In this document: positions 1-64,000 of the stretch, one piece after another
Position numbering within the stretch: the first letter of the stretch is position 1
Layout of the letters: each line of letters opens with the position of its first letter
Origin: Candidatus Kuenenia stuttgartensis
Lineage (GTDB): Bacteria; Planctomycetota; GCA-002687715; CAIWVZ01
Length of the DNA stretch: 64,000 bases
Direction: 5' to 3'
NCBI GenBank assembly: GCA_945860915.1
Contig: CAMARR010000004.1
Location: 1-64,000 of the forward strand
Made by a program: the position numbers and the translations under genes
The notes under the pieces: model-generated
Told to the model about the DNA's origin: nothing
Seen by the model: the letters and a program-made list of their open reading frames with translations, nothing else
Database searches by the model: none

Positions 1-690
1 GTGCGCATGATTCTGTTCCCGATTAACAGGAAGTCACAACTCGCAATGCTCCGGCACGGCGAGGTGATGGGACGCATCAAGCCCGAGATCGACCGCCTTC
101 GTGAGAAGCACAAGGACGATCCTCGCGCACTGATGGCGGAGCAGGGCAAGCTGATGAAGGCCAATGGCGTCAGCATGATGCCGCTTGGCGGTTGTTTGCC
201 GCTGTTTCTCCAGCTTCCGGTTTTCTACGGACTGTTCGCCGGATTGCGAAACTCACTTGAGCTGCGCCAGGCGTCATTCCTGTGGGTGCAGGATCTCTCG
301 CAGCCTGACCACCTCATCCGCTTCGCCAAGCCAATCCTGAATCCGCTTGTATCTCTAGGTTCGTGCTGCTTGCCACCAGGGTCATCGGAGACGATTTCCG
401 GTTTCCACCTTCTGCCAATCCTCATGATGGTGGCTTGGTTTGCAAACTCATGGCTGCAGCCGCGACCGGCGACGTCGACACCCGAGGCCGAGACACAGCG
501 GAAGATGATGATGTTCATGCCGCTGCTCTTCGGCTTCATGATGTACGGCTACGCGGCGGGGCTCTCGCTCTATTGGCTCGTGTCAAGTTTGATGGGCATC
601 GTTGAGTCGAAGATCATCAAGCGTTCGATGCCGCAGTCCCCTGCTGTCGCGACGGTGACCGTGATGCCACCGTCGTCGAAGCGGTCCTAG
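1..690 (+). CDS. yidC: Membrane protein insertase YidC, 5'-truncated by window edge
   Basis: This is the C-terminal 229 residues of an Oxa1/YidC/Alb3-family insertase, which places inner-membrane proteins in the bilayer with or without SecYEG. The frame is open at the first base and the GTG there is an internal Val, so the N-terminal periplasmic domain lies outside the window. Visible family features are the cytoplasmic loop of charged residues (about 20-50), the conserved segment LGGCLPLFLQLPVFYGLF (about 62-79), and late hydrophobic segments around residues 135-150 and 170-200, ending in a short basic tail. MnmE starts 12 nt downstream, the yidC-mnmE order common near replication origins. 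The identification is secure; only the start is missing. Confidence 0.93.
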   Translation: MRMILFPINRKSQLAMLRHGEVMGRIKPEIDRLREKHKDDPRALMAEQGKLMKANGVSMMPLGGCLPLFLQLPVFYGLFAGLRNSLELRQASFLWVQDLSQPDHLIRFAKPILNPLVSLGSCCLPPGSSETISGFHLLPILMMVAWFANSWLQPRPATSTPEAETQRKMMMFMPLLFGFMMYGYAAGLSLYWLVSSLMGIVESKIIKRSMPQSPAVATVTVMPPSSKRS

Positions 691-702
691 GAGAACGACC
701 TC

Positions 703-2004
703 ATGCGCGCGGGTGCCATCGTCGCCATCGCGTCGGCGCGGGGACAGGCACCTCGCGCGGTGATTCGTTTGGCTGGCCCCCTCGCATGTCTGTTGACTGA
801 ACAGCGATTTAGTCCAGACGGCGGCTTGCGCTACGACGGGAGCGCCCGTGGCGCGACGCTCGGCCGATGGCGAATGCCGCCGTGGCTCGACGGAATCCCT
901 GTCGACATTTGGACGTTTAAAGGACCGGCATCCGCGTGTGGTGTGGATGTGGTCGAGATCCATCTGCCGAGCAGTCCTTATCTCTCGGAACGCCTCGTGG
1001 ACGACCTCGTTGCAGGCGGCGCGGTGCTCGCGGAGCCAGGCGAATTTACGCGAATGGCCGTTGAGAATGGCCGATTGGATCTCACGCGCGCGGAAGGCGT
1101 TCTTGCGCTCATCCGCGCACGTGATGACGCCGAAGCGAAGTCGGCTCGCGGCCGTCTCATGGGTGGGCTCTCGCGAGTGCTCGAGGCCTTCGAAAGCGAG
1201 ATCGTTGATCTTTTAGTGCCGATCGAGGCGGGCCTCGACTTTTCGGATCAGGACTTTCGAGCCGACATTCCAACCGGGGCTGCGCGTCACGCGCACGAGC
1301 TCGGGCAGCGGCTCGCGGAGTTTTCCGCAAGTGAGGAACGGGAATGTCGCCGTCAAAACTATCGCGTGGTGCTTCGGGGATCAGTGAATGCCGGTAAGAG
1401 CACGCTGTGGAACGCACTGACCCACGGAGCCGCGATCACGAGCCCACGCGCGGGCACAACCCGCGATCCCCTTGTCGGGTCATTCACCCACGCAGACATT
1501 GAAGTCCTCGTAGTCGATACTGCTGGAATCGGCGAGGCCCTCGACTCGATTGATGCGGCGGCACAAGAGCGAGCTCTTATCGAGGTGCAGAGCGCCGACT
1601 TGGTGGTCTCGGTCGCAGACCTTCGGAAGAGAGACTTTCAGGCAGGTGCGGGGCTCCGTATTGGGACACACTCGGATGTCTACCACGGATCGATTCCAGA
1701 AGGTGTCATCACCGTGTGCGCACTGACAGGTTCCGGCCTTGATGCACTTAAGTTGGCCATCTTCGATGCCCTGATGAAACACCGAGACGCGACGCCTTTG
1801 CTCTTAGGTTCTCGGGTCAGCGCGGGGCTCAGAGCGGCCTCAGCGGCCATCGAACGCGGCGCGGCCGCGCTTCTAGATCACCCTCCGGAATTCGCTGCCG
1901 CAGACTTTCGTGACGCGCTTCGACTCGTGCGTGCCTTGCGATTTGCTGCACCAGGCGACCCGGTTCTCGACCGGATTTTCTCGTCATTTTGCATCGGCAA
2001 GTAA
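703..2004 (+). CDS. mnmE: tRNA uridine-34 modification GTPase MnmE
   Basis: MnmE, with MnmG, installs the carboxymethylaminomethyl group at C5 of tRNA wobble uridine. The 433 residues fit the family (about 450). The N-terminal tetrahydrofolate-binding domain begins directly at the start (AIVAIASARGQAPRAVIR). An embedded Ras-like G domain has the P-loop GSVNAGKS (226-233) and switch II DTAG (272-275). The protein ends FSSFCIGK, carrying the conserved C-terminal Cys-x-Gly-Lys. The G4 box is unusual: where NKxD is expected only THSD is seen, so guanine specificity may rest on weaker contacts. The ATG has GGAGA a few bases upstream and follows yidC by 12 nt, suggesting cotranscription. Confidence 0.93.
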   Translation: MRAGAIVAIASARGQAPRAVIRLAGPLACLLTEQRFSPDGGLRYDGSARGATLGRWRMPPWLDGIPVDIWTFKGPASACGVDVVEIHLPSSPYLSERLVDDLVAGGAVLAEPGEFTRMAVENGRLDLTRAEGVLALIRARDDAEAKSARGRLMGGLSRVLEAFESEIVDLLVPIEAGLDFSDQDFRADIPTGAARHAHELGQRLAEFSASEERECRRQNYRVVLRGSVNAGKSTLWNALTHGAAITSPRAGTTRDPLVGSFTHADIEVLVVDTAGIGEALDSIDAAAQERALIEVQSADLVVSVADLRKRDFQAGAGLRIGTHSDVYHGSIPEGVITVCALTGSGLDALKLAIFDALMKHRDATPLLLGSRVSAGLRAASAAIERGAAALLDHPPEFAAADFRDALRLVRALRFAAPGDPVLDRIFSSFCIGK

Positions 2005-2049
2005 CGCGAAGCGTCTGAGTCCGCTACGATCTCCGCGGGAGTTCAATCC

Positions 2050-3069
2050 ATGTCGAAGTCATGCTGGTTCGTCGCCGTTGCGCTAGTGATGATGGCGTGC
2101 GGGACGACGCCGTCCGTTTCAAATGTCCCAGCGCAACCGAAGTCTGACGGCCGATGGACTGTCGTTCTTCATGGCGGCGCAGGAGTGATTTCCAGGAATC
2201 TCAGCGCATATCCTGCGGAGGGCTACTACGCCGCGCTAAACGCGGCGCTCGAAGAGGGCATTCGACGAGCGAAGGCGGGGGAATACGCACTCGATGTCGC
2301 GGAAGCGGTGGTTCGGATGCTCGAAGACGAGCCGCGTTTCAACGCGGGCCGCGGAGCGGCTTTTACCGCCGACGGCACACACGAACTTGATGCTTGCGTG
2401 ATGGTCGGAGATGGACTGCGGACCGGCGCGGTCGCCGGCGTCACTACCGTGCGACATCCGATTTCGCTCGCGCGGAAAGTCATGGAGCAGACACCTCATG
2501 TGCTCCTTGGAGGCATCGGAGCAGAGAAGTTCGCCGACGAGATGAAAGTCGAACGCGTCCCCAACACATGGTTTGACACGGATCACCGTCGAAAGTTGCT
2601 GGAGGAGTGGCGCGCCGAACAGAAGGCGTCACACGCCGCGCGTGATGGCCAGAAGAGTGAATCGGCCTATGGGACCGTCGGGTGCGTCGTGCGTGATACT
2701 CGCGGGCGCCTCGCTGCCGCCACGTCAACCGGAGGCCTCACTGGAAAGCGATTCGGCCGTATCGGCGACGCACCGATCGCGGGCGCGGGAAACTATGCCG
2801 ATTCGACCTGTGCCGTGTCCTGTTCAGGCACGGGCGAGGTGTTTATTCGACATGGTGTCGCGCGCGAAGTTTCGACGCGCATGAAGTACCTCGGTGAGTC
2901 GGTGGAGACCGCAGCCAAGTCCGTGATCGGCATGCTTGACCCAGGCGATGGCGGCCTCATCGCCGTCGCAGCAGACGGTTCTGCGACGTTCGCTTTCAAT
3001 ACAGAAGGTCTCTATCGCGGTATTGCCGACTCGCAAGGACGTCGGGAAACGCGCATCTGGCAGGATTAG
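2050..3069 (+). CDS. Isoaspartyl peptidase/L-asparaginase, Ntn-hydrolase family T2, exported
   Basis: This is a plant-type asparaginase/isoaspartyl aminopeptidase. The family is made as a precursor that self-cleaves to expose an N-terminal Thr and then hydrolyses isoaspartyl dipeptides or asparagine. Residues 39-46 (VLHGGAGV) are the family N-terminal motif. The YGTVG segment places the cleavage and nucleophile Thr at residue 209, followed by STGGLTGKRFGRIGD (substrate loop) and GAGNYAD. The first 17 residues form a hydrophobic signal ending MMAC-G, so it is probably a lipoprotein, although Met at -3 is not the preferred lipobox residue. The mature region of about 320 residues matches the family. 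It lies 45 nt after mnmE. Confidence 0.9.
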   Translation: MSKSCWFVAVALVMMACGTTPSVSNVPAQPKSDGRWTVVLHGGAGVISRNLSAYPAEGYYAALNAALEEGIRRAKAGEYALDVAEAVVRMLEDEPRFNAGRGAAFTADGTHELDACVMVGDGLRTGAVAGVTTVRHPISLARKVMEQTPHVLLGGIGAEKFADEMKVERVPNTWFDTDHRRKLLEEWRAEQKASHAARDGQKSESAYGTVGCVVRDTRGRLAAATSTGGLTGKRFGRIGDAPIAGAGNYADSTCAVSCSGTGEVFIRHGVAREVSTRMKYLGESVETAAKSVIGMLDPGDGGLIAVAADGSATFAFNTEGLYRGIADSQGRRETRIWQD

Positions 3070-3135
3070 GGGCTTAGGGAACTTGACCTTCCATGCGCTT
3101 CGGTGCTAATCCCAAGTCCTCACCCGAAGGGTTCC

Positions 3136-3615
3136 ATGCGCTGCCCGTTCTGCAAGCAAGACAACGACAAAGTCATCGACTCACGTTCAAGTAACGACGG
3201 GGCCGTCGTGCGCCGCCGTCGCGAGTGCGTGGCGTGTTCCCGTCGATACACGACTTACGAGCGCGTTGAAGACGCGCCATTCCGTGTCGTTAAGAAGGAC
3301 GGAACGCGCGTGCCGTTTGACCGCGCCAAGATTCTCCACGGGGTAGAGACGGCCTGCGAGAAGAGGCCCGTGCCCGCGGCCGCGATGGAAGAACTCATTG
3401 ACCGTGTCGAATCCAAGGTCAAAGAGATGTTCGAAACCGAGGTGCCGTCGCGTTGGATCGGCGATGCGGTGATGGCCGAACTTAAGGTGCTTGACCCCGT
3501 TGCTTATGTGCGATTTGCATCGGTCTATCGCGAGTTCAAGGACGTCAACGACTTCGCTGCAGAACTGACTCAAGTCAATGGTAAGGGAAGCCATGGCGCC
3601 CAGCCGCGTCCGTGA
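3136..3615 (+). CDS. nrdR: Transcriptional repressor NrdR (ribonucleotide reductase regulator)
   Basis: NrdR represses ribonucleotide reductase genes by binding NrdR boxes in response to ATP/dATP. The ATG at 3136 was chosen because the zinc ribbon begins MRCPFC; the frame extends upstream to 3103 but the extra residues are not family sequence. Cys3, Cys6, Cys31 and Cys34 (CVAC) form the zinc site, RRRREC and SRRYTTYER are hallmark segments, and an ATP-cone follows from about residue 46 to 140. The length of 159 residues is typical. The 3' end overlaps the next gene, itself an ATP-cone protein. No NrdA, NrdJ or active NrdD lies in this window. Confidence 0.95.
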   Translation: MRCPFCKQDNDKVIDSRSSNDGAVVRRRRECVACSRRYTTYERVEDAPFRVVKKDGTRVPFDRAKILHGVETACEKRPVPAAAMEELIDRVESKVKEMFETEVPSRWIGDAVMAELKVLDPVAYVRFASVYREFKDVNDFAAELTQVNGKGSHGAQPRP

Positions 3616-5623
3616 GGACGATGGCACCCTGGTACCATTTCGCGAACGCAAGATCGCGGATGGCATTGCAACTGCGCTCTCGTCGGCGGGTGAGTCGGAT
3701 CGTGCGTTAGCCGAAGAACTTGCCGGAGTCGTCACGCTCTTCATCGACCGCGCGTTCCCCAATTCGCCCCCAGCCGTAGCCGATATCCTTGATCTCTCGG
3801 AGAGAGTCCTGGAGGAGACGGGGCATATCCGTGCGGCGCGGGCGTTTCGCCGGTTGCGCCAGCAACGCGAGGAATTGCGTCAATTGCTCGCGGTGCGACG
3901 CATCAAGACTCCTGACGCCGATGCGCTCGAACACAGCGCTGATGGCGAAGACCCCGCCCTCGCCGCGTGGAGTCGAAGCCGCCTCGTCGGTTCGCTGATG
4001 GACGAAGACGGCGTGCCAGCACCGATGGCGCAGGACATCGCGTCGGCCGTTGAAAAACGCCTGATTGATGGAGGCTTCTCGGTCGTCACGACGACTCTCA
4101 TTGCCGAGTACGCTGCGCACGAGCTTTTTCTGAGAGGCATCGCATCGCGATCGGGGCATCAAGGACACGCGGAAGTCCCTTGGCGCGACGTCGCGCGCGC
4201 CATCTACGCTGACGAAGAGGAGTCCACCGCCCCTGATGCCGCCGTTGCAGGGGGAGTGTTGGCACGATTCGCATTGAAGGAACTCCATGCGCCGCCAGTC
4301 GTTCGCGCGCATCGCACAGGTCGAATCCACATCGTCGGACTTGATCATCCTGTTGCGGTCGAACGCGCGACGGTGCCTGTTGCGCTCCTTCTCGGCGACT
4401 CGCCTCCGTCGGATCTTCGACGTGCGTTGCTCAGAGTTCGCGCAGCGCTTGGAGCACTCAGGCCACACGTCCGCGATTCGGTTTATCTACCAGATCTCGT
4501 GGGCTTTGTTGCGAGCCGTGCGGATTCCGAAACCGCTGATCTCGTTGACGATCTGCTGCTTGCCGTGGTTCCGCACGATGCCTATGGCCGACCCGTCCGA
4601 CCGGTTGCGGAGCTCGCAGTCCCGATTACGGGATTCGAGGAGGGACCCGCCGGACAGCGCGCAGCGAAGTTCGTTCAAGCGCTATTGCGGCGCGCCGCAA
4701 CGACCAAGCCGGGATTCCGTGTTCGATTAGCAATCGCGCCGACGCCTGTCCACGAAGAGCTTTTGGACGTCATTTGGCCGTTGGTCTTATCGCTCCTGCA
4801 GGTGCACCCGGCGACACCGCTGCTCGCGATACGCGATGGCGATCATTCACCTTGGCCGTCGATTCCTCGCTACCCCGAGAGGCTCTTGCTGTCAGTCGGA
4901 CGAGTTGCCGTGAATTTGCCCCTTCTCTTGCTTGATGTGGCGGGCAAATCACTGCCTGAGGCGATCCCGGACTTGAAGGATGGAGTCAAGGTCGCGGCAG
5001 ATGCGATGTTCGAAAAACTCTGGACTCAACGCCGGGGCCCGGCGTTCGGCGTGCACGGCATCATTCACCTTTTTGGAGGGCCATCGCGAGTTCAGGTAAC
5101 TGCCGATGGCCAGGAAGCGGACTTCGACCTCTGGGGGCTTCCGATCGCGCTGTCGCTTCTTGTGTCGCGGGGGCTGATCGCCGAGTCGGGCCGCGCCGAG
5201 GCGACCGCTCGGATCCTCGCTGCCGTGACGTTTACAGCTGGTGAAGCGCGCGACCATCTCCGCCTCGTCCCTGTAGTGGGTGCAGTTCGCGAACGCTCGA
5301 TTCGCCGTCGCTTGCTCGAGGCGACGGCTTCGGCTGCCACGAGATTTGGGGTTGATGACATGAAAATCCTGCTCTCGACCGAGGTCGGGGCAGAGGGGGC
5401 GCTTCCTGTCGTGGCACCCCTTTGGTCCCGAAGCAACCACGCCCTGCTTTCGGGGGCATTCGCCGAACATCTTGGCCCCGGCCTTTCGATCCCGACGGCG
5501 GCCCTCCCGGACGGACTTGTTCCCTCATTTGTCCGTGACATTCATTCGATGTCACGCCTCAAAATGTTCACCTTCTCATCCGGAACCGCATCGGTCTTCG
5601 AGGTTCAGGAAGAACTGTTCTGA
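3593..5623 (+). CDS. Cysteine-free NrdD-like protein with two ATP-cones (probable pseudoenzyme)
   Basis: This 676-residue protein opens with an ATP-cone (about 6-95) and has a second cone-like segment (about 125-195). After that come segments resembling the barrel of anaerobic class III ribonucleotide reductase: VVRAHRTGRIHIVGLDHP, like the NrdD stretch around the H-x-x-G-x-I-H-I motif, and VGRVAVNLPLLLL, like the NLP strand. It contains no cysteine at all, so it lacks the thiyl-radical Cys, the C-terminal zinc cysteines and the glycyl-radical motif, and cannot be a working reductase. ATG 3593 is preferred over 3578 because an AAGGGA site precedes it; it overlaps nrdR by 23 nt. A nucleotide-sensing partner of NrdR is an inference. 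The homology is read by eye and is moderate. Confidence 0.6.
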   Translation: MAPSRVREDDGTLVPFRERKIADGIATALSSAGESDRALAEELAGVVTLFIDRAFPNSPPAVADILDLSERVLEETGHIRAARAFRRLRQQREELRQLLAVRRIKTPDADALEHSADGEDPALAAWSRSRLVGSLMDEDGVPAPMAQDIASAVEKRLIDGGFSVVTTTLIAEYAAHELFLRGIASRSGHQGHAEVPWRDVARAIYADEEESTAPDAAVAGGVLARFALKELHAPPVVRAHRTGRIHIVGLDHPVAVERATVPVALLLGDSPPSDLRRALLRVRAALGALRPHVRDSVYLPDLVGFVASRADSETADLVDDLLLAVVPHDAYGRPVRPVAELAVPITGFEEGPAGQRAAKFVQALLRRAATTKPGFRVRLAIAPTPVHEELLDVIWPLVLSLLQVHPATPLLAIRDGDHSPWPSIPRYPERLLLSVGRVAVNLPLLLLDVAGKSLPEAIPDLKDGVKVAADAMFEKLWTQRRGPAFGVHGIIHLFGGPSRVQVTADGQEADFDLWGLPIALSLLVSRGLIAESGRAEATARILAAVTFTAGEARDHLRLVPVVGAVRERSIRRRLLEATASAATRFGVDDMKILLSTEVGAEGALPVVAPLWSRSNHALLSGAFAEHLGPGLSIPTAALPDGLVPSFVRDIHSMSRLKMFTFSSGTASVFEVQEELF

Positions 5624-5632
5624 CGTTCGGGC

Positions 5633-5638
5633 TAGGAT
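5633..5638 (+). promoter_or_regulatory. Putative -10 box (TAGGAT) of the S46 peptidase gene
   Basis: GCTAGGATCGGG lies about 30 nt upstream of the S46 peptidase ATG. The same TAGGAT-like hexamer recurs before several other starts in this window. No convincing -35 hexamer at 16-18 bp was found. Confidence 0.4.
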
Positions 5639-5666
5639 CGGGACCCAACCACTTGGAGTGATCATC

Positions 5667-7727
5667 ATGCGCATCTTGCGTCAGTTCGTTGCTTTGTGGC
5701 TCGTCGTCGTTTCGCTCTCAGCTCAGGACGTCAACGGCCTTGGCAGGATGTGGACATTCGAGAACGCTCCGTTGGACCGTTTCGAGAAGGAATACGGTTT
5801 CAAGCCCGATGCGGCGTGGCTCGACAAGGTTCGTCTGTCGTGCGCGCGCTTTGGTGCAGGGTGCTCGTCGTCCTTCGTTTCGCCGACAGGTTTGATCCTG
5901 ACCAATCACCACTGCGTGCGTGACTGGGTCGCGAAGGTAAGCCCGAAGGACAAGGACTGGTTGCAGGATGGCTTTCAATCGCGCGCGCTCGGCGAAGAGG
6001 TCCCGATCCCTGGGCTCAAGGTGCAGCAACTAGTTGCAATGGAAGACGTCACAGCTCGCGTGACAGCGGGCGCCGTCGCCGACAACAACGCGATGACCGA
6101 GCGCAATCGCAATGCGGCGGAACAGAAGATCGTCGACGAAGCCAAGTCGCGTTACGGCAAGGGGCACTCGCCTCAGGTGACGCGCCTTTATCAAGGCGGG
6201 ATCTCGATGCTCTATGTGTACCGAGACTTTGACGACATTCGTCTCTGTGCCGTGCCGAACCTTCAAGCTGCCCACTTCGGCGGCGACCCCGACAATTTCA
6301 CGTATCCGCGCTTCGGAATCGACTTCGGTCTCGTCCGTGCCTACGTCGACGGCAAGCCGGCGGATACCTCGGCCCACTACCTCAAATGGAGCCTTGAAGG
6401 ACCGAAGGAAGGCGAGCTCGTTTTCGTCACCGGCAACCCGGGTTCGACGGCGCGCGCTTTGACTGTAGCGCAACTCGAATATCAACGAGATGCGCAGTTG
6501 CCGATTCGGCTCGAGTCGATTGACCGTCGCATCGAGATCATGGAGGCTTGGGTTAAGCAGGATCCGGCCGCTCGCGATCGCGAGGTCCGGGCCGACATCC
6601 TCGGCCGCCAGAACAGCCAGAAGGCATTCCGCGGGTTCTTAGCCGGACTCAACGATGCCTCTCTGATGCAGGCAAAGCGCGACTTTGAAAGCGCGGTTCG
6701 CGCTAAGGTGGAAGCCGACCCTGACTTGAAGTCGAAGTTCGGGATGATTTGGGATACAGCTGCGGCGATTGCCAAGCGCCGCATGGCGCTTGAAGCGCCC
6801 CTCCGATTGCACAGCCCCGAGGGCTGCAAGACGCTTCAGCGAGCGATTCTTGTCGTTCGTGCCACTGACGCCAATCTTCCGGCTCCTGTGCGCGATGCTG
6901 CGAAAAAACAGGCCCTCGCGTTGGACGTCAAGGAAGCGGCCTACGAGCTTCAAGTTTTTGTCGACATTTTAGTGCGCGCTCAAAAGCGCCTCGGGTCTGA
7001 CGATCCGTTTGTCAAGAGTGCCCTCGCAGGAATGGAGCCTGCGGCAGCAGTTGCCGAAATGGTGCGAACTTCTAAACTCGGAAATACGGCGTTCGTTGAA
7101 TCCCTGCTCGGCGAGGGTGCGGACGACATCGTCAGTGATTCCGACCGCGCCATGCAAGTCGCTTCCGTGCTCGCTCCGTTGATGGCCGCGGAAGCCATGG
7201 AGGATGCGCGGATCAAGGCTGAAGAGGCCGCTCTCGGAACCAAGATCGGACAGGCGCTCTTCGCGGTGTTCGGGACTAAGATCCCGCCCGACGCCACGCT
7301 CACGTTGCGCATCGCGGATGGCGTGGTGAAGGGATATCCCATGAACGGGACGATCGCCCCCTGGCGCACTTCGTTCTACGGGTTGTTCGCTCGCCACGCC
7401 GAGTTCGGCGGGATACATCCGTTTGATCTGGCCGAGCCCTACCTCAAGGCTCGCAACAAGATAGACATGAACAAGTTCGTGAACTACGTCTCGACTAACG
7501 ACATCATCGGTGGAAACTCGGGAAGCCCGATTATCAACGCGAAGGCCGAATTGGTCGGCCTCGTGTTCGACGGCAACATCGAGAGTCTGCCGAACCGTTA
7601 CCTGTTCCGTGATGACATCCCGCGCACCGTCAACGTTCACCCGGATGCCATTATCGAGTCTCTGCGAACGGTTTACGACGCGGGTGCTCTTGCCGACGAA
7701 CTCCTCGGCAAGCCCATGTATCGCTGA
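5667..7727 (+). CDS. S46-family dipeptidyl peptidase (DPP7/DPP11-like), secreted
   Basis: S46 peptidases are periplasmic chymotrypsin-fold exopeptidases that release dipeptides from the N termini of oligopeptides. The ATG at 5667 was chosen because it begins a signal peptide (residues 1-19, ending SLSAQ) and follows GGAGTG; the frame runs further upstream but that part is shadow sequence of the preceding gene. The 686 residues match the family length of about 700. TNHHCV (His81/82) carries the catalytic His, and GGNSGSP carries the Ser nucleophile at residue 618, followed by LVGLVFDGNIES. Whether it prefers acidic or hydrophobic P1 residues cannot be decided here. Confidence 0.92.
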   Translation: MRILRQFVALWLVVVSLSAQDVNGLGRMWTFENAPLDRFEKEYGFKPDAAWLDKVRLSCARFGAGCSSSFVSPTGLILTNHHCVRDWVAKVSPKDKDWLQDGFQSRALGEEVPIPGLKVQQLVAMEDVTARVTAGAVADNNAMTERNRNAAEQKIVDEAKSRYGKGHSPQVTRLYQGGISMLYVYRDFDDIRLCAVPNLQAAHFGGDPDNFTYPRFGIDFGLVRAYVDGKPADTSAHYLKWSLEGPKEGELVFVTGNPGSTARALTVAQLEYQRDAQLPIRLESIDRRIEIMEAWVKQDPAARDREVRADILGRQNSQKAFRGFLAGLNDASLMQAKRDFESAVRAKVEADPDLKSKFGMIWDTAAAIAKRRMALEAPLRLHSPEGCKTLQRAILVVRATDANLPAPVRDAAKKQALALDVKEAAYELQVFVDILVRAQKRLGSDDPFVKSALAGMEPAAAVAEMVRTSKLGNTAFVESLLGEGADDIVSDSDRAMQVASVLAPLMAAEAMEDARIKAEEAALGTKIGQALFAVFGTKIPPDATLTLRIADGVVKGYPMNGTIAPWRTSFYGLFARHAEFGGIHPFDLAEPYLKARNKIDMNKFVNYVSTNDIIGGNSGSPIINAKAELVGLVFDGNIESLPNRYLFRDDIPRTVNVHPDAIIESLRTVYDAGALADELLGKPMYR

Positions 7728-7754
7728 GTTTCGCGGGTCGAGGTTAGATCCACA

Positions 7755-7779
7755 GCCACCCCCAAGATGTGGGGGTGGC
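7755..7779. terminator. Perfect 10-bp hairpin after the S46 peptidase gene
   Basis: A perfect inverted repeat (arms GCCACCCCCA and TGGGGGTGGC, loop AGATG) lies 27 nt after the S46 stop and upstream of smc. No T-run follows, so it may be a Rho-assisted or weak terminator, or a leader structure of smc. A TAGGAT box (7782-7787) lies immediately after it. Confidence 0.5.
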
Positions 7780-7894
7780 GCTAGGATCGCACCCACAGTA
7801 TGATGCGCCGCGCGATCAGGGGCGGAGACGGGGCGGATGCCGTCGGCCATCGATCGTGGTGCTGTTTCCGGTCGTCCAGAAGGACAGGGAATCG

Positions 7895-10800
7895 ATGAGG
7901 CTCAAGAAGCTCATTGTTCAAGGCTTCAAGTCGTTTGCAGACCGGACGGAGTTCGTCTTCGATCAGGGCTTAACTGCCGTGGTCGGGCCGAACGGCTGCG
8001 GTAAGTCAAACGTCATGGATGCTGTGAAGTGGATCCTAGGCGAAGGGCGTCCGACTAGCCTTCGTGGCAGGGAGATGACAGATGTCGTCTTCAGCGGAAC
8101 CGAACGTCGCGCCCCAGCCGGAATGGCTGAAGGCACGCTGATCTTCGACAACGCGGACCGCACGCTCGGCATTGATCAAGATGAAGTCTCGGTCACCCGC
8201 CGCCTCTTCCGAACCGGTGAGGGCGAGTACCTCATCAATAAGCAGGGGGTGCGCCTCAAGGACGTTCGCGATCTATTTTTTGGAACCGGTCTGGTCCCTG
8301 GTGGCTACGCCTTCATGGCGCAGGGCAAGATCGATTCAGTCCTAGCCGACAACTCGCTTGAACGCCGCAAGGTATTCGAAGAGGCGGCCGGAATTTCTCG
8401 CTTCCGCGCTAAGAAGCACGAATCCGAACTCAAGTTGCTGAAGGTTGCCGATAACCTCACGCGCCTTCGCGACATCATCGCCGAGATTCAGAAGAATGTT
8501 CGGTCACTGAAGGTGCAGGCGTCCCGCGCGCGTTCGTGGAAGGAAATCCACGATCGCCTGTTGGAGCTCCAGCGCACCCTCGATCTCCATCGTTATCACG
8601 TCACGGTGACCGAACTCCGCGCGTCCGCCGAGCGCTTGGCACAAGCCACGGCTACTCGCGACTCCCTCTTGTCGCAGCGCGACTCGCATCGCGATCAACA
8701 TCGCGCCGTCGAAACCGAAATGGAGGCAGCGGCGAAGGCCCTGTCCGACGCACGGTCCGAGAAGGGCCGTCTGGAAAGCGACCTGCGCGCCGCGCGCGAA
8801 AAAGCCGATTTTCACGCTCGTTTCAAGGACGAACTGGCGCTTCGCATTGCCAAGCGTGGCGATGAAGTAGCGGCGCGCGAGGGCGATCTCGTCAACCTCG
8901 AACGTGAATTGTCTGGGCTCGAGCGCGAGCTTGGCGAAGCCCTGCGTGATCGTGACAGGATTTCTGCAGATGCGCGCGCTCGGGCAGACGAGCGTCGCGC
9001 GGCTGAGGGGCGCGTTGCAGAGCGCGCCCGCGACTTGGCGATGACCAGCGAGGCGACCCGCGAGCGTGAGCGCTCGATCGCAGCATCCGATGCAGAGCTG
9101 TCGACGCTTCGACTTCAGGTGGTCCGCGCGGACGAGGACTTGTCCCGGCTGGACGAGGCGCGTGCTGCGCTCGAATCATCGCGCGCTGGACTTCGCTCAC
9201 AGATTGACGACCGTTCAGGGCTGCGCGGGGCGCGAAGTCAGTCACTTGCGGACCGTCGCCAGTCGCTCGCAGCAGCCGAACTCGATTCGGAGGCGTGTGA
9301 GCAGCAGGTCTCGACCGCCAGCGAGGAACTGCGTCGCTTGGAAGGCGAGCTCTCACGCACAACCTCTCGCGCTGAGGTTCTTGACGCGATGCTCAATCGT
9401 CGCGAAGGACTCGACGAAGGGGCGAAGGCCATTCTTCTTCAGCACACGAAGGACACCTCGTTCCTTCCTGGACTGCGCGGCATCTTGGTCGATCTCTTCG
9501 ACGTAGACCTAAAGCACGCACGCGCGGTGGAATCCGCCCTAGGCGAGGCGGCTCATGCGTTGGTCGTGGACACCGCCGAAGAAGCACTCGCGGGCATTCG
9601 CCATCTGCGCGAAACCCGGCAGGGTGGGGCGCTGTTTCTTGCATTGGACGGATTCAAAGGCCGTCGCGAAGCTGCGGATCTCAACGGCGTCAAGCCGAAA
9701 GATGAATCCTTCCGCGCCATGCTTGCCGCGTTGATCGGCGGAATTTCCGTCGTGGCACCTGATGTATTCGCCGAGCGCGCCCGATCCGGCGATGCCGGTG
9801 CGCTCTTGGTTTCGACCGAAGGTGACGTTCTACGCGCTGGTGGCACCTACTCTTGTCCTCGTGGCAAGGGCAAGTCTGGAATGGTCGTCCACCAGGCGGA
9901 ACTTAAGGAATTACGTCGCGAATCGACTTCGCTGCATGAGAGAGTTGCCGCTGCGCGTCAGGCGCTGCTTGACGCCCGCTCTGCCATGGACGCATCGCGG
10001 ATCCGCGTGAAGGAATGCTCGGGCGCACTCGTCGCGGAGCAAGGTGAGACGAATCGTCTCGATCAAGAGCTCATGCGTTTGGGCCACGAGCTCGAGCGGC
10101 TTCAGGCGGAAGATCGCCGCGAGGCGGAGCGCCGAACTCGCGCCATTCAAACGCGCGAAGCGGCTTCGGAGCGGGTTGACAGCGTTGAGGTGGTCTTGTC
10201 AAAGACGCGTGAGGAACTCGCTCGCCTCGATGACGAACGCAAGGCCAAAGAGTCTTCGCTTCGGGCCGATGAAGGCGAGGCCATGCGCCTCGCAACACGC
10301 CACGAAGAAGTTCGCATTGACGAGGCTCGCCTCGGCGAGCGCGTATCTCAAGCACAGTCCCGTACGCGCAATCTCACTGACGCAATGGAAGCGATGCGGC
10401 AGAGCATTCGTCAGGCGAGGTCTGAGATCGCGACTGACGATGAGTCGCGCGCGCGTTCCGAACGTGTTTCGACTGAAGAGCGTCAGCGTGCCACTACTCT
10501 CGAGACCGCACTTTCAACAGCGGGTGATCGACTCCTGACCGAGGACGATGTGACCGCTCGAATCCGCGAACGCGTGGATGCGATTACGTTGGCTCTCCGC
10601 GGCATCGAGGCCGACCTAGATGTCACTAACGACCGTGTGGCAGGCGAGCGCGGCCGCGAAGCGGAACTCCGCGCCGAAACTACGGCCATGGTCGAAAGGG
10701 CACGCGAGACGCATCAATCCGATCTCCCGGTGCTTCACGCAGCGGGATACGTTGATGAAGACCGCGACTGGGAGGCACTTTCGACGGAAGTGCGAGAGAG

Positions 10801-11524
10801 CCGCGAGCGGCTCGCCCGTCTTGGCAATGTGAATCACGCTGCGCTTGACGAACTCACCGTGGCCGAGGAACGCGAGTCGTTCCACCTCCGCGAGGAGTCA
10901 GATCTTCTGAAGGCTCAGGACCAGTTGGCTGAGGTGCTGAAGGCCATCGAGAAGCAATCGATGGCAATGTTCCTCGACACCTTCAATTCGGTGTCGGAGC
11001 ACTTCAGTCACATGTTCCGCCGCCTTTTCCGGGGTGGCCGGGCCGAAATCAAACTCGAGGACGAGACGCGACCGCTTGAGAGTGGCATCGACATTTACGC
11101 GTGCCCACCGGGCAAGGAAATGCGCGCGATCACGCTCTTGTCGGGTGGAGAGCGCACGATGACGGCAGTCGCGCTGCTGTTCTCAATTCTGCGCGCCAAT
11201 CCCACCCCCTGCGCGCTGCTCGACGAAGTCGACGCGGCACTCGACGAAGACAACACGGAGCGATTTGGCGCGATGTTGGACGAGTTCCTTGAAAAGAGCC
11301 AGTTCATCGTCATCACGCACTCAAAGCGCACGATGGAGAAGGCGTCGACTCTCGTCGGCGTCACCATGCCCGAGCGCGGAGTCAGCCGTCGGGTCACCGT
11401 TCGGCTTGAGCAGGTTGGTGCCGACGGCGAGCTCCGCGACGTTGAAGCGATCAATCGCGAGGCCGGATCGGCGCAGGAGGCCGAGTCCGCCGTTGCAGGG
11501 AAGTCTGCGCAAGCCGAGAGCTGA
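7895..11524 (+). CDS. smc: Chromosome segregation ATPase SMC
   Basis: SMC is the condensin ATPase that organises bacterial chromosomes with ScpA and ScpB. The ATG at 7895 was chosen because the canonical N terminus ([20 protein letters not shown]) begins there and AGGGA precedes it; the frame extends about 42 codons further upstream without family sequence. The 1209 residues show Walker A GPNGCGKS (31-38), the first long coiled coil, a hinge around 510-660 ([14 protein letters not shown]...), the second coiled coil, the ABC signature [14 protein letters not shown] and Walker [14 protein letters not shown] near the C terminus. Its TGA abuts the stop of the convergent Nudix gene with no spacer. 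scpA and scpB are not in this window. Confidence 0.96.
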
Positions 11525-14951
<3,427 letters not shown>

Positions 14952-14997
14952 GCCTGCATTCTAGGCGTGGATCCGCATCGGCGTGCAACTAACGCGA

Positions 14998-16437
14998 TCA
15001 GGGTGCGGGTGGGATCGGCAGGAGGCGTCTCACCACGGGCATTTCCGGGGCGTGCTCAACGTCCCCGTGGTCTCCGCCTCGGATGGTTGCTGGGACGCGA
15101 AGGGGCTCGTTAGGTGCGAGGCGCTCCATGGGCAGCGAATCCTCGTCGCGCCATGAGACCCCGGCGAATGCTTCAGCGAATTCTTGGGCGGGCGCGTTCT
15201 CATCGCGGAACTGATGATCGAGGCCCGGGTAGGGTGCCGTGGTCAGTTTCGCCCAGATGTCGAGGGCCGCGCGCTGAACCTGACGCATCAGGTTGCGAGT
15301 ATCAAGGCGGGTCAGTTGGCGATCCCGTACGAGCAACTTGCCGTCAACCATGACGTGCTGCACGTGCTGTGAGCCGACGCCGTGGATGATGTGCCCTGCA
15401 AGTGTTTTTTCGTTGAACGGCGTGCTTGGGCGGTAGTCGAGGACCACAAGGTCTGCCGCGGCCCCGGGGGTAAATGACCCGAGCTCTACGCCAAATACCG
15501 ACGATGCCCACGATTGGGCACGGCCGAGCGCTTCGATGGCCTGTTCCTGCGTGCCGCCATGCCCGTGAACTAGCGCGGTTCGGACGGCCTCGAGGACGTC
15601 GGGACGACCTGCGCCGGTTCCGATCAGTGAGTGTTCGAAAGCACCTGCTCCCGATGCGCCCGGTAAGGCGACGAGGTGGGCACCGACCGCCGTGAGTGCG
15701 GCCGCAAGATCGGTCGGAACCGGACCGTCGCATGCCACGAGTGAGCCTGACTTAAGTAGTCCAGCTCCGAGCAGCCGCGTGATACCGGCTCCGTCGCGCA
15801 CGCGTACGTGCACCGGAGTGTCGTACCGACTTCCAATTTCCGCGATGGCAGCGAGCGTGGCATCGGTCGCCGTGTCGACGGGACCCGCGCCCGCGAAGTA
15901 TCGGAAACGGAAACCTCCGCCCCAAGCGGCACCGTCGCGGGTCTCGGCAAGCGCAGTCGCTACGCCGGTCGGCCCGCCAAGGTCGTTCGTTCCATAGGCC
16001 GCAGTACCGCGGAGTCCGACTGAGAGGAACACGTCACGATGACGCGCCAAAGATCCCGTCACGCAAGAGGGGGTGTGGTGCCACGCAGCCGAGGTGGTGA
16101 CGCCACATCGAAGCGAATCAACGCAGTGGGCGAAAAGAGCGCAAAGGAGCGTCTCATCGGAATGGGCGTGGTCGATGTCGGGAGCAGATCCGAGGTGGTC
16201 CGCGGGGCGAGCGGGAATGGTCGCACCGAAAGACTCGGCCGGGCGCACGTGGGCGTCGACCAAGCCGGGGATGATGACCCGACCACGGACGTCAATGATC
16301 TCCGTGTCAGGAGTGGGAGGAAGGCGCCACCCCTTGCGGACGATGCGCCCGTCGGCGACGAGGACATCGGCGTGTTCGACCGTGGGAGGCGCGAAAGTCA
16401 CGAGCGTTGCGCCCTTGAAGAGGATCCGTGGAGCCAT
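14998..16437 (-). CDS. SsnA-like amidohydrolase-fold protein lacking metal ligands
   Basis: The 479-residue protein has the amidohydrolase layout: an N-terminal beta domain (ILFKGATLVTF, VLVADGRIV), the entry RVIIPGLVDAH (54-63) and the C-terminal segment ADLVVLDYRPSTP. The DYxPxTP stretch and the following VMVDGKLLVRDRQL are closest to SsnA-type aminohydrolases. The first metal motif HxH is H63-V-R65. The strand-5 segment reads PVHVRVRDG (208-216), the strand-6 His is replaced in SLVACDGPV (232-240), and the final Asp is missing from LIGTGAG (271-277). It therefore looks like a metal-free pseudoenzyme or a strongly altered hydrolase. The last 60 residues are Pro/Arg-rich. It is divergent from aroA. 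Confidence 0.7.
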   Translation of the reverse strand: MAPRILFKGATLVTFAPPTVEHADVLVADGRIVRKGWRLPPTPDTEIIDVRGRVIIPGLVDAHVRPAESFGATIPARPADHLGSAPDIDHAHSDETLLCALFAHCVDSLRCGVTTSAAWHHTPSCVTGSLARHRDVFLSVGLRGTAAYGTNDLGGPTGVATALAETRDGAAWGGGFRFRYFAGAGPVDTATDATLAAIAEIGSRYDTPVHVRVRDGAGITRLLGAGLLKSGSLVACDGPVPTDLAAALTAVGAHLVALPGASGAGAFEHSLIGTGAGRPDVLEAVRTALVHGHGGTQEQAIEALGRAQSWASSVFGVELGSFTPGAAADLVVLDYRPSTPFNEKTLAGHIIHGVGSQHVQHVMVDGKLLVRDRQLTRLDTRNLMRQVQRAALDIWAKLTTAPYPGLDHQFRDENAPAQEFAEAFAGVSWRDEDSLPMERLAPNEPLRVPATIRGGDHGDVEHAPEMPVVRRLLPIPPAP

Positions 16438-16510
16438 GGGTGGATCGTAGCAGGGGTCCCGGGAATTGCCCGAAACGGACGCAAACTGTCCGGCTAGGTA
16501 CGCTCAGGCC

Positions 16511-17809
16511 ATGGATGTGGTGGCTGGAGTGCCGCGCCCCGCAGGCTCGTGGCAGGTGCGTGCGCCTCTTTCAAAAAGCGAAGCCCTTCGGGCTTTGACG
16601 ATTCTCGCTCGCACGGGAGGCATGTTGGGCCATGACGGCCTGCTTCCTGACGACGTGCAGGGGTTTATTCACGCCCTAAGAGCCCTCGGCGCAACGGTCG
16701 GCATGGCAGACGGCACCGTTTTCGTGCATTCGCCCGTCGACCTTTTGGCGACTGCGCCCGTCACCGTGCACCTGGCCGATGGCGCTGCCCCCGCTCGGTT
16801 TCTGCTGGCCCTCGCGGCGACACTCTCTCGCGACGTCACCGTGGTCGGCGGCCCGTCGCTTTCACGTCGACCGACATTTCCTTTGCTCGCAACGCTCGGC
16901 TCGCTCGGAGCGCGGGTCTCCGGCGGCCCTGGGTTGCCCGCGACGGTGGGTGGTCCGGCACAAGGCGGTCATTGCACGGATGCCGGCGGCACAATCTCGA
17001 GCCAGTTCCTATCGGCTCTTCTACTGGTCGCAGCGTGGTTCGAAAAAGGCATCAAGATCCCCGCCGAAGCTCGCGGAGTGTCGGATGGGTATATCGAGCT
17101 CACACTCGCGACGCTGAGGCACGCCGGCATCGATGTCAACATAGTTGGACGTGACATCGTCGTTCCCGCTGGGGCGCCAGTCGGTCCGCTTATGTTCCAC
17201 GTAGGCGGTGACTGGTCGGGAGCCGCGCCGCTCTTGGCTTCCGCGGCATTCATCGATGAGCCGGTCACGGTGATGGGGCTTGACCCGCGGTCGGCGCAAC
17301 CAGATGTTGCGATCGCCGGGCATTTGCAAACGTTGGGGCTGCAGGTCACGGTCTCTCCCGACGGCGTGACCGCTTCCGGACGGGTCACAGCCGGCGGGAC
17401 GTTCGACGTCGAGCACACGCCTGACCTCGCGCCGATCCTCGCGGCTCTTGGAGATCTTGCTCCGCACCCCATCCGAATTCAGAACGCGCCGCATCTTCGT
17501 CACAAGGAATCTGACCGAATCGTGGATTTGGCTTCCATGTTGGAGTCTGCGGGTCTGAATGTGGTTGCCCACGCTGATGGCATGGTGGTGCGGGGAGCCT
17601 TCCCGGGCGACCGCGATCTGCGGGACGGCACCGGGATCGTGCTCGAGACCCGAAGCGATCATCGTTTGGCCTTCGCCGCCGCACTCCTAGGGCTCCGGCG
17701 TCCCGGGCTTGTGATTGCAGGCGCGGAATGCGTGGCCAAGTCCTTTCCGAGTTTCTTCGACACCTGCCCCGGCACTTGGCTCGAACGTCCCGAACGTACC
17801 ACCCGTTGA
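16511..17809 (+). CDS. aroA: 3-phosphoshikimate 1-carboxyvinyltransferase (EPSP synthase)
   Basis: AroA transfers enolpyruvyl from PEP to shikimate-3-phosphate, the sixth step of chorismate synthesis. ATG 16511 starts the first barrel strand directly, and the frame upstream to 16466 is intergenic. The 432 residues show PLSKSEALRAL (substrate Lys and Ser), GGTISSQFLSALLL, GDWSGAAPLLASAAF, LRHKESDRI and RSDHRLAFAAALLGL. The PEP-binding loop reads DGAAPAR where GNxGTxxR is usual, so the glycine next to PEP in E. coli-type enzymes seems to be Ala. A possible -10 box (TAGGTA) lies only 10-15 nt upstream of the ATG. AroB is encoded 43 kb away at 60630. Confidence 0.92.
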   Translation: MDVVAGVPRPAGSWQVRAPLSKSEALRALTILARTGGMLGHDGLLPDDVQGFIHALRALGATVGMADGTVFVHSPVDLLATAPVTVHLADGAAPARFLLALAATLSRDVTVVGGPSLSRRPTFPLLATLGSLGARVSGGPGLPATVGGPAQGGHCTDAGGTISSQFLSALLLVAAWFEKGIKIPAEARGVSDGYIELTLATLRHAGIDVNIVGRDIVVPAGAPVGPLMFHVGGDWSGAAPLLASAAFIDEPVTVMGLDPRSAQPDVAIAGHLQTLGLQVTVSPDGVTASGRVTAGGTFDVEHTPDLAPILAALGDLAPHPIRIQNAPHLRHKESDRIVDLASMLESAGLNVVAHADGMVVRGAFPGDRDLRDGTGIVLETRSDHRLAFAAALLGLRRPGLVIAGAECVAKSFPSFFDTCPGTWLERPERTTR

Positions 17810-17841
17810 ACTTTTCGCCCCACGGCGCGTCCATGATGCCG

Positions 17842-17847
17842 TAACCT
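17842..17847 (+). promoter_or_regulatory. Possible -10 box (TAACCT) before the alpha-2-macroglobulin-like gene
   Basis: The hexamer lies 21 nt upstream of the ATG, within the recurrent TA-x-x-x-T context seen before other genes here. A similar TAACCT lies before the DinB-like gene (31822-31827). No well-spaced -35 was found. Confidence 0.3.
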
Positions 17848-17868
17848 AGTTCTCGTTAGGGGATCCGT

Positions 17869-20800
17869 ATGCACGCATCGAATGCAACCCGCGTCCTAGT
17901 ACTGGCTTTGGGCCTTGTTTTCACGGGCATTGCTGTCGCTACGTTTCAGGGAGACGACGATCCGCGCGTGGTCCTAGAGAAGGCACGCGACATGCTCGCC
18001 TCAGGGAAGGGTGCGGACGCTGCGAAGCTCCTGGACGGCATTCAGGGCGACGCAAAAACGGACGCCTTCGTACGGGAAGCGCGCGCTACGCAGGTTCGCG
18101 CGCTCGTCGTTGCGAGCGACTTCGAGCGAGCCATCGAGTCCGGTCTAGCTCTGCTCCGTGATATCTCGCCGACTGATCCGTGGCGTGGCCGTGTCGACGC
18201 AGAAATCGCTCGGGCGTACGAGGGCAAGGGTGATGTCGGATCGGCGCTCCTTCGTGAGTCAGCCACCGCCGAGTGGGCAATCTCCGAAGACAATCTTGCG
18301 AGGATTGCATCAACTTATGTAAAGCTGGCCGACCGATACGCTGTCGCGAAGGCCGATCCCAGTGGCCTTCGACCTCCGACCCCGCCGAATTACGAGCTAG
18401 GGGCCGAATGTCTCGCGCACGCAATTGGAGTCCTCGCAAACAAGCCGCAGGTTGTCGACCTTAAGTTGCGTCGCGCAGAGATGCGGCTTCAAGCGGGTTC
18501 GCAGAACGCCGTACCTTTTGATTCTGTCGCCTCGGAACTTTCCGAAGCGATCGAGCTGATGAATAAGGCGAAGGAAGAGTCCGGTCGCCTTGGGAGAGGC
18601 TACTTCTTGCTTGCCCGTGCAAGGCTCGGCTTGCGGATGTTCGCCGAGGCCAAGGCCTCGATCGCAGCGTTTCGCGCGATGAAGGGTGCGGAGGACTCAC
18701 CGCTCTGGCCCGAGGCATCAAAGTTGCTCGGAGAGACGTGGGTCCAATCTGGAGAGGCGGGATCTCTCGCGAGAGGTTTGGAGGTTTGGGCTGCCGAGCT
18801 CAAGCGCACGCCGGATGCCCCCATTGCGTTTGAACTCCGTCGCGCCATGGCAACTGCATGTGTTTCAGTCGGCGCATTCGATCGCGCCCTTCCGCTGCTC
18901 GACGATGTCGCGCAGGCACCGAAGGCGCCGGCATTGGATGTCGCATGGGCGTTGCGTCAAAAGACGATCGCCCTTGGCCGTCTCGAGCGATTCGACGATG
19001 CGCGAACTGCGTGTCGTGCATTTCTAGCCCAATATCCGTCAGACTCCCGTGTCCCCGAGGTCCAGCGCGAACTCGCGGATTTGCTGGTTTATAAGGCCAT
19101 CGCCGCTGAGAAGGCGAAGCGACTCGACGATGCCGTCGCATCCTTGCGCTCTTTCATCGAGGAGTACCCGCTCGACAGCCGTGCCCCGGACGTGTCGCTT
19201 GAGGTCGTCCGAATCTTGCGTGCGGCGAAGTCGTTCGACGCTGCACGAAATGCTGCGCGCGAGGCGCGTGATCGATGGCTGCAGGACAATCAAGAAGTCG
19301 CAGCCCGCGCGGGCTTTGCGCAAGGCGTCATCGAGGAAGAGGATCGCAAGGATCTAGAGGGCGCTGTTAGCGCATTTCGATTTGTGGCGGAGAAGCTTGG
19401 AAACACAAGCTCTGCGAATCTCGCGCGCGTTCGATTGGCCAATCTCGAGGCTATCGACCTCGGACTCGAGGTGCGTCGCGCCTATGCACCAGGCGAGCCG
19501 GTTGTCGTCAATCTGCGGACTCGCAATGTCAAGGACGTGACATTCAGGGTCTACCGACTTGACGCGAAGGCCTATTTCGATCGCAAGGGCACATTGAATG
19601 GAACCAACGACATTGACGTGGCCTTGGTGAAGTCAGACAAGACCATCGCTCAACCGATCAAGGACTATGTCAGGTATCGCTTAGATCGCAGCGACATTAC
19701 GATTCCCGATGCCGCCGAGGGCGCGTGGATTGTGAGCGCCGAAGCCGAGCAGCGCCGTGCGCTCGTCACAGTTCTCGTCACGCGGGTGCGCGTTGTGGTC
19801 AAGCAGGGGACCTCCGGGATCTTCGCGTGGGCGACCGACGCGAAGTCGGGGGACCCTCTTGCTGATGTAAACATCATTGCCCGCAACGGCGATTTCCGCG
19901 TCGAAGGTAAGACAACCGTGGACGGCACCGTGCGTTTGTCGGTTCCCGCCGGGAAGGGGCCATGTGAGGTGGTCGCTGTGAGCGGCAATTCGGTTACGCC
20001 GGGATTCGGCGTGCCGGCTGCTGCGTCGGGGCAAGAAGGATTGACGCCGCGACTGCATTGGGTCCTCGATCGCCCGGTCCTGCGCCCTGGCGATGCCCTG
20101 CGCTACGTCGCGTTCCTCCGGGAAGTCAAAGATGGGAACCACGTCTCAAGCGAAGGCACGGAAGTCACGATGACTTGGCTCGATCCGAAGGGACGAATGT
20201 TCTCGTCGGAACAGGTAAAAACCGCCGCGTTCGGCCGACTCGAAGGCGAGGTGCGTACTCCCGAGGCCGGAATGCCGGGAAACTGGACTCTAAGGGCCGC
20301 ATTCGGGTCATTCACATTCAACCAGGATGTGACGGTGAAGGTCTTCACTACGCCCGAGTACAAGGTCGATGTGTCAACTCAAAAGCGAACCGTAAATCCG
20401 GGCGACGAGGTGACAGCATCCATCAAGGTGGAGTCGTGGTCGGGAGGCGTTGTTCCAGGGGCACGATTTGACTATAGTGTGACAGCCGTTCCGGCGGCGT
20501 TTGATGATGCGCGCTACCGGGATTCGTCGTGGTGGTATCGCGCGACTGAGAAGACTCCGCGCGCCACTCCATCGGGTAAGAACATCGCTAATGGCAGCGG
20601 CACTTGCGACGAGCAGGGGCAGGCCTCGATTTCATTCAAGGTTGAGAACATCGGGAATCCGACGCGTTATCTCGTGCGTGCCATGGTTCTTGACTCGGCA
20701 CAGGGGTTCATCTCAGGCTCGCAGAGCCTAGTCGCGTCCTTTACACCCGGACATGTGGTGGTCATTCCTGATCGCCGAGCTTATCGCTCCGGCGACCGAC

Positions 20801-23800
20801 TTTCGGCGCGAGTCGTAGCTGTCGACTGGATGTCGGGGCCGCTTGCGCTCTCTGGCGATGCCGAACTGATTGCAATCCGCACCGAGGGTGCAAAGCGTGT
20901 CGAAGAAGTGCTCTCGCGGCTAAGCCTCAACCTGGGCTCGACAGGTGAGGCCGAAGCTCGCCTTGAACTCCCGAAGGCCGCATCGTGTGTCCTGCGATTT
21001 ACAGGAACTGACGCGAAGGGGATGAAGGTCGTGGGCGAATTTCCAGTCGAGGTGACAGGAGAGCGACCTGATCTGGCGAAGGAAGCGCGACTTCTTTTTG
21101 AGCGCGAGGCGTGGGGTGCCGGAGTTTCAGCGCGGGCATTTATTGATGCGCCCGCTGCCAACGGCAAGGCGCTCGTGACCTTCGAGGGTGAGGGTGTTCT
21201 CGAGCACCGTTTGATCGATATCACATCGCGAAACATGTCATTCGAGCACGTCCTCGGCGAGCATCTTGCGCCGAACGTGACCGCTACTCTGTCGCTCTGG
21301 CACGACCACAAACTGTTGACATCAGAAGACGCCATCATCGTGTTGCGCAAACTCGATGTTGTCGTGACTCCTTCGGCTAAAGTTCTCGAACCCGGAGCTT
21401 CAGTGACCCTTGATGTCGTCGTCAAGGACCAGACAGGCAAGCCCGCATCGGCGGCGGTGGTCATTGCCATGACTGACGCGGCCCTCGACTCGTTGAGTGA
21501 CACTGCTGTTCAGGACGTTCGATTCACATTGAATCGCGATCGTCGCCCGCATTTGGTGCGCACTGGCGCGTCGTCGACTTTTCGCCAGGAAGTGTCGGCC
21601 ACCGCACTCGATGCGGACCTCCTTTCGGTGACCAAAGTCAATACGGGGCTAGAAGCCTATCGACGACTCAAGTTAGAGGCGGGCGCGCCGGTTGGCGCGG
21701 TGATCGGCGGGCGGTTCGGTGGGTTCGATGGCGGTGAAAAGGAGCTCAATGAGGCTGCCAAGAGCGACGCGCTTGCCGAGAACGGGCGACCCGCGCTTAC
21801 GCCGGCCGAAAAGTCAGGTTCCGCAGATCGGGACAACGCGTTGGGCAAACTCAAGGCACCTGGATCTCCGCCTGGTGGGGCCTTTGGGTTTAGTGGCACG
21901 GGCGGTGGCGGAGTCTTAGGCGGGGGTCCAGCACCCAAGGGCCAGACGGGTGGCACTCGCATGGGACGTCGTTCTGCACAGGCAGAGCGGAAACCGCGGG
22001 GAGATGTCGCGCTTGGCATGGACTTAAAGAAGGACTCGAAATCGGGGGAGTCCGACGAGCAGGAGGACATGCCCGCACTTCGTGAATTGAAGGACGGATG
22101 GGGAGAGAATTCCGACAAGCGCGAGCAGCTAGAAAGGCAAATCCTTGACCTCCATACCATCGGAGGACTCCCGGCCGCCAATCCGGTTGAAGTGAACATC
22201 CGCTCCAACTTCGCTGACGTTGCCGCGTGGGCGCCGTCGCTTGTGACGGATGCCGATGGCCGCGCGCAGATGACGGTGAAGTTGCCGGACAATTTGACGA
22301 CTTGGTCTGCCTCGGCAACTGCAATCAATGCAGCGGTATCAGGCGGAACCGGCGATGCCTCGATCCGAGCTACACGAAGCGTGACGCTGCGGGTGCCACT
22401 CCCGATCGCGTTCAATCATAAGGACGAGATTCGCACATCGGCGGTAGTCCGCAACACAACGGGTTCCGAGTTGACGTTGAATCTCGACGCGAAGTCTGAC
22501 GATCCGATGGTTGCAACGCTGTCGGGAGCAACTACAGGGTCCATGAAACTCGCGGCGGGCGCGTCCGGCGAATGGCCCTTGATGCTGACGGGCAAGCGGC
22601 CTGGCAGCGCCCGATTGGTCACATCTGCGAAGTCAGAAACAGGCGGAGATGCCTTGCAGGTGAGCCGCCCGGTGCGCGCGTTCGGCGCACCATGGGACGG
22701 AAGCCAGAGGCTTTCCGTGACCGATGACGCCATGTTTGACCTCACGATTCCAGAGCTTGTCGACGGGTCCCTCAGTGCCTCTGTGTTGATTCAAGCCGAT
22801 CTGGCTACAGACTTGCTTGAGGGCTTGAGTTTCCTCATGGACGCTCGTGGTGGAGGCCTCGAAACGTCAACTAATCGTGTCATCGCCTCATTGGCATTGC
22901 ACCGGGCATTGACAGCCGCTGGCCGCCCAAGTCGTGTAGTCGGTGATCGGGTCGAGAGCGCAGCGCGCGCACTTGTCGGTGAAATCCGAGCCATGATGGC
23001 TGATAACGGGATGATCGTCGATTCGAGTGGCGTCGCGTCGCCGACGTTGACGGGGCTAGCGGGAGAAGCCCTTGCGCGACTTAGAGAAATGGGAATCCAG
23101 ATTCCTGCAGACACAACTCGGATCATGATTGCCGGATGCGATGCCGGCCTTGCTCGTGGGGGCGTCACCGTCGACGATCGAGCATGGCTGTTGCTCGCGC
23201 TCGGAATGCTCGGAGCCGACCGGCCTGCGCCCATGAATGCACTTTTGAGAGATCGTGACGCTCTCGCGCCGGTTTCGCTTGCACGCAGCGTGCTGGCTGC
23301 CGCTGGCATGAACAAGGAGGTTGCGGTGGCCGGATTTATGGCGACGCTGCGATCGCGTCGTCGTTCGGGAGACGGTTTACCATTCGATAAGACTGCACAA
23401 GCCTGGTTCAACTCTGACCAGGAGGCCACAGCCATGGCCATCCTTGCATTCCGCCGCGGCGGCGCCCGCGAGGACGAGATTGCGGCTATGGTCAAGGCAC
23501 TGCGCAAGTCGCTCGCGCTTCGCGGATGCGTCCACACGCGTGCGGCAGCCTCCTCTGTCATCGCTCTCGCAGAAGAGGCAGCGACGTCGGCAGTGGTTGA
23601 GGGCGAAGCCAACATCACTCTCGACGGTGCGCAGGTCGGCCAGCCCGTCCGGATCTCAGGCGCCAGTCCCTATGCCAGCATCGCGTTGCCTGTGGCCGGA
23701 TTGACGAAGGGGCCACATAAGGTTCGCGTCCGCCGCACAGGTGCAGGGGAAGTCACCGTGCGTGTTCGCGCGACAGGCGTCACGGCGGCCGATCAGGTAG

Positions 23801-25851
23801 CCGCGACAGGTAATCTCGTCACGGTGACGCGTCAACTCTTGTCCTATCGCGAACCGGACGAAGCGGCAAAGGACACGCCCGACGGGTTCGAGTCGGTTGT
23901 TCCGGGTCGACGCCCTGCACCGACCGACCCTGTGTCGCGCCGCGAGGCGTTCGTCGGGGCAAGGCTTACCGTTCGCGTGACCGTCGAGGCCCGCGCTGAG
24001 GTCCAAGAACTTGTTCTCGAAGACCCCATTTTCGCCGGTTGTGAGCCGATCGAGGCTGGGATTCGATCGCCACTTGCGCCGCCGATCCGTCGCGAATCTG
24101 GGTTCATTTTCCGCATTCCGAGGATTGCTAAGGGCGCGAAGATCGTCATCACCTATCCGGTGGTCTGTGGACTCGCGGGGCGATTCGACGCAATGCCTGC
24201 GGAGGCCCGGTGCTATTTCGACCCCGAGATCAAGGGCGCGTCCGCATCAATGTCTCTTGTGATTCACGAGGATCGCAAGCTCATGGCGATGGAGGTAACG
24301 CGTCCCCCGACTCCGGATGTCCGACTAGCGAAGGCTCGCAAGGCATTCTCTGAAAATGCCTGGGCTGATGTCATTGCGGCAGTCGGCGGCCTTACAAAGG
24401 AGCAGACGCTTCATGATGGACTCCACGATGAAGTTCTGCAGATGTTGCAGGTGGCGTATGTCCGACTGAACCGAGGTCGCGATGCCATCACTGTGCGTGA
24501 TGAGTTACTTGCGCGTAACCCGGGCGCCGCGCAAGTCGGTGTCGAGATTGCCGTGCTTCTTGGCAAGGCTTACTCCGAAGCGAAGGATGCGGAGCGCGCA
24601 CGCGAGTTGTTCCGTCAGGCGCGCGAGTGGGCATTCCAAATCGAGACTACCCAGGCCCAGCAAATCGTCGAATGGAGTGGATCGGACCTTCTTGACATGA
24701 TCAACGCCGCCGAGCTCGGACTTGACTCCGTGCTTCGATACCCTGCCGAGGGATCCGTTCCGGCCAGCGAACTTTCGCTCGCGTCCGCTTGGCGCGGTAT
24801 CCCAGATCCCAAGTTGCTGGATAAGCCGTTGCTACCCCAGCAGCGGGTGTTGTGGCGGCGTGCGCTCGATGGGTACGGCCGCATCATGGCTTGGCAAGGT
24901 GGCAGCTACATCGCAGAACTCGCGTCGTTGGATCGCATCGCAACTTACAAAGAACTTGGATTGTCGGAGAGGGTCCATGTGGACGCGAGCGCGTTCATCA
25001 CACGATTTGCAAAGTCGGAGACACTCGATCGCGTATTTGCGACCGATGCATGGGCGTTGTTCGAACTCCAGAGGTTTGACGAGTCGAAGAGGCAAGCGAC
25101 AGTTGTGTTGGATCGAGTTTGGCCTGTCGTCCCGACTGCGAAGCGCCCGTCGGGCCCAAGCGTCGAACGTGCCGCAATGGCATGGCTGCTTGGAAAGGTC
25201 GCGCATGTTCAGGGCGACTTTGAGGTGGCTGTTGCTCGGTACGCGGAGGCGAAAGAGGGGATCGCCGACGCTGCGCTTTCTCATGCGTTTTTGACCGAAC
25301 GCACCCTGTCGATTCCATCGACCGTCACGGTAGAGCCTGGTCGAAGTGGGTCCTTGTCCGTCACCGCGAAGAATGTTGAGAAGGTCACGGTCATGGTGTA
25401 CCCCGTTGACCTCACGGTGCTGTTTGCCGTTCGGAAGTCTTTTGAAGCACTGAATCGCGCCGATCTTTCGGGAATCACCGCCGCAACGACGACCACGGCG
25501 TCGCTTGGCCTCAAGAAGTACACGGCCGGAACCGTGTCCGTTTCGCTTCCCGAACTCGCGGACGGTGCCTACCTAACGGTCGTCACCGACGGTGAGAAGT
25601 CCGCCACGGTGCTGGTATTGGCCACAACCCTCAGTCTTCGACTCCAACGGACTTCTGATGGCGCTCGCGCCTATCTCACAGACCGGGACGGGCGACCGGT
25701 CGCCGGGGCACGCGTGTCGGTCGGGGCGAGCGGTTCGGTTCGGGTCGCCGGCGAAACGGACTCGCGCGGACTGATTGACCTAGGCGAGCTACCGGGTGCG
25801 GCAACCGTGGTTGCTGAAAAGGCGGCCCAAGTGGCCGTAGTCCAAGATTGA
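17869..25851 (+). CDS. Giant exported TPR/alpha-2-macroglobulin-like protein without thioester
   Basis: This 2660-residue protein is the largest in the window. An N-terminal hydrophobic signal (about 8-26) is followed by TPR-like helices (about 35-520). MG-type beta domains come next (from GEPVVVNLRTRNVKDVTFRVYRL, near 540). A Gly-rich linker with charged stretches (about 1275-1395) precedes the diagnostic alpha-2-macroglobulin segment VRSNFADVAAWAP-like (about 1440-1455) and an alpha-toroid. At the thioester site CxEQ the sequence is GLET (1663-1666), so no thioester can form. A second TPR block (about 2140-2480) and a C-terminal beta region end the protein. Bacterial relatives are periplasmic and are proposed to trap or resist proteases; without the thioester the role is unclear. 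Confidence 0.75.
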   Translation: MHASNATRVLVLALGLVFTGIAVATFQGDDDPRVVLEKARDMLASGKGADAAKLLDGIQGDAKTDAFVREARATQVRALVVASDFERAIESGLALLRDISPTDPWRGRVDAEIARAYEGKGDVGSALLRESATAEWAISEDNLARIASTYVKLADRYAVAKADPSGLRPPTPPNYELGAECLAHAIGVLANKPQVVDLKLRRAEMRLQAGSQNAVPFDSVASELSEAIELMNKAKEESGRLGRGYFLLARARLGLRMFAEAKASIAAFRAMKGAEDSPLWPEASKLLGETWVQSGEAGSLARGLEVWAAELKRTPDAPIAFELRRAMATACVSVGAFDRALPLLDDVAQAPKAPALDVAWALRQKTIALGRLERFDDARTACRAFLAQYPSDSRVPEVQRELADLLVYKAIAAEKAKRLDDAVASLRSFIEEYPLDSRAPDVSLEVVRILRAAKSFDAARNAAREARDRWLQDNQEVAARAGFAQGVIEEEDRKDLEGAVSAFRFVAEKLGNTSSANLARVRLANLEAIDLGLEVRRAYAPGEPVVVNLRTRNVKDVTFRVYRLDAKAYFDRKGTLNGTNDIDVALVKSDKTIAQPIKDYVRYRLDRSDITIPDAAEGAWIVSAEAEQRRALVTVLVTRVRVVVKQGTSGIFAWATDAKSGDPLADVNIIARNGDFRVEGKTTVDGTVRLSVPAGKGPCEVVAVSGNSVTPGFGVPAAASGQEGLTPRLHWVLDRPVLRPGDALRYVAFLREVKDGNHVSSEGTEVTMTWLDPKGRMFSSEQVKTAAFGRLEGEVRTPEAGMPGNWTLRAAFGSFTFNQDVTVKVFTTPEYKVDVSTQKRTVNPGDEVTASIKVESWSGGVVPGARFDYSVTAVPAAFDDARYRDSSWWYRATEKTPRATPSGKNIANGSGTCDEQGQASISFKVENIGNPTRYLVRAMVLDSAQGFISGSQSLVASFTPGHVVVIPDRRAYRSGDRLSARVVAVDWMSGPLALSGDAELIAIRTEGAKRVEEVLSRLSLNLGSTGEAEARLELPKAASCVLRFTGTDAKGMKVVGEFPVEVTGERPDLAKEARLLFEREAWGAGVSARAFIDAPAANGKALVTFEGEGVLEHRLIDITSRNMSFEHVLGEHLAPNVTATLSLWHDHKLLTSEDAIIVLRKLDVVVTPSAKVLEPGASVTLDVVVKDQTGKPASAAVVIAMTDAALDSLSDTAVQDVRFTLNRDRRPHLVRTGASSTFRQEVSATALDADLLSVTKVNTGLEAYRRLKLEAGAPVGAVIGGRFGGFDGGEKELNEAAKSDALAENGRPALTPAEKSGSADRDNALGKLKAPGSPPGGAFGFSGTGGGGVLGGGPAPKGQTGGTRMGRRSAQAERKPRGDVALGMDLKKDSKSGESDEQEDMPALRELKDGWGENSDKREQLERQILDLHTIGGLPAANPVEVNIRSNFADVAAWAPSLVTDADGRAQMTVKLPDNLTTWSASATAINAAVSGGTGDASIRATRSVTLRVPLPIAFNHKDEIRTSAVVRNTTGSELTLNLDAKSDDPMVATLSGATTGSMKLAAGASGEWPLMLTGKRPGSARLVTSAKSETGGDALQVSRPVRAFGAPWDGSQRLSVTDDAMFDLTIPELVDGSLSASVLIQADLATDLLEGLSFLMDARGGGLETSTNRVIASLALHRALTAAGRPSRVVGDRVESAARALVGEIRAMMADNGMIVDSSGVASPTLTGLAGEALARLREMGIQIPADTTRIMIAGCDAGLARGGVTVDDRAWLLLALGMLGADRPAPMNALLRDRDALAPVSLARSVLAAAGMNKEVAVAGFMATLRSRRRSGDGLPFDKTAQAWFNSDQEATAMAILAFRRGGAREDEIAAMVKALRKSLALRGCVHTRAAASSVIALAEEAATSAVVEGEANITLDGAQVGQPVRISGASPYASIALPVAGLTKGPHKVRVRRTGAGEVTVRVRATGVTAADQVAATGNLVTVTRQLLSYREPDEAAKDTPDGFESVVPGRRPAPTDPVSRREAFVGARLTVRVTVEARAEVQELVLEDPIFAGCEPIEAGIRSPLAPPIRRESGFIFRIPRIAKGAKIVITYPVVCGLAGRFDAMPAEARCYFDPEIKGASASMSLVIHEDRKLMAMEVTRPPTPDVRLAKARKAFSENAWADVIAAVGGLTKEQTLHDGLHDEVLQMLQVAYVRLNRGRDAITVRDELLARNPGAAQVGVEIAVLLGKAYSEAKDAERARELFRQAREWAFQIETTQAQQIVEWSGSDLLDMINAAELGLDSVLRYPAEGSVPASELSLASAWRGIPDPKLLDKPLLPQQRVLWRRALDGYGRIMAWQGGSYIAELASLDRIATYKELGLSERVHVDASAFITRFAKSETLDRVFATDAWALFELQRFDESKRQATVVLDRVWPVVPTAKRPSGPSVERAAMAWLLGKVAHVQGDFEVAVARYAEAKEGIADAALSHAFLTERTLSIPSTVTVEPGRSGSLSVTAKNVEKVTVMVYPVDLTVLFAVRKSFEALNRADLSGITAATTTTASLGLKKYTAGTVSVSLPELADGAYLTVVTDGEKSATVLVLATTLSLRLQRTSDGARAYLTDRDGRPVAGARVSVGASGSVRVAGETDSRGLIDLGELPGAATVVAEKAAQVAVVQD

Positions 25852-25870
25852 AGCCAGTCTGAGGAGGGGT

Positions 25871-25897
25871 GGGCCCGGTGAATCTCGGCCGGGACCC
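25871..25897. terminator. GC-rich hairpin after the alpha-2-macroglobulin-like gene
   Basis: GGGCCCGG pairs with CCGGGACCC across a short AT-richer loop, with one mismatch, 19 nt after the stop. There is no clear T-tract, so termination is inferred only from position and stability. Confidence 0.35.
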
Positions 25898-25954
25898 GCC
25901 ATTCGGCGCGACTTGCTAGCCTATTGGGGCGCGAAACGAGCTCCCCCAAAGAAC

Positions 25955-26194
25955 ATGGCAAATCGCAACGACAAGTGGCACGACAATCTCCCGGGTGCAT
26001 TCTATGTGGATAAGGAGTGCATCTTGTGCTCCCTCTGCAGCGAACTTGCGCCGAACAACTTCAAAGAGAGTGCGGACTCGGATCACGACATCGTGTACAA
26101 GCAGCCCGAAACTCCTGAGGAAGTCAAAGCCTGTCGCGACGCGATGGAGCAGTGCCCTGTCGAGGCGATCGGGGAGGACGGCGCCGAAGGTTGA
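25955..26194 (+). CDS. Small single-cluster ferredoxin
   Basis: This is a 79-residue acidic electron carrier. Cysteines in C-I-L-C-S-L-C (28-34) and Q-C-P near residue 70 give the four ligands of one [4Fe-4S] cluster, in the arrangement of single-cluster bacterial ferredoxins (EC-x2-C-x2-C...CP). ATG 25955 was chosen over the frame start at 25913 because family sequence begins after it and a TAGCCT -10-like box (25917-25922) lies just upstream. The stop is followed after one base by the ATG of a protein kinase, so the two are almost certainly cotranscribed. Its redox partner is unknown. Confidence 0.88.
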   Translation: MANRNDKWHDNLPGAFYVDKECILCSLCSELAPNNFKESADSDHDIVYKQPETPEEVKACRDAMEQCPVEAIGEDGAEG

Positions 26195-26195
26195 T

Positions 26196-27128
26196 ATGGA
26201 TTACGACGACCTGATTGGACACTCGTTTGGCTCGAATGGTCAGTACCTCATCGAATCAAAACTCGGCGAGGGTGGAATGGGGGTTGTCGTTAAAGCCCTC
26301 GACGTGCCCGCGAAGCGCCAGGTCGCGATCAAGTTTCTGCGATCCGAAGGCATGGTGGACGCTGAGACGCTGTCGCGTTTCAAAAATGAGGGCAATCGCT
26401 TCGGCCGCTTCCGCCACGAGAACATTGTCCGGGTTCATGAACTTGGCATGGTCGATGGCCAGCTGTTCATCGTGACCGAATACGTGGGCGGACGAAGCCT
26501 GCATGCGATTATCGCGAAGAACGGCCGGTTCGAACCTGCAGAGGCGTGTCGTGTAGTCGAGTCTGTTTGTTCGGCACTGTCGCTCGCCCATTCCGAGGGT
26601 GTTGTTCATCGGGATCTGAAACCCGAGAACATCATGATTCGGGACGAGGACGGCGCCGTTAAGTTGTTGGATTTTGGTATCGCGAAAGATCTTAACTCCA
26701 ACACCAACATCACGCGCGCAGGCACGTTCGTCGGAACTCCCGCGTACTCCGCGCCCGAGCAGATTCGCGGCGATAAGGTGGATGGACGGACAGACATTTT
26801 TGCGCTCGGCGTGATTCTCTACGAGATGCTCGCAGGAGAGCAGGCTTTCGCTGGACAGCGAACCGTCGAGGTACTGAAGGCCACCATTCAGCGTGAACCA
26901 GTTCCAGTTGAGAAACTCAACAAGGAAGTTCCCGGCGCACTTTCGGACATCCTGAAGTGGATGATCACGAAGGACATGAAAGAACGTCCGGCGAATTGCG
27001 AGATCGTCCGCGCGGAACTCGAGCGCATTCGGACGCTATTGGAGTCAGGAACTGCCGGGCACGCGATTCCTAGGAAATCGTCACGCAAAGGGTTCTTCGG
27101 CAAGGTCATGTCCCTCTTCGGAAAGTGA
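26196..27128 (+). CDS. Soluble Hanks-type serine/threonine protein kinase
   Basis: The 310-residue protein is an almost complete kinase domain with little else. It has the glycine loop GEGGMG (24-29), catalytic Lys46 (VAIKFL), HRDLKPEN (138-145) with Asp140, DFGIAKD (159-165) and GTPAYSAPEQ as the P+1 loop and APE motif. About 40 residues follow the kinase fold, ending in a basic SRKGFFGK... tail. No transmembrane helix, PASTA or other sensor domain is present, unlike most planctomycete kinases. It begins one base after the ferredoxin stop, with GAAGG as ribosome binding site. Substrates are unknown. Confidence 0.93.
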   Translation: MDYDDLIGHSFGSNGQYLIESKLGEGGMGVVVKALDVPAKRQVAIKFLRSEGMVDAETLSRFKNEGNRFGRFRHENIVRVHELGMVDGQLFIVTEYVGGRSLHAIIAKNGRFEPAEACRVVESVCSALSLAHSEGVVHRDLKPENIMIRDEDGAVKLLDFGIAKDLNSNTNITRAGTFVGTPAYSAPEQIRGDKVDGRTDIFALGVILYEMLAGEQAFAGQRTVEVLKATIQREPVPVEKLNKEVPGALSDILKWMITKDMKERPANCEIVRAELERIRTLLESGTAGHAIPRKSSRKGFFGKVMSLFGK

Positions 27129-27173
27129 CCGACCGTCGTTGCCTCCTCGCGGCTCCGCGTGGGGTTGAACGAT

Positions 27174-27202
27174 TTGGAAGCGGCAGGGGGGGGTGCTAGG
27201 TT
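27174..27202 (+). promoter_or_regulatory. Putative sigma-70 type promoter of sdhCAB
   Basis: TTGGAA (27174-27179) and TAGGTT (27197-27202) are separated by exactly 17 bp, 48 nt before the sdhC ATG. This is the best-spaced example of the TAGGNT-type -10 box in the window. Confidence 0.5.
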
Positions 27203-27249
27203 TCGGTCGCCAACGCGCAACGGTTGTCGTAACCACGGCACCCATCCGC

Positions 27250-27945
27250 ATGAACAACGACCAACGTCACTTCTTCTACCGGAAGCTGCACTCCCTCTTA
27301 GGAGTCTTGCCGCTTGGCGGATTCATCGCCGAACACTTTGTTTCGAACGCCTTCATCTTGGGCGGTCAGAAGTCCTACGAATCCGCGGTGGGGTGGCTGC
27401 TCAACATGCCGAAGCCGCTCCTTTGGACGTTAGAGATCCTGACCATCGCTGCGCCGCTTCTGTTTCACGGGGTGTATGGCCTCATCATCGCGAGGCAGGC
27501 GAAGAACAACACAGGCAACTACTCTTACGCTCGCAACCGCAACTTCATGCTCCAGCGGTTGACGTCGTTCTATCTGTTGGTGTTCATCATCTACCACGTT
27601 TGGTCAACCCGTTTCACGGGCCACTTCACAACGAATTACACGCCTGATCGTATCGATCAAGCGACGGGCCTGATTCAGTCGCAGCAGAGCATCTACTACT
27701 TCATGCTCGAGAAACTCTCAGGGAATTGGGCGCTAGGGGCCGTCTACTTCCTTGGTGTTGCCTCGGCGGCCTTCCACTTCGGGAATGGCATGTGGACTTT
27801 CTGCATCGCGTGGGGAATCACGGTCGGAAAGAAGGCGCAGGACAATGCGCGGGTAGTGTTTTCGGGCATCGGTCTCGCGCTGTTTGCGTTGGGTACCGCC
27901 ACCGTGTGGCACCTCGTGTCTACCCCCAACCCTTTCAAGGTGTGA
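27250..27945 (+). CDS. sdhC: Succinate dehydrogenase cytochrome b558 subunit
   Basis: SdhC is the single membrane anchor of the two-subunit-type (b558, type B) succinate:quinone oxidoreductase. It carries hemes and the quinone site. ATG 27250 begins MNNDQRHFFYRKLHSLLG, typical of the family, and upstream codons belong to the promoter region. Five hydrophobic segments are visible in 231 residues, with membrane His residues at RKLHS, AEHFVSN, LFHGVYG, YHVWSTRFTGHF and AFHFGNGMW as heme ligand candidates. SdhA and SdhB follow at 12 and 14 nt, giving the C-A-B order usual in Bacteroidetes and delta-proteobacteria-like type B enzymes. Confidence 0.93.
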   Translation: MNNDQRHFFYRKLHSLLGVLPLGGFIAEHFVSNAFILGGQKSYESAVGWLLNMPKPLLWTLEILTIAAPLLFHGVYGLIIARQAKNNTGNYSYARNRNFMLQRLTSFYLLVFIIYHVWSTRFTGHFTTNYTPDRIDQATGLIQSQQSIYYFMLEKLSGNWALGAVYFLGVASAAFHFGNGMWTFCIAWGITVGKKAQDNARVVFSGIGLALFALGTATVWHLVSTPNPFKV

Positions 27946-27957
27946 GGAGATCTTGAC

Positions 27958-29790
27958 ATGGCCGAACCACGTGTAGCAGTCATCGGCGGCGGGTTGGCCG
28001 GCCTTATGGCCGCCATTCGCATCGCCGAGAAGGGCGGAAAAGTCCTTCTTTTCTCCGTCGTTCCCGTCAAGCGCTCGCACTCGGTTTGCGCCCAAGGCGG
28101 AATCAACGGCGCGGTCAATACGAAGGGTGAGGGCGACTCGGTCCTTCAGCACTTTGACGACACGGTGTACGGCGGCGACTTCCTTGGCGATCAGCCGCCC
28201 ATCAAGGCGATGACCGCGAACGCGCCACGGATCATTTACCTCCTAGACCGCATGGGAGTCATGTTCAATCGAACGCCTGAAGGGCTCCTCGACTTCCGAC
28301 GATTCGGAGGCACGCTCTACAACCGAACCGCGTTCGCCGGAGCTACGACGGGCCAGCAGTTGCTCTACGCCCTCGATGAGCAAGTGCGTCGGCACGAAGC
28401 CGACGGCAAAGTGGAGAAGTTTGAGAATTGGGAATACCTCTCGTCAGTCATCGATGACGAGGGTGTCGCCCGAGGAATCGTCGCCCAAAATCTCTCCACG
28501 ATGGAGATCAAGGCGTTTGCTTGTGATGCCACCATCATCGCGACGGGCGGTCCGGGCCGCATCTTTGGTAAGAGCACGAATTCGATGATTTGCACGGGCT
28601 TCGCCGCCGCTTCGCTCTATAAGCAGGGCGCGAAGTACGCCAACGGGGAATTTATTCAGATTCACCCGACCGCTATCCCCGGCGAGGACAAACTCCGACT
28701 CATGTCGGAATCCGCGCGTGGTGAAGGTGGTCGTGTCTGGGTGCCGAAGTCCTCAAGCGACACGCGTAGCCCTCGTCAGATCCCCGAAGCGGAGCGCTGG
28801 TATTTCCTCGAAGAGAAATACCCGAAGTATGGGAATCTCGTGCCACGCGACATCGCATCACGAGAGATCCACCGCGTTTGCTACAAGCTCAAATTGGGTA
28901 TCGGTGGCGGAGCGAAGGTTTACTTGGACCTCACGCACAAGCCGCGGGAAGTGCTCAACAAGAAGCTCGGGGGGATTCTCGAGATCTATGAGAAGTTCGT
29001 CGGCGTCGATCCTCGCGAAGAGCCGATGCAGATCTTCCCTGCGGTTCACTACTCGATGGGCGGCCTCTGGGTCGGCTACGAGACGAAGGCTGACGGCGAG
29101 ATGGACATGACTCACCCTAAGACGCACATGACCAGCATCCCTGGCGTGTACGCAGCCGGCGAAGTCGACCACCTCTATCACGGTGCCAATCGCCTTGGCG
29201 CCAATTCCCTCCTATCGTGCATCTTCTCCGGCGATGTGGCCGGCCCCGCCTCCGTTGCCTACGCAAAGGGTCTGGCGAAGGGCGCGGATTCAGTTGACAA
29301 GTCAATCTTCGATCGCGAAGTGAAGCGGATGCAGACGGAAGTCGACGGTATTGCTGCGCGCACGGGCGGAGAAAACCCCTTTAAGATCGTCGACGAACTC
29401 GGTTACATGATGCTGTCCGAATGTACGATCGAGCGCTACAACGCAGGTCTGAAGACGACCCGCGCTAAGCTCGACGATTTGCAAGCTCGAGCCGACAGGG
29501 CCATAGCTGGCGACTCCGGCAAGGTCGCCAATCAGTCATTGCGATTTGCGCATCAGCTCCCATATCTCGTGCAGCTTGCCAAAGTCATGGTCGATGGCGC
29601 CCTCGCTCGCAATGAGAGCCGTGGCGCGCATTACAAGCCTGACTTCGAGAAGCGCGACGACGAGAACTGGATGGCAACGACGCTTGCGCAATTCGACGCG
29701 AAGGCCAATGGGCCGTCACTCTCGTATGTCCCGGTTGACGCTCGATTCATCAAACCACGTCCCCGTACCTACGGCGCACCGGGGAATTGA
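27958..29790 (+). CDS. sdhA: Succinate dehydrogenase/fumarate reductase flavoprotein subunit
   Basis: SdhA holds covalent FAD and oxidises succinate to fumarate. The 610 residues begin with the dinucleotide-binding GGGLAGL (10-16). VKRSHSVCAQGGIN contains the Ser-His-Ser region around the flavinylated His. The substrate site is visible in QIHPTAIPG, SESARGEGG and the late YAAGEVDHLYHGANRLGANS stretch. The length and gap-free alignment to the type B family point to an active enzyme. Start ATG lies 12 nt after sdhC, with GAGGAG upstream. Confidence 0.96.
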   Translation: MAEPRVAVIGGGLAGLMAAIRIAEKGGKVLLFSVVPVKRSHSVCAQGGINGAVNTKGEGDSVLQHFDDTVYGGDFLGDQPPIKAMTANAPRIIYLLDRMGVMFNRTPEGLLDFRRFGGTLYNRTAFAGATTGQQLLYALDEQVRRHEADGKVEKFENWEYLSSVIDDEGVARGIVAQNLSTMEIKAFACDATIIATGGPGRIFGKSTNSMICTGFAAASLYKQGAKYANGEFIQIHPTAIPGEDKLRLMSESARGEGGRVWVPKSSSDTRSPRQIPEAERWYFLEEKYPKYGNLVPRDIASREIHRVCYKLKLGIGGGAKVYLDLTHKPREVLNKKLGGILEIYEKFVGVDPREEPMQIFPAVHYSMGGLWVGYETKADGEMDMTHPKTHMTSIPGVYAAGEVDHLYHGANRLGANSLLSCIFSGDVAGPASVAYAKGLAKGADSVDKSIFDREVKRMQTEVDGIAARTGGENPFKIVDELGYMMLSECTIERYNAGLKTTRAKLDDLQARADRAIAGDSGKVANQSLRFAHQLPYLVQLAKVMVDGALARNESRGAHYKPDFEKRDDENWMATTLAQFDAKANGPSLSYVPVDARFIKPRPRTYGAPGN

Positions 29791-29804
29791 GAGGAACCGC
29801 GATC

Positions 29805-30569
29805 ATGGCAAACGAACCCATCAAGATCCGGATCAAGCGCCAGCCTGGGCCTGGCGTCGCCTCGTCTTGGGTTGACTTTGAGATGCCGTATCGAGCATCG
29901 ATGAATGTGATCTCATGTCTCATGGAGATTCAGCGCAATCCTGTCGACGCGTCGGGGAAGCCAGTCGACCCAGTCAGTTGGGACTGCTCGTGCCTCGAAG
30001 AGGTGTGCGGTTCGTGCACGATGGTGATCAACGGACGTGTGCGCCAGTCGTGTTCGGCGTTGGTCGATAACATCCGCAAAGAGCGCCCAGGCGAACCTAT
30101 TTCGCTCGAGCCGATGACCAAGTTCCCGGTGGTTCGTGATCTTTGCGTAGACCGTTCACGCATGTTCGAATCACTCAAGAAAGTCAAAGCTTGGATCCCG
30201 ATCGACGGGACTCACGACCTCGGCCCGGGACCTCGCATGAATGAGGTTGATCGAGCCGAATCGTACAAGTTGTCGGAGTGCATGACGTGCGGGTGCTGTG
30301 TCGAATCGTGCCCGAATTACAATGAAGACTCCAAGTTCATCGGGCCCGCGGCAATTTCGCAGGTGGTGCTGTTTAACAGCCATCCGACCGGCGCGATGAA
30401 TGCGGGCGAGCGACTCGACGCCATCATGGGTGAAGGCGGCATCACGGACTGCGGCAATGCGCAGAACTGTGTGAACGTTTGCCCCAAGTCGATTCCGCTG
30501 ACGACGTCGATTGCCAAGGCGTCTCGTGCAACTTCCGTCCGCATGATCACCAACCTCTTTGATCGCTGA
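29805..30569 (+). CDS. sdhB: Succinate dehydrogenase iron-sulfur subunit
   Basis: SdhB relays electrons from FAD to heme through three clusters. In 254 residues the [2Fe-2S] site is CSCLEEVCGSC plus a later Cys (61-83), the [4Fe-4S] site is CMTCGCCVESCPNY, and the [3Fe-4S] site is NCVNVCPKSIP with Cys further upstream. ATG 29805 was chosen because family sequence begins MANEPIKIRIKRQ; it is preceded by GAGAGGAA and sits 14 nt after the sdhA stop. Confidence 0.95.
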   Translation: MANEPIKIRIKRQPGPGVASSWVDFEMPYRASMNVISCLMEIQRNPVDASGKPVDPVSWDCSCLEEVCGSCTMVINGRVRQSCSALVDNIRKERPGEPISLEPMTKFPVVRDLCVDRSRMFESLKKVKAWIPIDGTHDLGPGPRMNEVDRAESYKLSECMTCGCCVESCPNYNEDSKFIGPAAISQVVLFNSHPTGAMNAGERLDAIMGEGGITDCGNAQNCVNVCPKSIPLTTSIAKASRATSVRMITNLFDR

Positions 30570-30592
30570 GAGCGGAGAAGTGCGGAGCGCCG

Positions 30593-31798
30593 ATGGGGAC
30601 TGACTCAGGACTCTTCGACGCACTTCGCGACGCTTCGGCGACGCGGCTCTCTATTCACGCCCGAGACGGGGTGTTTCGAGCTTTGGCCAGCCGGGATGAC
30701 GGCCCATGGGAGCCCGTGTCATTGGTCCTCTCCAATGACTGCACACCGGCTTGGGAGGCTGTCATCGACGCTCTCGTGGCGTCTGGGTGTGAGTCGTTGG
30801 ACCTCGTTCATTTGCCGTCGGTTGGCGCACAGCTCGTGCTCGTCCGGCATCGACGCGTTGAGGGGAGCTCGTTTGGTTTGTTGCGGAGAGTAGAGTTCGC
30901 CACGCCCGAAGGCGATGTGATCAAAACTTCGCTGCAACTGGCGCGCGTCGCAACACAGGGACTCGTCACGGCCGGGGGCGTCTCGGCGGGATGTCATGTA
31001 GCGATTTACGGGCCAGCGCCGTCGGCACTCGTGCGCGATGCCTATGCTCGGGTCGTCGTCGAAGAGCTGGGCTTGGCAGGATTCACGGTTGTTCCTGACT
31101 CGGGAATTGATCTCTTGTTTGCTTCATCGCTTGGGGCTGCTGGGGCCTCGGTGCAGGGAACTGACGGGCTCTTTGTTCAGTCGGCGGTGATCGGGATCAA
31201 CGAAGCCATCCACGCGATGGACGCGACTTTAGGGTTGCTTCCCTCCGAATCTACGATTGGACTCGTAGGACTTGGTGCGGTCGGGATGCCGCTTGCTCGT
31301 CGACTTGTGTCCGAGGGTCGCACACTCGCAGTTTCCGATAGAGACCTGCGACGACTTGACGGGCTTGTAGATGCCATTCCCCCGGACGCTCGATCGAAGG
31401 TGACGACGGTTGCGCCATATCAGGCCGCCGAAATCGTCTGCGACCTGCTCGTGCTCGCGTGTCCCGCGGGGAGCTTCAAGTTCGAGGATTTGCTTCGCCT
31501 TCGTTGCCGCGGCATTCTCGGCGTTTGTGAGGCTCCCGTCATCGCGATCGGTGCCGATGGTGATGCTCACTACTTTGATGCGTTGCACGAACGCGGGATA
31601 CTGGCGGCTCCATGGGGGTTTGCGACGACGGGCGCATTCTCCATTTTAAGCCTCTATGCATCGGGGGCGACTCCTTCGGCTGCGGCGGTGACCGCCCGCA
31701 CAATGCGCGTGGCGCGACAAGAGCTCGGAGTGCTCCTCGATACATGTAGACGGGCCGGAAAAGCGCCATGGCGCGCACAATCACGCAAGCCGTTGTGA
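30593..31798 (+). CDS. GLFV-dehydrogenase-like NAD-binding protein, divergent
   Basis: The 401-residue protein has one clear Rossmann fold: TIGLVGLGAVGMPLARRL (221-238) with an acidic residue at the end of strand two (LAVSD), as in Glu/Leu/Phe/Val dehydrogenases and related NAD-binding proteins. The preceding SAVIGINEAIHAMD matches the helix before that fold in leucine dehydrogenase. The N-terminal half does not show the usual catalytic Lys/Asp motifs of amino acid dehydrogenases, so either the substrate differs or activity is lost. It starts 23 nt after sdhB and is probably the last gene of that operon. A link to succinate metabolism is unproven. Confidence 0.5.
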   Translation: MGTDSGLFDALRDASATRLSIHARDGVFRALASRDDGPWEPVSLVLSNDCTPAWEAVIDALVASGCESLDLVHLPSVGAQLVLVRHRRVEGSSFGLLRRVEFATPEGDVIKTSLQLARVATQGLVTAGGVSAGCHVAIYGPAPSALVRDAYARVVVEELGLAGFTVVPDSGIDLLFASSLGAAGASVQGTDGLFVQSAVIGINEAIHAMDATLGLLPSESTIGLVGLGAVGMPLARRLVSEGRTLAVSDRDLRRLDGLVDAIPPDARSKVTTVAPYQAAEIVCDLLVLACPAGSFKFEDLLRLRCRGILGVCEAPVIAIGADGDAHYFDALHERGILAAPWGFATTGAFSILSLYASGATPSAAAVTARTMRVARQELGVLLDTCRRAGKAPWRAQSRKPL

Positions 31799-31909
31799 CA
31801 TTCGCGCTTCATTCGGCGGCTTAACCTAGACCCGATTCGGTCCGACAAGAGTGATGCGAATCGCGACGGAAAGCACGTTTCACCCGTGCTCCCGTCGTTC
31901 GCGCTTCAC

Positions 31910-32323
31910 ATGACTGACGTATTTCTCAACGAACTTATTCTCCGCGAAGCGGAGTCATCGCGCGCTTCGCTCGCTGCCTACATTCGCGGGCTTGCATCCG
32001 AGGAGTTCGATTGGCGTCCTGACGAAGGTATTCCGTCCGCCCGTGATTTGGTAGGCGCGTTGCTAGACGGGGAATGGCGCAAGCGCGAGGCCGTAGGCGG
32101 ACCTCGGCGTAAGTCAACTCGTGGAACGTTGTTCCCTTCGTCACCGAAGGCAGCAGCCGATCTTTTGCGTGCTGAAAGGATGCTCACGACGACCATCCTT
32201 GGCGAGAATCAAAGGACTTCTGGAGCAATCATGCTCGCTCTCTTGCTGGCCGATACGCGAGTGATGGCGGGTGTGATCGCGCTTCAGCGCTTGATCGACC
32301 CTACGCGGGTGCTCCCAGTCTGA
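31910..32323 (+). CDS. DinB-like four-helix protein
   Basis: The 137-residue product is mostly helical, with LYAAYIRGL-type helix one and the segment EEFDWRPDEGIPSARDLVGALLDGEW, which resembles the DinB/YfiT region between helices one and two. The His triad that binds metal in DinB proteins is not evident. ATG 31910 was chosen; a GTG at 31886 in the same frame would add eight residues. Its stop is paired with the stop of the convergent VOC gene through a small palindrome. Confidence 0.5.
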   Translation: MTDVFLNELILREAESSRASLAAYIRGLASEEFDWRPDEGIPSARDLVGALLDGEWRKREAVGGPRRKSTRGTLFPSSPKAAADLLRAERMLTTTILGENQRTSGAIMLALLLADTRVMAGVIALQRLIDPTRVLPV

Positions 32324-32336
32324 TTGAAATTCAGAC
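32318..32336. terminator. Small palindrome spanning two convergent stop codons
   Basis: GTCTGA and TCAGAC (loop TTGAAAT) contain the TGA of the plus-strand gene and the TGA of the minus-strand gene symmetrically. A six-base stem is weak for termination, so this may be coincidence of economical packing. Confidence 0.25.
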
Positions 32337-32702
32337 GGATCGCGGCGGCGCAACAAAAGTGAACACATAGCCGTCACCGTCGCGCACCGTGACTTCGCCT
32401 TCGTGGGCGCGCACTAAGAACCCACCTCTTTCCCTTACGCGTGTCGCGAGTTCGGTTGGATTCTCAACGTGAATGCGGAATTCCACGCCGACGCCCACTC
32501 GATGGCGGCTCGCGCCTGGGCCGTGAAGGGCTTCCAATTGGTCGTCGCGAAACAGGAGCAGCGAGATTCCCGGTAGCTCCGCATGCGCTTCGAGGAAGTT
32601 CTCTGATCGACCAGTGAACCCGAGAACATCGACGAAGAACTTGAGTGCCTCGACAGGCTCCTTCACGCGTAGTGCTACCTGAGTTCTGGGGGTCGAGTTC
32701 AC
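32331..32702 (-). CDS. VOC/glyoxalase-fold protein
   Basis: The 123-residue protein has the vicinal-oxygen-chelate layout: a first beta-alpha-beta unit (VALRVKEPVEALKFFVDVLGF), and a second containing VEFRIHVENPTELATRVRERGG and a terminal DGDGYVFTFVAP strand, typical of glyoxalase/bleomycin-resistance-like proteins. The metal-binding residues are not obvious, and no substrate can be named. The GTG start shares a GTGA overlap with the stop of the upstream minus-strand gene, so the two are translationally coupled. Confidence 0.75.
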   Translation of the reverse strand: MNSTPRTQVALRVKEPVEALKFFVDVLGFTGRSENFLEAHAELPGISLLLFRDDQLEALHGPGASRHRVGVGVEFRIHVENPTELATRVRERGGFLVRAHEGEVTVRDGDGYVFTFVAPPRSV

Positions 32703-33976
32703 GGGAGTGGGAGGTCCTCGAAAATGGGTTCGAAGGGCACTTCAACGAGATGAATTGGGACGGATATCCTAAGGCTCGCAGGCAGAGGGCCTTTGAAATT
32801 CGCAGACCAACGTACGCCTTTTGGAATCGGCGAGGTACCGAAGCTCGTGAACTCGACACGCGATCCGTCCGCCGCGGCCGCTTCAACCCGGGCCTCAACA
32901 CCTTGGGCTCGCGAGGCTGCTGGAATCGGCCCATCCGGTTGGGGTGCCTCGATTCTGAGCGTGAGTGCTGTGACTTCTTCGTTGGTCTCGGCGGTTTCGA
33001 CGACCACACGAAGCAGTGCATCCCCAAAGGTGGTAACCGGATCGGATTTCGGGTCCGTGATATCGACAACCGCCATTTCGTCGGCGACTAGGAGACGACA
33101 GGCGATCTTAAGCCGTTTGATCGATCTTGCATCCGGTTCAGGTGCCGAGAGCTGAACGTTCCACCAAGATCGCTGCCCGTCAGGGGTCCGCTGCAAGTAC
33201 TCAGTTTGACGGTTCGTTGTGTTCGTCAACGAGCGACCCTTGTCGTCGAGAGCCTCCAAGGTGCGAAATGGAGTCACGATTCCGAAAAGAGGCCAGCCCG
33301 GCTCGATGTCGATCATCCCGTTGAGAGACACGGATGTCATGCTTGGCGTGGTGAAAGTGGTCGATCGAGTGATCTGGAGCGACTGCAACGACACGCGAAT
33401 GGGACCGGCATAGGCAATGGGGCCCAATCGCGCCTGCGATGGGATCATTGAGTAACCCCTACGGCGCGGATCCCACTGGAACGTACTGCCCGTAGCCTCG
33501 CCAATAACATCGAGGGCTTTCAGCATGGGCACCCGATCGAGGTCGAGCGTGATGAGCTTGCCTTCATCGACGCGTGAGTTCTCAAGGAAGACACTCGCTT
33601 TTGATGCGTCGGACCAGCGCCTCAATGCTTCGCTAACAGGCCGATCCGTTAAGCGGATGGTGACCTCGGTTGCCGTGGGCCTGACGGCTCGGCTCTCCGT
33701 GTGGCGCCGAAGGCGCGACAAGATCTCTCCGACGCGTGCCTGACGTTCCGGGGATCCACGGCCGACTTCCGAGCGAAGGATGTCCTCAATGGCGACACCG
33801 GCGCTCAAGAGATCCCGCATGGCGGTCTCCCGCGCATCGTAGTCCTCCGCATCGAGGCGGGCCACCCGCGCGAGGATCCAACTGCGGTCCGGCATTGGCG
33901 CTTGCCGTGACTCCTGCCCGGCCAAGGGAATGGCAAGTCCCAACGTTAGGAATAGCGGGGCAATCGAGCGTCTCAT
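32699..33976 (-). CDS. Secreted protein of unknown function with STN-like region
   Basis: The 425-residue product has a signal peptide (1-20, ending LAGQ). A helical region (about 30-95) is followed by a segment resembling the STN/secretin short domain (VSEALRRWSDASKASVFLEN, then LITLDLDRVPMLKALDVIGE, about 115-165). The rest is beta-rich without a recognised domain. The STN comparison is by pattern only. Translation of the VOC gene is coupled to its end. It diverges from the glycosyltransferase gene at 34184. Confidence 0.6.
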   Translation of the reverse strand: MRRSIAPLFLTLGLAIPLAGQESRQAPMPDRSWILARVARLDAEDYDARETAMRDLLSAGVAIEDILRSEVGRGSPERQARVGEILSRLRRHTESRAVRPTATEVTIRLTDRPVSEALRRWSDASKASVFLENSRVDEGKLITLDLDRVPMLKALDVIGEATGSTFQWDPRRRGYSMIPSQARLGPIAYAGPIRVSLQSLQITRSTTFTTPSMTSVSLNGMIDIEPGWPLFGIVTPFRTLEALDDKGRSLTNTTNRQTEYLQRTPDGQRSWWNVQLSAPEPDARSIKRLKIACRLLVADEMAVVDITDPKSDPVTTFGDALLRVVVETAETNEEVTALTLRIEAPQPDGPIPAASRAQGVEARVEAAAADGSRVEFTSFGTSPIPKGVRWSANFKGPLPASLRISVPIHLVEVPFEPIFEDLPLP

Positions 33977-34183
33977 GGCTTCATGAGCATAGCCGAGCCG
34001 ACTCCGCTTGGTGTATCGGCCGATTCGTGCCCTCGGGCGATGTCGCCACTTAGATGTCGTCCCGTGTTACAACAAAGTCCGGGTTAGCCTCATTGGTTGA
34101 CCTACGAAACAGGACCCGCACCGAGTGGCGCTGCTTGCCGACTTGGAAATGCGCCAGCCTGATTTCGCCACGAGGACATATTC

Positions 34184-36277
34184 ATGACTGACGAGCGCGA
34201 CGACGAGCGCGAATCTCAAGAGAGCCCCCGGGAAGGGGGCGCCTCTGAATCGCAAGGCGGCCAAAACGACTCTTCGGAGAGTCACGAAGATGATTCCGTT
34301 GTTGAGGTCGGGGGCCATGGGGCTGAAGCTCATGATGACCTGACCGATATCGATGAGGTCGATCATTCGCGTGCACCATCAGGTCCCGATTCGGCATCGA
34401 GTCCGGTCGTGGAGGGCGAGTCGCGTCCTGCGCCTTCCGAGCGTGAGGATCGGCGTCCCGATCTTCGGCGCGGAGACGCGCGACCCGAGGTCCGCCGCGA
34501 TGAGCGCCGTAGCGACGGACGTCGAGGTGGTGGCCGCCAGGAGCCGCGTCGGCAGGATGGACGCCGTGACGAGAAGCGACCTGACGGTCGAAACGATGGA
34601 CGCAACGACGGACGGCGCGATCCGCGTGCCGAGGTTCGTGGTGACTCGCGTCAAGATCCACGCCGCGAGCCACCGCGCTCGGAAGTCCGTCAGGAACCGC
34701 GTCGGGATGAACGCCGCGACGACCCTCGGGATCTCCCCGAAGATCAACTCGAAGGAATGACGGATGCCGACGGCATCCGCGATCTCAAGCGCGCGGGGCG
34801 CCACGAACCGACGCCGGAAGAGCTCCTTCCACCGGATGACGATGAGCGTCATCGCGAGGGCGAGGGCGAAAACAGCGATCGCGAATGGCACATGGTGGAG
34901 GAAGTCGACGAGGGTCGCCCCAACACCGCCCCTAATCCACGCGAGCGTGAACGAGATCGCGGCCGCGGCCGCGGCAGGGGTCGCGATCGAGATCGTGACA
35001 GGGATCGTGACCGCGGCAGCCGTGACGTCGAGGAACTCGGCGCGTCTACGAGCGGTATTGATGTGCTTGACCTTCCGCGCGGGGGCGAGCGTCGTCGTGG
35101 CATTGAACCCGGAGTCTCGCTCCGCGACCTCATGCCGTTCTTGCGACCACCCAAGCATGTTGTCGTGCTAGGTGCAAGCACGGGCGGCGGGCACACGAGG
35201 GTCTCGCATGCTGTGACCGAGTCACTGCGCACTCTCGATCGCAACATGAATCTGCGCGAGCTCGATCTCCTCGATCTACTCGCCGATGAATTCCGCCCGG
35301 CTTATGTCCGCGCGGTCTTGGATGACCTCGCACGTCGGCCCGCTCTTTTCGGCGTGCCGTTCGAAACGAGTAATCCCGCAGAAAGCGACCTACTGCCGCC
35401 TGACATCGACGACTTCCTCCGCACGGCCTTCGCTGAACGCCTGCAGCAGGCGCTACTCGATCGCAGGCCTGAGTGGGTCGTTGCCACACATTGGTTGGCA
35501 TTCCGTTGGCTCGAGGCCGCTGACAAGGATGGCGTCGCTATTCCAAAGGTGATTGCCGTCGTCAGCGACCCCGAGATCCATGAGCTTTGGTTCTCCCCGG
35601 TAGTGAAGCACTGGCTGGTGCCGTCGATGGATGTTGAGCGCCGTCTGATGGCGCGTGGCATCCCAAGAGAAGCCATCTTTGTGACGGGAATCCCCGTCAA
35701 TCCCGCCTTCTCGGCTCCGATTCACCGTGATGATGTCCGCCGAGGTCTCGGCCTGCGTCGTGATCTGCCGACGATCCTAGTTCGCCCCGGTGGCATCGGC
35801 AGTGTCGAGCGCATCACCGCTGTGGTGACACGGCTGTTGGCGACCGCTGCTCCGATGAACCTGTTGATTGTCGCCGGCAAGAATGACCGACTTCGCGAGT
35901 CACTCGAGGCACTGACGGTTCCGGACTCGATGATGATGAAGGCGTTTGCCTTTGTTGACAACATCCATGAACTGATGGCGGTGTCGGACCTCCTCGTGAC
36001 GCGTGCTACGCCGCATACGGTCGCCGAAGCTCAAGCGTCGGTATTGCCGATGCTGCTTCTCCGTCCGGCCGCCGGCGTCGAGGAACGCTTGGCCGACCGA
36101 CTCCTCTCGACAGGTGTGGCGCTTATCGCTCGCGACGATGCCACACTTGAAGCGGAGCTCGTCGACTTGCTTGCGAACCGTCGCCGAATGAAGGCCATGC
36201 GAGAGCGCATGATGGCAAGCGAGCGCCCCGACGGCACCACGGATACCGTCGAACGGCTGACGCGTCTGATTCGCTAA
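34184..36277 (+). CDS. MGDG-synthase/MurG-like glycosyltransferase with long Arg/Asp-rich N-terminal region
   Basis: Residues 1-310 are predicted disordered: an acidic start (1-60), an Arg/Asp/Gly-rich tract (about 86-185) and a block of alternating Arg with Asp or Gly (about 252-282). From residue 325 a GT-B glycosyltransferase begins: VVVLGASTGGGHTRVSHAV matches the N-terminal domain of monogalactosyldiacylglycerol synthases and processive diacylglycerol glucosyltransferases, and TILVRPGGIGSVERI plus DNIHELMAVSDLLVTRATPHTVAEA match the GT28 C-terminal domain that binds UDP-sugar. A glycolipid product is inferred from the family. The tract is unusual for this family and might bind nucleic acid or acidic surfaces. 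Confidence 0.8.
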   Translation: MTDERDDERESQESPREGGASESQGGQNDSSESHEDDSVVEVGGHGAEAHDDLTDIDEVDHSRAPSGPDSASSPVVEGESRPAPSEREDRRPDLRRGDARPEVRRDERRSDGRRGGGRQEPRRQDGRRDEKRPDGRNDGRNDGRRDPRAEVRGDSRQDPRREPPRSEVRQEPRRDERRDDPRDLPEDQLEGMTDADGIRDLKRAGRHEPTPEELLPPDDDERHREGEGENSDREWHMVEEVDEGRPNTAPNPRERERDRGRGRGRGRDRDRDRDRDRGSRDVEELGASTSGIDVLDLPRGGERRRGIEPGVSLRDLMPFLRPPKHVVVLGASTGGGHTRVSHAVTESLRTLDRNMNLRELDLLDLLADEFRPAYVRAVLDDLARRPALFGVPFETSNPAESDLLPPDIDDFLRTAFAERLQQALLDRRPEWVVATHWLAFRWLEAADKDGVAIPKVIAVVSDPEIHELWFSPVVKHWLVPSMDVERRLMARGIPREAIFVTGIPVNPAFSAPIHRDDVRRGLGLRRDLPTILVRPGGIGSVERITAVVTRLLATAAPMNLLIVAGKNDRLRESLEALTVPDSMMMKAFAFVDNIHELMAVSDLLVTRATPHTVAEAQASVLPMLLLRPAAGVEERLADRLLSTGVALIARDDATLEAELVDLLANRRRMKAMRERMMASERPDGTTDTVERLTRLIR

Positions 36278-36305
36278 TCAGCACTTCGAATCCGGACTCG
36301 ATGAA

Positions 36306-36335
36306 TCGGGCGGTGGTCACACGACCTCCGCCCGA
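36306..36335. terminator. Bidirectional hairpin between glycosyltransferase and lysS
   Basis: TCGGGCGGTGGTC and GACCTCCGCCCGA form a 13-bp stem with one mismatch and loop ACAC. CTTCCTTTTTC follows on the plus strand. It sits between two convergent genes. Confidence 0.7.
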
Positions 36336-36359
36336 CTTCCTTTTTCGCTCGCTGCCGAA

Positions 36360-37829
36360 TCAGTTCGGACGAAGAAGCGGGAATAGGACGACGTCTCGCA
36401 AATTCTCGGCGCGGGTAAGGAGCGCCACGATTCGGTCGATACCCATCCCGAAGCCAGAGATGGGAGGCATCCCATGTTCCATCGCGAGGAGATAGTCTTC
36501 GTCCATGTCCATCGCGTCTTGGTCGCCACCCGCCTTAAGTCGCGCCTGTTCTTCGAAACGCTCACGTTGATCGATCGGATCGACTAACTCGGAATAGGCG
36601 TTGACGATTTCCCAGCCGTTCACGACCACTTGGAATCGATCCGTGAGGTGGGGCTTGTCGTCGTTGCGGCGTGCCAAAGGCGATAGGTCGATCGGGTGTT
36701 CGCAGAGGAACACGGGGCCGACGAGCTTCGGGCGCGACACCTTTTTGTAAAGAGCGTCGATCAGATTGCCGCGCCCTAGCACATCCATCTCCTCAACGTC
36801 GATATGGCGTGCGCGCATTTCTGCCCTGAGGCCTAAAGCGTCAGGGAATTTCTCAATGTCGAGTCCGGTGTCTGCGTGGATGAGATCACGGAAAGTGACA
36901 CGAGGCCAATGACCACCAAAGTCAATTTCGGCACCTCCGGAAAGCACCACTTTCGTCGAGCCCGTGACTTCTGCAATGGCGGACTGGAGCAGACGTTCGG
37001 TGAACGCCATATTGTCTGTCCAATCCCAATACGCGGCGTACCACTCGAGCATGGTGAAGTCCTGCAAATGCGAAGGATCCATGCCTTCGTTGCGGAAACA
37101 CCGAGCCATTTCGTACACGCGTTCCATGCCGCCGACGACGGCGCGCTTGAGGTATGTTTCCGGCGCGATACGAAGAAACACGTCCATTCCGAGCGAGTTG
37201 TGCCACGACTTGAAAGGGCGCGCCGCCGCACCCGAGGCCTTGGTAGTGAGGATCGGCGTATCGATCTCGTGGAATCCATCGCCATCGAGGACGCGGCGAA
37301 GCGCGGTAATGAACCGCGATCGGAAACGAAAACGCTCGACTGTCTCCTCATTCATCGCGAGGTCGAGATAGCGTTGCCGCCAGCAGGACTCACGGTCAGT
37401 CAACCCGTGCCATTTTTCAGGGAGAGGGCGAAGCGTCTTTCCGAGGAACGTGACCTTGGTTGCTTTGATGGTTGATTCACCTGATTTGGTGATCCACATC
37501 TCACCCTCGATGCCGAGGAAGTCGCCGAGGTCAATGAGCTTTTTCCAGATCTCCTTGTAGAACGTCTCGCCGACATCCTCCTGCGATACCGAGACTTGCA
37601 CGCGTCCACTTTCGTCGCCGAGCGTTGCGAATGAGAGCTTGCCCATGACACGAGCGGTCATAAGACGTCCCGCAACGGTGACCTTGGTCCCAGGTTCGGA
37701 ACCCTTCGCCTGAGCGAGTTTGTGGGTTTTGGGGAAACGGCCGGGATAGGGATTGATGCCGGACTCGCGCAGTCTGGCGAGCTTGGCAAGGCGCACTTCG
37801 CGCTGATCGACCGGGGTTTCCGCGTTCAT
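36360..37829 (-). CDS. lysS: Lysyl-tRNA synthetase, class II
   Basis: LysS charges tRNA-Lys. The 489 residues contain the anticodon-binding OB-fold (about 55-155, VTVAGRLMTARVMGKLSFATL) and the class II catalytic core: motif 1 around RFRSRFITALRRVLDGDGF, motif 2 RCFRNEGMDPSHLQDFTMLE, and motif 3 GFGMGIDRIVALL. The ATG is preceded by GGAG. It is convergent with the glycosyltransferase and divergent from the TPR gene at 37975. Confidence 0.96.
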   Translation of the reverse strand: MNAETPVDQREVRLAKLARLRESGINPYPGRFPKTHKLAQAKGSEPGTKVTVAGRLMTARVMGKLSFATLGDESGRVQVSVSQEDVGETFYKEIWKKLIDLGDFLGIEGEMWITKSGESTIKATKVTFLGKTLRPLPEKWHGLTDRESCWRQRYLDLAMNEETVERFRFRSRFITALRRVLDGDGFHEIDTPILTTKASGAAARPFKSWHNSLGMDVFLRIAPETYLKRAVVGGMERVYEMARCFRNEGMDPSHLQDFTMLEWYAAYWDWTDNMAFTERLLQSAIAEVTGSTKVVLSGGAEIDFGGHWPRVTFRDLIHADTGLDIEKFPDALGLRAEMRARHIDVEEMDVLGRGNLIDALYKKVSRPKLVGPVFLCEHPIDLSPLARRNDDKPHLTDRFQVVVNGWEIVNAYSELVDPIDQRERFEEQARLKAGGDQDAMDMDEDYLLAMEHGMPPISGFGMGIDRIVALLTRAENLRDVVLFPLLRPN

Positions 37830-37974
37830 GGGGGCTCCGTTCGTCCCAACCGTATGAAGATGGGGGCGTTACCCGGGGTGATACCATGGACCCCTAGGTG
37901 GCTCCATGCCGGAAGGAGCTCGCCGCACCTCGCGGTGTCAGAATCGCCGGTAGTTTCGGATTAGGAGACTCCCC

Positions 37975-39480
37975 GTGAAGTCGACCTTGCTCGCCATTCT
38001 CGTTCTGATCATCCCTTGCACCCTCTTCGCGCAGGACGGCCCCAAGACACTGCCGGAGGCGATGGAAATCGCCCAAAAGGCCTATGACGCCGGCAAGTTC
38101 GAGGACGCCGATACCGCACTGGTGGCAGTGAAGGCCCTCGCTAATCAGGATGCGAAGGCTCTGACACTGTGGGCACGAGTTGCGATCGGCCTAGGGGACC
38201 CCGTGAGGGGCTCGGGCTACGCGATGGGCGCCACGAAGCTCGAATCGAAATTGGCCGATGCCTGGTTCGTCCTTGGCGCTTCGTATTACGCCGCAGGGGA
38301 GGCCGCCATGCAGGACGGCCGCTCCTCGTCCGGGCGCGTCGAGAACTTCTTCACTCAGGGGGCTGAGTCCTACGATCGAGCTGCGAAGGAGGGCTTCGCC
38401 CCGAAGGACGAGCCGTTCCAATGGAAGGGCGCCTGTCTCTACATGCTCGGCCGTTTTGGTGATGCCGCGAAAAGCTATGAGGAATGCGCGAAGCATCGTC
38501 CCGATGACTCCACGCCGCTTCTTTGGGTGGCGCAGGCCGAGAAGAACGCATCGAATGCCGGCCGGGCTGCAGAATTCGCCGCCAAGGGACTTGTTGCCAA
38601 AAATCTGAATGTCGCGGATGCGAAGGAATTGGCGACTCTCCTACTTGAAGTGAATGGCCCGCAGAAGAAGTTCAACGAAACTGCTGAGGCGTACCAGAAA
38701 TGGGCGGACCGTGATCCGAAGAGCGAGGTCCCCCTCAATTGGCTCGCCTACGTCAAGACGCTCGAAGGTCGCGATGACGATGCCATCACGATCCTGACGA
38801 AGGCTTTCGATGTTTCTGGCAAGTCGAACGCGAACACGGCACTTGACCTGGGCAAGGCGTGCGGTCGTAAGGGAGACCTGAAGGCAGCCGTAGGTTGGTT
38901 CAAGAAGGCTCATGAACTTCGCAAGACTTGGGACAGGCCCGAGGACGAGCCGATTGCGCAGGTCAACTTCTTCGTGTTTCAACTGTCACAGCAGCGCAAG
39001 TTCGAGCAGGCCATTGAGATCATGGAAAAAGACTGCGCGGACATGATGAAGAACGACTTCCGCTCGTGGTCCAATCTCGGGCTTTACTGGCGCGATTGGG
39101 CGGATTCCACGTCACGCACCAAAAAGGACGAGCGCCTCGCTCGCAACCATAAGGCACTAGCGGCGTATCAGAAAGCCGAGGAGCTTTGCATGCGGGACCC
39201 TCGCGCCAAACCGTCGGACAAGGCTCTCGTGCTGAACGACCTAGGCGTCATTCACGACTACAATCTGGGCGACATGGCGAAGGGTTTTGAATGCTACAAG
39301 CGCGCCGTCGAGGCTGATCCGAATTACGTCGACGCCTGCGAGAACATGGGACTCTGCCTTAATAAAATGGGCAAGCATCAAGACGCGATTCCTTATTTCG
39401 ACCGTGTTCTGAATCAACAGGCTACCCGTCGAGTTTCACTTGCCGGTAAGCGAGAGGCCGAAGCCGCACTGAAGAAGTGA
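37975..39480 (+). CDS. Exported tetratricopeptide-repeat protein
   Basis: The 501-residue product begins with a signal peptide (1-19, ending TLFAQ) and is then a TPR solenoid. Repeats are recognisable by helix pairs such as AMEIAQKAYDAGKFEDADTAL, CLYMLGRFGDAAKSYEECAK and MGLCLNKMGKHQDAIPYFDRVL. No enzymatic domain is visible, so it is likely a protein-protein scaffold in the periplasm. The start is GTG with AGGAG about ten bases upstream. A strong hairpin terminator follows. Confidence 0.85.
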   Translation: MKSTLLAILVLIIPCTLFAQDGPKTLPEAMEIAQKAYDAGKFEDADTALVAVKALANQDAKALTLWARVAIGLGDPVRGSGYAMGATKLESKLADAWFVLGASYYAAGEAAMQDGRSSSGRVENFFTQGAESYDRAAKEGFAPKDEPFQWKGACLYMLGRFGDAAKSYEECAKHRPDDSTPLLWVAQAEKNASNAGRAAEFAAKGLVAKNLNVADAKELATLLLEVNGPQKKFNETAEAYQKWADRDPKSEVPLNWLAYVKTLEGRDDDAITILTKAFDVSGKSNANTALDLGKACGRKGDLKAAVGWFKKAHELRKTWDRPEDEPIAQVNFFVFQLSQQRKFEQAIEIMEKDCADMMKNDFRSWSNLGLYWRDWADSTSRTKKDERLARNHKALAAYQKAEELCMRDPRAKPSDKALVLNDLGVIHDYNLGDMAKGFECYKRAVEADPNYVDACENMGLCLNKMGKHQDAIPYFDRVLNQQATRRVSLAGKREAEAALKK

Positions 39481-39515
39481 TTCGCATTCGAGGCCTTCGC
39501 CTCGTCACCAAAAGC

Positions 39516-39550
39516 AAAACGCCCCGACGGTGGCAACCGCGGGGCGTTTT
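39516..39550. terminator. Strong bidirectional terminator
   Basis: AAAACGCCCCG and CGGGGCGTTTT form an 11-bp stem flanked by A-run and T-run, so it can act in both directions. It lies between the convergent TPR gene and the minus-strand lipoprotein gene. Confidence 0.9.
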
Positions 39551-39567
39551 CCGTGCCGACTCGAGTC

Positions 39568-40137
39568 TTAGCGAGGCTTCTTGCGTGGGAAACTCGCGAG
39601 GATTCGACTTGCCAAGTTTGCTGAAAGCGCAACCTCGGTGTCTGAGATCATTGCTCCAGTCACCGGCCCTGAAGTCGTCAAACGCACGTTCTCGAAGGTG
39701 TGTTCGAAAATTCGACGGCCATCGCGCGAAGCCCAGGCTGTAACGGTTCCTGAAGCGAAGGCGAATCCGCGCGGCAGTAGTTCTGACGTGTCCCATCCTG
39801 AGACGTGGATGACAATGAGCGCGTCTGCGCCGGCGGCTTTGGCCGCCATGGGGCCATCGGTCACGCCGTTTGCGAGCAGCTTGTCCGTCGCTGCGTCGGA
39901 CATCACCGCATAGTCTTTGCCATCGATCAGAAGGCGCCGACACGCGGTGCGGAACGGTGCGGTGAGCAACCCGCCGGATGGACCATCAATCGTCGGAGCG
40001 GCGATGGCGATATCCACGAGTTCGAGCGAACTCAGATCCTTGTCTAGAAAAGTCTCCTCGGAGACGGTGCGGCCTGGTGAGGCGCAAGCGGCGAGCAAGA
40101 TCACCAAACCGAGGCAGGCAAGACTGGCGTGCTTCAT
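39568..40137 (-). CDS. Lipoprotein of unknown function
   Basis: The 189-residue protein has a type II signal (1-18) with lipobox LLAAC, Cys18 being the acylated residue. The mature part has a mixed alpha/beta pattern (GLLTAPFRTACRRLLIDGKDY, then KAAGADALIVIHVSGW), reminiscent of small outer-membrane lipoproteins of the DUF799/CsgG-like type, but the similarity is weak. Its ATG overlaps the queC stop by four bases (ATGA), so it is coupled to queC although no functional link is evident. Confidence 0.7.
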   Translation of the reverse strand: MKHASLACLGLVILLAACASPGRTVSEETFLDKDLSSLELVDIAIAAPTIDGPSGGLLTAPFRTACRRLLIDGKDYAVMSDAATDKLLANGVTDGPMAAKAAGADALIVIHVSGWDTSELLPRGFAFASGTVTAWASRDGRRIFEHTFENVRLTTSGPVTGAMISDTEVALSANLASRILASFPRKKPR

Positions 40138-40841
40138 GGACGGAAGTTCCTCTTCTTTCGACGTTGGTCAAGCCACTCGGCGGCTCCGGCGAGTTCGACG
40201 GCACGCTCGAACCGCCTGCAAGACTCGCAGGTCCTGCAGGGCTCGTCGCCACCCAAGTAGCAGGACCAACATAACTCAATTGGGAAGTCGTTCCTGCGAG
40301 CGACCTCAATCATCTCGTGCTTGTCCATCCCGAGGGTGGGTGAGATGACCTCAACGTGGTTTGCTGTCGAGTAGGACAGGGCCGAGTTGACTGCATCGAC
40401 GAAGGCCGCCGAGTTATCGGGGAAGGTTGCTCCCTCCTCTCGATTGAATCCGACGATGACGTGCTTGATGTCGTTGGCTTCCGCCCACGTGGCCGCCATC
40501 GTGATGAGGGCCAGATTCCGATTCGGAACCCACACGGCCTTGGCGCTCCGCGCTGCGGCGCCCTTAAAGTCATCCAAGTCTGCAGCCGTCGGCCGGGGAA
40601 CCTCGGTCCGACTATCGACCAGTGCGCCGGACGCCGCCTCGCGCAGGTAGGGAATCCAAACCGTCCGATGGGGGATGTCCAGCTCCTTCGCGAGCATGTA
40701 CGCCGCGGCAAGCTCGCGCTTGGCTGCCTTCTGGCCGTAGTCGACCGTCAGGGAGAGGGCGGGGGTGACCGACTGCTTGGCGAGATAGGTCGCCACCGTT
40801 GAGTCGAGACCGCCTGAGAGGAGGACTATGGCCTTGTCCAT
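40134..40841 (-). CDS. queC: 7-cyano-7-deazaguanine synthase QueC
   Basis: QueC converts 7-carboxy-7-deazaguanine and ammonia to preQ0, using ATP, in queuosine tRNA modification. The 235 residues begin with the ATP pyrophosphatase loop SGGLDS (9-14). The C terminus holds the zinc site CWSCYLGGDEPCRTCESC. WVPNRN and IVGFNREEG segments are also conserved. queD, queE and queF are not in the window. The gene diverges from parA across 100 nt. Confidence 0.95.
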   Translation of the reverse strand: MDKAIVLLSGGLDSTVATYLAKQSVTPALSLTVDYGQKAAKRELAAAYMLAKELDIPHRTVWIPYLREAASGALVDSRTEVPRPTAADLDDFKGAAARSAKAVWVPNRNLALITMAATWAEANDIKHVIVGFNREEGATFPDNSAAFVDAVNSALSYSTANHVEVISPTLGMDKHEMIEVARRNDFPIELCWSCYLGGDEPCRTCESCRRFERAVELAGAAEWLDQRRKKRNFRP

Positions 40842-40869
40842 GGGTCTTGGACGGTATCCCCTTAAGGCC

Positions 40870-40920
40870 GTTCCCCCAACCCGGGCGGGTCCCTTGCGTC
40901 GCCCCGTCCTTCGGGGGAAC
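40870..40920. repeat. Inverted repeat between queC and parA
   Basis: GTTCCCCC (40870-40877) and GGGGGAAC (40913-40920) are eight-base arms 35 nt apart inside the divergent queC-parA gap. It could be an operator or a structured leader. It is not a parS site (no TTTCACGTGAAA core). Confidence 0.3.
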
Positions 40921-40941
40921 GTGGGGGGCCTCGGGCATCAG

Positions 40942-41784
40942 ATGATCACTGTCGCACTTATCAATCAAAAAGGTGGTGTCGGGAAGACGACAACGGCCAT
41001 GAATCTGGCCGCCGCCTTGGCCGAACACGGTCAGGAGACGCTCCTGATCGATCTCGACCCGCAAGCCAACCTGACAGCCCACGCAGGCATCGAGTTAGCC
41101 GACGGCGACGTGTCGGTCTACGAGGTGCTCCTCGGGGAGTCGACCCTAGCTCTAGCCCGCCGAACCACGTCCGAGAAGCGTCTGACGATCGTTCCGGCGT
41201 CTTTGGACCTTTCGGCAGCGGAGCTCGAGCTCGGCTCGGTCGAGGGCAAGGAAACACGCCTACTAGAAGCCATTCGGACTTTTGTGGCCGAAGCCGGCGA
41301 CGGAGCGCCGACTTGGTGCGTCATCGACTGTCCACCGTCCCTCGGGCTGCTTTCGCTCAACGCACTGTCCGCGGCGCAGCGGGTGATGGTGGCGATGCAA
41401 ACGGAGTTCTTCGCGCTTCAGGGACTCGCCAAGCTGATGGAGGTCATCGACCTCGTCAGGAAGTACCTGAATCCCGACCTCGTCCTCGATGGCATCGTGC
41501 CATGCAAAGTCGACATGCGACCGAAGCTGACGCAGGAAGTTCTTGTAGACTTAAGAATGCATTTTGGGGATCGAATGTACCAGTCGATCATCCGCCCCAA
41601 CGTCAAAGTCGCCGAAGCGGCGTCCCATGGGCGAAGTGTGTTGTCGTACGCATCAGAGAGCAACGGGGCCAAGGACTATCGTGCCTTGGCCTCCGAATTC
41701 CTGAAGCGCATTCGCTATTCGACGACTACCGGCAAGAGAGCGATACGCGCGCCTAAGGGCGAGTCGACGAATACGGAAACGTAG
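40942..41784 (+). CDS. parA: ParA/Soj-family chromosome partitioning ATPase
   Basis: ParA ATPases drive segregation of origins or plasmids with ParB-parS. ATG 40942 starts the fold directly (MITVALINQKGGVGKTT), with the deviant Walker A KGGVGKTT at 10-17, DLDPQANLT as switch and WCVIDCPPSLGLLS as Walker B. The frame extends to 40828 but those codons lie over the queC promoter. The 280 residues exceed the core by a basic tail. No parB lies next to it, so either parB is elsewhere or this is an orphan partitioner. The last 70 nt overlap the end of the convergent C25 peptidase gene. Confidence 0.92.
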   Translation: MITVALINQKGGVGKTTTAMNLAAALAEHGQETLLIDLDPQANLTAHAGIELADGDVSVYEVLLGESTLALARRTTSEKRLTIVPASLDLSAAELELGSVEGKETRLLEAIRTFVAEAGDGAPTWCVIDCPPSLGLLSLNALSAAQRVMVAMQTEFFALQGLAKLMEVIDLVRKYLNPDLVLDGIVPCKVDMRPKLTQEVLVDLRMHFGDRMYQSIIRPNVKVAEAASHGRSVLSYASESNGAKDYRALASEFLKRIRYSTTTGKRAIRAPKGESTNTET

Positions 41785-44390
41785 TGGAGCCCTGGTAGCG
41801 TTTCAGGCGGAACCCTGAGGATGACCGTCGGTTCGCCGGCCCCTTGGACCGTTGCTGATGTGAGCACAACGGCATTCGCTTTGGAATGCGTTGCTGCGAT
41901 GTCGGACGCGCTTCGGCGGGATGCGGGGCCCGACTCGGGCATGTCAGTCGGAATCGCCGGAGTATGCGAGCGCGCGGCCTCACGTCGCGTTCGTTCAAAT
42001 GTCACAGTGGCCAGCCATTCGTCGCCCGCGGGCATAGGGAACGTCACGGTGACCGTCCCGCCTGCTTTGACTGTTCCCGACACCGTTGCTCGCTCCAACA
42101 CGGCGGGCACGGGTAGGGTCGCTCCCGGGTCGCCGAAGAGGTGGTAGAGAGCCGCATGGTCTCGCAGGAGGCTCTCGAGGCTGACAGCCTTCGACATGAA
42201 TGGCTGTGCAACGCTAGCGAGCGGCGACGAAATCGAGCCCTTGAGCCCCGCGAGTGTTGCGAGCCAGGACGAACCGATCGTCGTGCTCGGTCGCCCGAGT
42301 TCCGCTGACATCGAGCGGCCAAGTAGCGCGTTGGCAACGGGATGGCTGACCCGGCTCGCGGCGATCATGAGCATCGGCCCGCCCTCTCCAAGGAACCAAC
42401 TCTCGCTGAGGCAATCATCAGCTGGATCATCATGCCTTCCGGCGGAACATGCGAGGAGGACGACCGCTCCAGTGCGATTCGACCTACCGAGCTTCCCCAA
42501 ATCGGCTTTCGAGACGAATGGGAATCGTGCAGAGCCGACCTTGAGGGTGTCGAGCGATCCCTCACTACCGTGGCCAGCGTAGGTCACGATCAGGGCGCCG
42601 GCTTCGTAGCGGCGGACGAATCTGGAAAGGAAGTCCTGCTCTGGCCAGAACCACGGCGAATTGGGTGAACCGTAGGTCGCGTCAATGTGCATCCACGGCG
42701 GCACAGATTCCGAAATCGTATCGATGGCTACTTGTTCAATCATTGCGTCTTGCGCAGGCCCGAAGTCGGCCGGTATTCCGACAAACAGGGCATCTCGTTT
42801 CCACGACCCCATCTCGGGCTTGGTCTCGAGAGTCATGATCCGCCCCAGCACGCGGGAGAAGTCCTCGGGTGCTCGCGCCGGAATTCGTCCGACAGCGATG
42901 TCTGGCCAACCATCGGCGTTGATGTCTCCAAGCAGGGGATCGGCCGCCGTCCATCCGTTATAGGCTGTCGGAACGAACAGGGTGGGGAGCGTCTCGCGAC
43001 TCGCGGTGACGTCGCCGTCAAGTTGTGCGTCTCCCGCGAGGAGAACATATTTCGGCTTGGTCTTCCACGCGGCGGAGGCTGCTATGAGGAACGACCTGAT
43101 GGACTCTGGGTCGACCTTTCCGGCGGAGTAGGTGTCGTGAAGGGTTCTAATAGACACGACGAATGTCTTCATGCCGCGGGTGCGGCGATGACTTGCAAGG
43201 GCTTCGACGCCGGGCCTCAATGAATCCGTTGTGATCGCAACCCAATCCGCGCCCTCATCGCCGGGGCGAAGGACAAGAGGCTTGGCTAGGTTCAGCGAAA
43301 CGGGATCTTTGGCGCCATTTGCTGCCAGGATTGAGAGTCGAGCGGATCTATCGCCGCGGATGACGACATCCGACGTTCGCCACAGTTTGGCGCTATCGGG
43401 ATCAAACACGATGTAGCCCTCTGACTGACGCATCGTGATTGGAAGTCGGCGGAAAGGCACAGCCTCCACCGGCGGGACGATTTCGACGTTGGTTTGTGCC
43501 GACGTGACCGAGGGGCCGGTGAGTTGAGTCAGATAGGAAACTGTCGCGCGTTCGATCACGAGTCGATTCGTTCGACTCGGACGCATGTCATTTCCCTTGT
43601 CGGGAACGGTTGTCATGGGCGACAGATTTGTGACTTCGATCGCGAGACGTGGATCGAGGAGATCCCCCGGAAGCGGAATATCGAGGTCCTTCATGAAGGG
43701 GTCGGTCCACGTGACTTCAGGGAGAGTCGTTCCGTTGACGCGTATCGCCAGTCGTTGAGGCACCCCGCCCACGAGTGCGCCCGCGACCCGGAGCGAGAGT
43801 CGTCCGGGGGATGCCTTGATGGGCCTCGGGTCGAGTACCGCGATCAACGATGCTTTCGAGCGTGCAGTTTCGTCCTTGCCACGCGCCGGGACGATCGCAG
43901 CGATTCCCCAGCGAGGAAGTGAATGCGCGAGAGCTTCTTTTGGATTGACAGCGGCCCATGATTCAAAGGCCCGTGGCGACCCGAGATTCACCGAGATACG
44001 GGTCTCGAACGCAACGCGTTCAAGGTCGTTGGGCAGCGTGCCCAAGGAATAACGAGGAGGGGATGACATCTCGCTCAGGATGTAAGTCGCTGTGCGAAGT
44101 CGCGGGTCGGATGGAGGGTCGGCATAAAACAAGATCTCGTCACCGCGGTCAATTCGCCCGTCGGCTGCGCCGGGAATGAACACGGGGACTAGCTTGCCGT
44201 CCCGACGCAACCCTAATCGGTCTGGGTGAAGGCTGTCGAGAGATAGAAGTTGCTCGAGAGCTTCTCCCGCGATCCGGTGCATCCCGATGGAGTCTGTCTC
44301 GACACGGACCGCAATCTGGGCATTGACGATGCCCACAAATCCCAAACAGACCACAAGGGCGGTAACGAATGACCGGAAGGTTCGACGCAT
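41715..44390 (-). CDS. Gingipain-like C25-family cysteine peptidase, secreted
   Basis: The 891-residue protein has a signal peptide (1-24, ending IVNAQ). After a beta-rich N-terminal half, the caspase-like C25 domain spans about residues 400-700: YVLLAGDAQLDGD, the DINADGWPDIAVGRIPAR motif typical of gingipains, catalytic His607 in YAGHGSEG and catalytic Cys648 in LLACSAGRHDD. A C-terminal Ig-like beta domain (about 760-891) follows. It lacks an evident type IX secretion signal, the usual gingipain route. ATG 44390 was chosen since GGAG lies six bases upstream; a GTG at 44402 is in frame. The last 70 nt overlap parA. Confidence 0.85.
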   Translation of the reverse strand: MRRTFRSFVTALVVCLGFVGIVNAQIAVRVETDSIGMHRIAGEALEQLLSLDSLHPDRLGLRRDGKLVPVFIPGAADGRIDRGDEILFYADPPSDPRLRTATYILSEMSSPPRYSLGTLPNDLERVAFETRISVNLGSPRAFESWAAVNPKEALAHSLPRWGIAAIVPARGKDETARSKASLIAVLDPRPIKASPGRLSLRVAGALVGGVPQRLAIRVNGTTLPEVTWTDPFMKDLDIPLPGDLLDPRLAIEVTNLSPMTTVPDKGNDMRPSRTNRLVIERATVSYLTQLTGPSVTSAQTNVEIVPPVEAVPFRRLPITMRQSEGYIVFDPDSAKLWRTSDVVIRGDRSARLSILAANGAKDPVSLNLAKPLVLRPGDEGADWVAITTDSLRPGVEALASHRRTRGMKTFVVSIRTLHDTYSAGKVDPESIRSFLIAASAAWKTKPKYVLLAGDAQLDGDVTASRETLPTLFVPTAYNGWTAADPLLGDINADGWPDIAVGRIPARAPEDFSRVLGRIMTLETKPEMGSWKRDALFVGIPADFGPAQDAMIEQVAIDTISESVPPWMHIDATYGSPNSPWFWPEQDFLSRFVRRYEAGALIVTYAGHGSEGSLDTLKVGSARFPFVSKADLGKLGRSNRTGAVVLLACSAGRHDDPADDCLSESWFLGEGGPMLMIAASRVSHPVANALLGRSMSAELGRPSTTIGSSWLATLAGLKGSISSPLASVAQPFMSKAVSLESLLRDHAALYHLFGDPGATLPVPAVLERATVSGTVKAGGTVTVTFPMPAGDEWLATVTFERTRREAARSHTPAIPTDMPESGPASRRSASDIAATHSKANAVVLTSATVQGAGEPTVILRVPPETLPGLHYVSVFVDSPLGARIALLPVVVE

Positions 44391-44441
44391 CGGAGTCTCC
44401 ACCCGTCATCCTACGTGGTCGGGAGGAGTCATCCGCGGAGG

Positions 44442-44447
44442 TAGGAT
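44442..44447 (+). promoter_or_regulatory. Putative -10 box (TAGGAT) of the pseudouridine synthase gene
   Basis: GGTAGGATCGGG ends only 12 nt before the ATG at 44460, so a transcript from it would be nearly leaderless. No clear -35 was found at 16-18 bp. Confidence 0.4.
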
Positions 44448-44459
44448 CGGGTTCGCCCG

Positions 44460-45155
44460 ATGACGACCCTCCCCGACATTCCCATGATTCACGACGAGAG
44501 AGGCTTCCTCGCGGTCGCCAAGCCGTCAGGAGTGGCGACGATTCCCGGAAGGGGCATACCGATGGGGGAATCCGTGCGCGAGCGCCTCGAGGTTCAATTG
44601 GGCGTCTCGTTACTTCCCGTTCATCGGCTCGATCGGGGGACGTCCGGGGTGCTCCTGTTCGCTCGTGATGCGGCAACCCACCGCACACTGAATGGGCTGT
44701 TTGAATCGCGTCGCGTATCCAAACGTTATTTGGCAGGGGTTGTCGGTATCCCGCCAAGCGATGTGGGTCGCCGTGAGCGTCCGCTTGTAATGGATAAGGG
44801 CGAGCGCGTCCAAGAGACATTCGCTGGGGGCCCCGGCATTTCGGCGTCGACCGAGTGGCGGGTCGTCTCAATTGGGATGGCACTGCCTGCGTGGGGGCTT
44901 CCCGATGCCGAAGTTGCCTTACTTGACGTGCGCCCCACAACGGGACGTCGACATCAGATTCGCGTGCACCTCAGTTCGATGGGATGTCCAATCCTTGGCG
45001 ATCCGCTCTACGCGCATGACCCGGTACGTATTGCATGGCCGCGGCTCTGCCTCCATGCGTCGGCGATACAGTTTCCGCACCCGAGTACCGGAAAGCCAAT
45101 TGAAATCAGAGTTTCGACTCCTTCTGACCTTCCAATGTTCATGCAAAGCACGTGA
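44460..45155 (+). CDS. RluA-family RNA pseudouridine synthase
   Basis: RluA-type enzymes isomerise uridine in rRNA or tRNA. The 231 residues lack an S4 domain and contain the catalytic motif HRLDRGTSG (55-63), with Asp58 as nucleophile. GRRHQIRVHLSSMGCPILGD is the second conserved stretch. The length suits a single-domain RluA/TruC type. The exact target uridine cannot be inferred. It diverges from the C25 peptidase gene. Confidence 0.93.
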   Translation: MTTLPDIPMIHDERGFLAVAKPSGVATIPGRGIPMGESVRERLEVQLGVSLLPVHRLDRGTSGVLLFARDAATHRTLNGLFESRRVSKRYLAGVVGIPPSDVGRRERPLVMDKGERVQETFAGGPGISASTEWRVVSIGMALPAWGLPDAEVALLDVRPTTGRRHQIRVHLSSMGCPILGDPLYAHDPVRIAWPRLCLHASAIQFPHPSTGKPIEIRVSTPSDLPMFMQST

Positions 45156-45358
45156 AACGCCGATGGTGCGAAGGTTCATTCCGGCGCCGAAGGAACGACA
45201 CGGCGCTTGGAGTGGGGGGGCTCGCGAGGGTCCTCTGAATCTAGAACAACCCGTTTAGAGCTCACGCTTGGCTCCGCTTCATGCGGTACACGCCAAGAAA
45301 AGGCTCAAGACCGGGTATGGTTGCGGTCGAAAAGACCCGTTAACAGGGGGGTTAGCAA

Positions 45359-45940
45359 GTGAAATTTCGTCTCCACACCGACTATGCGCTTCGCGCCATG
45401 ACGTACCTCGCAGGGAAGGGTACACCCGCGACGACCGATGAGATCGCGAACTACTTCAACATCTCATCTGCGCACCTCGGGCGCGTGATCCGCAAGCTTC
45501 AGGCCATGGGCTTCATGAAGGCCGTGCGTGGCCGCAAAGGCGGCGTTCGTCTCGCCAAGGACCCAAGCGTCCTCACCTTGGGTGAAGTCGTTTGCGCACT
45601 CGAAGATAACGGCACGCTGATGGACGGGCTGAAGCCCGGCGAAACCTCAGGCGCGCACAACCTGCGCCTCGGCGCGGTTCTTCGCCGTTCGTCCGGTCTC
45701 TTCATTGGCTACCTCACGCGCACTACGTTTGCGGAGCTCATTAACGAGCCGTTGCCGAACGATGAGGCGACCTCGATGGACCGTCCGCTGGTTGTCGCAG
45801 AGAAGACTGCCACCCCCGTTTCTGTCAACGCGCCGGCCTCGGTCGTTCGCCCACAGCCGACTTCGACCCCTACCCCAACTCCGGCCCCCACGGGGTCCGT
45901 GGCGGGATCACGTCCCTCGCCGAATCCGCTCTATCGCTGA
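45359..45940 (+). CDS. Rrf2-family transcriptional regulator lacking Fe-S cysteines
   Basis: Rrf2 regulators use a winged helix-turn-helix to control iron-sulfur, nitric oxide or cysteine genes. The 193-residue protein starts at GTG (MKFRLHTDYALRAMTYL), with the recognition region SSAHLGRVIRKLQAMGFMKAVRGRKGGVRLAKDP typical of the family. The three Cys that bind [2Fe-2S] in IscR or NsrR are absent: only one Cys (in VVCALED) remains, followed by a loop without Cys. A Pro/Thr-rich tail (about 165-193) is added. Sensing would need another signal. Regulated targets are unknown. Confidence 0.88.
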   Translation: MKFRLHTDYALRAMTYLAGKGTPATTDEIANYFNISSAHLGRVIRKLQAMGFMKAVRGRKGGVRLAKDPSVLTLGEVVCALEDNGTLMDGLKPGETSGAHNLRLGAVLRRSSGLFIGYLTRTTFAELINEPLPNDEATSMDRPLVVAEKTATPVSVNAPASVVRPQPTSTPTPTPAPTGSVAGSRPSPNPLYR

Positions 45941-45962
45941 GCGAACTCGTTTCGAGTCGACA

Positions 45963-45989
45963 GGCGCGGTTCCGTTCAGGAGCCGCGCC
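45963..45989. terminator. Hairpin between convergent rrf2 and membrane-protein genes
   Basis: GGCGCGGTTCC and GGAGCCGCGCC form an 11-bp stem with one G-T pair. It overlaps the stop codon of the minus-strand gene and lies 22 nt after the rrf2-family stop. Confidence 0.5.
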
Positions 45990-47718
45990 GCGTCATTTCT
46001 AGTCTGATCGATCGGATCGTGAATTCACCTGGCCACGTTGTCGGTTGGATTCGCATCCGGTATCTGCCCGCGCTCGGGGCGATAATCGATCCCGTGGCCA
46101 AGTTCGCCGACATGACGAGAGGCATCGCGACCAGGTCCTTCTGCGGCACTGGCACAAGTTGAATGCGGCCAACCGCCACGGGCCCCGCTCCCCGCGCAAA
46201 TTCGATCATCACCGTCACGGATTCCGAAGCCGATAGATCGAATGGCGGCGAGAGGAAAGACTCCTCCCCGTTCCATGCTCGGAATTGCCCAGACCACGGC
46301 GTTGCGATAACCGGTGTAGGTGGTGTTTCGGAAGCCGCCAACCAGGCTGATGCGATATCCGGATCCGAAAGTGACATGCTGCAGGGGAGTCGCATCCCGT
46401 CTCGGAAGGGTCTGAAGACAACAGTCCGTTCATTTGCTTCGACCATGACGATCACGGGCGCGGCACGCTTCGGCGCGTCGCCTGACGTCATTCTGAAGTT
46501 CAAATTGGTGGTGTCGAGGCCGCGAGTCACGACGTCGGTGAAGTCTGACGGCAATTGAGGTGCAAGTTCGGATGGGATCACCACTCGAACATCCGCACCA
46601 TCCGTGAGCGCTTCTCGGATTCCGCGAGTTAGCACCCCGAGTTGAAATCCAGTGGCATGAGGTCTCGGCGGAGAGAGGCGAAGGCAAGGCACCGCGATGA
46701 GGCCCACGAGGATCAGTGCAACCGCCGTGATGCGCGATCGTCCACCCGAGGCGAGCAGGTGAAGACCCCACTCGATGACACCCGCTGTGGCCGCCAACGC
46801 GGCCGGGAAAAGGACCCACGATCCAACCCGTGCGGGTGCGTCGTCGGCCATGCTCGTCGGCACGACTATCCACGGGATCGGTGACCACAGGACGAGCAGG
46901 GCACATGTCGCAAACTGCGAGCCCCGAGGAGTGCGCCGCCCGAAGACCACCATGACTGGAAGGACCGCTCCAAGTAGGATCGCCCAAGTGATCCACGGCG
47001 GAACGATGTTTAGGAAAGTCGGACATGATTGAGTGAAGAGGATGCGGCTCCATGCTTCCACATGGCCGTCGACATGCGCGCCCGCGCGTAGGGCCATCAC
47101 GAGTGGAATCGTGGTTGCTGAGAACACCAGAAGTGGTGCCGATATTCCATACAGCACCATGGGCGCGGTTCGTCGAACGAGAGCTTCGAAGCCGACTCGA
47201 GGCGTGGCGAGGAGCACAGCCGCGATCGCCGAGTCGGCGACGAATCCCAGAGGGTGAAAGGCGGGGGCCGCCATTGCCAACGCAATCCCGAAGAGTCCCA
47301 CGCTCGGGCGGTCGATGCTCACGCGGAGTAGCGCACACGACCCAATCACGCAGCTAAATGCCAGGACTCCGCCGGTGCTTCGTGGATCGATGGGCAATAG
47401 CCAGCTGCCGGTTGCGGTGGCACCGGCAATTCCGCCAACTAGCGCCGAGAGCCATCGACGGTTATGAGGAGCGATTGCCGCGAGTAACCCCACCGAACCC
47501 AAAAGAAGGAAGATCGCAGCGACGCGCGAGGAAAGATCTGCGCCAAGCGAAGCGACCAGCAGAACTGTCCAGGGAGAGTCGACGATTCCGGCGAGTGAAG
47601 ACGCAGCAGCGGCCACCGATTCATCAACTGGGGGGCTTGGTGCTCCGATGATCGTTGCAGCACTCAAAATGAGCGCGACTGCAACTGCGGCTCGCTGCCA
47701 AGAGCCGTCGAGAGGCAT
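45976..47718 (-). CDS. Polytopic membrane protein of unknown function
   Basis: The 580-residue product carries about ten hydrophobic segments in the first 360 residues (for example AAIFLLLGSVGLLAAI, WAILLGAVLPVMVVF, ITAVALILVGLIAV), then a soluble beta-rich C-terminal domain of roughly 200 residues. The layout resembles GT-C glycosyltransferases, but the usual acidic motif after the first helix is only hinted at by VDESVAAA, so no family is assigned. ATG 47718 was chosen; a TTG at 47721 adjoins the preceding stop. It follows the FabZ-like gene with no spacer to speak of and is probably cotranscribed. Confidence 0.65.
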   Translation of the reverse strand: MPLDGSWQRAAVAVALILSAATIIGAPSPPVDESVAAAASSLAGIVDSPWTVLLVASLGADLSSRVAAIFLLLGSVGLLAAIAPHNRRWLSALVGGIAGATATGSWLLPIDPRSTGGVLAFSCVIGSCALLRVSIDRPSVGLFGIALAMAAPAFHPLGFVADSAIAAVLLATPRVGFEALVRRTAPMVLYGISAPLLVFSATTIPLVMALRAGAHVDGHVEAWSRILFTQSCPTFLNIVPPWITWAILLGAVLPVMVVFGRRTPRGSQFATCALLVLWSPIPWIVVPTSMADDAPARVGSWVLFPAALAATAGVIEWGLHLLASGGRSRITAVALILVGLIAVPCLRLSPPRPHATGFQLGVLTRGIREALTDGADVRVVIPSELAPQLPSDFTDVVTRGLDTTNLNFRMTSGDAPKRAAPVIVMVEANERTVVFRPFRDGMRLPCSMSLSDPDIASAWLAASETPPTPVIATPWSGQFRAWNGEESFLSPPFDLSASESVTVMIEFARGAGPVAVGRIQLVPVPQKDLVAMPLVMSANLATGSIIAPSAGRYRMRIQPTTWPGEFTIRSIRLEMTRRGS

Positions 47719-47721
47719 CAA

Positions 47722-48228
47722 CTATCTCGGAGTCGCGGCGGTGCTCACCGCCATTTGAACCCCTATGATCTCACCCTCGAAACAAAATCGACCTTCGCAG
47801 AATCCTTGGACTGCGAATCGAGAATGTCGCCGATCCAACTTGATCTCCTTGCAAAGTACATAGAGGCGCTGGCCGGGGCGAACCATCGAGCGAAACTTGA
47901 CCTTATCCATGCCGCCAAATCCGAAGAACTTCCCTTCCTCATTACCGAAACGATGGCGATAGCAATATGACGACAGTTGGGCGGCGCATTCCACCATGAG
48001 CGCGCCAGGGAAGATCGGGTCCCCTGGGATATGGCCCCGCACCCAGAAGCCGTCAGGGCGGGCGTCGTGAAAGCCGATTGCGTTCAACGTCGTGGGGTCG
48101 AAGTGGACGATGCCGTCGAGCAACGCAAATTCGAATCGATGAGGAACCGAAGCACGGATTTCGTCGATTGGGACGACTGAGCGGCTCAGATCGATCGAAG
48201 AGAGATCGAAAAATGGTTCAACAGGCAT
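47722..48228 (-). CDS. FabZ-like 3-hydroxyacyl-ACP dehydratase
   Basis: Hotdog-fold dehydratases remove water from 3-hydroxyacyl-ACP in fatty acid synthesis. In 168 residues the signature is GHIPGDPIFPGALMVECAAQ, giving catalytic His66 and Glu80, and VPHRFEFALLDGI is the family N-terminal motif. The FGFGGMDKVKFRSMVRPG stretch follows the usual order. It could be a secondary FabZ or a specialised acyl modifier, since no other fatty acid genes are adjacent. It lies 59 nt after the Mla auxiliary gene and just before the membrane protein gene. Confidence 0.82.
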   Translation of the reverse strand: MPVEPFFDLSSIDLSRSVVPIDEIRASVPHRFEFALLDGIVHFDPTTLNAIGFHDARPDGFWVRGHIPGDPIFPGALMVECAAQLSSYCYRHRFGNEEGKFFGFGGMDKVKFRSMVRPGQRLYVLCKEIKLDRRHSRFAVQGFCEGRFCFEGEIIGVQMAVSTAATPR

Positions 48229-48287
48229 CCGAAACCCTCATAAGACAGGCAACTTACCCCCGAAGGTAGGGGCAGATTAACTTGCGG

Positions 48288-48866
48288 TCAAGGCGTCACG
48301 GCACGAGAAGCATCAAGCAGTGCCATTCCGAGTGCATTCTCCAACGCAGCCACGAACGCGCGAGGGGTTTCGCCATCACACGGTGCGACACCCTTCACGA
48401 CGGGAGACAGAAGGATCTGCCTATCGTCGTTTTCAACGGTCATGGCGAGTGTGACGACGGCTTCCCAGCCAGTATCGGCTTGCGCGATCTCGAATTGCCG
48501 GACATTCACCCGGAGGACGCGGTCAGATCGTAAAGGCGAGGTAGCTCCGAGCACCAAACGGAACTTGCCGTTGGTTGCCAATGCCGCGCGAAGGGAGTCC
48601 TCGACCATCGCACCGATTGGCGCGGCAAACCGATGACCGACAAAGGTCTTCACGCGACCGTCACGCGCCACGACGACGAGTCCTCGTAGGTGTGCGGCGA
48701 CTTCCGTCGACGCTATCCGCAGGACCGGTGCCGACGCAGGCGCCGCTGCCACGGATCCCGTAATGGGTGGGCGAATCAACCACGCCTCCGGATCCGAGGG
48801 TGTTGTGGTGGACGTGCATCCCAAGAGTCCCAATAGGGCTACAGCGGCGAGGTGATGAGTATTCAC
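48288..48866 (-). CDS. ABC-transport auxiliary lipoprotein (PqiC/MlaB-like accessory)
   Basis: The 192-residue lipoprotein has lipobox LLGC after a short signal (acylated Cys17). The mature region (LRIASTEVAAHLRG, RVKTFVGHRFAAPIGAMVEDSLRAAL, RVNVRQFEIAQADTGWEAVV) resembles the ABC_trans_aux family that partners MCE transporters. It ends the mla gene run and its GTG start overlaps the mce stop (GTGA). Its role would be periplasmic or outer-membrane handover of lipid, by analogy with PqiC and LetAB accessories. Confidence 0.75.
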   Translation of the reverse strand: MNTHHLAAVALLGLLGCTSTTTPSDPEAWLIRPPITGSVAAAPASAPVLRIASTEVAAHLRGLVVVARDGRVKTFVGHRFAAPIGAMVEDSLRAALATNGKFRLVLGATSPLRSDRVLRVNVRQFEIAQADTGWEAVVTLAMTVENDDRQILLSPVVKGVAPCDGETPRAFVAALENALGMALLDASRAVTP

Positions 48867-49960
48867 TTGAGTGGCTCCGGGGAACGGGGAAGCGGCGTCT
48901 CTTCAACGGGCTTTGAGAAGATCAGGAGTGACGGATTGCTTCGAAGGAGCGAAGCCAAATCCTCAAGCGCCCTCGCGGCGTCTCGAAGGCCTAGCATCGT
49001 CGGCGCAATCTGCGACCGAGTCAGCGTCGCAATTTCTGAGTCGAGGGTCGCCATCATGCTAGAGACCCTCATCTCAAGGGAGGCGAAGGTGTCGACGGCC
49101 TTCTTCACTTCCTCACCGAACTCATTGGCACGCATCCAATTGGTCGCTGCCGCACGGAGAGCCTCGATGTCCTTGCCTGCGCCATTCATTGTGTTCGTCG
49201 TCGAATCCGCGAGAGCCTCGAGGCGCCCACTTTCGAGGAACTTGCGGAGTCGACTCATGGAGCCTGCAAAGTCTTGGACGATGGTACGGAACTCGCCACG
49301 ATGGTCGAGGTAGAAACTGTCCAAGTCTTCGGTGACTTTGGAGACTCCGGTCAACATGCGACGGGCATCGGGTTCAAGGTTCTTCACCGTGGAGTCAATG
49401 GTCCCCAACATGGCCGTCGCGTTGTCCACCAAGGCGACGACCTTCTTCATGTTCTCGTCGCTCAACCAAACTTGGAGACGCGCGAGCGCCGCGTCGAGGC
49501 GTTCAACGGTGTTCGAGCCGGCTTCCATGAGCTGCCGCATCGTCGACGAGTCAGCTGGAATGATAGACCCAACTGCTAACTCCGGTTCGTCGTCCTGACT
49601 TCCGAACAGTTCGACGTAGTAATTCTTGATCAGGCCTTCTGATGCCAGTCGCGCGCGAGTCGACGGAGTGATGCGTTGCCAAGATTCGACGGCGATGATG
49701 AGTTCGACGCTATTGACGTTCTCGCGCGACGTGCGTGCCTCAAGCACCTCGCCACACCGAACGCCGAGGTAGCGAACGGCGGAACCCTTCTCGATGCCCA
49801 CAATCGAGTTCTTCATGACCAAACGGAAAGGCACCGTGGTCTTCGGCTGCATCCACTTGAGTGCGTCCTTGTTGGACAGGAGCAGAACGACAAGAACGGC
49901 GAGCAGGCCACCGATCAGAAAGACCTTGGCGTCACGCAGTTCAGTGGGCGTCGGATTCAC
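48863..49960 (-). CDS. MCE-domain (MlaD-family) lipid-binding protein
   Basis: MCE proteins form hexameric rings that pass phospholipid between membranes. The 365 residues have one N-terminal membrane helix (about 13-27, FLIGGLLAVLVVLLL), then an MCE/MlaD domain (about 38-115, VPFRLVMKNSIVGIEKGSAVRYLGVRCGEV), and a long helical coiled-coil region (about 150-340). This longer tail resembles PqiB- or LetB-type rather than E. coli MlaD, though only one MCE domain is seen. GTG start overlaps the mlaF stop, and its stop overlaps the lipoprotein start, so all four genes are translationally linked. Confidence 0.9.
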   Translation of the reverse strand: MNPTPTELRDAKVFLIGGLLAVLVVLLLSNKDALKWMQPKTTVPFRLVMKNSIVGIEKGSAVRYLGVRCGEVLEARTSRENVNSVELIIAVESWQRITPSTRARLASEGLIKNYYVELFGSQDDEPELAVGSIIPADSSTMRQLMEAGSNTVERLDAALARLQVWLSDENMKKVVALVDNATAMLGTIDSTVKNLEPDARRMLTGVSKVTEDLDSFYLDHRGEFRTIVQDFAGSMSRLRKFLESGRLEALADSTTNTMNGAGKDIEALRAAATNWMRANEFGEEVKKAVDTFASLEMRVSSMMATLDSEIATLTRSQIAPTMLGLRDAARALEDLASLLRSNPSLLIFSKPVEETPLPRSPEPLK

Positions 49961-50784
49961 GATGTGATCCTATCTTTGGGAGCTCTCGCCTCCAATCGGC
50001 CAGAGAATGTCCCCGTTGCAGCGGTCGTAACGGAGGGTTGGCGGGTGAAGAACGCTCGAATGTCCGGATGGGGGTTGCTGGCGACTTCTTGAAGGGTGCC
50101 ATGAGCGAGAATTTGGCCATCGCCGAGCATCACGATGTCATCGGCGATCGTGTGAAGCGACGCGAGCTCGTGGGTCACGACGACAATCGTCGTTCCAAAG
50201 CGATCTCGGACATCCTTGATGAGGACGTCAAGGTCGGCCGCTGTTACGGGGTCGAGACCTGCAGATGGTTCGTCAAGAAAAAGAAACTCGGGGTCGAGGG
50301 CCATCGCGCGCGCGATTCCTGCTCGCTTTTTCATGCCGCCTGAGACAGAGGCAGGTCGGTATCGCGCGAAATCATCAAGGCCGACCAACGAGAGCTTCTG
50401 ACGGGCAATGTCGAGGGCGAGCGACTCACTTACTCCTCCGCGTTCGAGGATGGGGAATGCGACGTTCTCTGCAAGAGTCAGACTATTGAAGAGCGCGGCG
50501 CCTTGAAACAAGACGCCAACGCGTCTACGAAAATCTCGGATAGCCTGATCTGGAGCCGTAACCAAGTCCACGCCGTCGACGAGTACCTGACCCCCAAGAG
50601 GGTGATTCAGCATCAGGGTGTGCCGCAACAGCGTTGATTTTCCTTTTCCAGAGGGGCCAAGGATGCATGTGATTTTCTCGCGACCGAATTTCACGTTGAC
50701 ATCGCGGATGAGGACGTTGTCATAGCCTGCGTCCAGGTGGGCGAGTTCGATGGGAAAGGGCGACTGTGTTGAGGTGAGGGTCAT
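49957..50784 (-). CDS. mlaF: MlaF-type ABC transporter ATP-binding protein
   Basis: This ATPase powers the MCE phospholipid transporter. The 275 residues have Walker A GPSGKGKST, Q-loop LFQGAALFNSLTL, signature VSGGMKKRAGIARAMAL, Walker B FLFLDEPSAGLDP and switch His in VVTHE, all as in MlaF. The signature KRA is the MlaF-type variant. ATG 50784 was chosen because it lies one base after the mlaE stop; the frame reaching 50832 lies within mlaE. Its stop overlaps the mce start (GTGA). Confidence 0.95.
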   Translation of the reverse strand: MTLTSTQSPFPIELAHLDAGYDNVLIRDVNVKFGREKITCILGPSGKGKSTLLRHTLMLNHPLGGQVLVDGVDLVTAPDQAIRDFRRRVGVLFQGAALFNSLTLAENVAFPILERGGVSESLALDIARQKLSLVGLDDFARYRPASVSGGMKKRAGIARAMALDPEFLFLDEPSAGLDPVTAADLDVLIKDVRDRFGTTIVVVTHELASLHTIADDIVMLGDGQILAHGTLQEVASNPHPDIRAFFTRQPSVTTAATGTFSGRLEARAPKDRITS

Positions 50785-50785
50785 G

Positions 50786-51889
50786 TCACCACCCTGCTCG
50801 AAGGATAATGCGAGTGAATACAGCGTCGACAATGATGATCCAGATGATCGAGAACACCACGGAACGTGTCGTCGATCGTCCGACGCCGGTCGGGCCTCCG
50901 GTTGTCAAGAGTCCTTCGCGCGCCGAAACCGTCGTGATGAAGAAGCCGAATAGCATGGACTTGATTAGACCGACACAGACATGGCGCACCTCGATGGCCT
51001 TCTGCGTTTCCTCCCAATAATCGGCCCATCGAAGGTCGAGTGTAGTCACCGCCGCCAAGCCTCCGCCAATGACACCGACGACATCCGCCACGGTGACGAG
51101 AATCGGCAATGCCACCATGAATGCGGCGAGGCGCGGTGCCACGATCACCTTGATTGGGTCGGAACCCATGACTTCCATGGCGTCAAGTTCCTCGGCAACC
51201 TTCATGGTGCCGAGTTCGGCGGCAAGAGCCGATCCTGAACGTCCTGCGACAAGAATTGCCGTCAAAAGTGGCCCGATTTCGCGCAGCATGGACATGGCGA
51301 CGAGTTGCGCAACGAGGACACCTTGTCCATATTCTTCAAACATCGGAGCCGACTGCCAGGCAAGGACCGCGCCAATCAGCAGGGAGATGAGTGCAACGAG
51401 TGGTATGGCGAAAAGTCCGACATCGGTGACGGCCATGAGGAAGGCAGTAGTGCGGCGGCGTGCGGACCCGCCGAAGACCGAACGCATCCCGGCGATGCTG
51501 CGATTCGCGACGTGGCTCCACTGAAGAACGGCATAAGTGGTTCGATGAATAACGTCGAGTCCGGTCAGATTGCGTGCGCCTGTCGGCGCTTTGGCCTCCT
51601 CTGTGAACGGAATGAACGCTCGTAGAGCACGGTCCTGGTAAGGGTCGTGGGTGATGACTTTCACCTCGAGGCCGCGTGCCTCGAGTTCTCGGCAAAAGGC
51701 ATCGAGCACCACGACACCGTGCGTATTCAACTCCGCATCACCGATGTCCACGTCCACGTCCATGCAGTCGTCGTGCGATGGAACCGATGCCGCCCATCCT
51801 TTGGCGTCCGAGAGATCGGCCGCATTCGGACCGTGAGGCAGCGTGACGCGCAAGGTGTCTCCAAGGCGCGACGTCGTGACCTGATTCAT
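50786..51889 (-). CDS. mlaE: MlaE-type permease with N-terminal STAS-like domain
   Basis: MlaE is the membrane permease of the phospholipid transporter. Of 367 residues, the first 105 look like a STAS domain (beta strands and helix, as in MlaB), so the MlaB function is fused to the permease. The rest is a five-to-six helix MlaE core with conserved stretches GPLLTAILVAGRSGSALAAELGTM, ELDAMEVMGSDP and TTGGPTGVGRSTTRSVV. ATG overlaps the stop of the preceding ASPIC gene (ATGA, 51886-51889). The fused form is known in several phyla. Confidence 0.93.
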   Translation of the reverse strand: MNQVTTSRLGDTLRVTLPHGPNAADLSDAKGWAASVPSHDDCMDVDVDIGDAELNTHGVVVLDAFCRELEARGLEVKVITHDPYQDRALRAFIPFTEEAKAPTGARNLTGLDVIHRTTYAVLQWSHVANRSIAGMRSVFGGSARRRTTAFLMAVTDVGLFAIPLVALISLLIGAVLAWQSAPMFEEYGQGVLVAQLVAMSMLREIGPLLTAILVAGRSGSALAAELGTMKVAEELDAMEVMGSDPIKVIVAPRLAAFMVALPILVTVADVVGVIGGGLAAVTTLDLRWADYWEETQKAIEVRHVCVGLIKSMLFGFFITTVSAREGLLTTGGPTGVGRSTTRSVVFSIIWIIIVDAVFTRIILRAGW

Positions 51890-53661
51890 CGGGAGCTGCG
51901 AGGTGTTGCCCGTCCGGTCGCTTCATCGACCACCAAATACTGGCGGGCGACATGACTCGGGAGCTCAACCACTTTTCCTCCGGGGAATCGTACGAAACCG
52001 CGAAGCATCTTTCCCGATCCCAATCCGATTCGCAGCCGACTATCCGAGGTGGAATAGAACCCGCCCCCATACGTCCGCTGGATCGAATGAGCGCGTCCGA
52101 GGTCGTCGGTGACTTCGACTCTGGCACCGATCGCGTCAAGGTTCTTCGATGTTCCCCTTAGTTCGATGCCGACCCAGTTGCCGCCCGGCGTGTCATTGCG
52201 GCCAAGGGTCGGCGGTCCATCGAGGACGGTCATGAGGACATCGTCATCGCCGTCGTCGTCGAAATCCGCGAGTAGAAGCCCGCGTCCACATTGGGGGGTG
52301 CCGAGCAAGGGGCCCTGGCGGATCGGCCGAAAGCGGGGGATGCCGTCGCTCGATACCCCCTCATGGTGCAGAAGCAGCATGGGCTGCCGATAACTTGTTT
52401 CAAGCGGCGTGCCATCAACTTGAGGGTAGATATGGCCGTTCGCGACGAGCACATCCGGAAGGCCGTCACGATCAAAGTCAGCGCACTTGATGCCCCAGGC
52501 AAGGTCCGGAAACGATGGTGGACCGAACCCTGATACCGATGATGCATCGAGGAAAGCGGCTACCCTCCCACCGATCCGGTTGAGGTAGAGCGTGTTCGTG
52601 TCGTGTTCGAAATTGGTCACCATGACGTCGGGACGCCCGTCAAGGTCGAGATCCGCGATGTCAACACCCATGCCCGCCTGCGGACGGCCGCCCTCACCAA
52701 GATCACAGCCGAGTTGATCGGCGACGTTGATAAATGTTCCACCCGAGTTCTTCCAAAGGTCATTGGGCTGAGAGTCGTTGGCAACATAGAGGTCGACATC
52801 GCCATCGCCCTCGAGGTCGAATGCGACGACACCGAGTCCATACCGAGGAGGCACCTTGTCAAATCCACATGCGACCGTTGCGTCCTCAAAGCGATTACCG
52901 ACGTTGCGAAGAAAGACGTCACTCTGTGGCGGAAGCCCGTGCGGACCACAGGCGACAGCGAGCCCGCGCCAGTCACAGGGCTTGCCGCCGTTCGGCGGGT
53001 TCGCTGGATCGAATGTGACGTACCTCGTGATGAAAAGATCGAGATCCCCGTCACCCTCCGCGTCGAAGAATGCGCTTCCGGCAGTCCATCCTGCTACCGA
53101 GGCTCCCCACGACGCCGTTGCATCGACGAAGGTGCCGCCACGATTCAGGAGCAACGTGGTTTGATTCCACCCTGTGAGGAAGAGATCGGTTTTCCCATCC
53201 GCGTCGATATCGACCGCATACGCGCCCTGATACCAGCCGATGAGTCGGCAACCCGCCGTCGCGGGGGCTTCAATGAACTTGAAGGGTGCGACTTGGATCC
53301 AGAGCGCGGTGGCGGGGGACGCACCTGCAGGCTTCCCATGAAACTGACCACCGTTGCAGAGGAAGACATCGAGGTCTCCATCACCATCTGCATCCAACAC
53401 CGCAGCGCCTTGGCCGAGACTCTCTAGGATTGTCCATTTGCCGTCGGGATCCCCATTCACTTGGACCGTCGTGATGCCTGCTTCACGCGTCATGTCCGTC
53501 CAGATGAATGGCGAAGGACGGGTATCTGCAGACAGGCGGGTCGTCGGCACAGGCCCCGGCGCCCCCATGCCCGCTGAATCCGGCGTCGGAGGCTTAGGGT
53601 CGTTGCACCCGACCAGCAGGGCCGCCGTGACGGCGGTAGCTATTCGCCGACGAAAATGCAC
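51886..53661 (-). CDS. FG-GAP/VCBS-repeat lipoprotein with ASPIC/UnbV domain
   Basis: The 591-residue protein is a lipoprotein (lipobox LLVGC, acylated Cys19). FG-GAP/VCBS beta-propeller repeats (about 90-470) are marked by recurring D-x-D-x-D-G-D-L-D calcium loops such as DADGDGDLDVFLCNGG, DLEGDGDVDLYVAND and DFDDDGDDDVLMTVL. An ASPIC/UnbV domain closes it (GNWVGIELRGTSKNLDAIGARVEV near 500). Such proteins are surface or periplasmic binders. GTG 53661 was chosen since the signal peptide begins there; it overlaps the vWA gene end by 22 nt. The mlaE start overlaps its stop, an unexpected link to lipid transport. Confidence 0.85.
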   Translation of the reverse strand: MHFRRRIATAVTAALLVGCNDPKPPTPDSAGMGAPGPVPTTRLSADTRPSPFIWTDMTREAGITTVQVNGDPDGKWTILESLGQGAAVLDADGDGDLDVFLCNGGQFHGKPAGASPATALWIQVAPFKFIEAPATAGCRLIGWYQGAYAVDIDADGKTDLFLTGWNQTTLLLNRGGTFVDATASWGASVAGWTAGSAFFDAEGDGDLDLFITRYVTFDPANPPNGGKPCDWRGLAVACGPHGLPPQSDVFLRNVGNRFEDATVACGFDKVPPRYGLGVVAFDLEGDGDVDLYVANDSQPNDLWKNSGGTFINVADQLGCDLGEGGRPQAGMGVDIADLDLDGRPDVMVTNFEHDTNTLYLNRIGGRVAAFLDASSVSGFGPPSFPDLAWGIKCADFDRDGLPDVLVANGHIYPQVDGTPLETSYRQPMLLLHHEGVSSDGIPRFRPIRQGPLLGTPQCGRGLLLADFDDDGDDDVLMTVLDGPPTLGRNDTPGGNWVGIELRGTSKNLDAIGARVEVTDDLGRAHSIQRTYGGGFYSTSDSRLRIGLGSGKMLRGFVRFPGGKVVELPSHVARQYLVVDEATGRATPRSSR

Positions 53662-55256
53662 GCGCCGCCCGTGGACGTTGCGAGCTGATCGAGGAGTACA
53701 CGGAGGCCACGAGTCTCGCTCATGCCTACACAGTTGATCTTGATCTTCGCAGACTTGTTCCAAGTCTTTACGTCCGCAAGGATCTCGTCGACGTTCGTCG
53801 TTTCGCCCTCGGTGGGTTCACCGTCGGTCAGGAAGAAGCAGGTGTCGATTCCACCAACACCGCCGGCCTTGCGAGGATTGCCCGTAGTGCCCCCGGTTCC
53901 GGTCTTTGGCTTTCCGGGTGGGAATCCAAAGACGTACTTGAGTGCCGCGTAGGTATTAGTGCGACCGGCCATCATTCCATCGGAATTGAGACCGTCGGAT
54001 TGTCGCATGGATCGAGAACCTCCCGGGGTCGCCGGCTTCTGGCCTTCGACCCAGCGGATCGCTTCCTGAATTCGTTCCTTTGTCGCCTTGACTGGTTCCT
54101 TCTGCCACGGACGGACATCGGTCTCGAACGCGCAGAGGTTGAAATAGGTGTTCTCGTCGAGCGTTCGGAGAGCGGACGCGAGTTCTTCGCGTGCGAGATC
54201 AAGCTTGGGGCTCGACTGGAATTGCAGGTCCTTCGCTTCACCACGTCCACGCTTCACTCGGATCTCATCGAGCATCGAATTGGAGATATCGATAACGAAG
54301 AGCACCTTCTTCGTCACGATCGGCATCTTGTGATAAACGGGAACCCCGCGGCCGTATTGATCCTTGCCCGCGACTTCCTTCTCTTCCTTCTTCGGCGGGG
54401 GAAACTTCCAGTCGGCTTCCGCTCGTTTCCACCAAGAATTCCAGTTGTCGATGTTGTACCCGAACGTCATGGCCGTCATGCGCTCGATGACGCGGCGACA
54501 TTCGTCCTTCGGGCGGCCTTCCGATGCTGCGAGGTATTCGAGGAGGGGAGTGACTCCCTCCTTCACGCGCATCATCTCGATGGCGTGGATCGCCGCAAGC
54601 TGAGTTCTCCATGTGCCGCCGCGAAGCGCATTGATGGCAATCGGTGCCGCCGTTGGATCCTTGATCAGTGCGAGAGAGTCGAGAGCCGCGATTGCCACTT
54701 TCTCCGGCGCACCTGCAACGCACGACATGAGGGCCTTTGTGCCGTCCTTGGACCCGATAAGTCCGAGTGCCTCACACGCCGAGATTCGAACCTCTTCCCT
54801 CTTCGCGGTTTCGGCAACAGCTGCAATTTCGCGCGCGATTCCGTCGGGGCGCTTCTCCATCCGAGCCAACGCGATGATGCAGCCACCCTGGATGTACTCA
54901 TTTTGGTGTTTGAGGCCGCCCACGACAACCGAAATGGCCTCAGGCGTCTTCATTGTCGAGAGCGAGTACGTCGCCCGGTCTCGAACGTGAAAGGACTCGT
55001 CCTTAAGGCCAGTGTTCACGAGCAGCGAAGCGCCTTCAGCATTGTCGACGAACGCAATGCGCTCCATCTGTTCGGCGCGGATCTTGTCATTGGGATCGCT
55101 CGCGAACTGCTTGAACTCCTTGACTCGCTGCTCGTCTTCTTTCGAAAGCACAGGCTTCGCCGGCGGCGGCGTGGGCTTTTGCGCCGGCATTGGAAGGCCA
55201 ACACAGCACGCTGCGACAAGAATGAGGAGGTTACGGAGCATAGGTTTTGAGGACAT
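53640..55256 (-). CDS. HEAT-repeat plus von Willebrand factor A domain protein, exported
   Basis: The 538-residue protein starts with a signal peptide (about 1-26), then HEAT-like helical repeats (about 60-260; LVNTGLKDESFHVRDRATYSLS and relatives) and a C-terminal vWA domain from about 316. The MIDAS begins VLFVIDISNSM (Asp323, Ser325, Ser327), with a later Asp-Gly-Glu at FFLTDGEPTEGET. The vWA fold binds protein ligands through a metal ion. ATG 55256 is used; an ATG at 55241 would also fit the signal. It overlaps the previous gene by 26 nt and the next by 22 nt. Confidence 0.85.
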   Translation of the reverse strand: MSSKPMLRNLLILVAACCVGLPMPAQKPTPPPAKPVLSKEDEQRVKEFKQFASDPNDKIRAEQMERIAFVDNAEGASLLVNTGLKDESFHVRDRATYSLSTMKTPEAISVVVGGLKHQNEYIQGGCIIALARMEKRPDGIAREIAAVAETAKREEVRISACEALGLIGSKDGTKALMSCVAGAPEKVAIAALDSLALIKDPTAAPIAINALRGGTWRTQLAAIHAIEMMRVKEGVTPLLEYLAASEGRPKDECRRVIERMTAMTFGYNIDNWNSWWKRAEADWKFPPPKKEEKEVAGKDQYGRGVPVYHKMPIVTKKVLFVIDISNSMLDEIRVKRGRGEAKDLQFQSSPKLDLAREELASALRTLDENTYFNLCAFETDVRPWQKEPVKATKERIQEAIRWVEGQKPATPGGSRSMRQSDGLNSDGMMAGRTNTYAALKYVFGFPPGKPKTGTGGTTGNPRKAGGVGGIDTCFFLTDGEPTEGETTNVDEILADVKTWNKSAKIKINCVGMSETRGLRVLLDQLATSTGGACIFVGE

Positions 55257-56358
55257 GCTTGCGCCACTCTTCTTGGAATTGAACGGTTGACCAACCGAGC
55301 GCTTTTTGAAGCGCCTTCTTGGTGTCTTTGTCTTTCTTAAGCTCGGAGAACAGCGTGGGGAACTTTGGCCCGTTGGTCGCGATCAGGAACTCCACATACG
55401 ACCAGGTGTACGCCTTTTCCTGCACCGTCAACTTGTCCATGTCGTGGGTGAGGATCGTGGCAAACGCGAGGTCTTTTTTCGCCGCTACGGCCGAGTAGAT
55501 GTTCTTGCGCCAGTCATTTTGACGCCACGGGTCTTTACCGGGAGCGAGTTCGTGAAAGCAAAACGTAGTTGCCTTCTCGAACAATTGAAGTTCGACCCAG
55601 TGCGACATGCCCTCGTCGAGCCACGACGGGAATTCTTGGATGAAACCGTAGGTGGCTTGCGTGAGGATGTGCGTGGCATTGTGGGCGACGTGAGGGTGGA
55701 ACCCGTCGTCGACCGTCATGTCGGGGGGCATGGGGCGCGTTGTGAACTTCGCACCGGAGGATGGAACACCATAGGTGTTGAACGCTTGAGCGTCACGTCC
55801 GACGCCCTGCTGGGTTAGCGTGGTGCGTTTTTGTTCATCGCGAGTTGCAACGAGGAAACTGGTGCACTTTCCTGGAGGTGTCTGTTGCAGTGCTGCACGC
55901 ATCAATGAAGACACTGAGTCTAATCGGACTGCCCATACATAGGAGGCTTTGACTCGATTGAGAGTCGCGTCGCCAATCTTCCACTGAGGAATTGAATAAT
56001 GGAGGATCCACTGTTCCGTTTCGACGTGACTGAATTTCGTCCCGCACTCTTCGTCGAATTTGCGCATCCGGTCGACCCACGACTTGCGCATCGTGAGCTC
56101 GTTTTCGATCTCTGCGCGGGCGATCGGGTTCTGGCACTTCGCGCAAAGGACCTTCTGAATTCCTCGGCAGCACGCCTCGCCCCAAATGGCATCCGTTTTG
56201 AAGTCGGTCTTGGTCCCAAAGACGACCGTGTCCTTGCACTTTTTGGAAGGACATGGAAGTGAGCCGACCCCCTTGCATTCGATGCAGATGTTCTGGGCAA
56301 TGGCTGGCACGGCGGCCATGAACAGGAGGAGGGCAAGCAGAATATGTCGAACCATCAT
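55231..56358 (-). CDS. Exported gluzincin-like protein with HNATH motif and Cys-rich N-terminal region
   Basis: The 375-residue protein has a signal peptide (about 1-22, ending AIAQ). Cys-rich pairs at 25-75 (CIECKG, CPSKKC, CC, CAKC) look like DnaJ-type zinc ribbons. The central segment HPHVAHNATHILTQ followed by PSWLDEGMSHWVE matches peptidase-MA-like gluzincins, in which the third ligand lies in the W-x-x-E-G motif. The catalytic Glu of HExxH is Asn227 here, so peptidase activity is doubtful. ATG 56358 has GGAAGG six bases upstream. Its 3' end overlaps the vWA gene by 26 nt, tying it to the run of exported proteins. Confidence 0.7.
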   Translation of the reverse strand: MMVRHILLALLLFMAAVPAIAQNICIECKGVGSLPCPSKKCKDTVVFGTKTDFKTDAIWGEACCRGIQKVLCAKCQNPIARAEIENELTMRKSWVDRMRKFDEECGTKFSHVETEQWILHYSIPQWKIGDATLNRVKASYVWAVRLDSVSSLMRAALQQTPPGKCTSFLVATRDEQKRTTLTQQGVGRDAQAFNTYGVPSSGAKFTTRPMPPDMTVDDGFHPHVAHNATHILTQATYGFIQEFPSWLDEGMSHWVELQLFEKATTFCFHELAPGKDPWRQNDWRKNIYSAVAAKKDLAFATILTHDMDKLTVQEKAYTWSYVEFLIATNGPKFPTLFSELKKDKDTKKALQKALGWSTVQFQEEWRKHVLKTYAP

Positions 56359-56453
56359 GCGGCACCTTCCCATGCGATGGGGTAACAGGGTCGGGGTGCG
56401 CCCCCGATCCGTTCGGATTATACGGACGGGGCAACCCTGCCGCGCGATCTAAA

Positions 56454-57443
56454 TTAAGGGCGGGATTGGAGCACGTCGGCCAGAATCCGGTCTGAAGCCA
56501 AGCCTTCCGCCTCACCCTCGAAGTTGAGGATAAGCCGATGGCGTAGGGTCGGTAACACCATCGCTTTGATGTCGCTGGAGTCGACGTGCGCTCGACCTAG
56601 GCGGAGGGCACGGACTTTGGCGCAGGCGACGAGCGCCTGAGCTCCGCGAGGGGAAGCGCCGTGGCGAACGAACTTCTTGACCGACGGCGGGGCATCTGGG
56701 GTTGACGGGTGAGTTGCCATCGTCAGTTGAACGGCCAAATCACGCATCGGGGGTGCCAAGATAACCTCTCGTACGAGCGCGCGGAATGTCGCGAGGGACT
56801 CCTTCGAGAGGACGCGCGCGACCTTCTGAACGTGGGATCCGGTGGTCAGATCCAGAACCTTCGCAAGGTCGGAAGCCTGAGGGAATGGCACGAGGATCTT
56901 CATGACGAAACGATCCAACTGGGCTTCGGGCAAGGGGTAGGTCCCTTCCATGTCGATCGGGTTCTGGGTTGCGAGCACCATGAACGGATCTGGGAGATGG
57001 TGTGGGATGCCCGCAACCGTGACCGAACCTTCCTGCATGGCTTCCAGGAGTGCGGATTGCGTTTTAGGAGTGGTGCGGTTGATCTCGTCCGCGAGTACGA
57101 GGTTCGCAAATAGCGGACCTGCCTGAAAACGAAATGTCCGGCCCACCTTCGGATCATCGACGACCACGTTGGTGCCGGTGATGTCAGCTGGCATTAAATC
57201 CGGTGTGAATTGAACCCTCGAGAAAGTCAGATCAACTGCATCTGCGAGAGATCGAACCAGAAGCGTCTTGCCGAGGCCCGGTGCGCCCTCGAGCAGGACA
57301 TGCCCGCCTGCGAGGAGTGCTGTGATCACATGATCGAGGGTCGCTTGCTGCCCGACGACCGCCGACGCAAGCGCACGTTCAAGTGCGAGGCAGCCTTCAG
57401 TGAATGCCGCAACTTCGCGTTCGAGAGATTTCACATCAGGCAT
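56454..57443 (-). CDS. MoxR-family AAA+ ATPase
   Basis: MoxR ATPases act as chaperones for vWA-containing partners and complex assembly. The 329 residues show Walker A GAPGLGKT (53-60), Walker B NLVLADEINRTTPKTQ, sensor 1 ATQNPIDMEGTYPLPEAQLDRF and the C-terminal lid (GASPRGAQALVACAKVRAL). ATG 57443 was chosen because it overlaps the upstream stop by eight bases; the frame extends to 57677 inside the preceding gene. The usual DUF58/vWA partner is not adjacent, but a vWA protein is encoded about 1.2 kb downstream. Confidence 0.94.
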   Translation of the reverse strand: MPDVKSLEREVAAFTEGCLALERALASAVVGQQATLDHVITALLAGGHVLLEGAPGLGKTLLVRSLADAVDLTFSRVQFTPDLMPADITGTNVVVDDPKVGRTFRFQAGPLFANLVLADEINRTTPKTQSALLEAMQEGSVTVAGIPHHLPDPFMVLATQNPIDMEGTYPLPEAQLDRFVMKILVPFPQASDLAKVLDLTTGSHVQKVARVLSKESLATFRALVREVILAPPMRDLAVQLTMATHPSTPDAPPSVKKFVRHGASPRGAQALVACAKVRALRLGRAHVDSSDIKAMVLPTLRHRLILNFEGEAEGLASDRILADVLQSRP

Positions 57444-57981
57444 GGGGTTCCTCGTTAATGGGCAAATCGCGATCATCTCGTCCGATATCCGCAATGGCGG
57501 ACACGGCTTGAAGGTGGCACACAATCCACGGGAGGCCGTCCATGGCCTCAGCGTGGTGTTCGGAGGTTGCGGTATGAGACTCGGCAACGGGAGCCCTGAC
57601 GACCATCCACTCGTTCGGGGCAGCAAGGGTGGCGACGGGAACAATGCCGTGGATGAGAAGGCCCTCGGGGCGGGCAAACCAAATCATGATCCGAGTTTCT
57701 TCCGTTGGTTCGTACAGCCGTCGCTGATGCAAGTCCCCGGAGAGTGCAACGAACTCGTGAGCCCACGACACATCATCTTTCATGATGATGGTCTCCCCGT
57801 GCTGTGTGATGGCATTGCTCGCAATAAATCGGACTTCGGAGTCGGTGATACGAAGATGGGGGCGCCCCTCGAGCCTGAGGTTCTCAGTCAATCGAGTTGA
57901 GAGCTTGTCTACATTGCCGCGCACAATGATCGATGGCGTTGCAATGACGTGGTTTCGGAGTGGAGGCGGACCGTCGGTCAT
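57436..57981 (-). CDS. Protein of unknown function upstream of moxR
   Basis: The 181-residue protein has no signal peptide or membrane segment. It is mixed alpha/beta with strands such as HLRITDSEVRFIAS, TRIMIWFARPEGLLIHGIVPVATL and PWIVCHLQAVSAIADIGRDDRDLP. I do not recognise a family. Its stop overlaps the MoxR start by eight bases, and it begins 15 nt after folC ends, so it is likely in the folC-moxR transcription unit. Pairing with MoxR suggests a conserved partner, which is an inference from position only. Confidence 0.6.
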   Translation of the reverse strand: MTDGPPPLRNHVIATPSIIVRGNVDKLSTRLTENLRLEGRPHLRITDSEVRFIASNAITQHGETIIMKDDVSWAHEFVALSGDLHQRRLYEPTEETRIMIWFARPEGLLIHGIVPVATLAAPNEWMVVRAPVAESHTATSEHHAEAMDGLPWIVCHLQAVSAIADIGRDDRDLPINEEPHA

Positions 57982-57996
57982 CGTGCCCGAATGGTA

Positions 57997-59343
57997 TCAG
58001 CATGCCCCGAGTTCAGCCCGTAGCAGCTGTCTTGCTTCCGCTGCGAGGAAGAACGACCCTGCAATCACGATGAGTCCGCGCGGCCCCGCAGCATCTCGGG
58101 CGGCGTGAAGCGCATCAGCGAGATCCATGCGAGGCTCCGCATCAAATCCATCGCTCATTAGGGAAGTCGCGAGCTGGGCGGGTGATTGGCCACGGGCGGA
58201 CGGGAGCGGGACGCAGTACGTCTTCCGGCAGGACTTAGCGAGGGGCCCAAGGGCGTTCGCCCCGTCTCGGTCGTCTGTGATTCCAACAATGGCGATGATC
58301 GGTCGGCGTTCCGTGTGTTGAGAGAGCTCCGCAAGAGCTAAGGATGACTCGTGGGTGTGCGCTCCGTCGACGATGACTGCCGGGGTACCCGGAAACCACT
58401 CGCATCGCGCTGGAATGGCGACGTCCGCAAGCGCTGCGACGGTTGCCTCTGCGTCAAAATCGTGACGCATGTTCGCAAGGAGCAATTCAACTGCGTTGAT
58501 TGCGATACGTGCATTCAGGGCTTGAATCGCTCCACCTCGAAGATGGACCGTGATGGGCTCGCCGCCGATTGCCGTCTCCAGAGCGACGCGCGGCGCGCCA
58601 TCAAGATCTGGTGTGCGGCGAATCGAGTGCAATGGCGGAAGCACCTCGTTTCCAAAGATCGGGGAGCCAAGTTCCTCGGCAATGCGATGTAGGGTCTCGG
58701 CGCCCGGATCGCGCCGACGTAGTCCGATAACGACCGGGACCCCGGCCTTGATGATTCCGCCTTTCTCGGCCGCGATCGCCTCGTGCGTTGATCCAAGCAG
58801 GGCACAGTGGTCGAGCCCAATGGACGTGATCACCGAAACCGTCGGCATCGTCACATTCGTCGTATCAAGGCGACCGCCAAGTCCAACTTCAAGGACGTCG
58901 GCGTCGACCGACCTAGTGCGAGCCTCAAGCCACGCGACGGCCGTCATCACCTCAAACCACGTTGGTTCGCCCTCAGCCGGGATCAATGGAATCGCGGCAG
59001 CTCGAACGGTCATGACATGCTCGGCGAGCGCCGTGTCGCCGATATGCTCGCCATTGATCACAATCCTCTCGTTGGGCTGATGGAGGTGTGGAGATGTGTA
59101 TCTCATCACGGAAAGGCCATGGAATCGGAGAATGGCGTCGCAATAGTGAGCGACCGTGCCCTTGCCCTTGGTTCCTGTGATGTGAATCACCCTTCGTCCG
59201 AGCTCGGGATGCCCGAGTGCAATAAGCAGGCTCTTTATGCGATTGAGGTCTAGTGAGGCAATGCCCTTGGGAGGGCGCCTCTCAAAGTTGGCAAGCGTGG
59301 AGAGCCAGGCGGCGGCCTCCGCTGAAAATTCCGGGTTCACCAT
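57997..59343 (-). CDS. folC: Folylpolyglutamate/dihydrofolate synthase FolC
   Basis: FolC adds glutamates to folates, and in bifunctional forms also makes dihydrofolate from dihydropteroate. The 448 residues show the P-loop GTKGKGT (57-63), TSPHLHQPNERI, VLEVGLGGRLDTTN with metal-binding residues, and LDHCALLG, IIVDGAHTHESSLAL in the C-terminal domain. The ATG is divergent from the 59413 gene, with closely packed promoter elements in 70 nt between them. folP and folK are not in the window. Confidence 0.94.
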   Translation of the reverse strand: MVNPEFSAEAAAWLSTLANFERRPPKGIASLDLNRIKSLLIALGHPELGRRVIHITGTKGKGTVAHYCDAILRFHGLSVMRYTSPHLHQPNERIVINGEHIGDTALAEHVMTVRAAAIPLIPAEGEPTWFEVMTAVAWLEARTRSVDADVLEVGLGGRLDTTNVTMPTVSVITSIGLDHCALLGSTHEAIAAEKGGIIKAGVPVVIGLRRRDPGAETLHRIAEELGSPIFGNEVLPPLHSIRRTPDLDGAPRVALETAIGGEPITVHLRGGAIQALNARIAINAVELLLANMRHDFDAEATVAALADVAIPARCEWFPGTPAVIVDGAHTHESSLALAELSQHTERRPIIAIVGITDDRDGANALGPLAKSCRKTYCVPLPSARGQSPAQLATSLMSDGFDAEPRMDLADALHAARDAAGPRGLIVIAGSFFLAAEARQLLRAELGAC

Positions 59344-59351
59344 GCTTGTAC

Positions 59352-59357
59352 AGCCTA
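59352..59357 (-). promoter_or_regulatory. Putative -10 box (TAGGCT) of folC
   Basis: On the minus strand TAGGCT lies nine bases upstream of the folC ATG, with GTGACA (59376-59381) 18 bp further upstream as candidate -35. That region overlaps the -35 of the opposite promoter. Confidence 0.4.
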
Positions 59358-59374
59358 CGTGAAAGCGCTGACCA

Positions 59375-59405
59375 TTGTCACCGATGCGGGGTGCCCGGCT
59401 AGAAT
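59375..59405 (+). promoter_or_regulatory. Putative promoter of the 59413 gene
   Basis: TTGTCA (59375-59380) and TAGAAT (59400-59405) are 19 bp apart. The -10 ends seven bases before the ATG, so the transcript would be essentially leaderless. Confidence 0.45.
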
Positions 59406-59412
59406 TCGGACC

Positions 59413-60633
59413 ATGGGGGAGCGTCTAGAAATTTCGAATGGCGCGAACGCGGCTGAAGGGCGGCGTTTGTTGCTGCTTTTCATTTGTGCCTTCGTCGCCG
59501 GTGCGCTCGTCTTGTTTGTTGCCGATCGTTATCTGCGCCCGGAGGCCTTGCCCGATGAGGCGCTCCGCGCAGCGTCTTCGTCAGTCCCTTCGATCACCGT
59601 CGTTCCATGGGAGCCCGACATCGCTTGGTATGAGCGCACTGCGCGTGACGGAACACCGGGCGATGAGCCCGAGTCCGGAGTGCGACTGTTAGTTCGCCTA
59701 CGTGAACGTGCGCTCATGAATTTCGTGCTCGACCCGAGGTTCTCGGCAGGAGGGGGCTTCCGTGCCGTCACTCCCGATGAACTCGCTGCGAGTCCCAAAA
59801 TTCACCGGGCGAGCCCGATCGCCGTGGCGGGCGTCCTCACCTCAATGGACAGACGTCGATTCGAGTCATTATTCGGCCAGGTTCCCAATGTTCCAAGCGA
59901 AGACGTTTGGCTTGGCCATGTCGTGTCTGAGCAGGGAGATTGCCGGTTCCTTCTCTGGGACGACAATGACCTGTCCGAACTCAAAGGCAAGTCGGTGAGG
60001 GTTCTCGGAGTGTTTCATCGACTAGGTGCGCCGCCGCAGACCACTCGCGTGTTGCCCATGGTCTATGCAAAGCGCGTCGTGGAATCGCCGCCCGCGGTGC
60101 AGCCGACGTGGCCGCCGCCGTCGGAAGTTGCGCGATTGGCTTCGTCGGATGCCGCCGCCAAAATCGACTCGGCTGATTTGCGCGCAGCGCTCGCTGCGTC
60201 GTTGAAGAGTGGACCAACCGGAGACCCCAAGCGCATCCTGCCCCTTGATGCGCTCGCTAGTCTGCCGTTATGGATCGGTCAACCCGCGCGAGTCCGCGGG
60301 CGTGTGGTGTGGACATCCGAGGAACCATTCGTTGACCATCGAGGTGAACCGTACGAGCACCCCGACCCGATCAATCGCGACAAGTTTGGATTTCGAGCGA
60401 CGATGGTGCTTGCCACGGATGGGGGATACATCATGTTCTGCGAGCCGGCATCGAGATCTGCGCGGTCCGTGGGCAACGAGCTGGTTGAATCCGGCGTTCC
60501 GCTTCGAGCTTTCGAGTTTCGAAATCGAGGCGCGGAGCGTGTGGGCGGGGTAACGGGTGGGGGCTATGATCCAGCACGCCATGGCGTCACCCGCACTCTG
60601 CTAATCGTGGGCTACGTCCTGACTCCTCCATGA
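59413..60633 (+). CDS. Membrane-anchored protein of unknown function
   Basis: The 406-residue protein has a single hydrophobic helix near the N terminus (about 20-38, LLLLFICAFVAGALVLFVA), then a long soluble part with Pro-rich stretches. The positive-inside rule suggests the bulk is periplasmic. Two similar-looking units (SPIAVAGVLTSMDRRR... and QPARVRGRVVWTSEEP...) resemble OB-like nucleic-acid or ligand folds, but no family is recognised. The ATG lies eight bases after the -10 box; the frame upstream to 59359 includes the promoter. The stop overlaps the aroB start (ATGA, 60630-60633). Confidence 0.65.
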   Translation: MGERLEISNGANAAEGRRLLLLFICAFVAGALVLFVADRYLRPEALPDEALRAASSSVPSITVVPWEPDIAWYERTARDGTPGDEPESGVRLLVRLRERALMNFVLDPRFSAGGGFRAVTPDELAASPKIHRASPIAVAGVLTSMDRRRFESLFGQVPNVPSEDVWLGHVVSEQGDCRFLLWDDNDLSELKGKSVRVLGVFHRLGAPPQTTRVLPMVYAKRVVESPPAVQPTWPPPSEVARLASSDAAAKIDSADLRAALAASLKSGPTGDPKRILPLDALASLPLWIGQPARVRGRVVWTSEEPFVDHRGEPYEHPDPINRDKFGFRATMVLATDGGYIMFCEPASRSARSVGNELVESGVPLRAFEFRNRGAERVGGVTGGGYDPARHGVTRTLLIVGYVLTPP

Positions 60634-61685
60634 AAACCATCTGGTGCCGACCCGCAACCGAGGCAACGTCAACCGAAATCGTTATCGGCGATGCGCCTGA
60701 ACTAATTGGCCCGACTCGGTCCGGCTCGGCGCTTCTTCTCGTTGATCAGGGCTTCGCTCGTTTCCATGCCTCCGTTGTCGAAGCCATGTCCGCTGCGTTC
60801 TTTGAGACGAAGATTCATGTGGTTGAAGGCGGCGAAGCAACAAAGGAGCTCTCGTCGATAGCCACGATTTGGGACGCGCTGAGTCGTCATGGCATCGACC
60901 GCTCTGGAACCCTCATTGCGATAGGGGGAGGCGCCGTGTTGGATGCCGCCTCATTCGCTGCAGCAACGTGGCACCGTGGAATCTCAGTCTGGCTGGCTCC
61001 TACAACGCTTACGGCACAGGTGGACGCTGCTCTTGGCGGAAAATCTGCCATCAACCATCGCCACGCAAAGAATCAAATTGGGCTGATACGTCAGCCGGCG
61101 CGCCTTTTGATCGACCCCGCGTGGATTCGTTCTGTTTCAGATACCGAGTACATGTCGGGCCTTGGAGAGGTGGTGAAGACCGGTTTGCTCGCCGGTGGAC
61201 GGCTTCACTCTCTACTTGTGAATTCAGTTGCCCTGATTCACGCCCGCGATCCGAGCGTGTTGCGCGAGATCGTCGAGCTATGTCTCACCTACAAGACCTC
61301 GATCGTCGAGGTTGATCCAGAAGATCGCGGAATCCGCGCATCGCTTAACGCCGGGCATACGCTTGGCCACGTAATTGAGTCGATGGCGATTCAAAAGGGC
61401 ATCCCTGTCGCACATGGGACCGCGGTCGCTTTGGGCTTGCGTTTGGAATCGAAGTTTCTTCCGGGGTATGACTCCGAATCGGTCAGGTCGCTTCTCGATG
61501 CGTTCGGATTTCCGAACGAGTTGCCATTTGTGATTGGTCAGGATGAGGCGGTTGCTGTGTTGATGAAAGATAAGAAGCGGGAGGGCCGCGCTCTCAGACT
61601 TCCGATCATCGAATCACCAGGGTCGGTTTCATATCACGCGATTCGCCCCGAGCAAATTGCAGCGGCATTTGTTCTAGGATCCTAA
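60630..61685 (+). CDS. aroB: 3-dehydroquinate synthase
   Basis: AroB converts DAHP to 3-dehydroquinate, the second step of chorismate synthesis, using NAD and a divalent metal. In 351 residues GTLIAIGGGAVLDAASFAAATWHRG is the NAD-binding region, PTTLTAQVDAALGGKSAINH and AKNQIGLIRQP follow as in AroB, and the metal ligands come from GLGEVVKTG (Glu), LNAGHTLGHVIE (His) and VAHGTAVALGL (His). The first ATG overlaps the previous stop (ATGA). AroA is separate at 16511. Confidence 0.95.
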   Translation: MKTIWCRPATEATSTEIVIGDAPELIGPTRSGSALLLVDQGFARFHASVVEAMSAAFFETKIHVVEGGEATKELSSIATIWDALSRHGIDRSGTLIAIGGGAVLDAASFAAATWHRGISVWLAPTTLTAQVDAALGGKSAINHRHAKNQIGLIRQPARLLIDPAWIRSVSDTEYMSGLGEVVKTGLLAGGRLHSLLVNSVALIHARDPSVLREIVELCLTYKTSIVEVDPEDRGIRASLNAGHTLGHVIESMAIQKGIPVAHGTAVALGLRLESKFLPGYDSESVRSLLDAFGFPNELPFVIGQDEAVAVLMKDKKREGRALRLPIIESPGSVSYHAIRPEQIAAAFVLGS

Positions 61686-61879
61686 GGCAGGCAGCTCGAA
61701 ATTGCGCCTACGAAAGAAGCTTCGCGGGTTCGCGTCAACTGAACAATAATCCGGCAAGGGGGCTTCAGCGACGGCACTTCCATCCGAGAACCTGAGGGTA
61801 AGGATGGTGCGAAAGGTCTCCAGTCGGAAGCCAGCACTCGCCTCCACAACAATCCCAGACTGAAAGGGTGAGTTTCATC

Positions 61880-62713
61880 ATGGGCCTACGAATCAATACC
61901 AACGTCGCATCATTGTCCGCACAGCGCAATCTATCCAAGGCATCCGTGGCTCTCGGCCGGAACTTCGAGCATCTCTCGACCGGCAAGCGCATCGCTCGGG
62001 CATCGGACGATGCCGCAGGTCTCGCAATTTCAACCCGCCTCTCGGCGCAGGTTCGCAGCTTGCAACAGGCCAGCCGCAACGCCAACGACGGCATTTCGCT
62101 CGTCCAGACGTCGGAAGGCTCTCTGGGCGAAATCGCGACCGTGTTGACCCGCGCTCGTGAACTCGCCGTTCAGTCAGCGAACGGCACGCTTTCGGCTACG
62201 GACAAGGACGGACTGCAACAGGAATTCTCTAATCTCCTGAATCAGGTGAATCAGATTGCGACGTCAACCTCTTTCAACGGCATTCCGTTGCTTGATGGCA
62301 CGACTCCGTCGGTAACTCTTCAAATTGGAGCCGGAACGACAGCCGGAACCGACACGTTGTCGGTTGCGTTGACGTCGTCGACGTCCACGGCGCTCGCCAT
62401 CAACACTCTCAATATCGGATCGACGGGAAACACGACGGCTGCCATCACGGCTCTGGACGCTGCGATTGACACGATTTCTTCGTCAAGATCGGCACTAGGC
62501 GCTCTGCAGAACACACTGTCTGGCACGATCTCGGCCATCGACAACCGGTCTGAGAATCTCGCCGGTGCAAACTCGCGAATCGTCGACGTCGACGTCGCGG
62601 CGGAGACTGCTGAGCTCACGAAGAACAACATTCTTCAACAGGCCGCGCTCTCGGTCCTCGCCCAGGCTAACCAGCAGCCGTCGTCGGCTCTGAACCTGCT
62701 TCGAGGCCAATAG
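61880..62713 (+). CDS. Flagellin (copy 1)
   Basis: Flagellin polymerises into the flagellar filament. The 277 residues consist of the conserved D0/D1 ends, with little variable domain: N-terminal [18 protein letters not shown], then [36 protein letters not shown], and C-terminal [20 protein letters not shown] and [23 protein letters not shown] 61880 is preceded by AAGGGTGAG; the frame start at 61868 adds four non-family residues. The protein lacks Cys. A strong terminator follows at 62734, so it is probably monocistronic. It is nearly identical in these ends to copy 2. Confidence 0.96.
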   Translation: MGLRINTNVASLSAQRNLSKASVALGRNFEHLSTGKRIARASDDAAGLAISTRLSAQVRSLQQASRNANDGISLVQTSEGSLGEIATVLTRARELAVQSANGTLSATDKDGLQQEFSNLLNQVNQIATSTSFNGIPLLDGTTPSVTLQIGAGTTAGTDTLSVALTSSTSTALAINTLNIGSTGNTTAAITALDAAIDTISSSRSALGALQNTLSGTISAIDNRSENLAGANSRIVDVDVAAETAELTKNNILQQAALSVLAQANQQPSSALNLLRGQ

Positions 62714-62733
62714 TCTTTAGACGCAGTCGAGCC

Positions 62734-62763
62734 AAGCCGATGGGGCTAAACCCCCGTCGGCTT
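62734..62763 (+). terminator. Terminator after flagellin copy 1
   Basis: AAGCCGATGGGG and CCCCGTCGGCTT form a 12-bp stem (one G-T pair) with loop CTAAAC, followed by TCGTCTTTTCC. Confidence 0.85.
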
Positions 62764-62933
62764 TCGTCTTTTCCAGCACGTCTGTTTGAATCTGCGCAAT
62801 CCAGTCGGAATCATCGATTTGAATCTGTTCGATGTCGATTACAAGTGACGTGTTCTAAATTCCGTCACATTCCGGTGTAGGTGTCTCAAGATCCGACAGT
62901 TCGCTGCCGAAAGAGACTCGTGAAGCCGAACGT

Positions 62934-62963
62934 GCTTCAGTGCCTCTCACAAGGTGCTGAAGC
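62934..62963 (+). repeat. Leader hairpin 1 upstream of flagellin copy 2
   Basis: GCTTCAG and CTGAAGC enclose a loop in which CCT and AGG could extend the stem. It lies about 50 nt before the flagellin start, right before the second leader hairpin. Together they could fold the 5' leader. Confidence 0.4.
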
Positions 62964-62964
62964 C

Positions 62965-62985
62965 CTCGCGAGAGTATCTCGCGAG
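62965..62985 (+). repeat. Leader hairpin 2: doubled CTCGCGAG palindrome
   Basis: CTCGCGAGA-GTA-TCTCGCGAG is a perfect 9-bp inverted repeat whose arms each contain the self-complementary octamer CTCGCGAG. It ends 25 nt before the flagellin ATG. No counterpart is present before copy 1. A binding site or an mRNA structure is possible. Confidence 0.5.
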
Positions 62986-63010
62986 AAATACACCACTGAG
63001 AGGTCAGCAT

Positions 63011-63841
63011 ATGGGTCTTCGTATTAACACTAACGTCGCGTCTCTTTCTGCGCAGCGCAACCTCGGCAAAGCGTCGAGTGCTCTCCAGAGGAACTTTGAG
63101 CACTTGTCGACCGGCAAGCGCATCGCTCGTGCATCGGATGACGCTGCAGGTCTCGCGATCTCAACGCGTCTTTCGGCGCAGGTCCGTAGCTTGCAGCAGG
63201 CCAGCCGCAACGCGAACGACGGCATCTCGCTCGTTCAAACCGCGGAAGGCTCACTGGGCGAAATCGCGAACGTTCTCGTTCGTGCTCGCGAACTCGCGGT
63301 GCAATCGTCGAACGGCACCAATTCGGCCTCGGACAAGGACAAGCTCCAGTCCGAATTCGCGAATCTTTTGGGCCAAGTTGATCAGATCGCGAATGCGACG
63401 TCCTTCAATGGCACGTCACTTCTCGATGGCTCGACTGCAAGCGTCAGCCTCCAAATCGGCTCCGGTACGACCGTCGGCACGGATACCCTCGCGGTGTCCT
63501 TGACGGATGCGAACGCCGCGGCATTGTCCATCGGTACGCTCGACATCGGTTCGACCGGCAACTCGACGGCCGCCATCACGGCCCTTGACTCCGCCATCGA
63601 CAGCATCTCTTCGGCTCGTTCGTCCCTCGGCGCCGTACAGAACACGCTCTCCGGAACGATCTCTTCGATCGACAACCGCGCTGAGAATCTGTCGGCCGCC
63701 AATTCCCGCATCATCGATGTCGATGTCGCGGCGGAGACTGCCGAGCTCACGAAGAACAACATCCTCCAGCAAGCGGCCCTGTCCGTCCTTGCGCAGGCCA
63801 ATCAGCAGCCCTCGTCGGCTCTGAACTTGCTCCGCGGCTGA
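63011..63841 (+). CDS. Flagellin (copy 2)
   Basis: This 276-residue flagellin parallels copy 1 from the first to the last residue, differing mainly in the middle (about 140-220), with the same N terminus [18 protein letters not shown] and the same C-terminal motif [22 protein letters not shown] 63011 was chosen, with GAGAGG upstream; the frame start at 62954 includes the hairpins. A Rho-independent terminator follows. Two flagellins with identical interfaces could copolymerise in one filament. Regulation may differ because the leaders are unrelated. Confidence 0.96.
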
Positions 63842-63861
63842 TACGTCCTTCACGGACGGTT

Positions 63862-63908
63862 GAACGGGTTGTCGGGCCTCACCCCCGGCAGCCCGTTCTT
63901 GTTTTTTT
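63862..63908 (+). terminator. Strong terminator after flagellin copy 2
   Basis: GAACGGGTTGTCGGG pairs with CCCGGCAGCCCGTTC (two G-T pairs) around a loop, followed by TTGTTTTTTTG. It is a canonical intrinsic terminator. Confidence 0.92.
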
Positions 63909-63947
63909 GTTGGGGACGATGGGGATGCGTCGGGCGTCCTGTTTTTA

Positions 63948-64000
63948 ATGAGTGTTTCCCCGGAACGACTTCATGCGCTGTTGGCGGTCATGATCGCCTT
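63948..64000 (+). CDS. Possible start of a further gene, cut by window edge
   Basis: An open frame begins ATG at 63948 (MSVSPERLHALLAVMIA...) and runs off the end. No ribosome binding site is clear. Its place after flagellin would suit a flagellar chaperone or cap gene, but 17 residues cannot decide this. Confidence 0.3.
   Translation, partial: MSVSPERLHALLAVMIA

Follow-up and report, generated by a model that had tools for sequence, protein, structure and literature searches.

The gene cluster studied here is likely to consist of two independent envelope gene sets that abut in one co-directional run and are neighbours, not one machine. The analyzed window (64,000 nucleotides) is part of contig C4 (181 kb) of a 2.37-Mb genome that is 87% complete, and the class sample comprised twelve genomes from three families (f1, G000–G002; f2, G003–G005; f3, G006–G011), several of them fragmented, with G000 holding the window. 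The first set would comprise a MoxR ATPase, a pseudo-gluzincin whose catalytic site is dead, a HEAT/vWA protein, and an FG-GAP/ASPIC lipoprotein, with the pseudo-gluzincin and the HEAT/vWA protein as its presumed core. The second set would be a lipid transporter of the Mpc type. Both sets are probably co-transcribed in this genus, which may be put down to inherited gene order and not to complex formation. Since relatives show the two sets separately, they are most likely neighbours.

The overlapping series of seven genes reported in the preliminary description is real. All seven genes, from the pseudo-gluzincin to the auxiliary lipoprotein, lie on the minus strand, and their junctions are overlaps of 4 to 26 nt or a gap of 1 nt. 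That exported proteins lead into an MCE transporter was likewise borne out, with three predicted exported proteins in place of the four originally counted. The first junction, between the gluzincin-like and the vWA/HEAT gene, is a 26-nt overlap (11 nt with an alternative ATG), followed by a 22-nt overlap with the FG-GAP/ASPIC gene if the latter starts from the GTG at 53661. The ASPIC and mlaE genes overlap by 4 nt, mlaE and mlaF (ATG at 50784) are separated by 1 nt, and the mlaF/mce and mce/auxiliary lipoprotein overlaps are 4 nt each. However, the run exceeds these seven genes (Table 1). Upstream, it includes a folC-like gene, whose position ahead of MoxR is conserved in relatives, a gene for a 181-aa protein, and the MoxR gene, which is followed by a 95-nt gap to the gluzincin-like gene. 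The 181-aa protein found no match in an NCBIfam search, and its homologues occupy the equivalent position at four further loci (L040, L041, L229, L232). Downstream, the run continues with a FabZ-like gene, found in the equivalent place at L042, L043, L044, and L051, and with a predicted membrane protein.

Table 1. Genes of the co-directional run in the window, with the most upstream gene listed first
Feature	Position	Strand	Remarks
folC-like gene	57997..59343	-	ORF; name by sequence reading; opens the co-directional run
181-aa protein	57436..57981	-	8-nt overlap with MoxR
MoxR-type AAA+ ATPase	56454..57443	-	PF07726, E 9e-62 on a longer ORF
Pseudo-gluzincin	55231..56358	-	Cys-rich N-terminus and gluzincin fold; HNATH at the HExxH slot
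HEAT-repeat/vWA protein	53640..55256	-	MIDAS residues intact; probable signal peptide, judged by eye
FG-GAP propeller/ASPIC lipoprotein	51886..53661	-	GTG start; lipobox LVGC by eye; five DxDxDG-type motifs
MlaE-type permease with STAS-like N-terminal extension (MpcE-like)	50786..51889	-	PF02405
MlaF-type ATPase (MpcF-like)	49957..50784	-	ABC ATPase match
Single-MCE-domain protein with long C-terminal extension (MpcD-like)	48863..49960	-	PF02470
ABC-transport auxiliary lipoprotein (PqiC/MpcA family)	48288..48866	-	PF03886, E 2e-12
FabZ-like dehydratase	47722..48228	-	59-nt gap after the auxiliary lipoprotein gene
581-aa predicted membrane protein	45976..47721	-	ORF; closes the run; homologue likewise placed in L051

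Tight junctions are frequent on the 181-kb contig. A 4-nt NTGA overlap occurs in 21 of its 98 co-directional gene pairs, and a possible start at −30 to +1 in 37 of the 98, a generous count that accepts any start codon. Close packing is therefore ordinary in this genome, and six tight junctions in series mark an operon and nothing unusual. A promoter scan gave one promoter-like site compared to 3.3 in shuffled sequences, and a terminator scan gave 15 terminator-like sites compared to 12.5. The seven genes are probably co-transcribed in this genome.

Within the class, the ASPIC and mlaE genes stand head-to-tail in four of the twelve genomes, with the 4-nt overlap in G000, G001, and G008 and a gap of 183 nt in G007. 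In G009, G010, and G011, mlaE-mlaF is inverted, so that the two genes face ASPIC in convergent orientation and diverge from mce, with mce, the auxiliary lipoprotein gene, and FabZ staying on the ASPIC strand. Contig ends split ASPIC from mlaE in G002, and in G006 MoxR is found together with part of a gluzincin gene at the end of a contig. No MlaE of the fused type was found in G003–G006, with the G003 contig ending inside ASPIC. G003 and G007 each have a divergent MlaE-like match within a long open frame (L230, 2680–4326; L231, 1351–2940), and this second kind of MlaE, a divergent subgroup, is also present in G004–G006 and G008. As a control for synteny, 34 orthologs were followed between G000:C4 (41.7–92.7 kb) and G011:C2 (0.3–58.6 kb), and only two breaks in order were found, one of which is the mlaE-mlaF inversion. 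Proximity is therefore expected without a functional tie and linkage alone says little, so that conserved proximity was rejected as a proof of function. The synteny block could itself be maintained by function. The same block contains two tandem flagellin genes beside aroB (61868–63841; names by sequence reading).

These data bear directly on the proposal that the seven products form one undescribed envelope complex, in which the propeller lipoprotein together with the HEAT/vWA protein and the pseudo-gluzincin would act at the outer membrane as a scaffold or gate of the MCE needle. The unbroken overlaps along the seven genes speak for it, as does the physical closeness that survives the inversion in three genomes. 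Moreover, the 4-nt ASPIC-mlaE overlap is kept in two families, f1 (G000, G001) and f3 (G008), which suggests an old translational coupling under some selection. However, the closeness is explained by the 34-gene synteny, and an inverted mlaE-mlaF breaks up the common arrangement. The neighbourhood survey, which the preliminary description had put forward as a check, turned in part against the complex, the ASPIC-mlaE adjacency being upheld for four of the twelve class genomes. MlaE was found in 243 of 246 genomes of the phylum, and mla is thus near-universal without the exported genes, while the gluzincin-like family profile matched in 123 of 246. Among the best 30 mlaE loci, of which 8 come from the class, none of the 22 outside loci has a homologue of ASPIC, vWA, or gluzincin less than 1.5 kb away. 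Conversely, mlaE was absent from the examined flanks of all 20 gluzincin-like loci outside the class, where ASPIC occurs in one and an adjacent vWA/HEAT gene in three. For the vWA/HEAT relatives, 80 of 128 were listed, with flanks of varying length and many loci representing paralogs in other settings; mlaE appeared in the flank of one of these 80 (same genus), and a gluzincin gene was adjacent in five. The single complex is unlikely, and what looked like a tempting example of a novel envelope complex, though a weak one, is removed. A selB-like gene (name by sequence reading) lies near other-class HEAT/vWA relatives at 14 of 21 loci inspected among the 80 (L082–L122).

With two separate sets as the preferred reading, the transporter can be considered by itself. 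The gene order is E-F-D-A, with MlaE (PF02405), the ABC ATPase, and the MCE protein (PF02470) followed by the PF03886 lipoprotein in last place. The MCE protein has 365 aa with one MlaD match at residues 51–118, and it is the only protein with an MCE match in the whole genome. All seven MlaE orthologs match the MlaE family, whereas a STAS match is weak and confined to three of the seven (best E 0.0015), the window protein not being among them. Neither MlaC nor MlaA was found in the twelve class genomes, the window's own genome being 87% complete, while the E. coli and Caulobacter controls matched in both searches. The set resembles the canonical E. coli Mla system (MlaFEDB-C-A) in its MlaE, MlaF, and MCE subunits, but differs from it by the missing MlaA and MlaC, an MCE protein that is approximately twice as long, and a PqiC-type lipoprotein. 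The set accordingly does not fit the canonical system, which requires both MlaA and MlaC.

A closer counterpart is the Mla-Pqi chimera Mpc of Brucella abortus, which consists of MpcE fused to a STAS domain, MpcF, a long MpcD, and the PqiC-like MpcA, and has no MlaC (PMC12436622). Because the window set has the corresponding four genes in the same order (MlaE, MlaF, long MlaD, PqiC-family lipoprotein) and MlaA and MlaC were each found in none of the twelve genomes, the mla part is read as Mpc-type. Differences from the Brucella system are the host phylum, the weak STAS signal, and the exported genes upstream. Long MlaD proteins are reported to be widespread, with PVC members lacking the terminal barrel (PMC10665443). 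The window transporter is thus probably of a described kind and nothing new as a type, and planctomycetes probably possess an Mpc-like lipid transporter. By analogy with Brucella, the STAS-MlaE and MlaF would reside in the inner membrane, a hexamer of the long MCE protein would form a periplasmic needle, and the PqiC-like lipoprotein would sit at the outer membrane. Such an assembly may move phospholipids without MlaA or MlaC, and lipid transport is the function we infer for the window set.

The first set has its most robust unit in the pair of pseudo-gluzincin and HEAT/vWA protein, more robust than the link of either to mla. The two genes are adjacent and on the same strand in all nine assessable class loci (G000–G003, G007–G011). 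A paralogous pair was present at all four loci examined, in convergent orientation at two of them, and the pair also occurs in three genomes of other classes (L160, L161, L164), in each case without mla. For these readings of gluzincin neighbours, the second vWA copies L062 and L063 were left out. In G004 and G005, no gluzincin gene flanks the vWA genes, and the gluzincin-like matches, which form a more distant subgroup, likewise lack a vWA gene next to them.

The vWA domain is C-terminal in the HEAT/vWA protein, for which a structure model of moderate confidence was obtained (mean pLDDT 69). Residues D323, S325, S327, T433, and D478, which we take to be the MIDAS residues, are invariant in 10 of 10 sequences. 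The model of the partner protein is also of moderate confidence (mean pLDDT 71), and a sequence search of solved structures returned weak matches only. The gluzincin fold was recognized in structure comparisons, with a Foldseek probability of 1.00 to 7bb8 and a VIA-align Z of 12.2 to 9l5o. Over residues ~100–375, the protein shares this fold with the M9 collagenases and the M30 lugdulysin (VIA Z up to 12.2), but unlike them it has a Cys-rich N-terminal part and lacks the HExxH glutamate. HNATH replaces HExxH here, and the Glu is absent at this slot in all 31 aligned relatives, where Asn is the most frequent substitute. Peptidase activity is therefore not expected, and an active gluzincin protease was rejected as an identity. 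In 8 of the 31 relatives (L163, L165–L169, L178, L179), an HExxH motif lies on a different, earlier helix.

Taken together, the pair is probably an exported, metal-dependent binding module. The vWA domain would grip an acidic group through the metal ion it binds, and a surface for peptide binding may come from the dead protease fold. No description of a pseudo-gluzincin and HEAT/vWA pair was found in the titles or abstract openings listed by literature searches for such genes together. As a recurrent and uncharacterised unit, the pair is a better experimental target than the supposed complex.

In all ten class genomes in which the gluzincin-like gene was found at this locus, a MoxR gene immediately precedes it, and the ATPase scores above the cut-off for bpMoxR (PF20030). 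Both observations would suit a MoxR-vWA chaperone or conflict system, in which the vWA protein would be the target of MoxR, with the propeller as third component. Through its closely spaced MoxR, vWA, and propeller genes, the locus indeed recalls the MoxR-vWA beta-propeller ternary systems (PMC7159879). However, in the described system the propeller is fused to the vWA protein, whereas it is a separate lipoprotein in the window. Furthermore, the vWA and propeller proteins appear to be exported while MoxR is cytosolic, and a third component with TPR and propeller was absent from the run (45976–59343) in a Pfam search of its genes other than folC and the 181-aa gene. Outside the class, MoxR was found at none of the 20 gluzincin-like loci and at one of the 80 listed vWA loci. 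We therefore regard this reading as very unlikely. PADLOC returned weak generic matches only, and with an architecture unlike the system described in PMC7159879, a defence or conflict system was rejected.

Another explanation takes the HEAT/vWA protein and the FG-GAP lipoprotein as an integrin-like head for adhesion or wall attachment, to which mla would be incidental. The pairing of propeller and vWA domain is described for integrins (PMC3192720), and the window combines calcium-type propeller repeats, five in number by motif, with an intact MIDAS vWA domain in neighbouring genes. The 22-nt vWA/ASPIC overlap is moreover possible in five genomes (G000, G001, G009–G011). In contrast to the integrin head, the proteins here have HEAT repeats and lipoprotein anchoring, and a contact between vWA domain and propeller is hypothetical. 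In G003, two genes stand between vWA and ASPIC. Among the 80 listed vWA/HEAT relatives, ASPIC is adjacent in one and lies within 6 kb in four, close to a rough chance expectation of about two that was estimated by hand. Considering both sides, we judge the integrin-like head improbable. Its extension to the transporter, whereby such a head of HEAT/vWA protein, pseudo-gluzincin, and calcium-propeller lipoprotein at the outer membrane would control an Mpc-type needle from the shared transcript, is very unlikely. One further point in favour of an integrin-like pairing comes from G000 itself, where a second HEAT-vWA gene adjoins two FG-GAP proteins. The cluster at this locus (L069, G000:C8, 506–9062) also includes NamZ, an amidase, and an M15 peptidase, which points to an exported set related to peptidoglycan.
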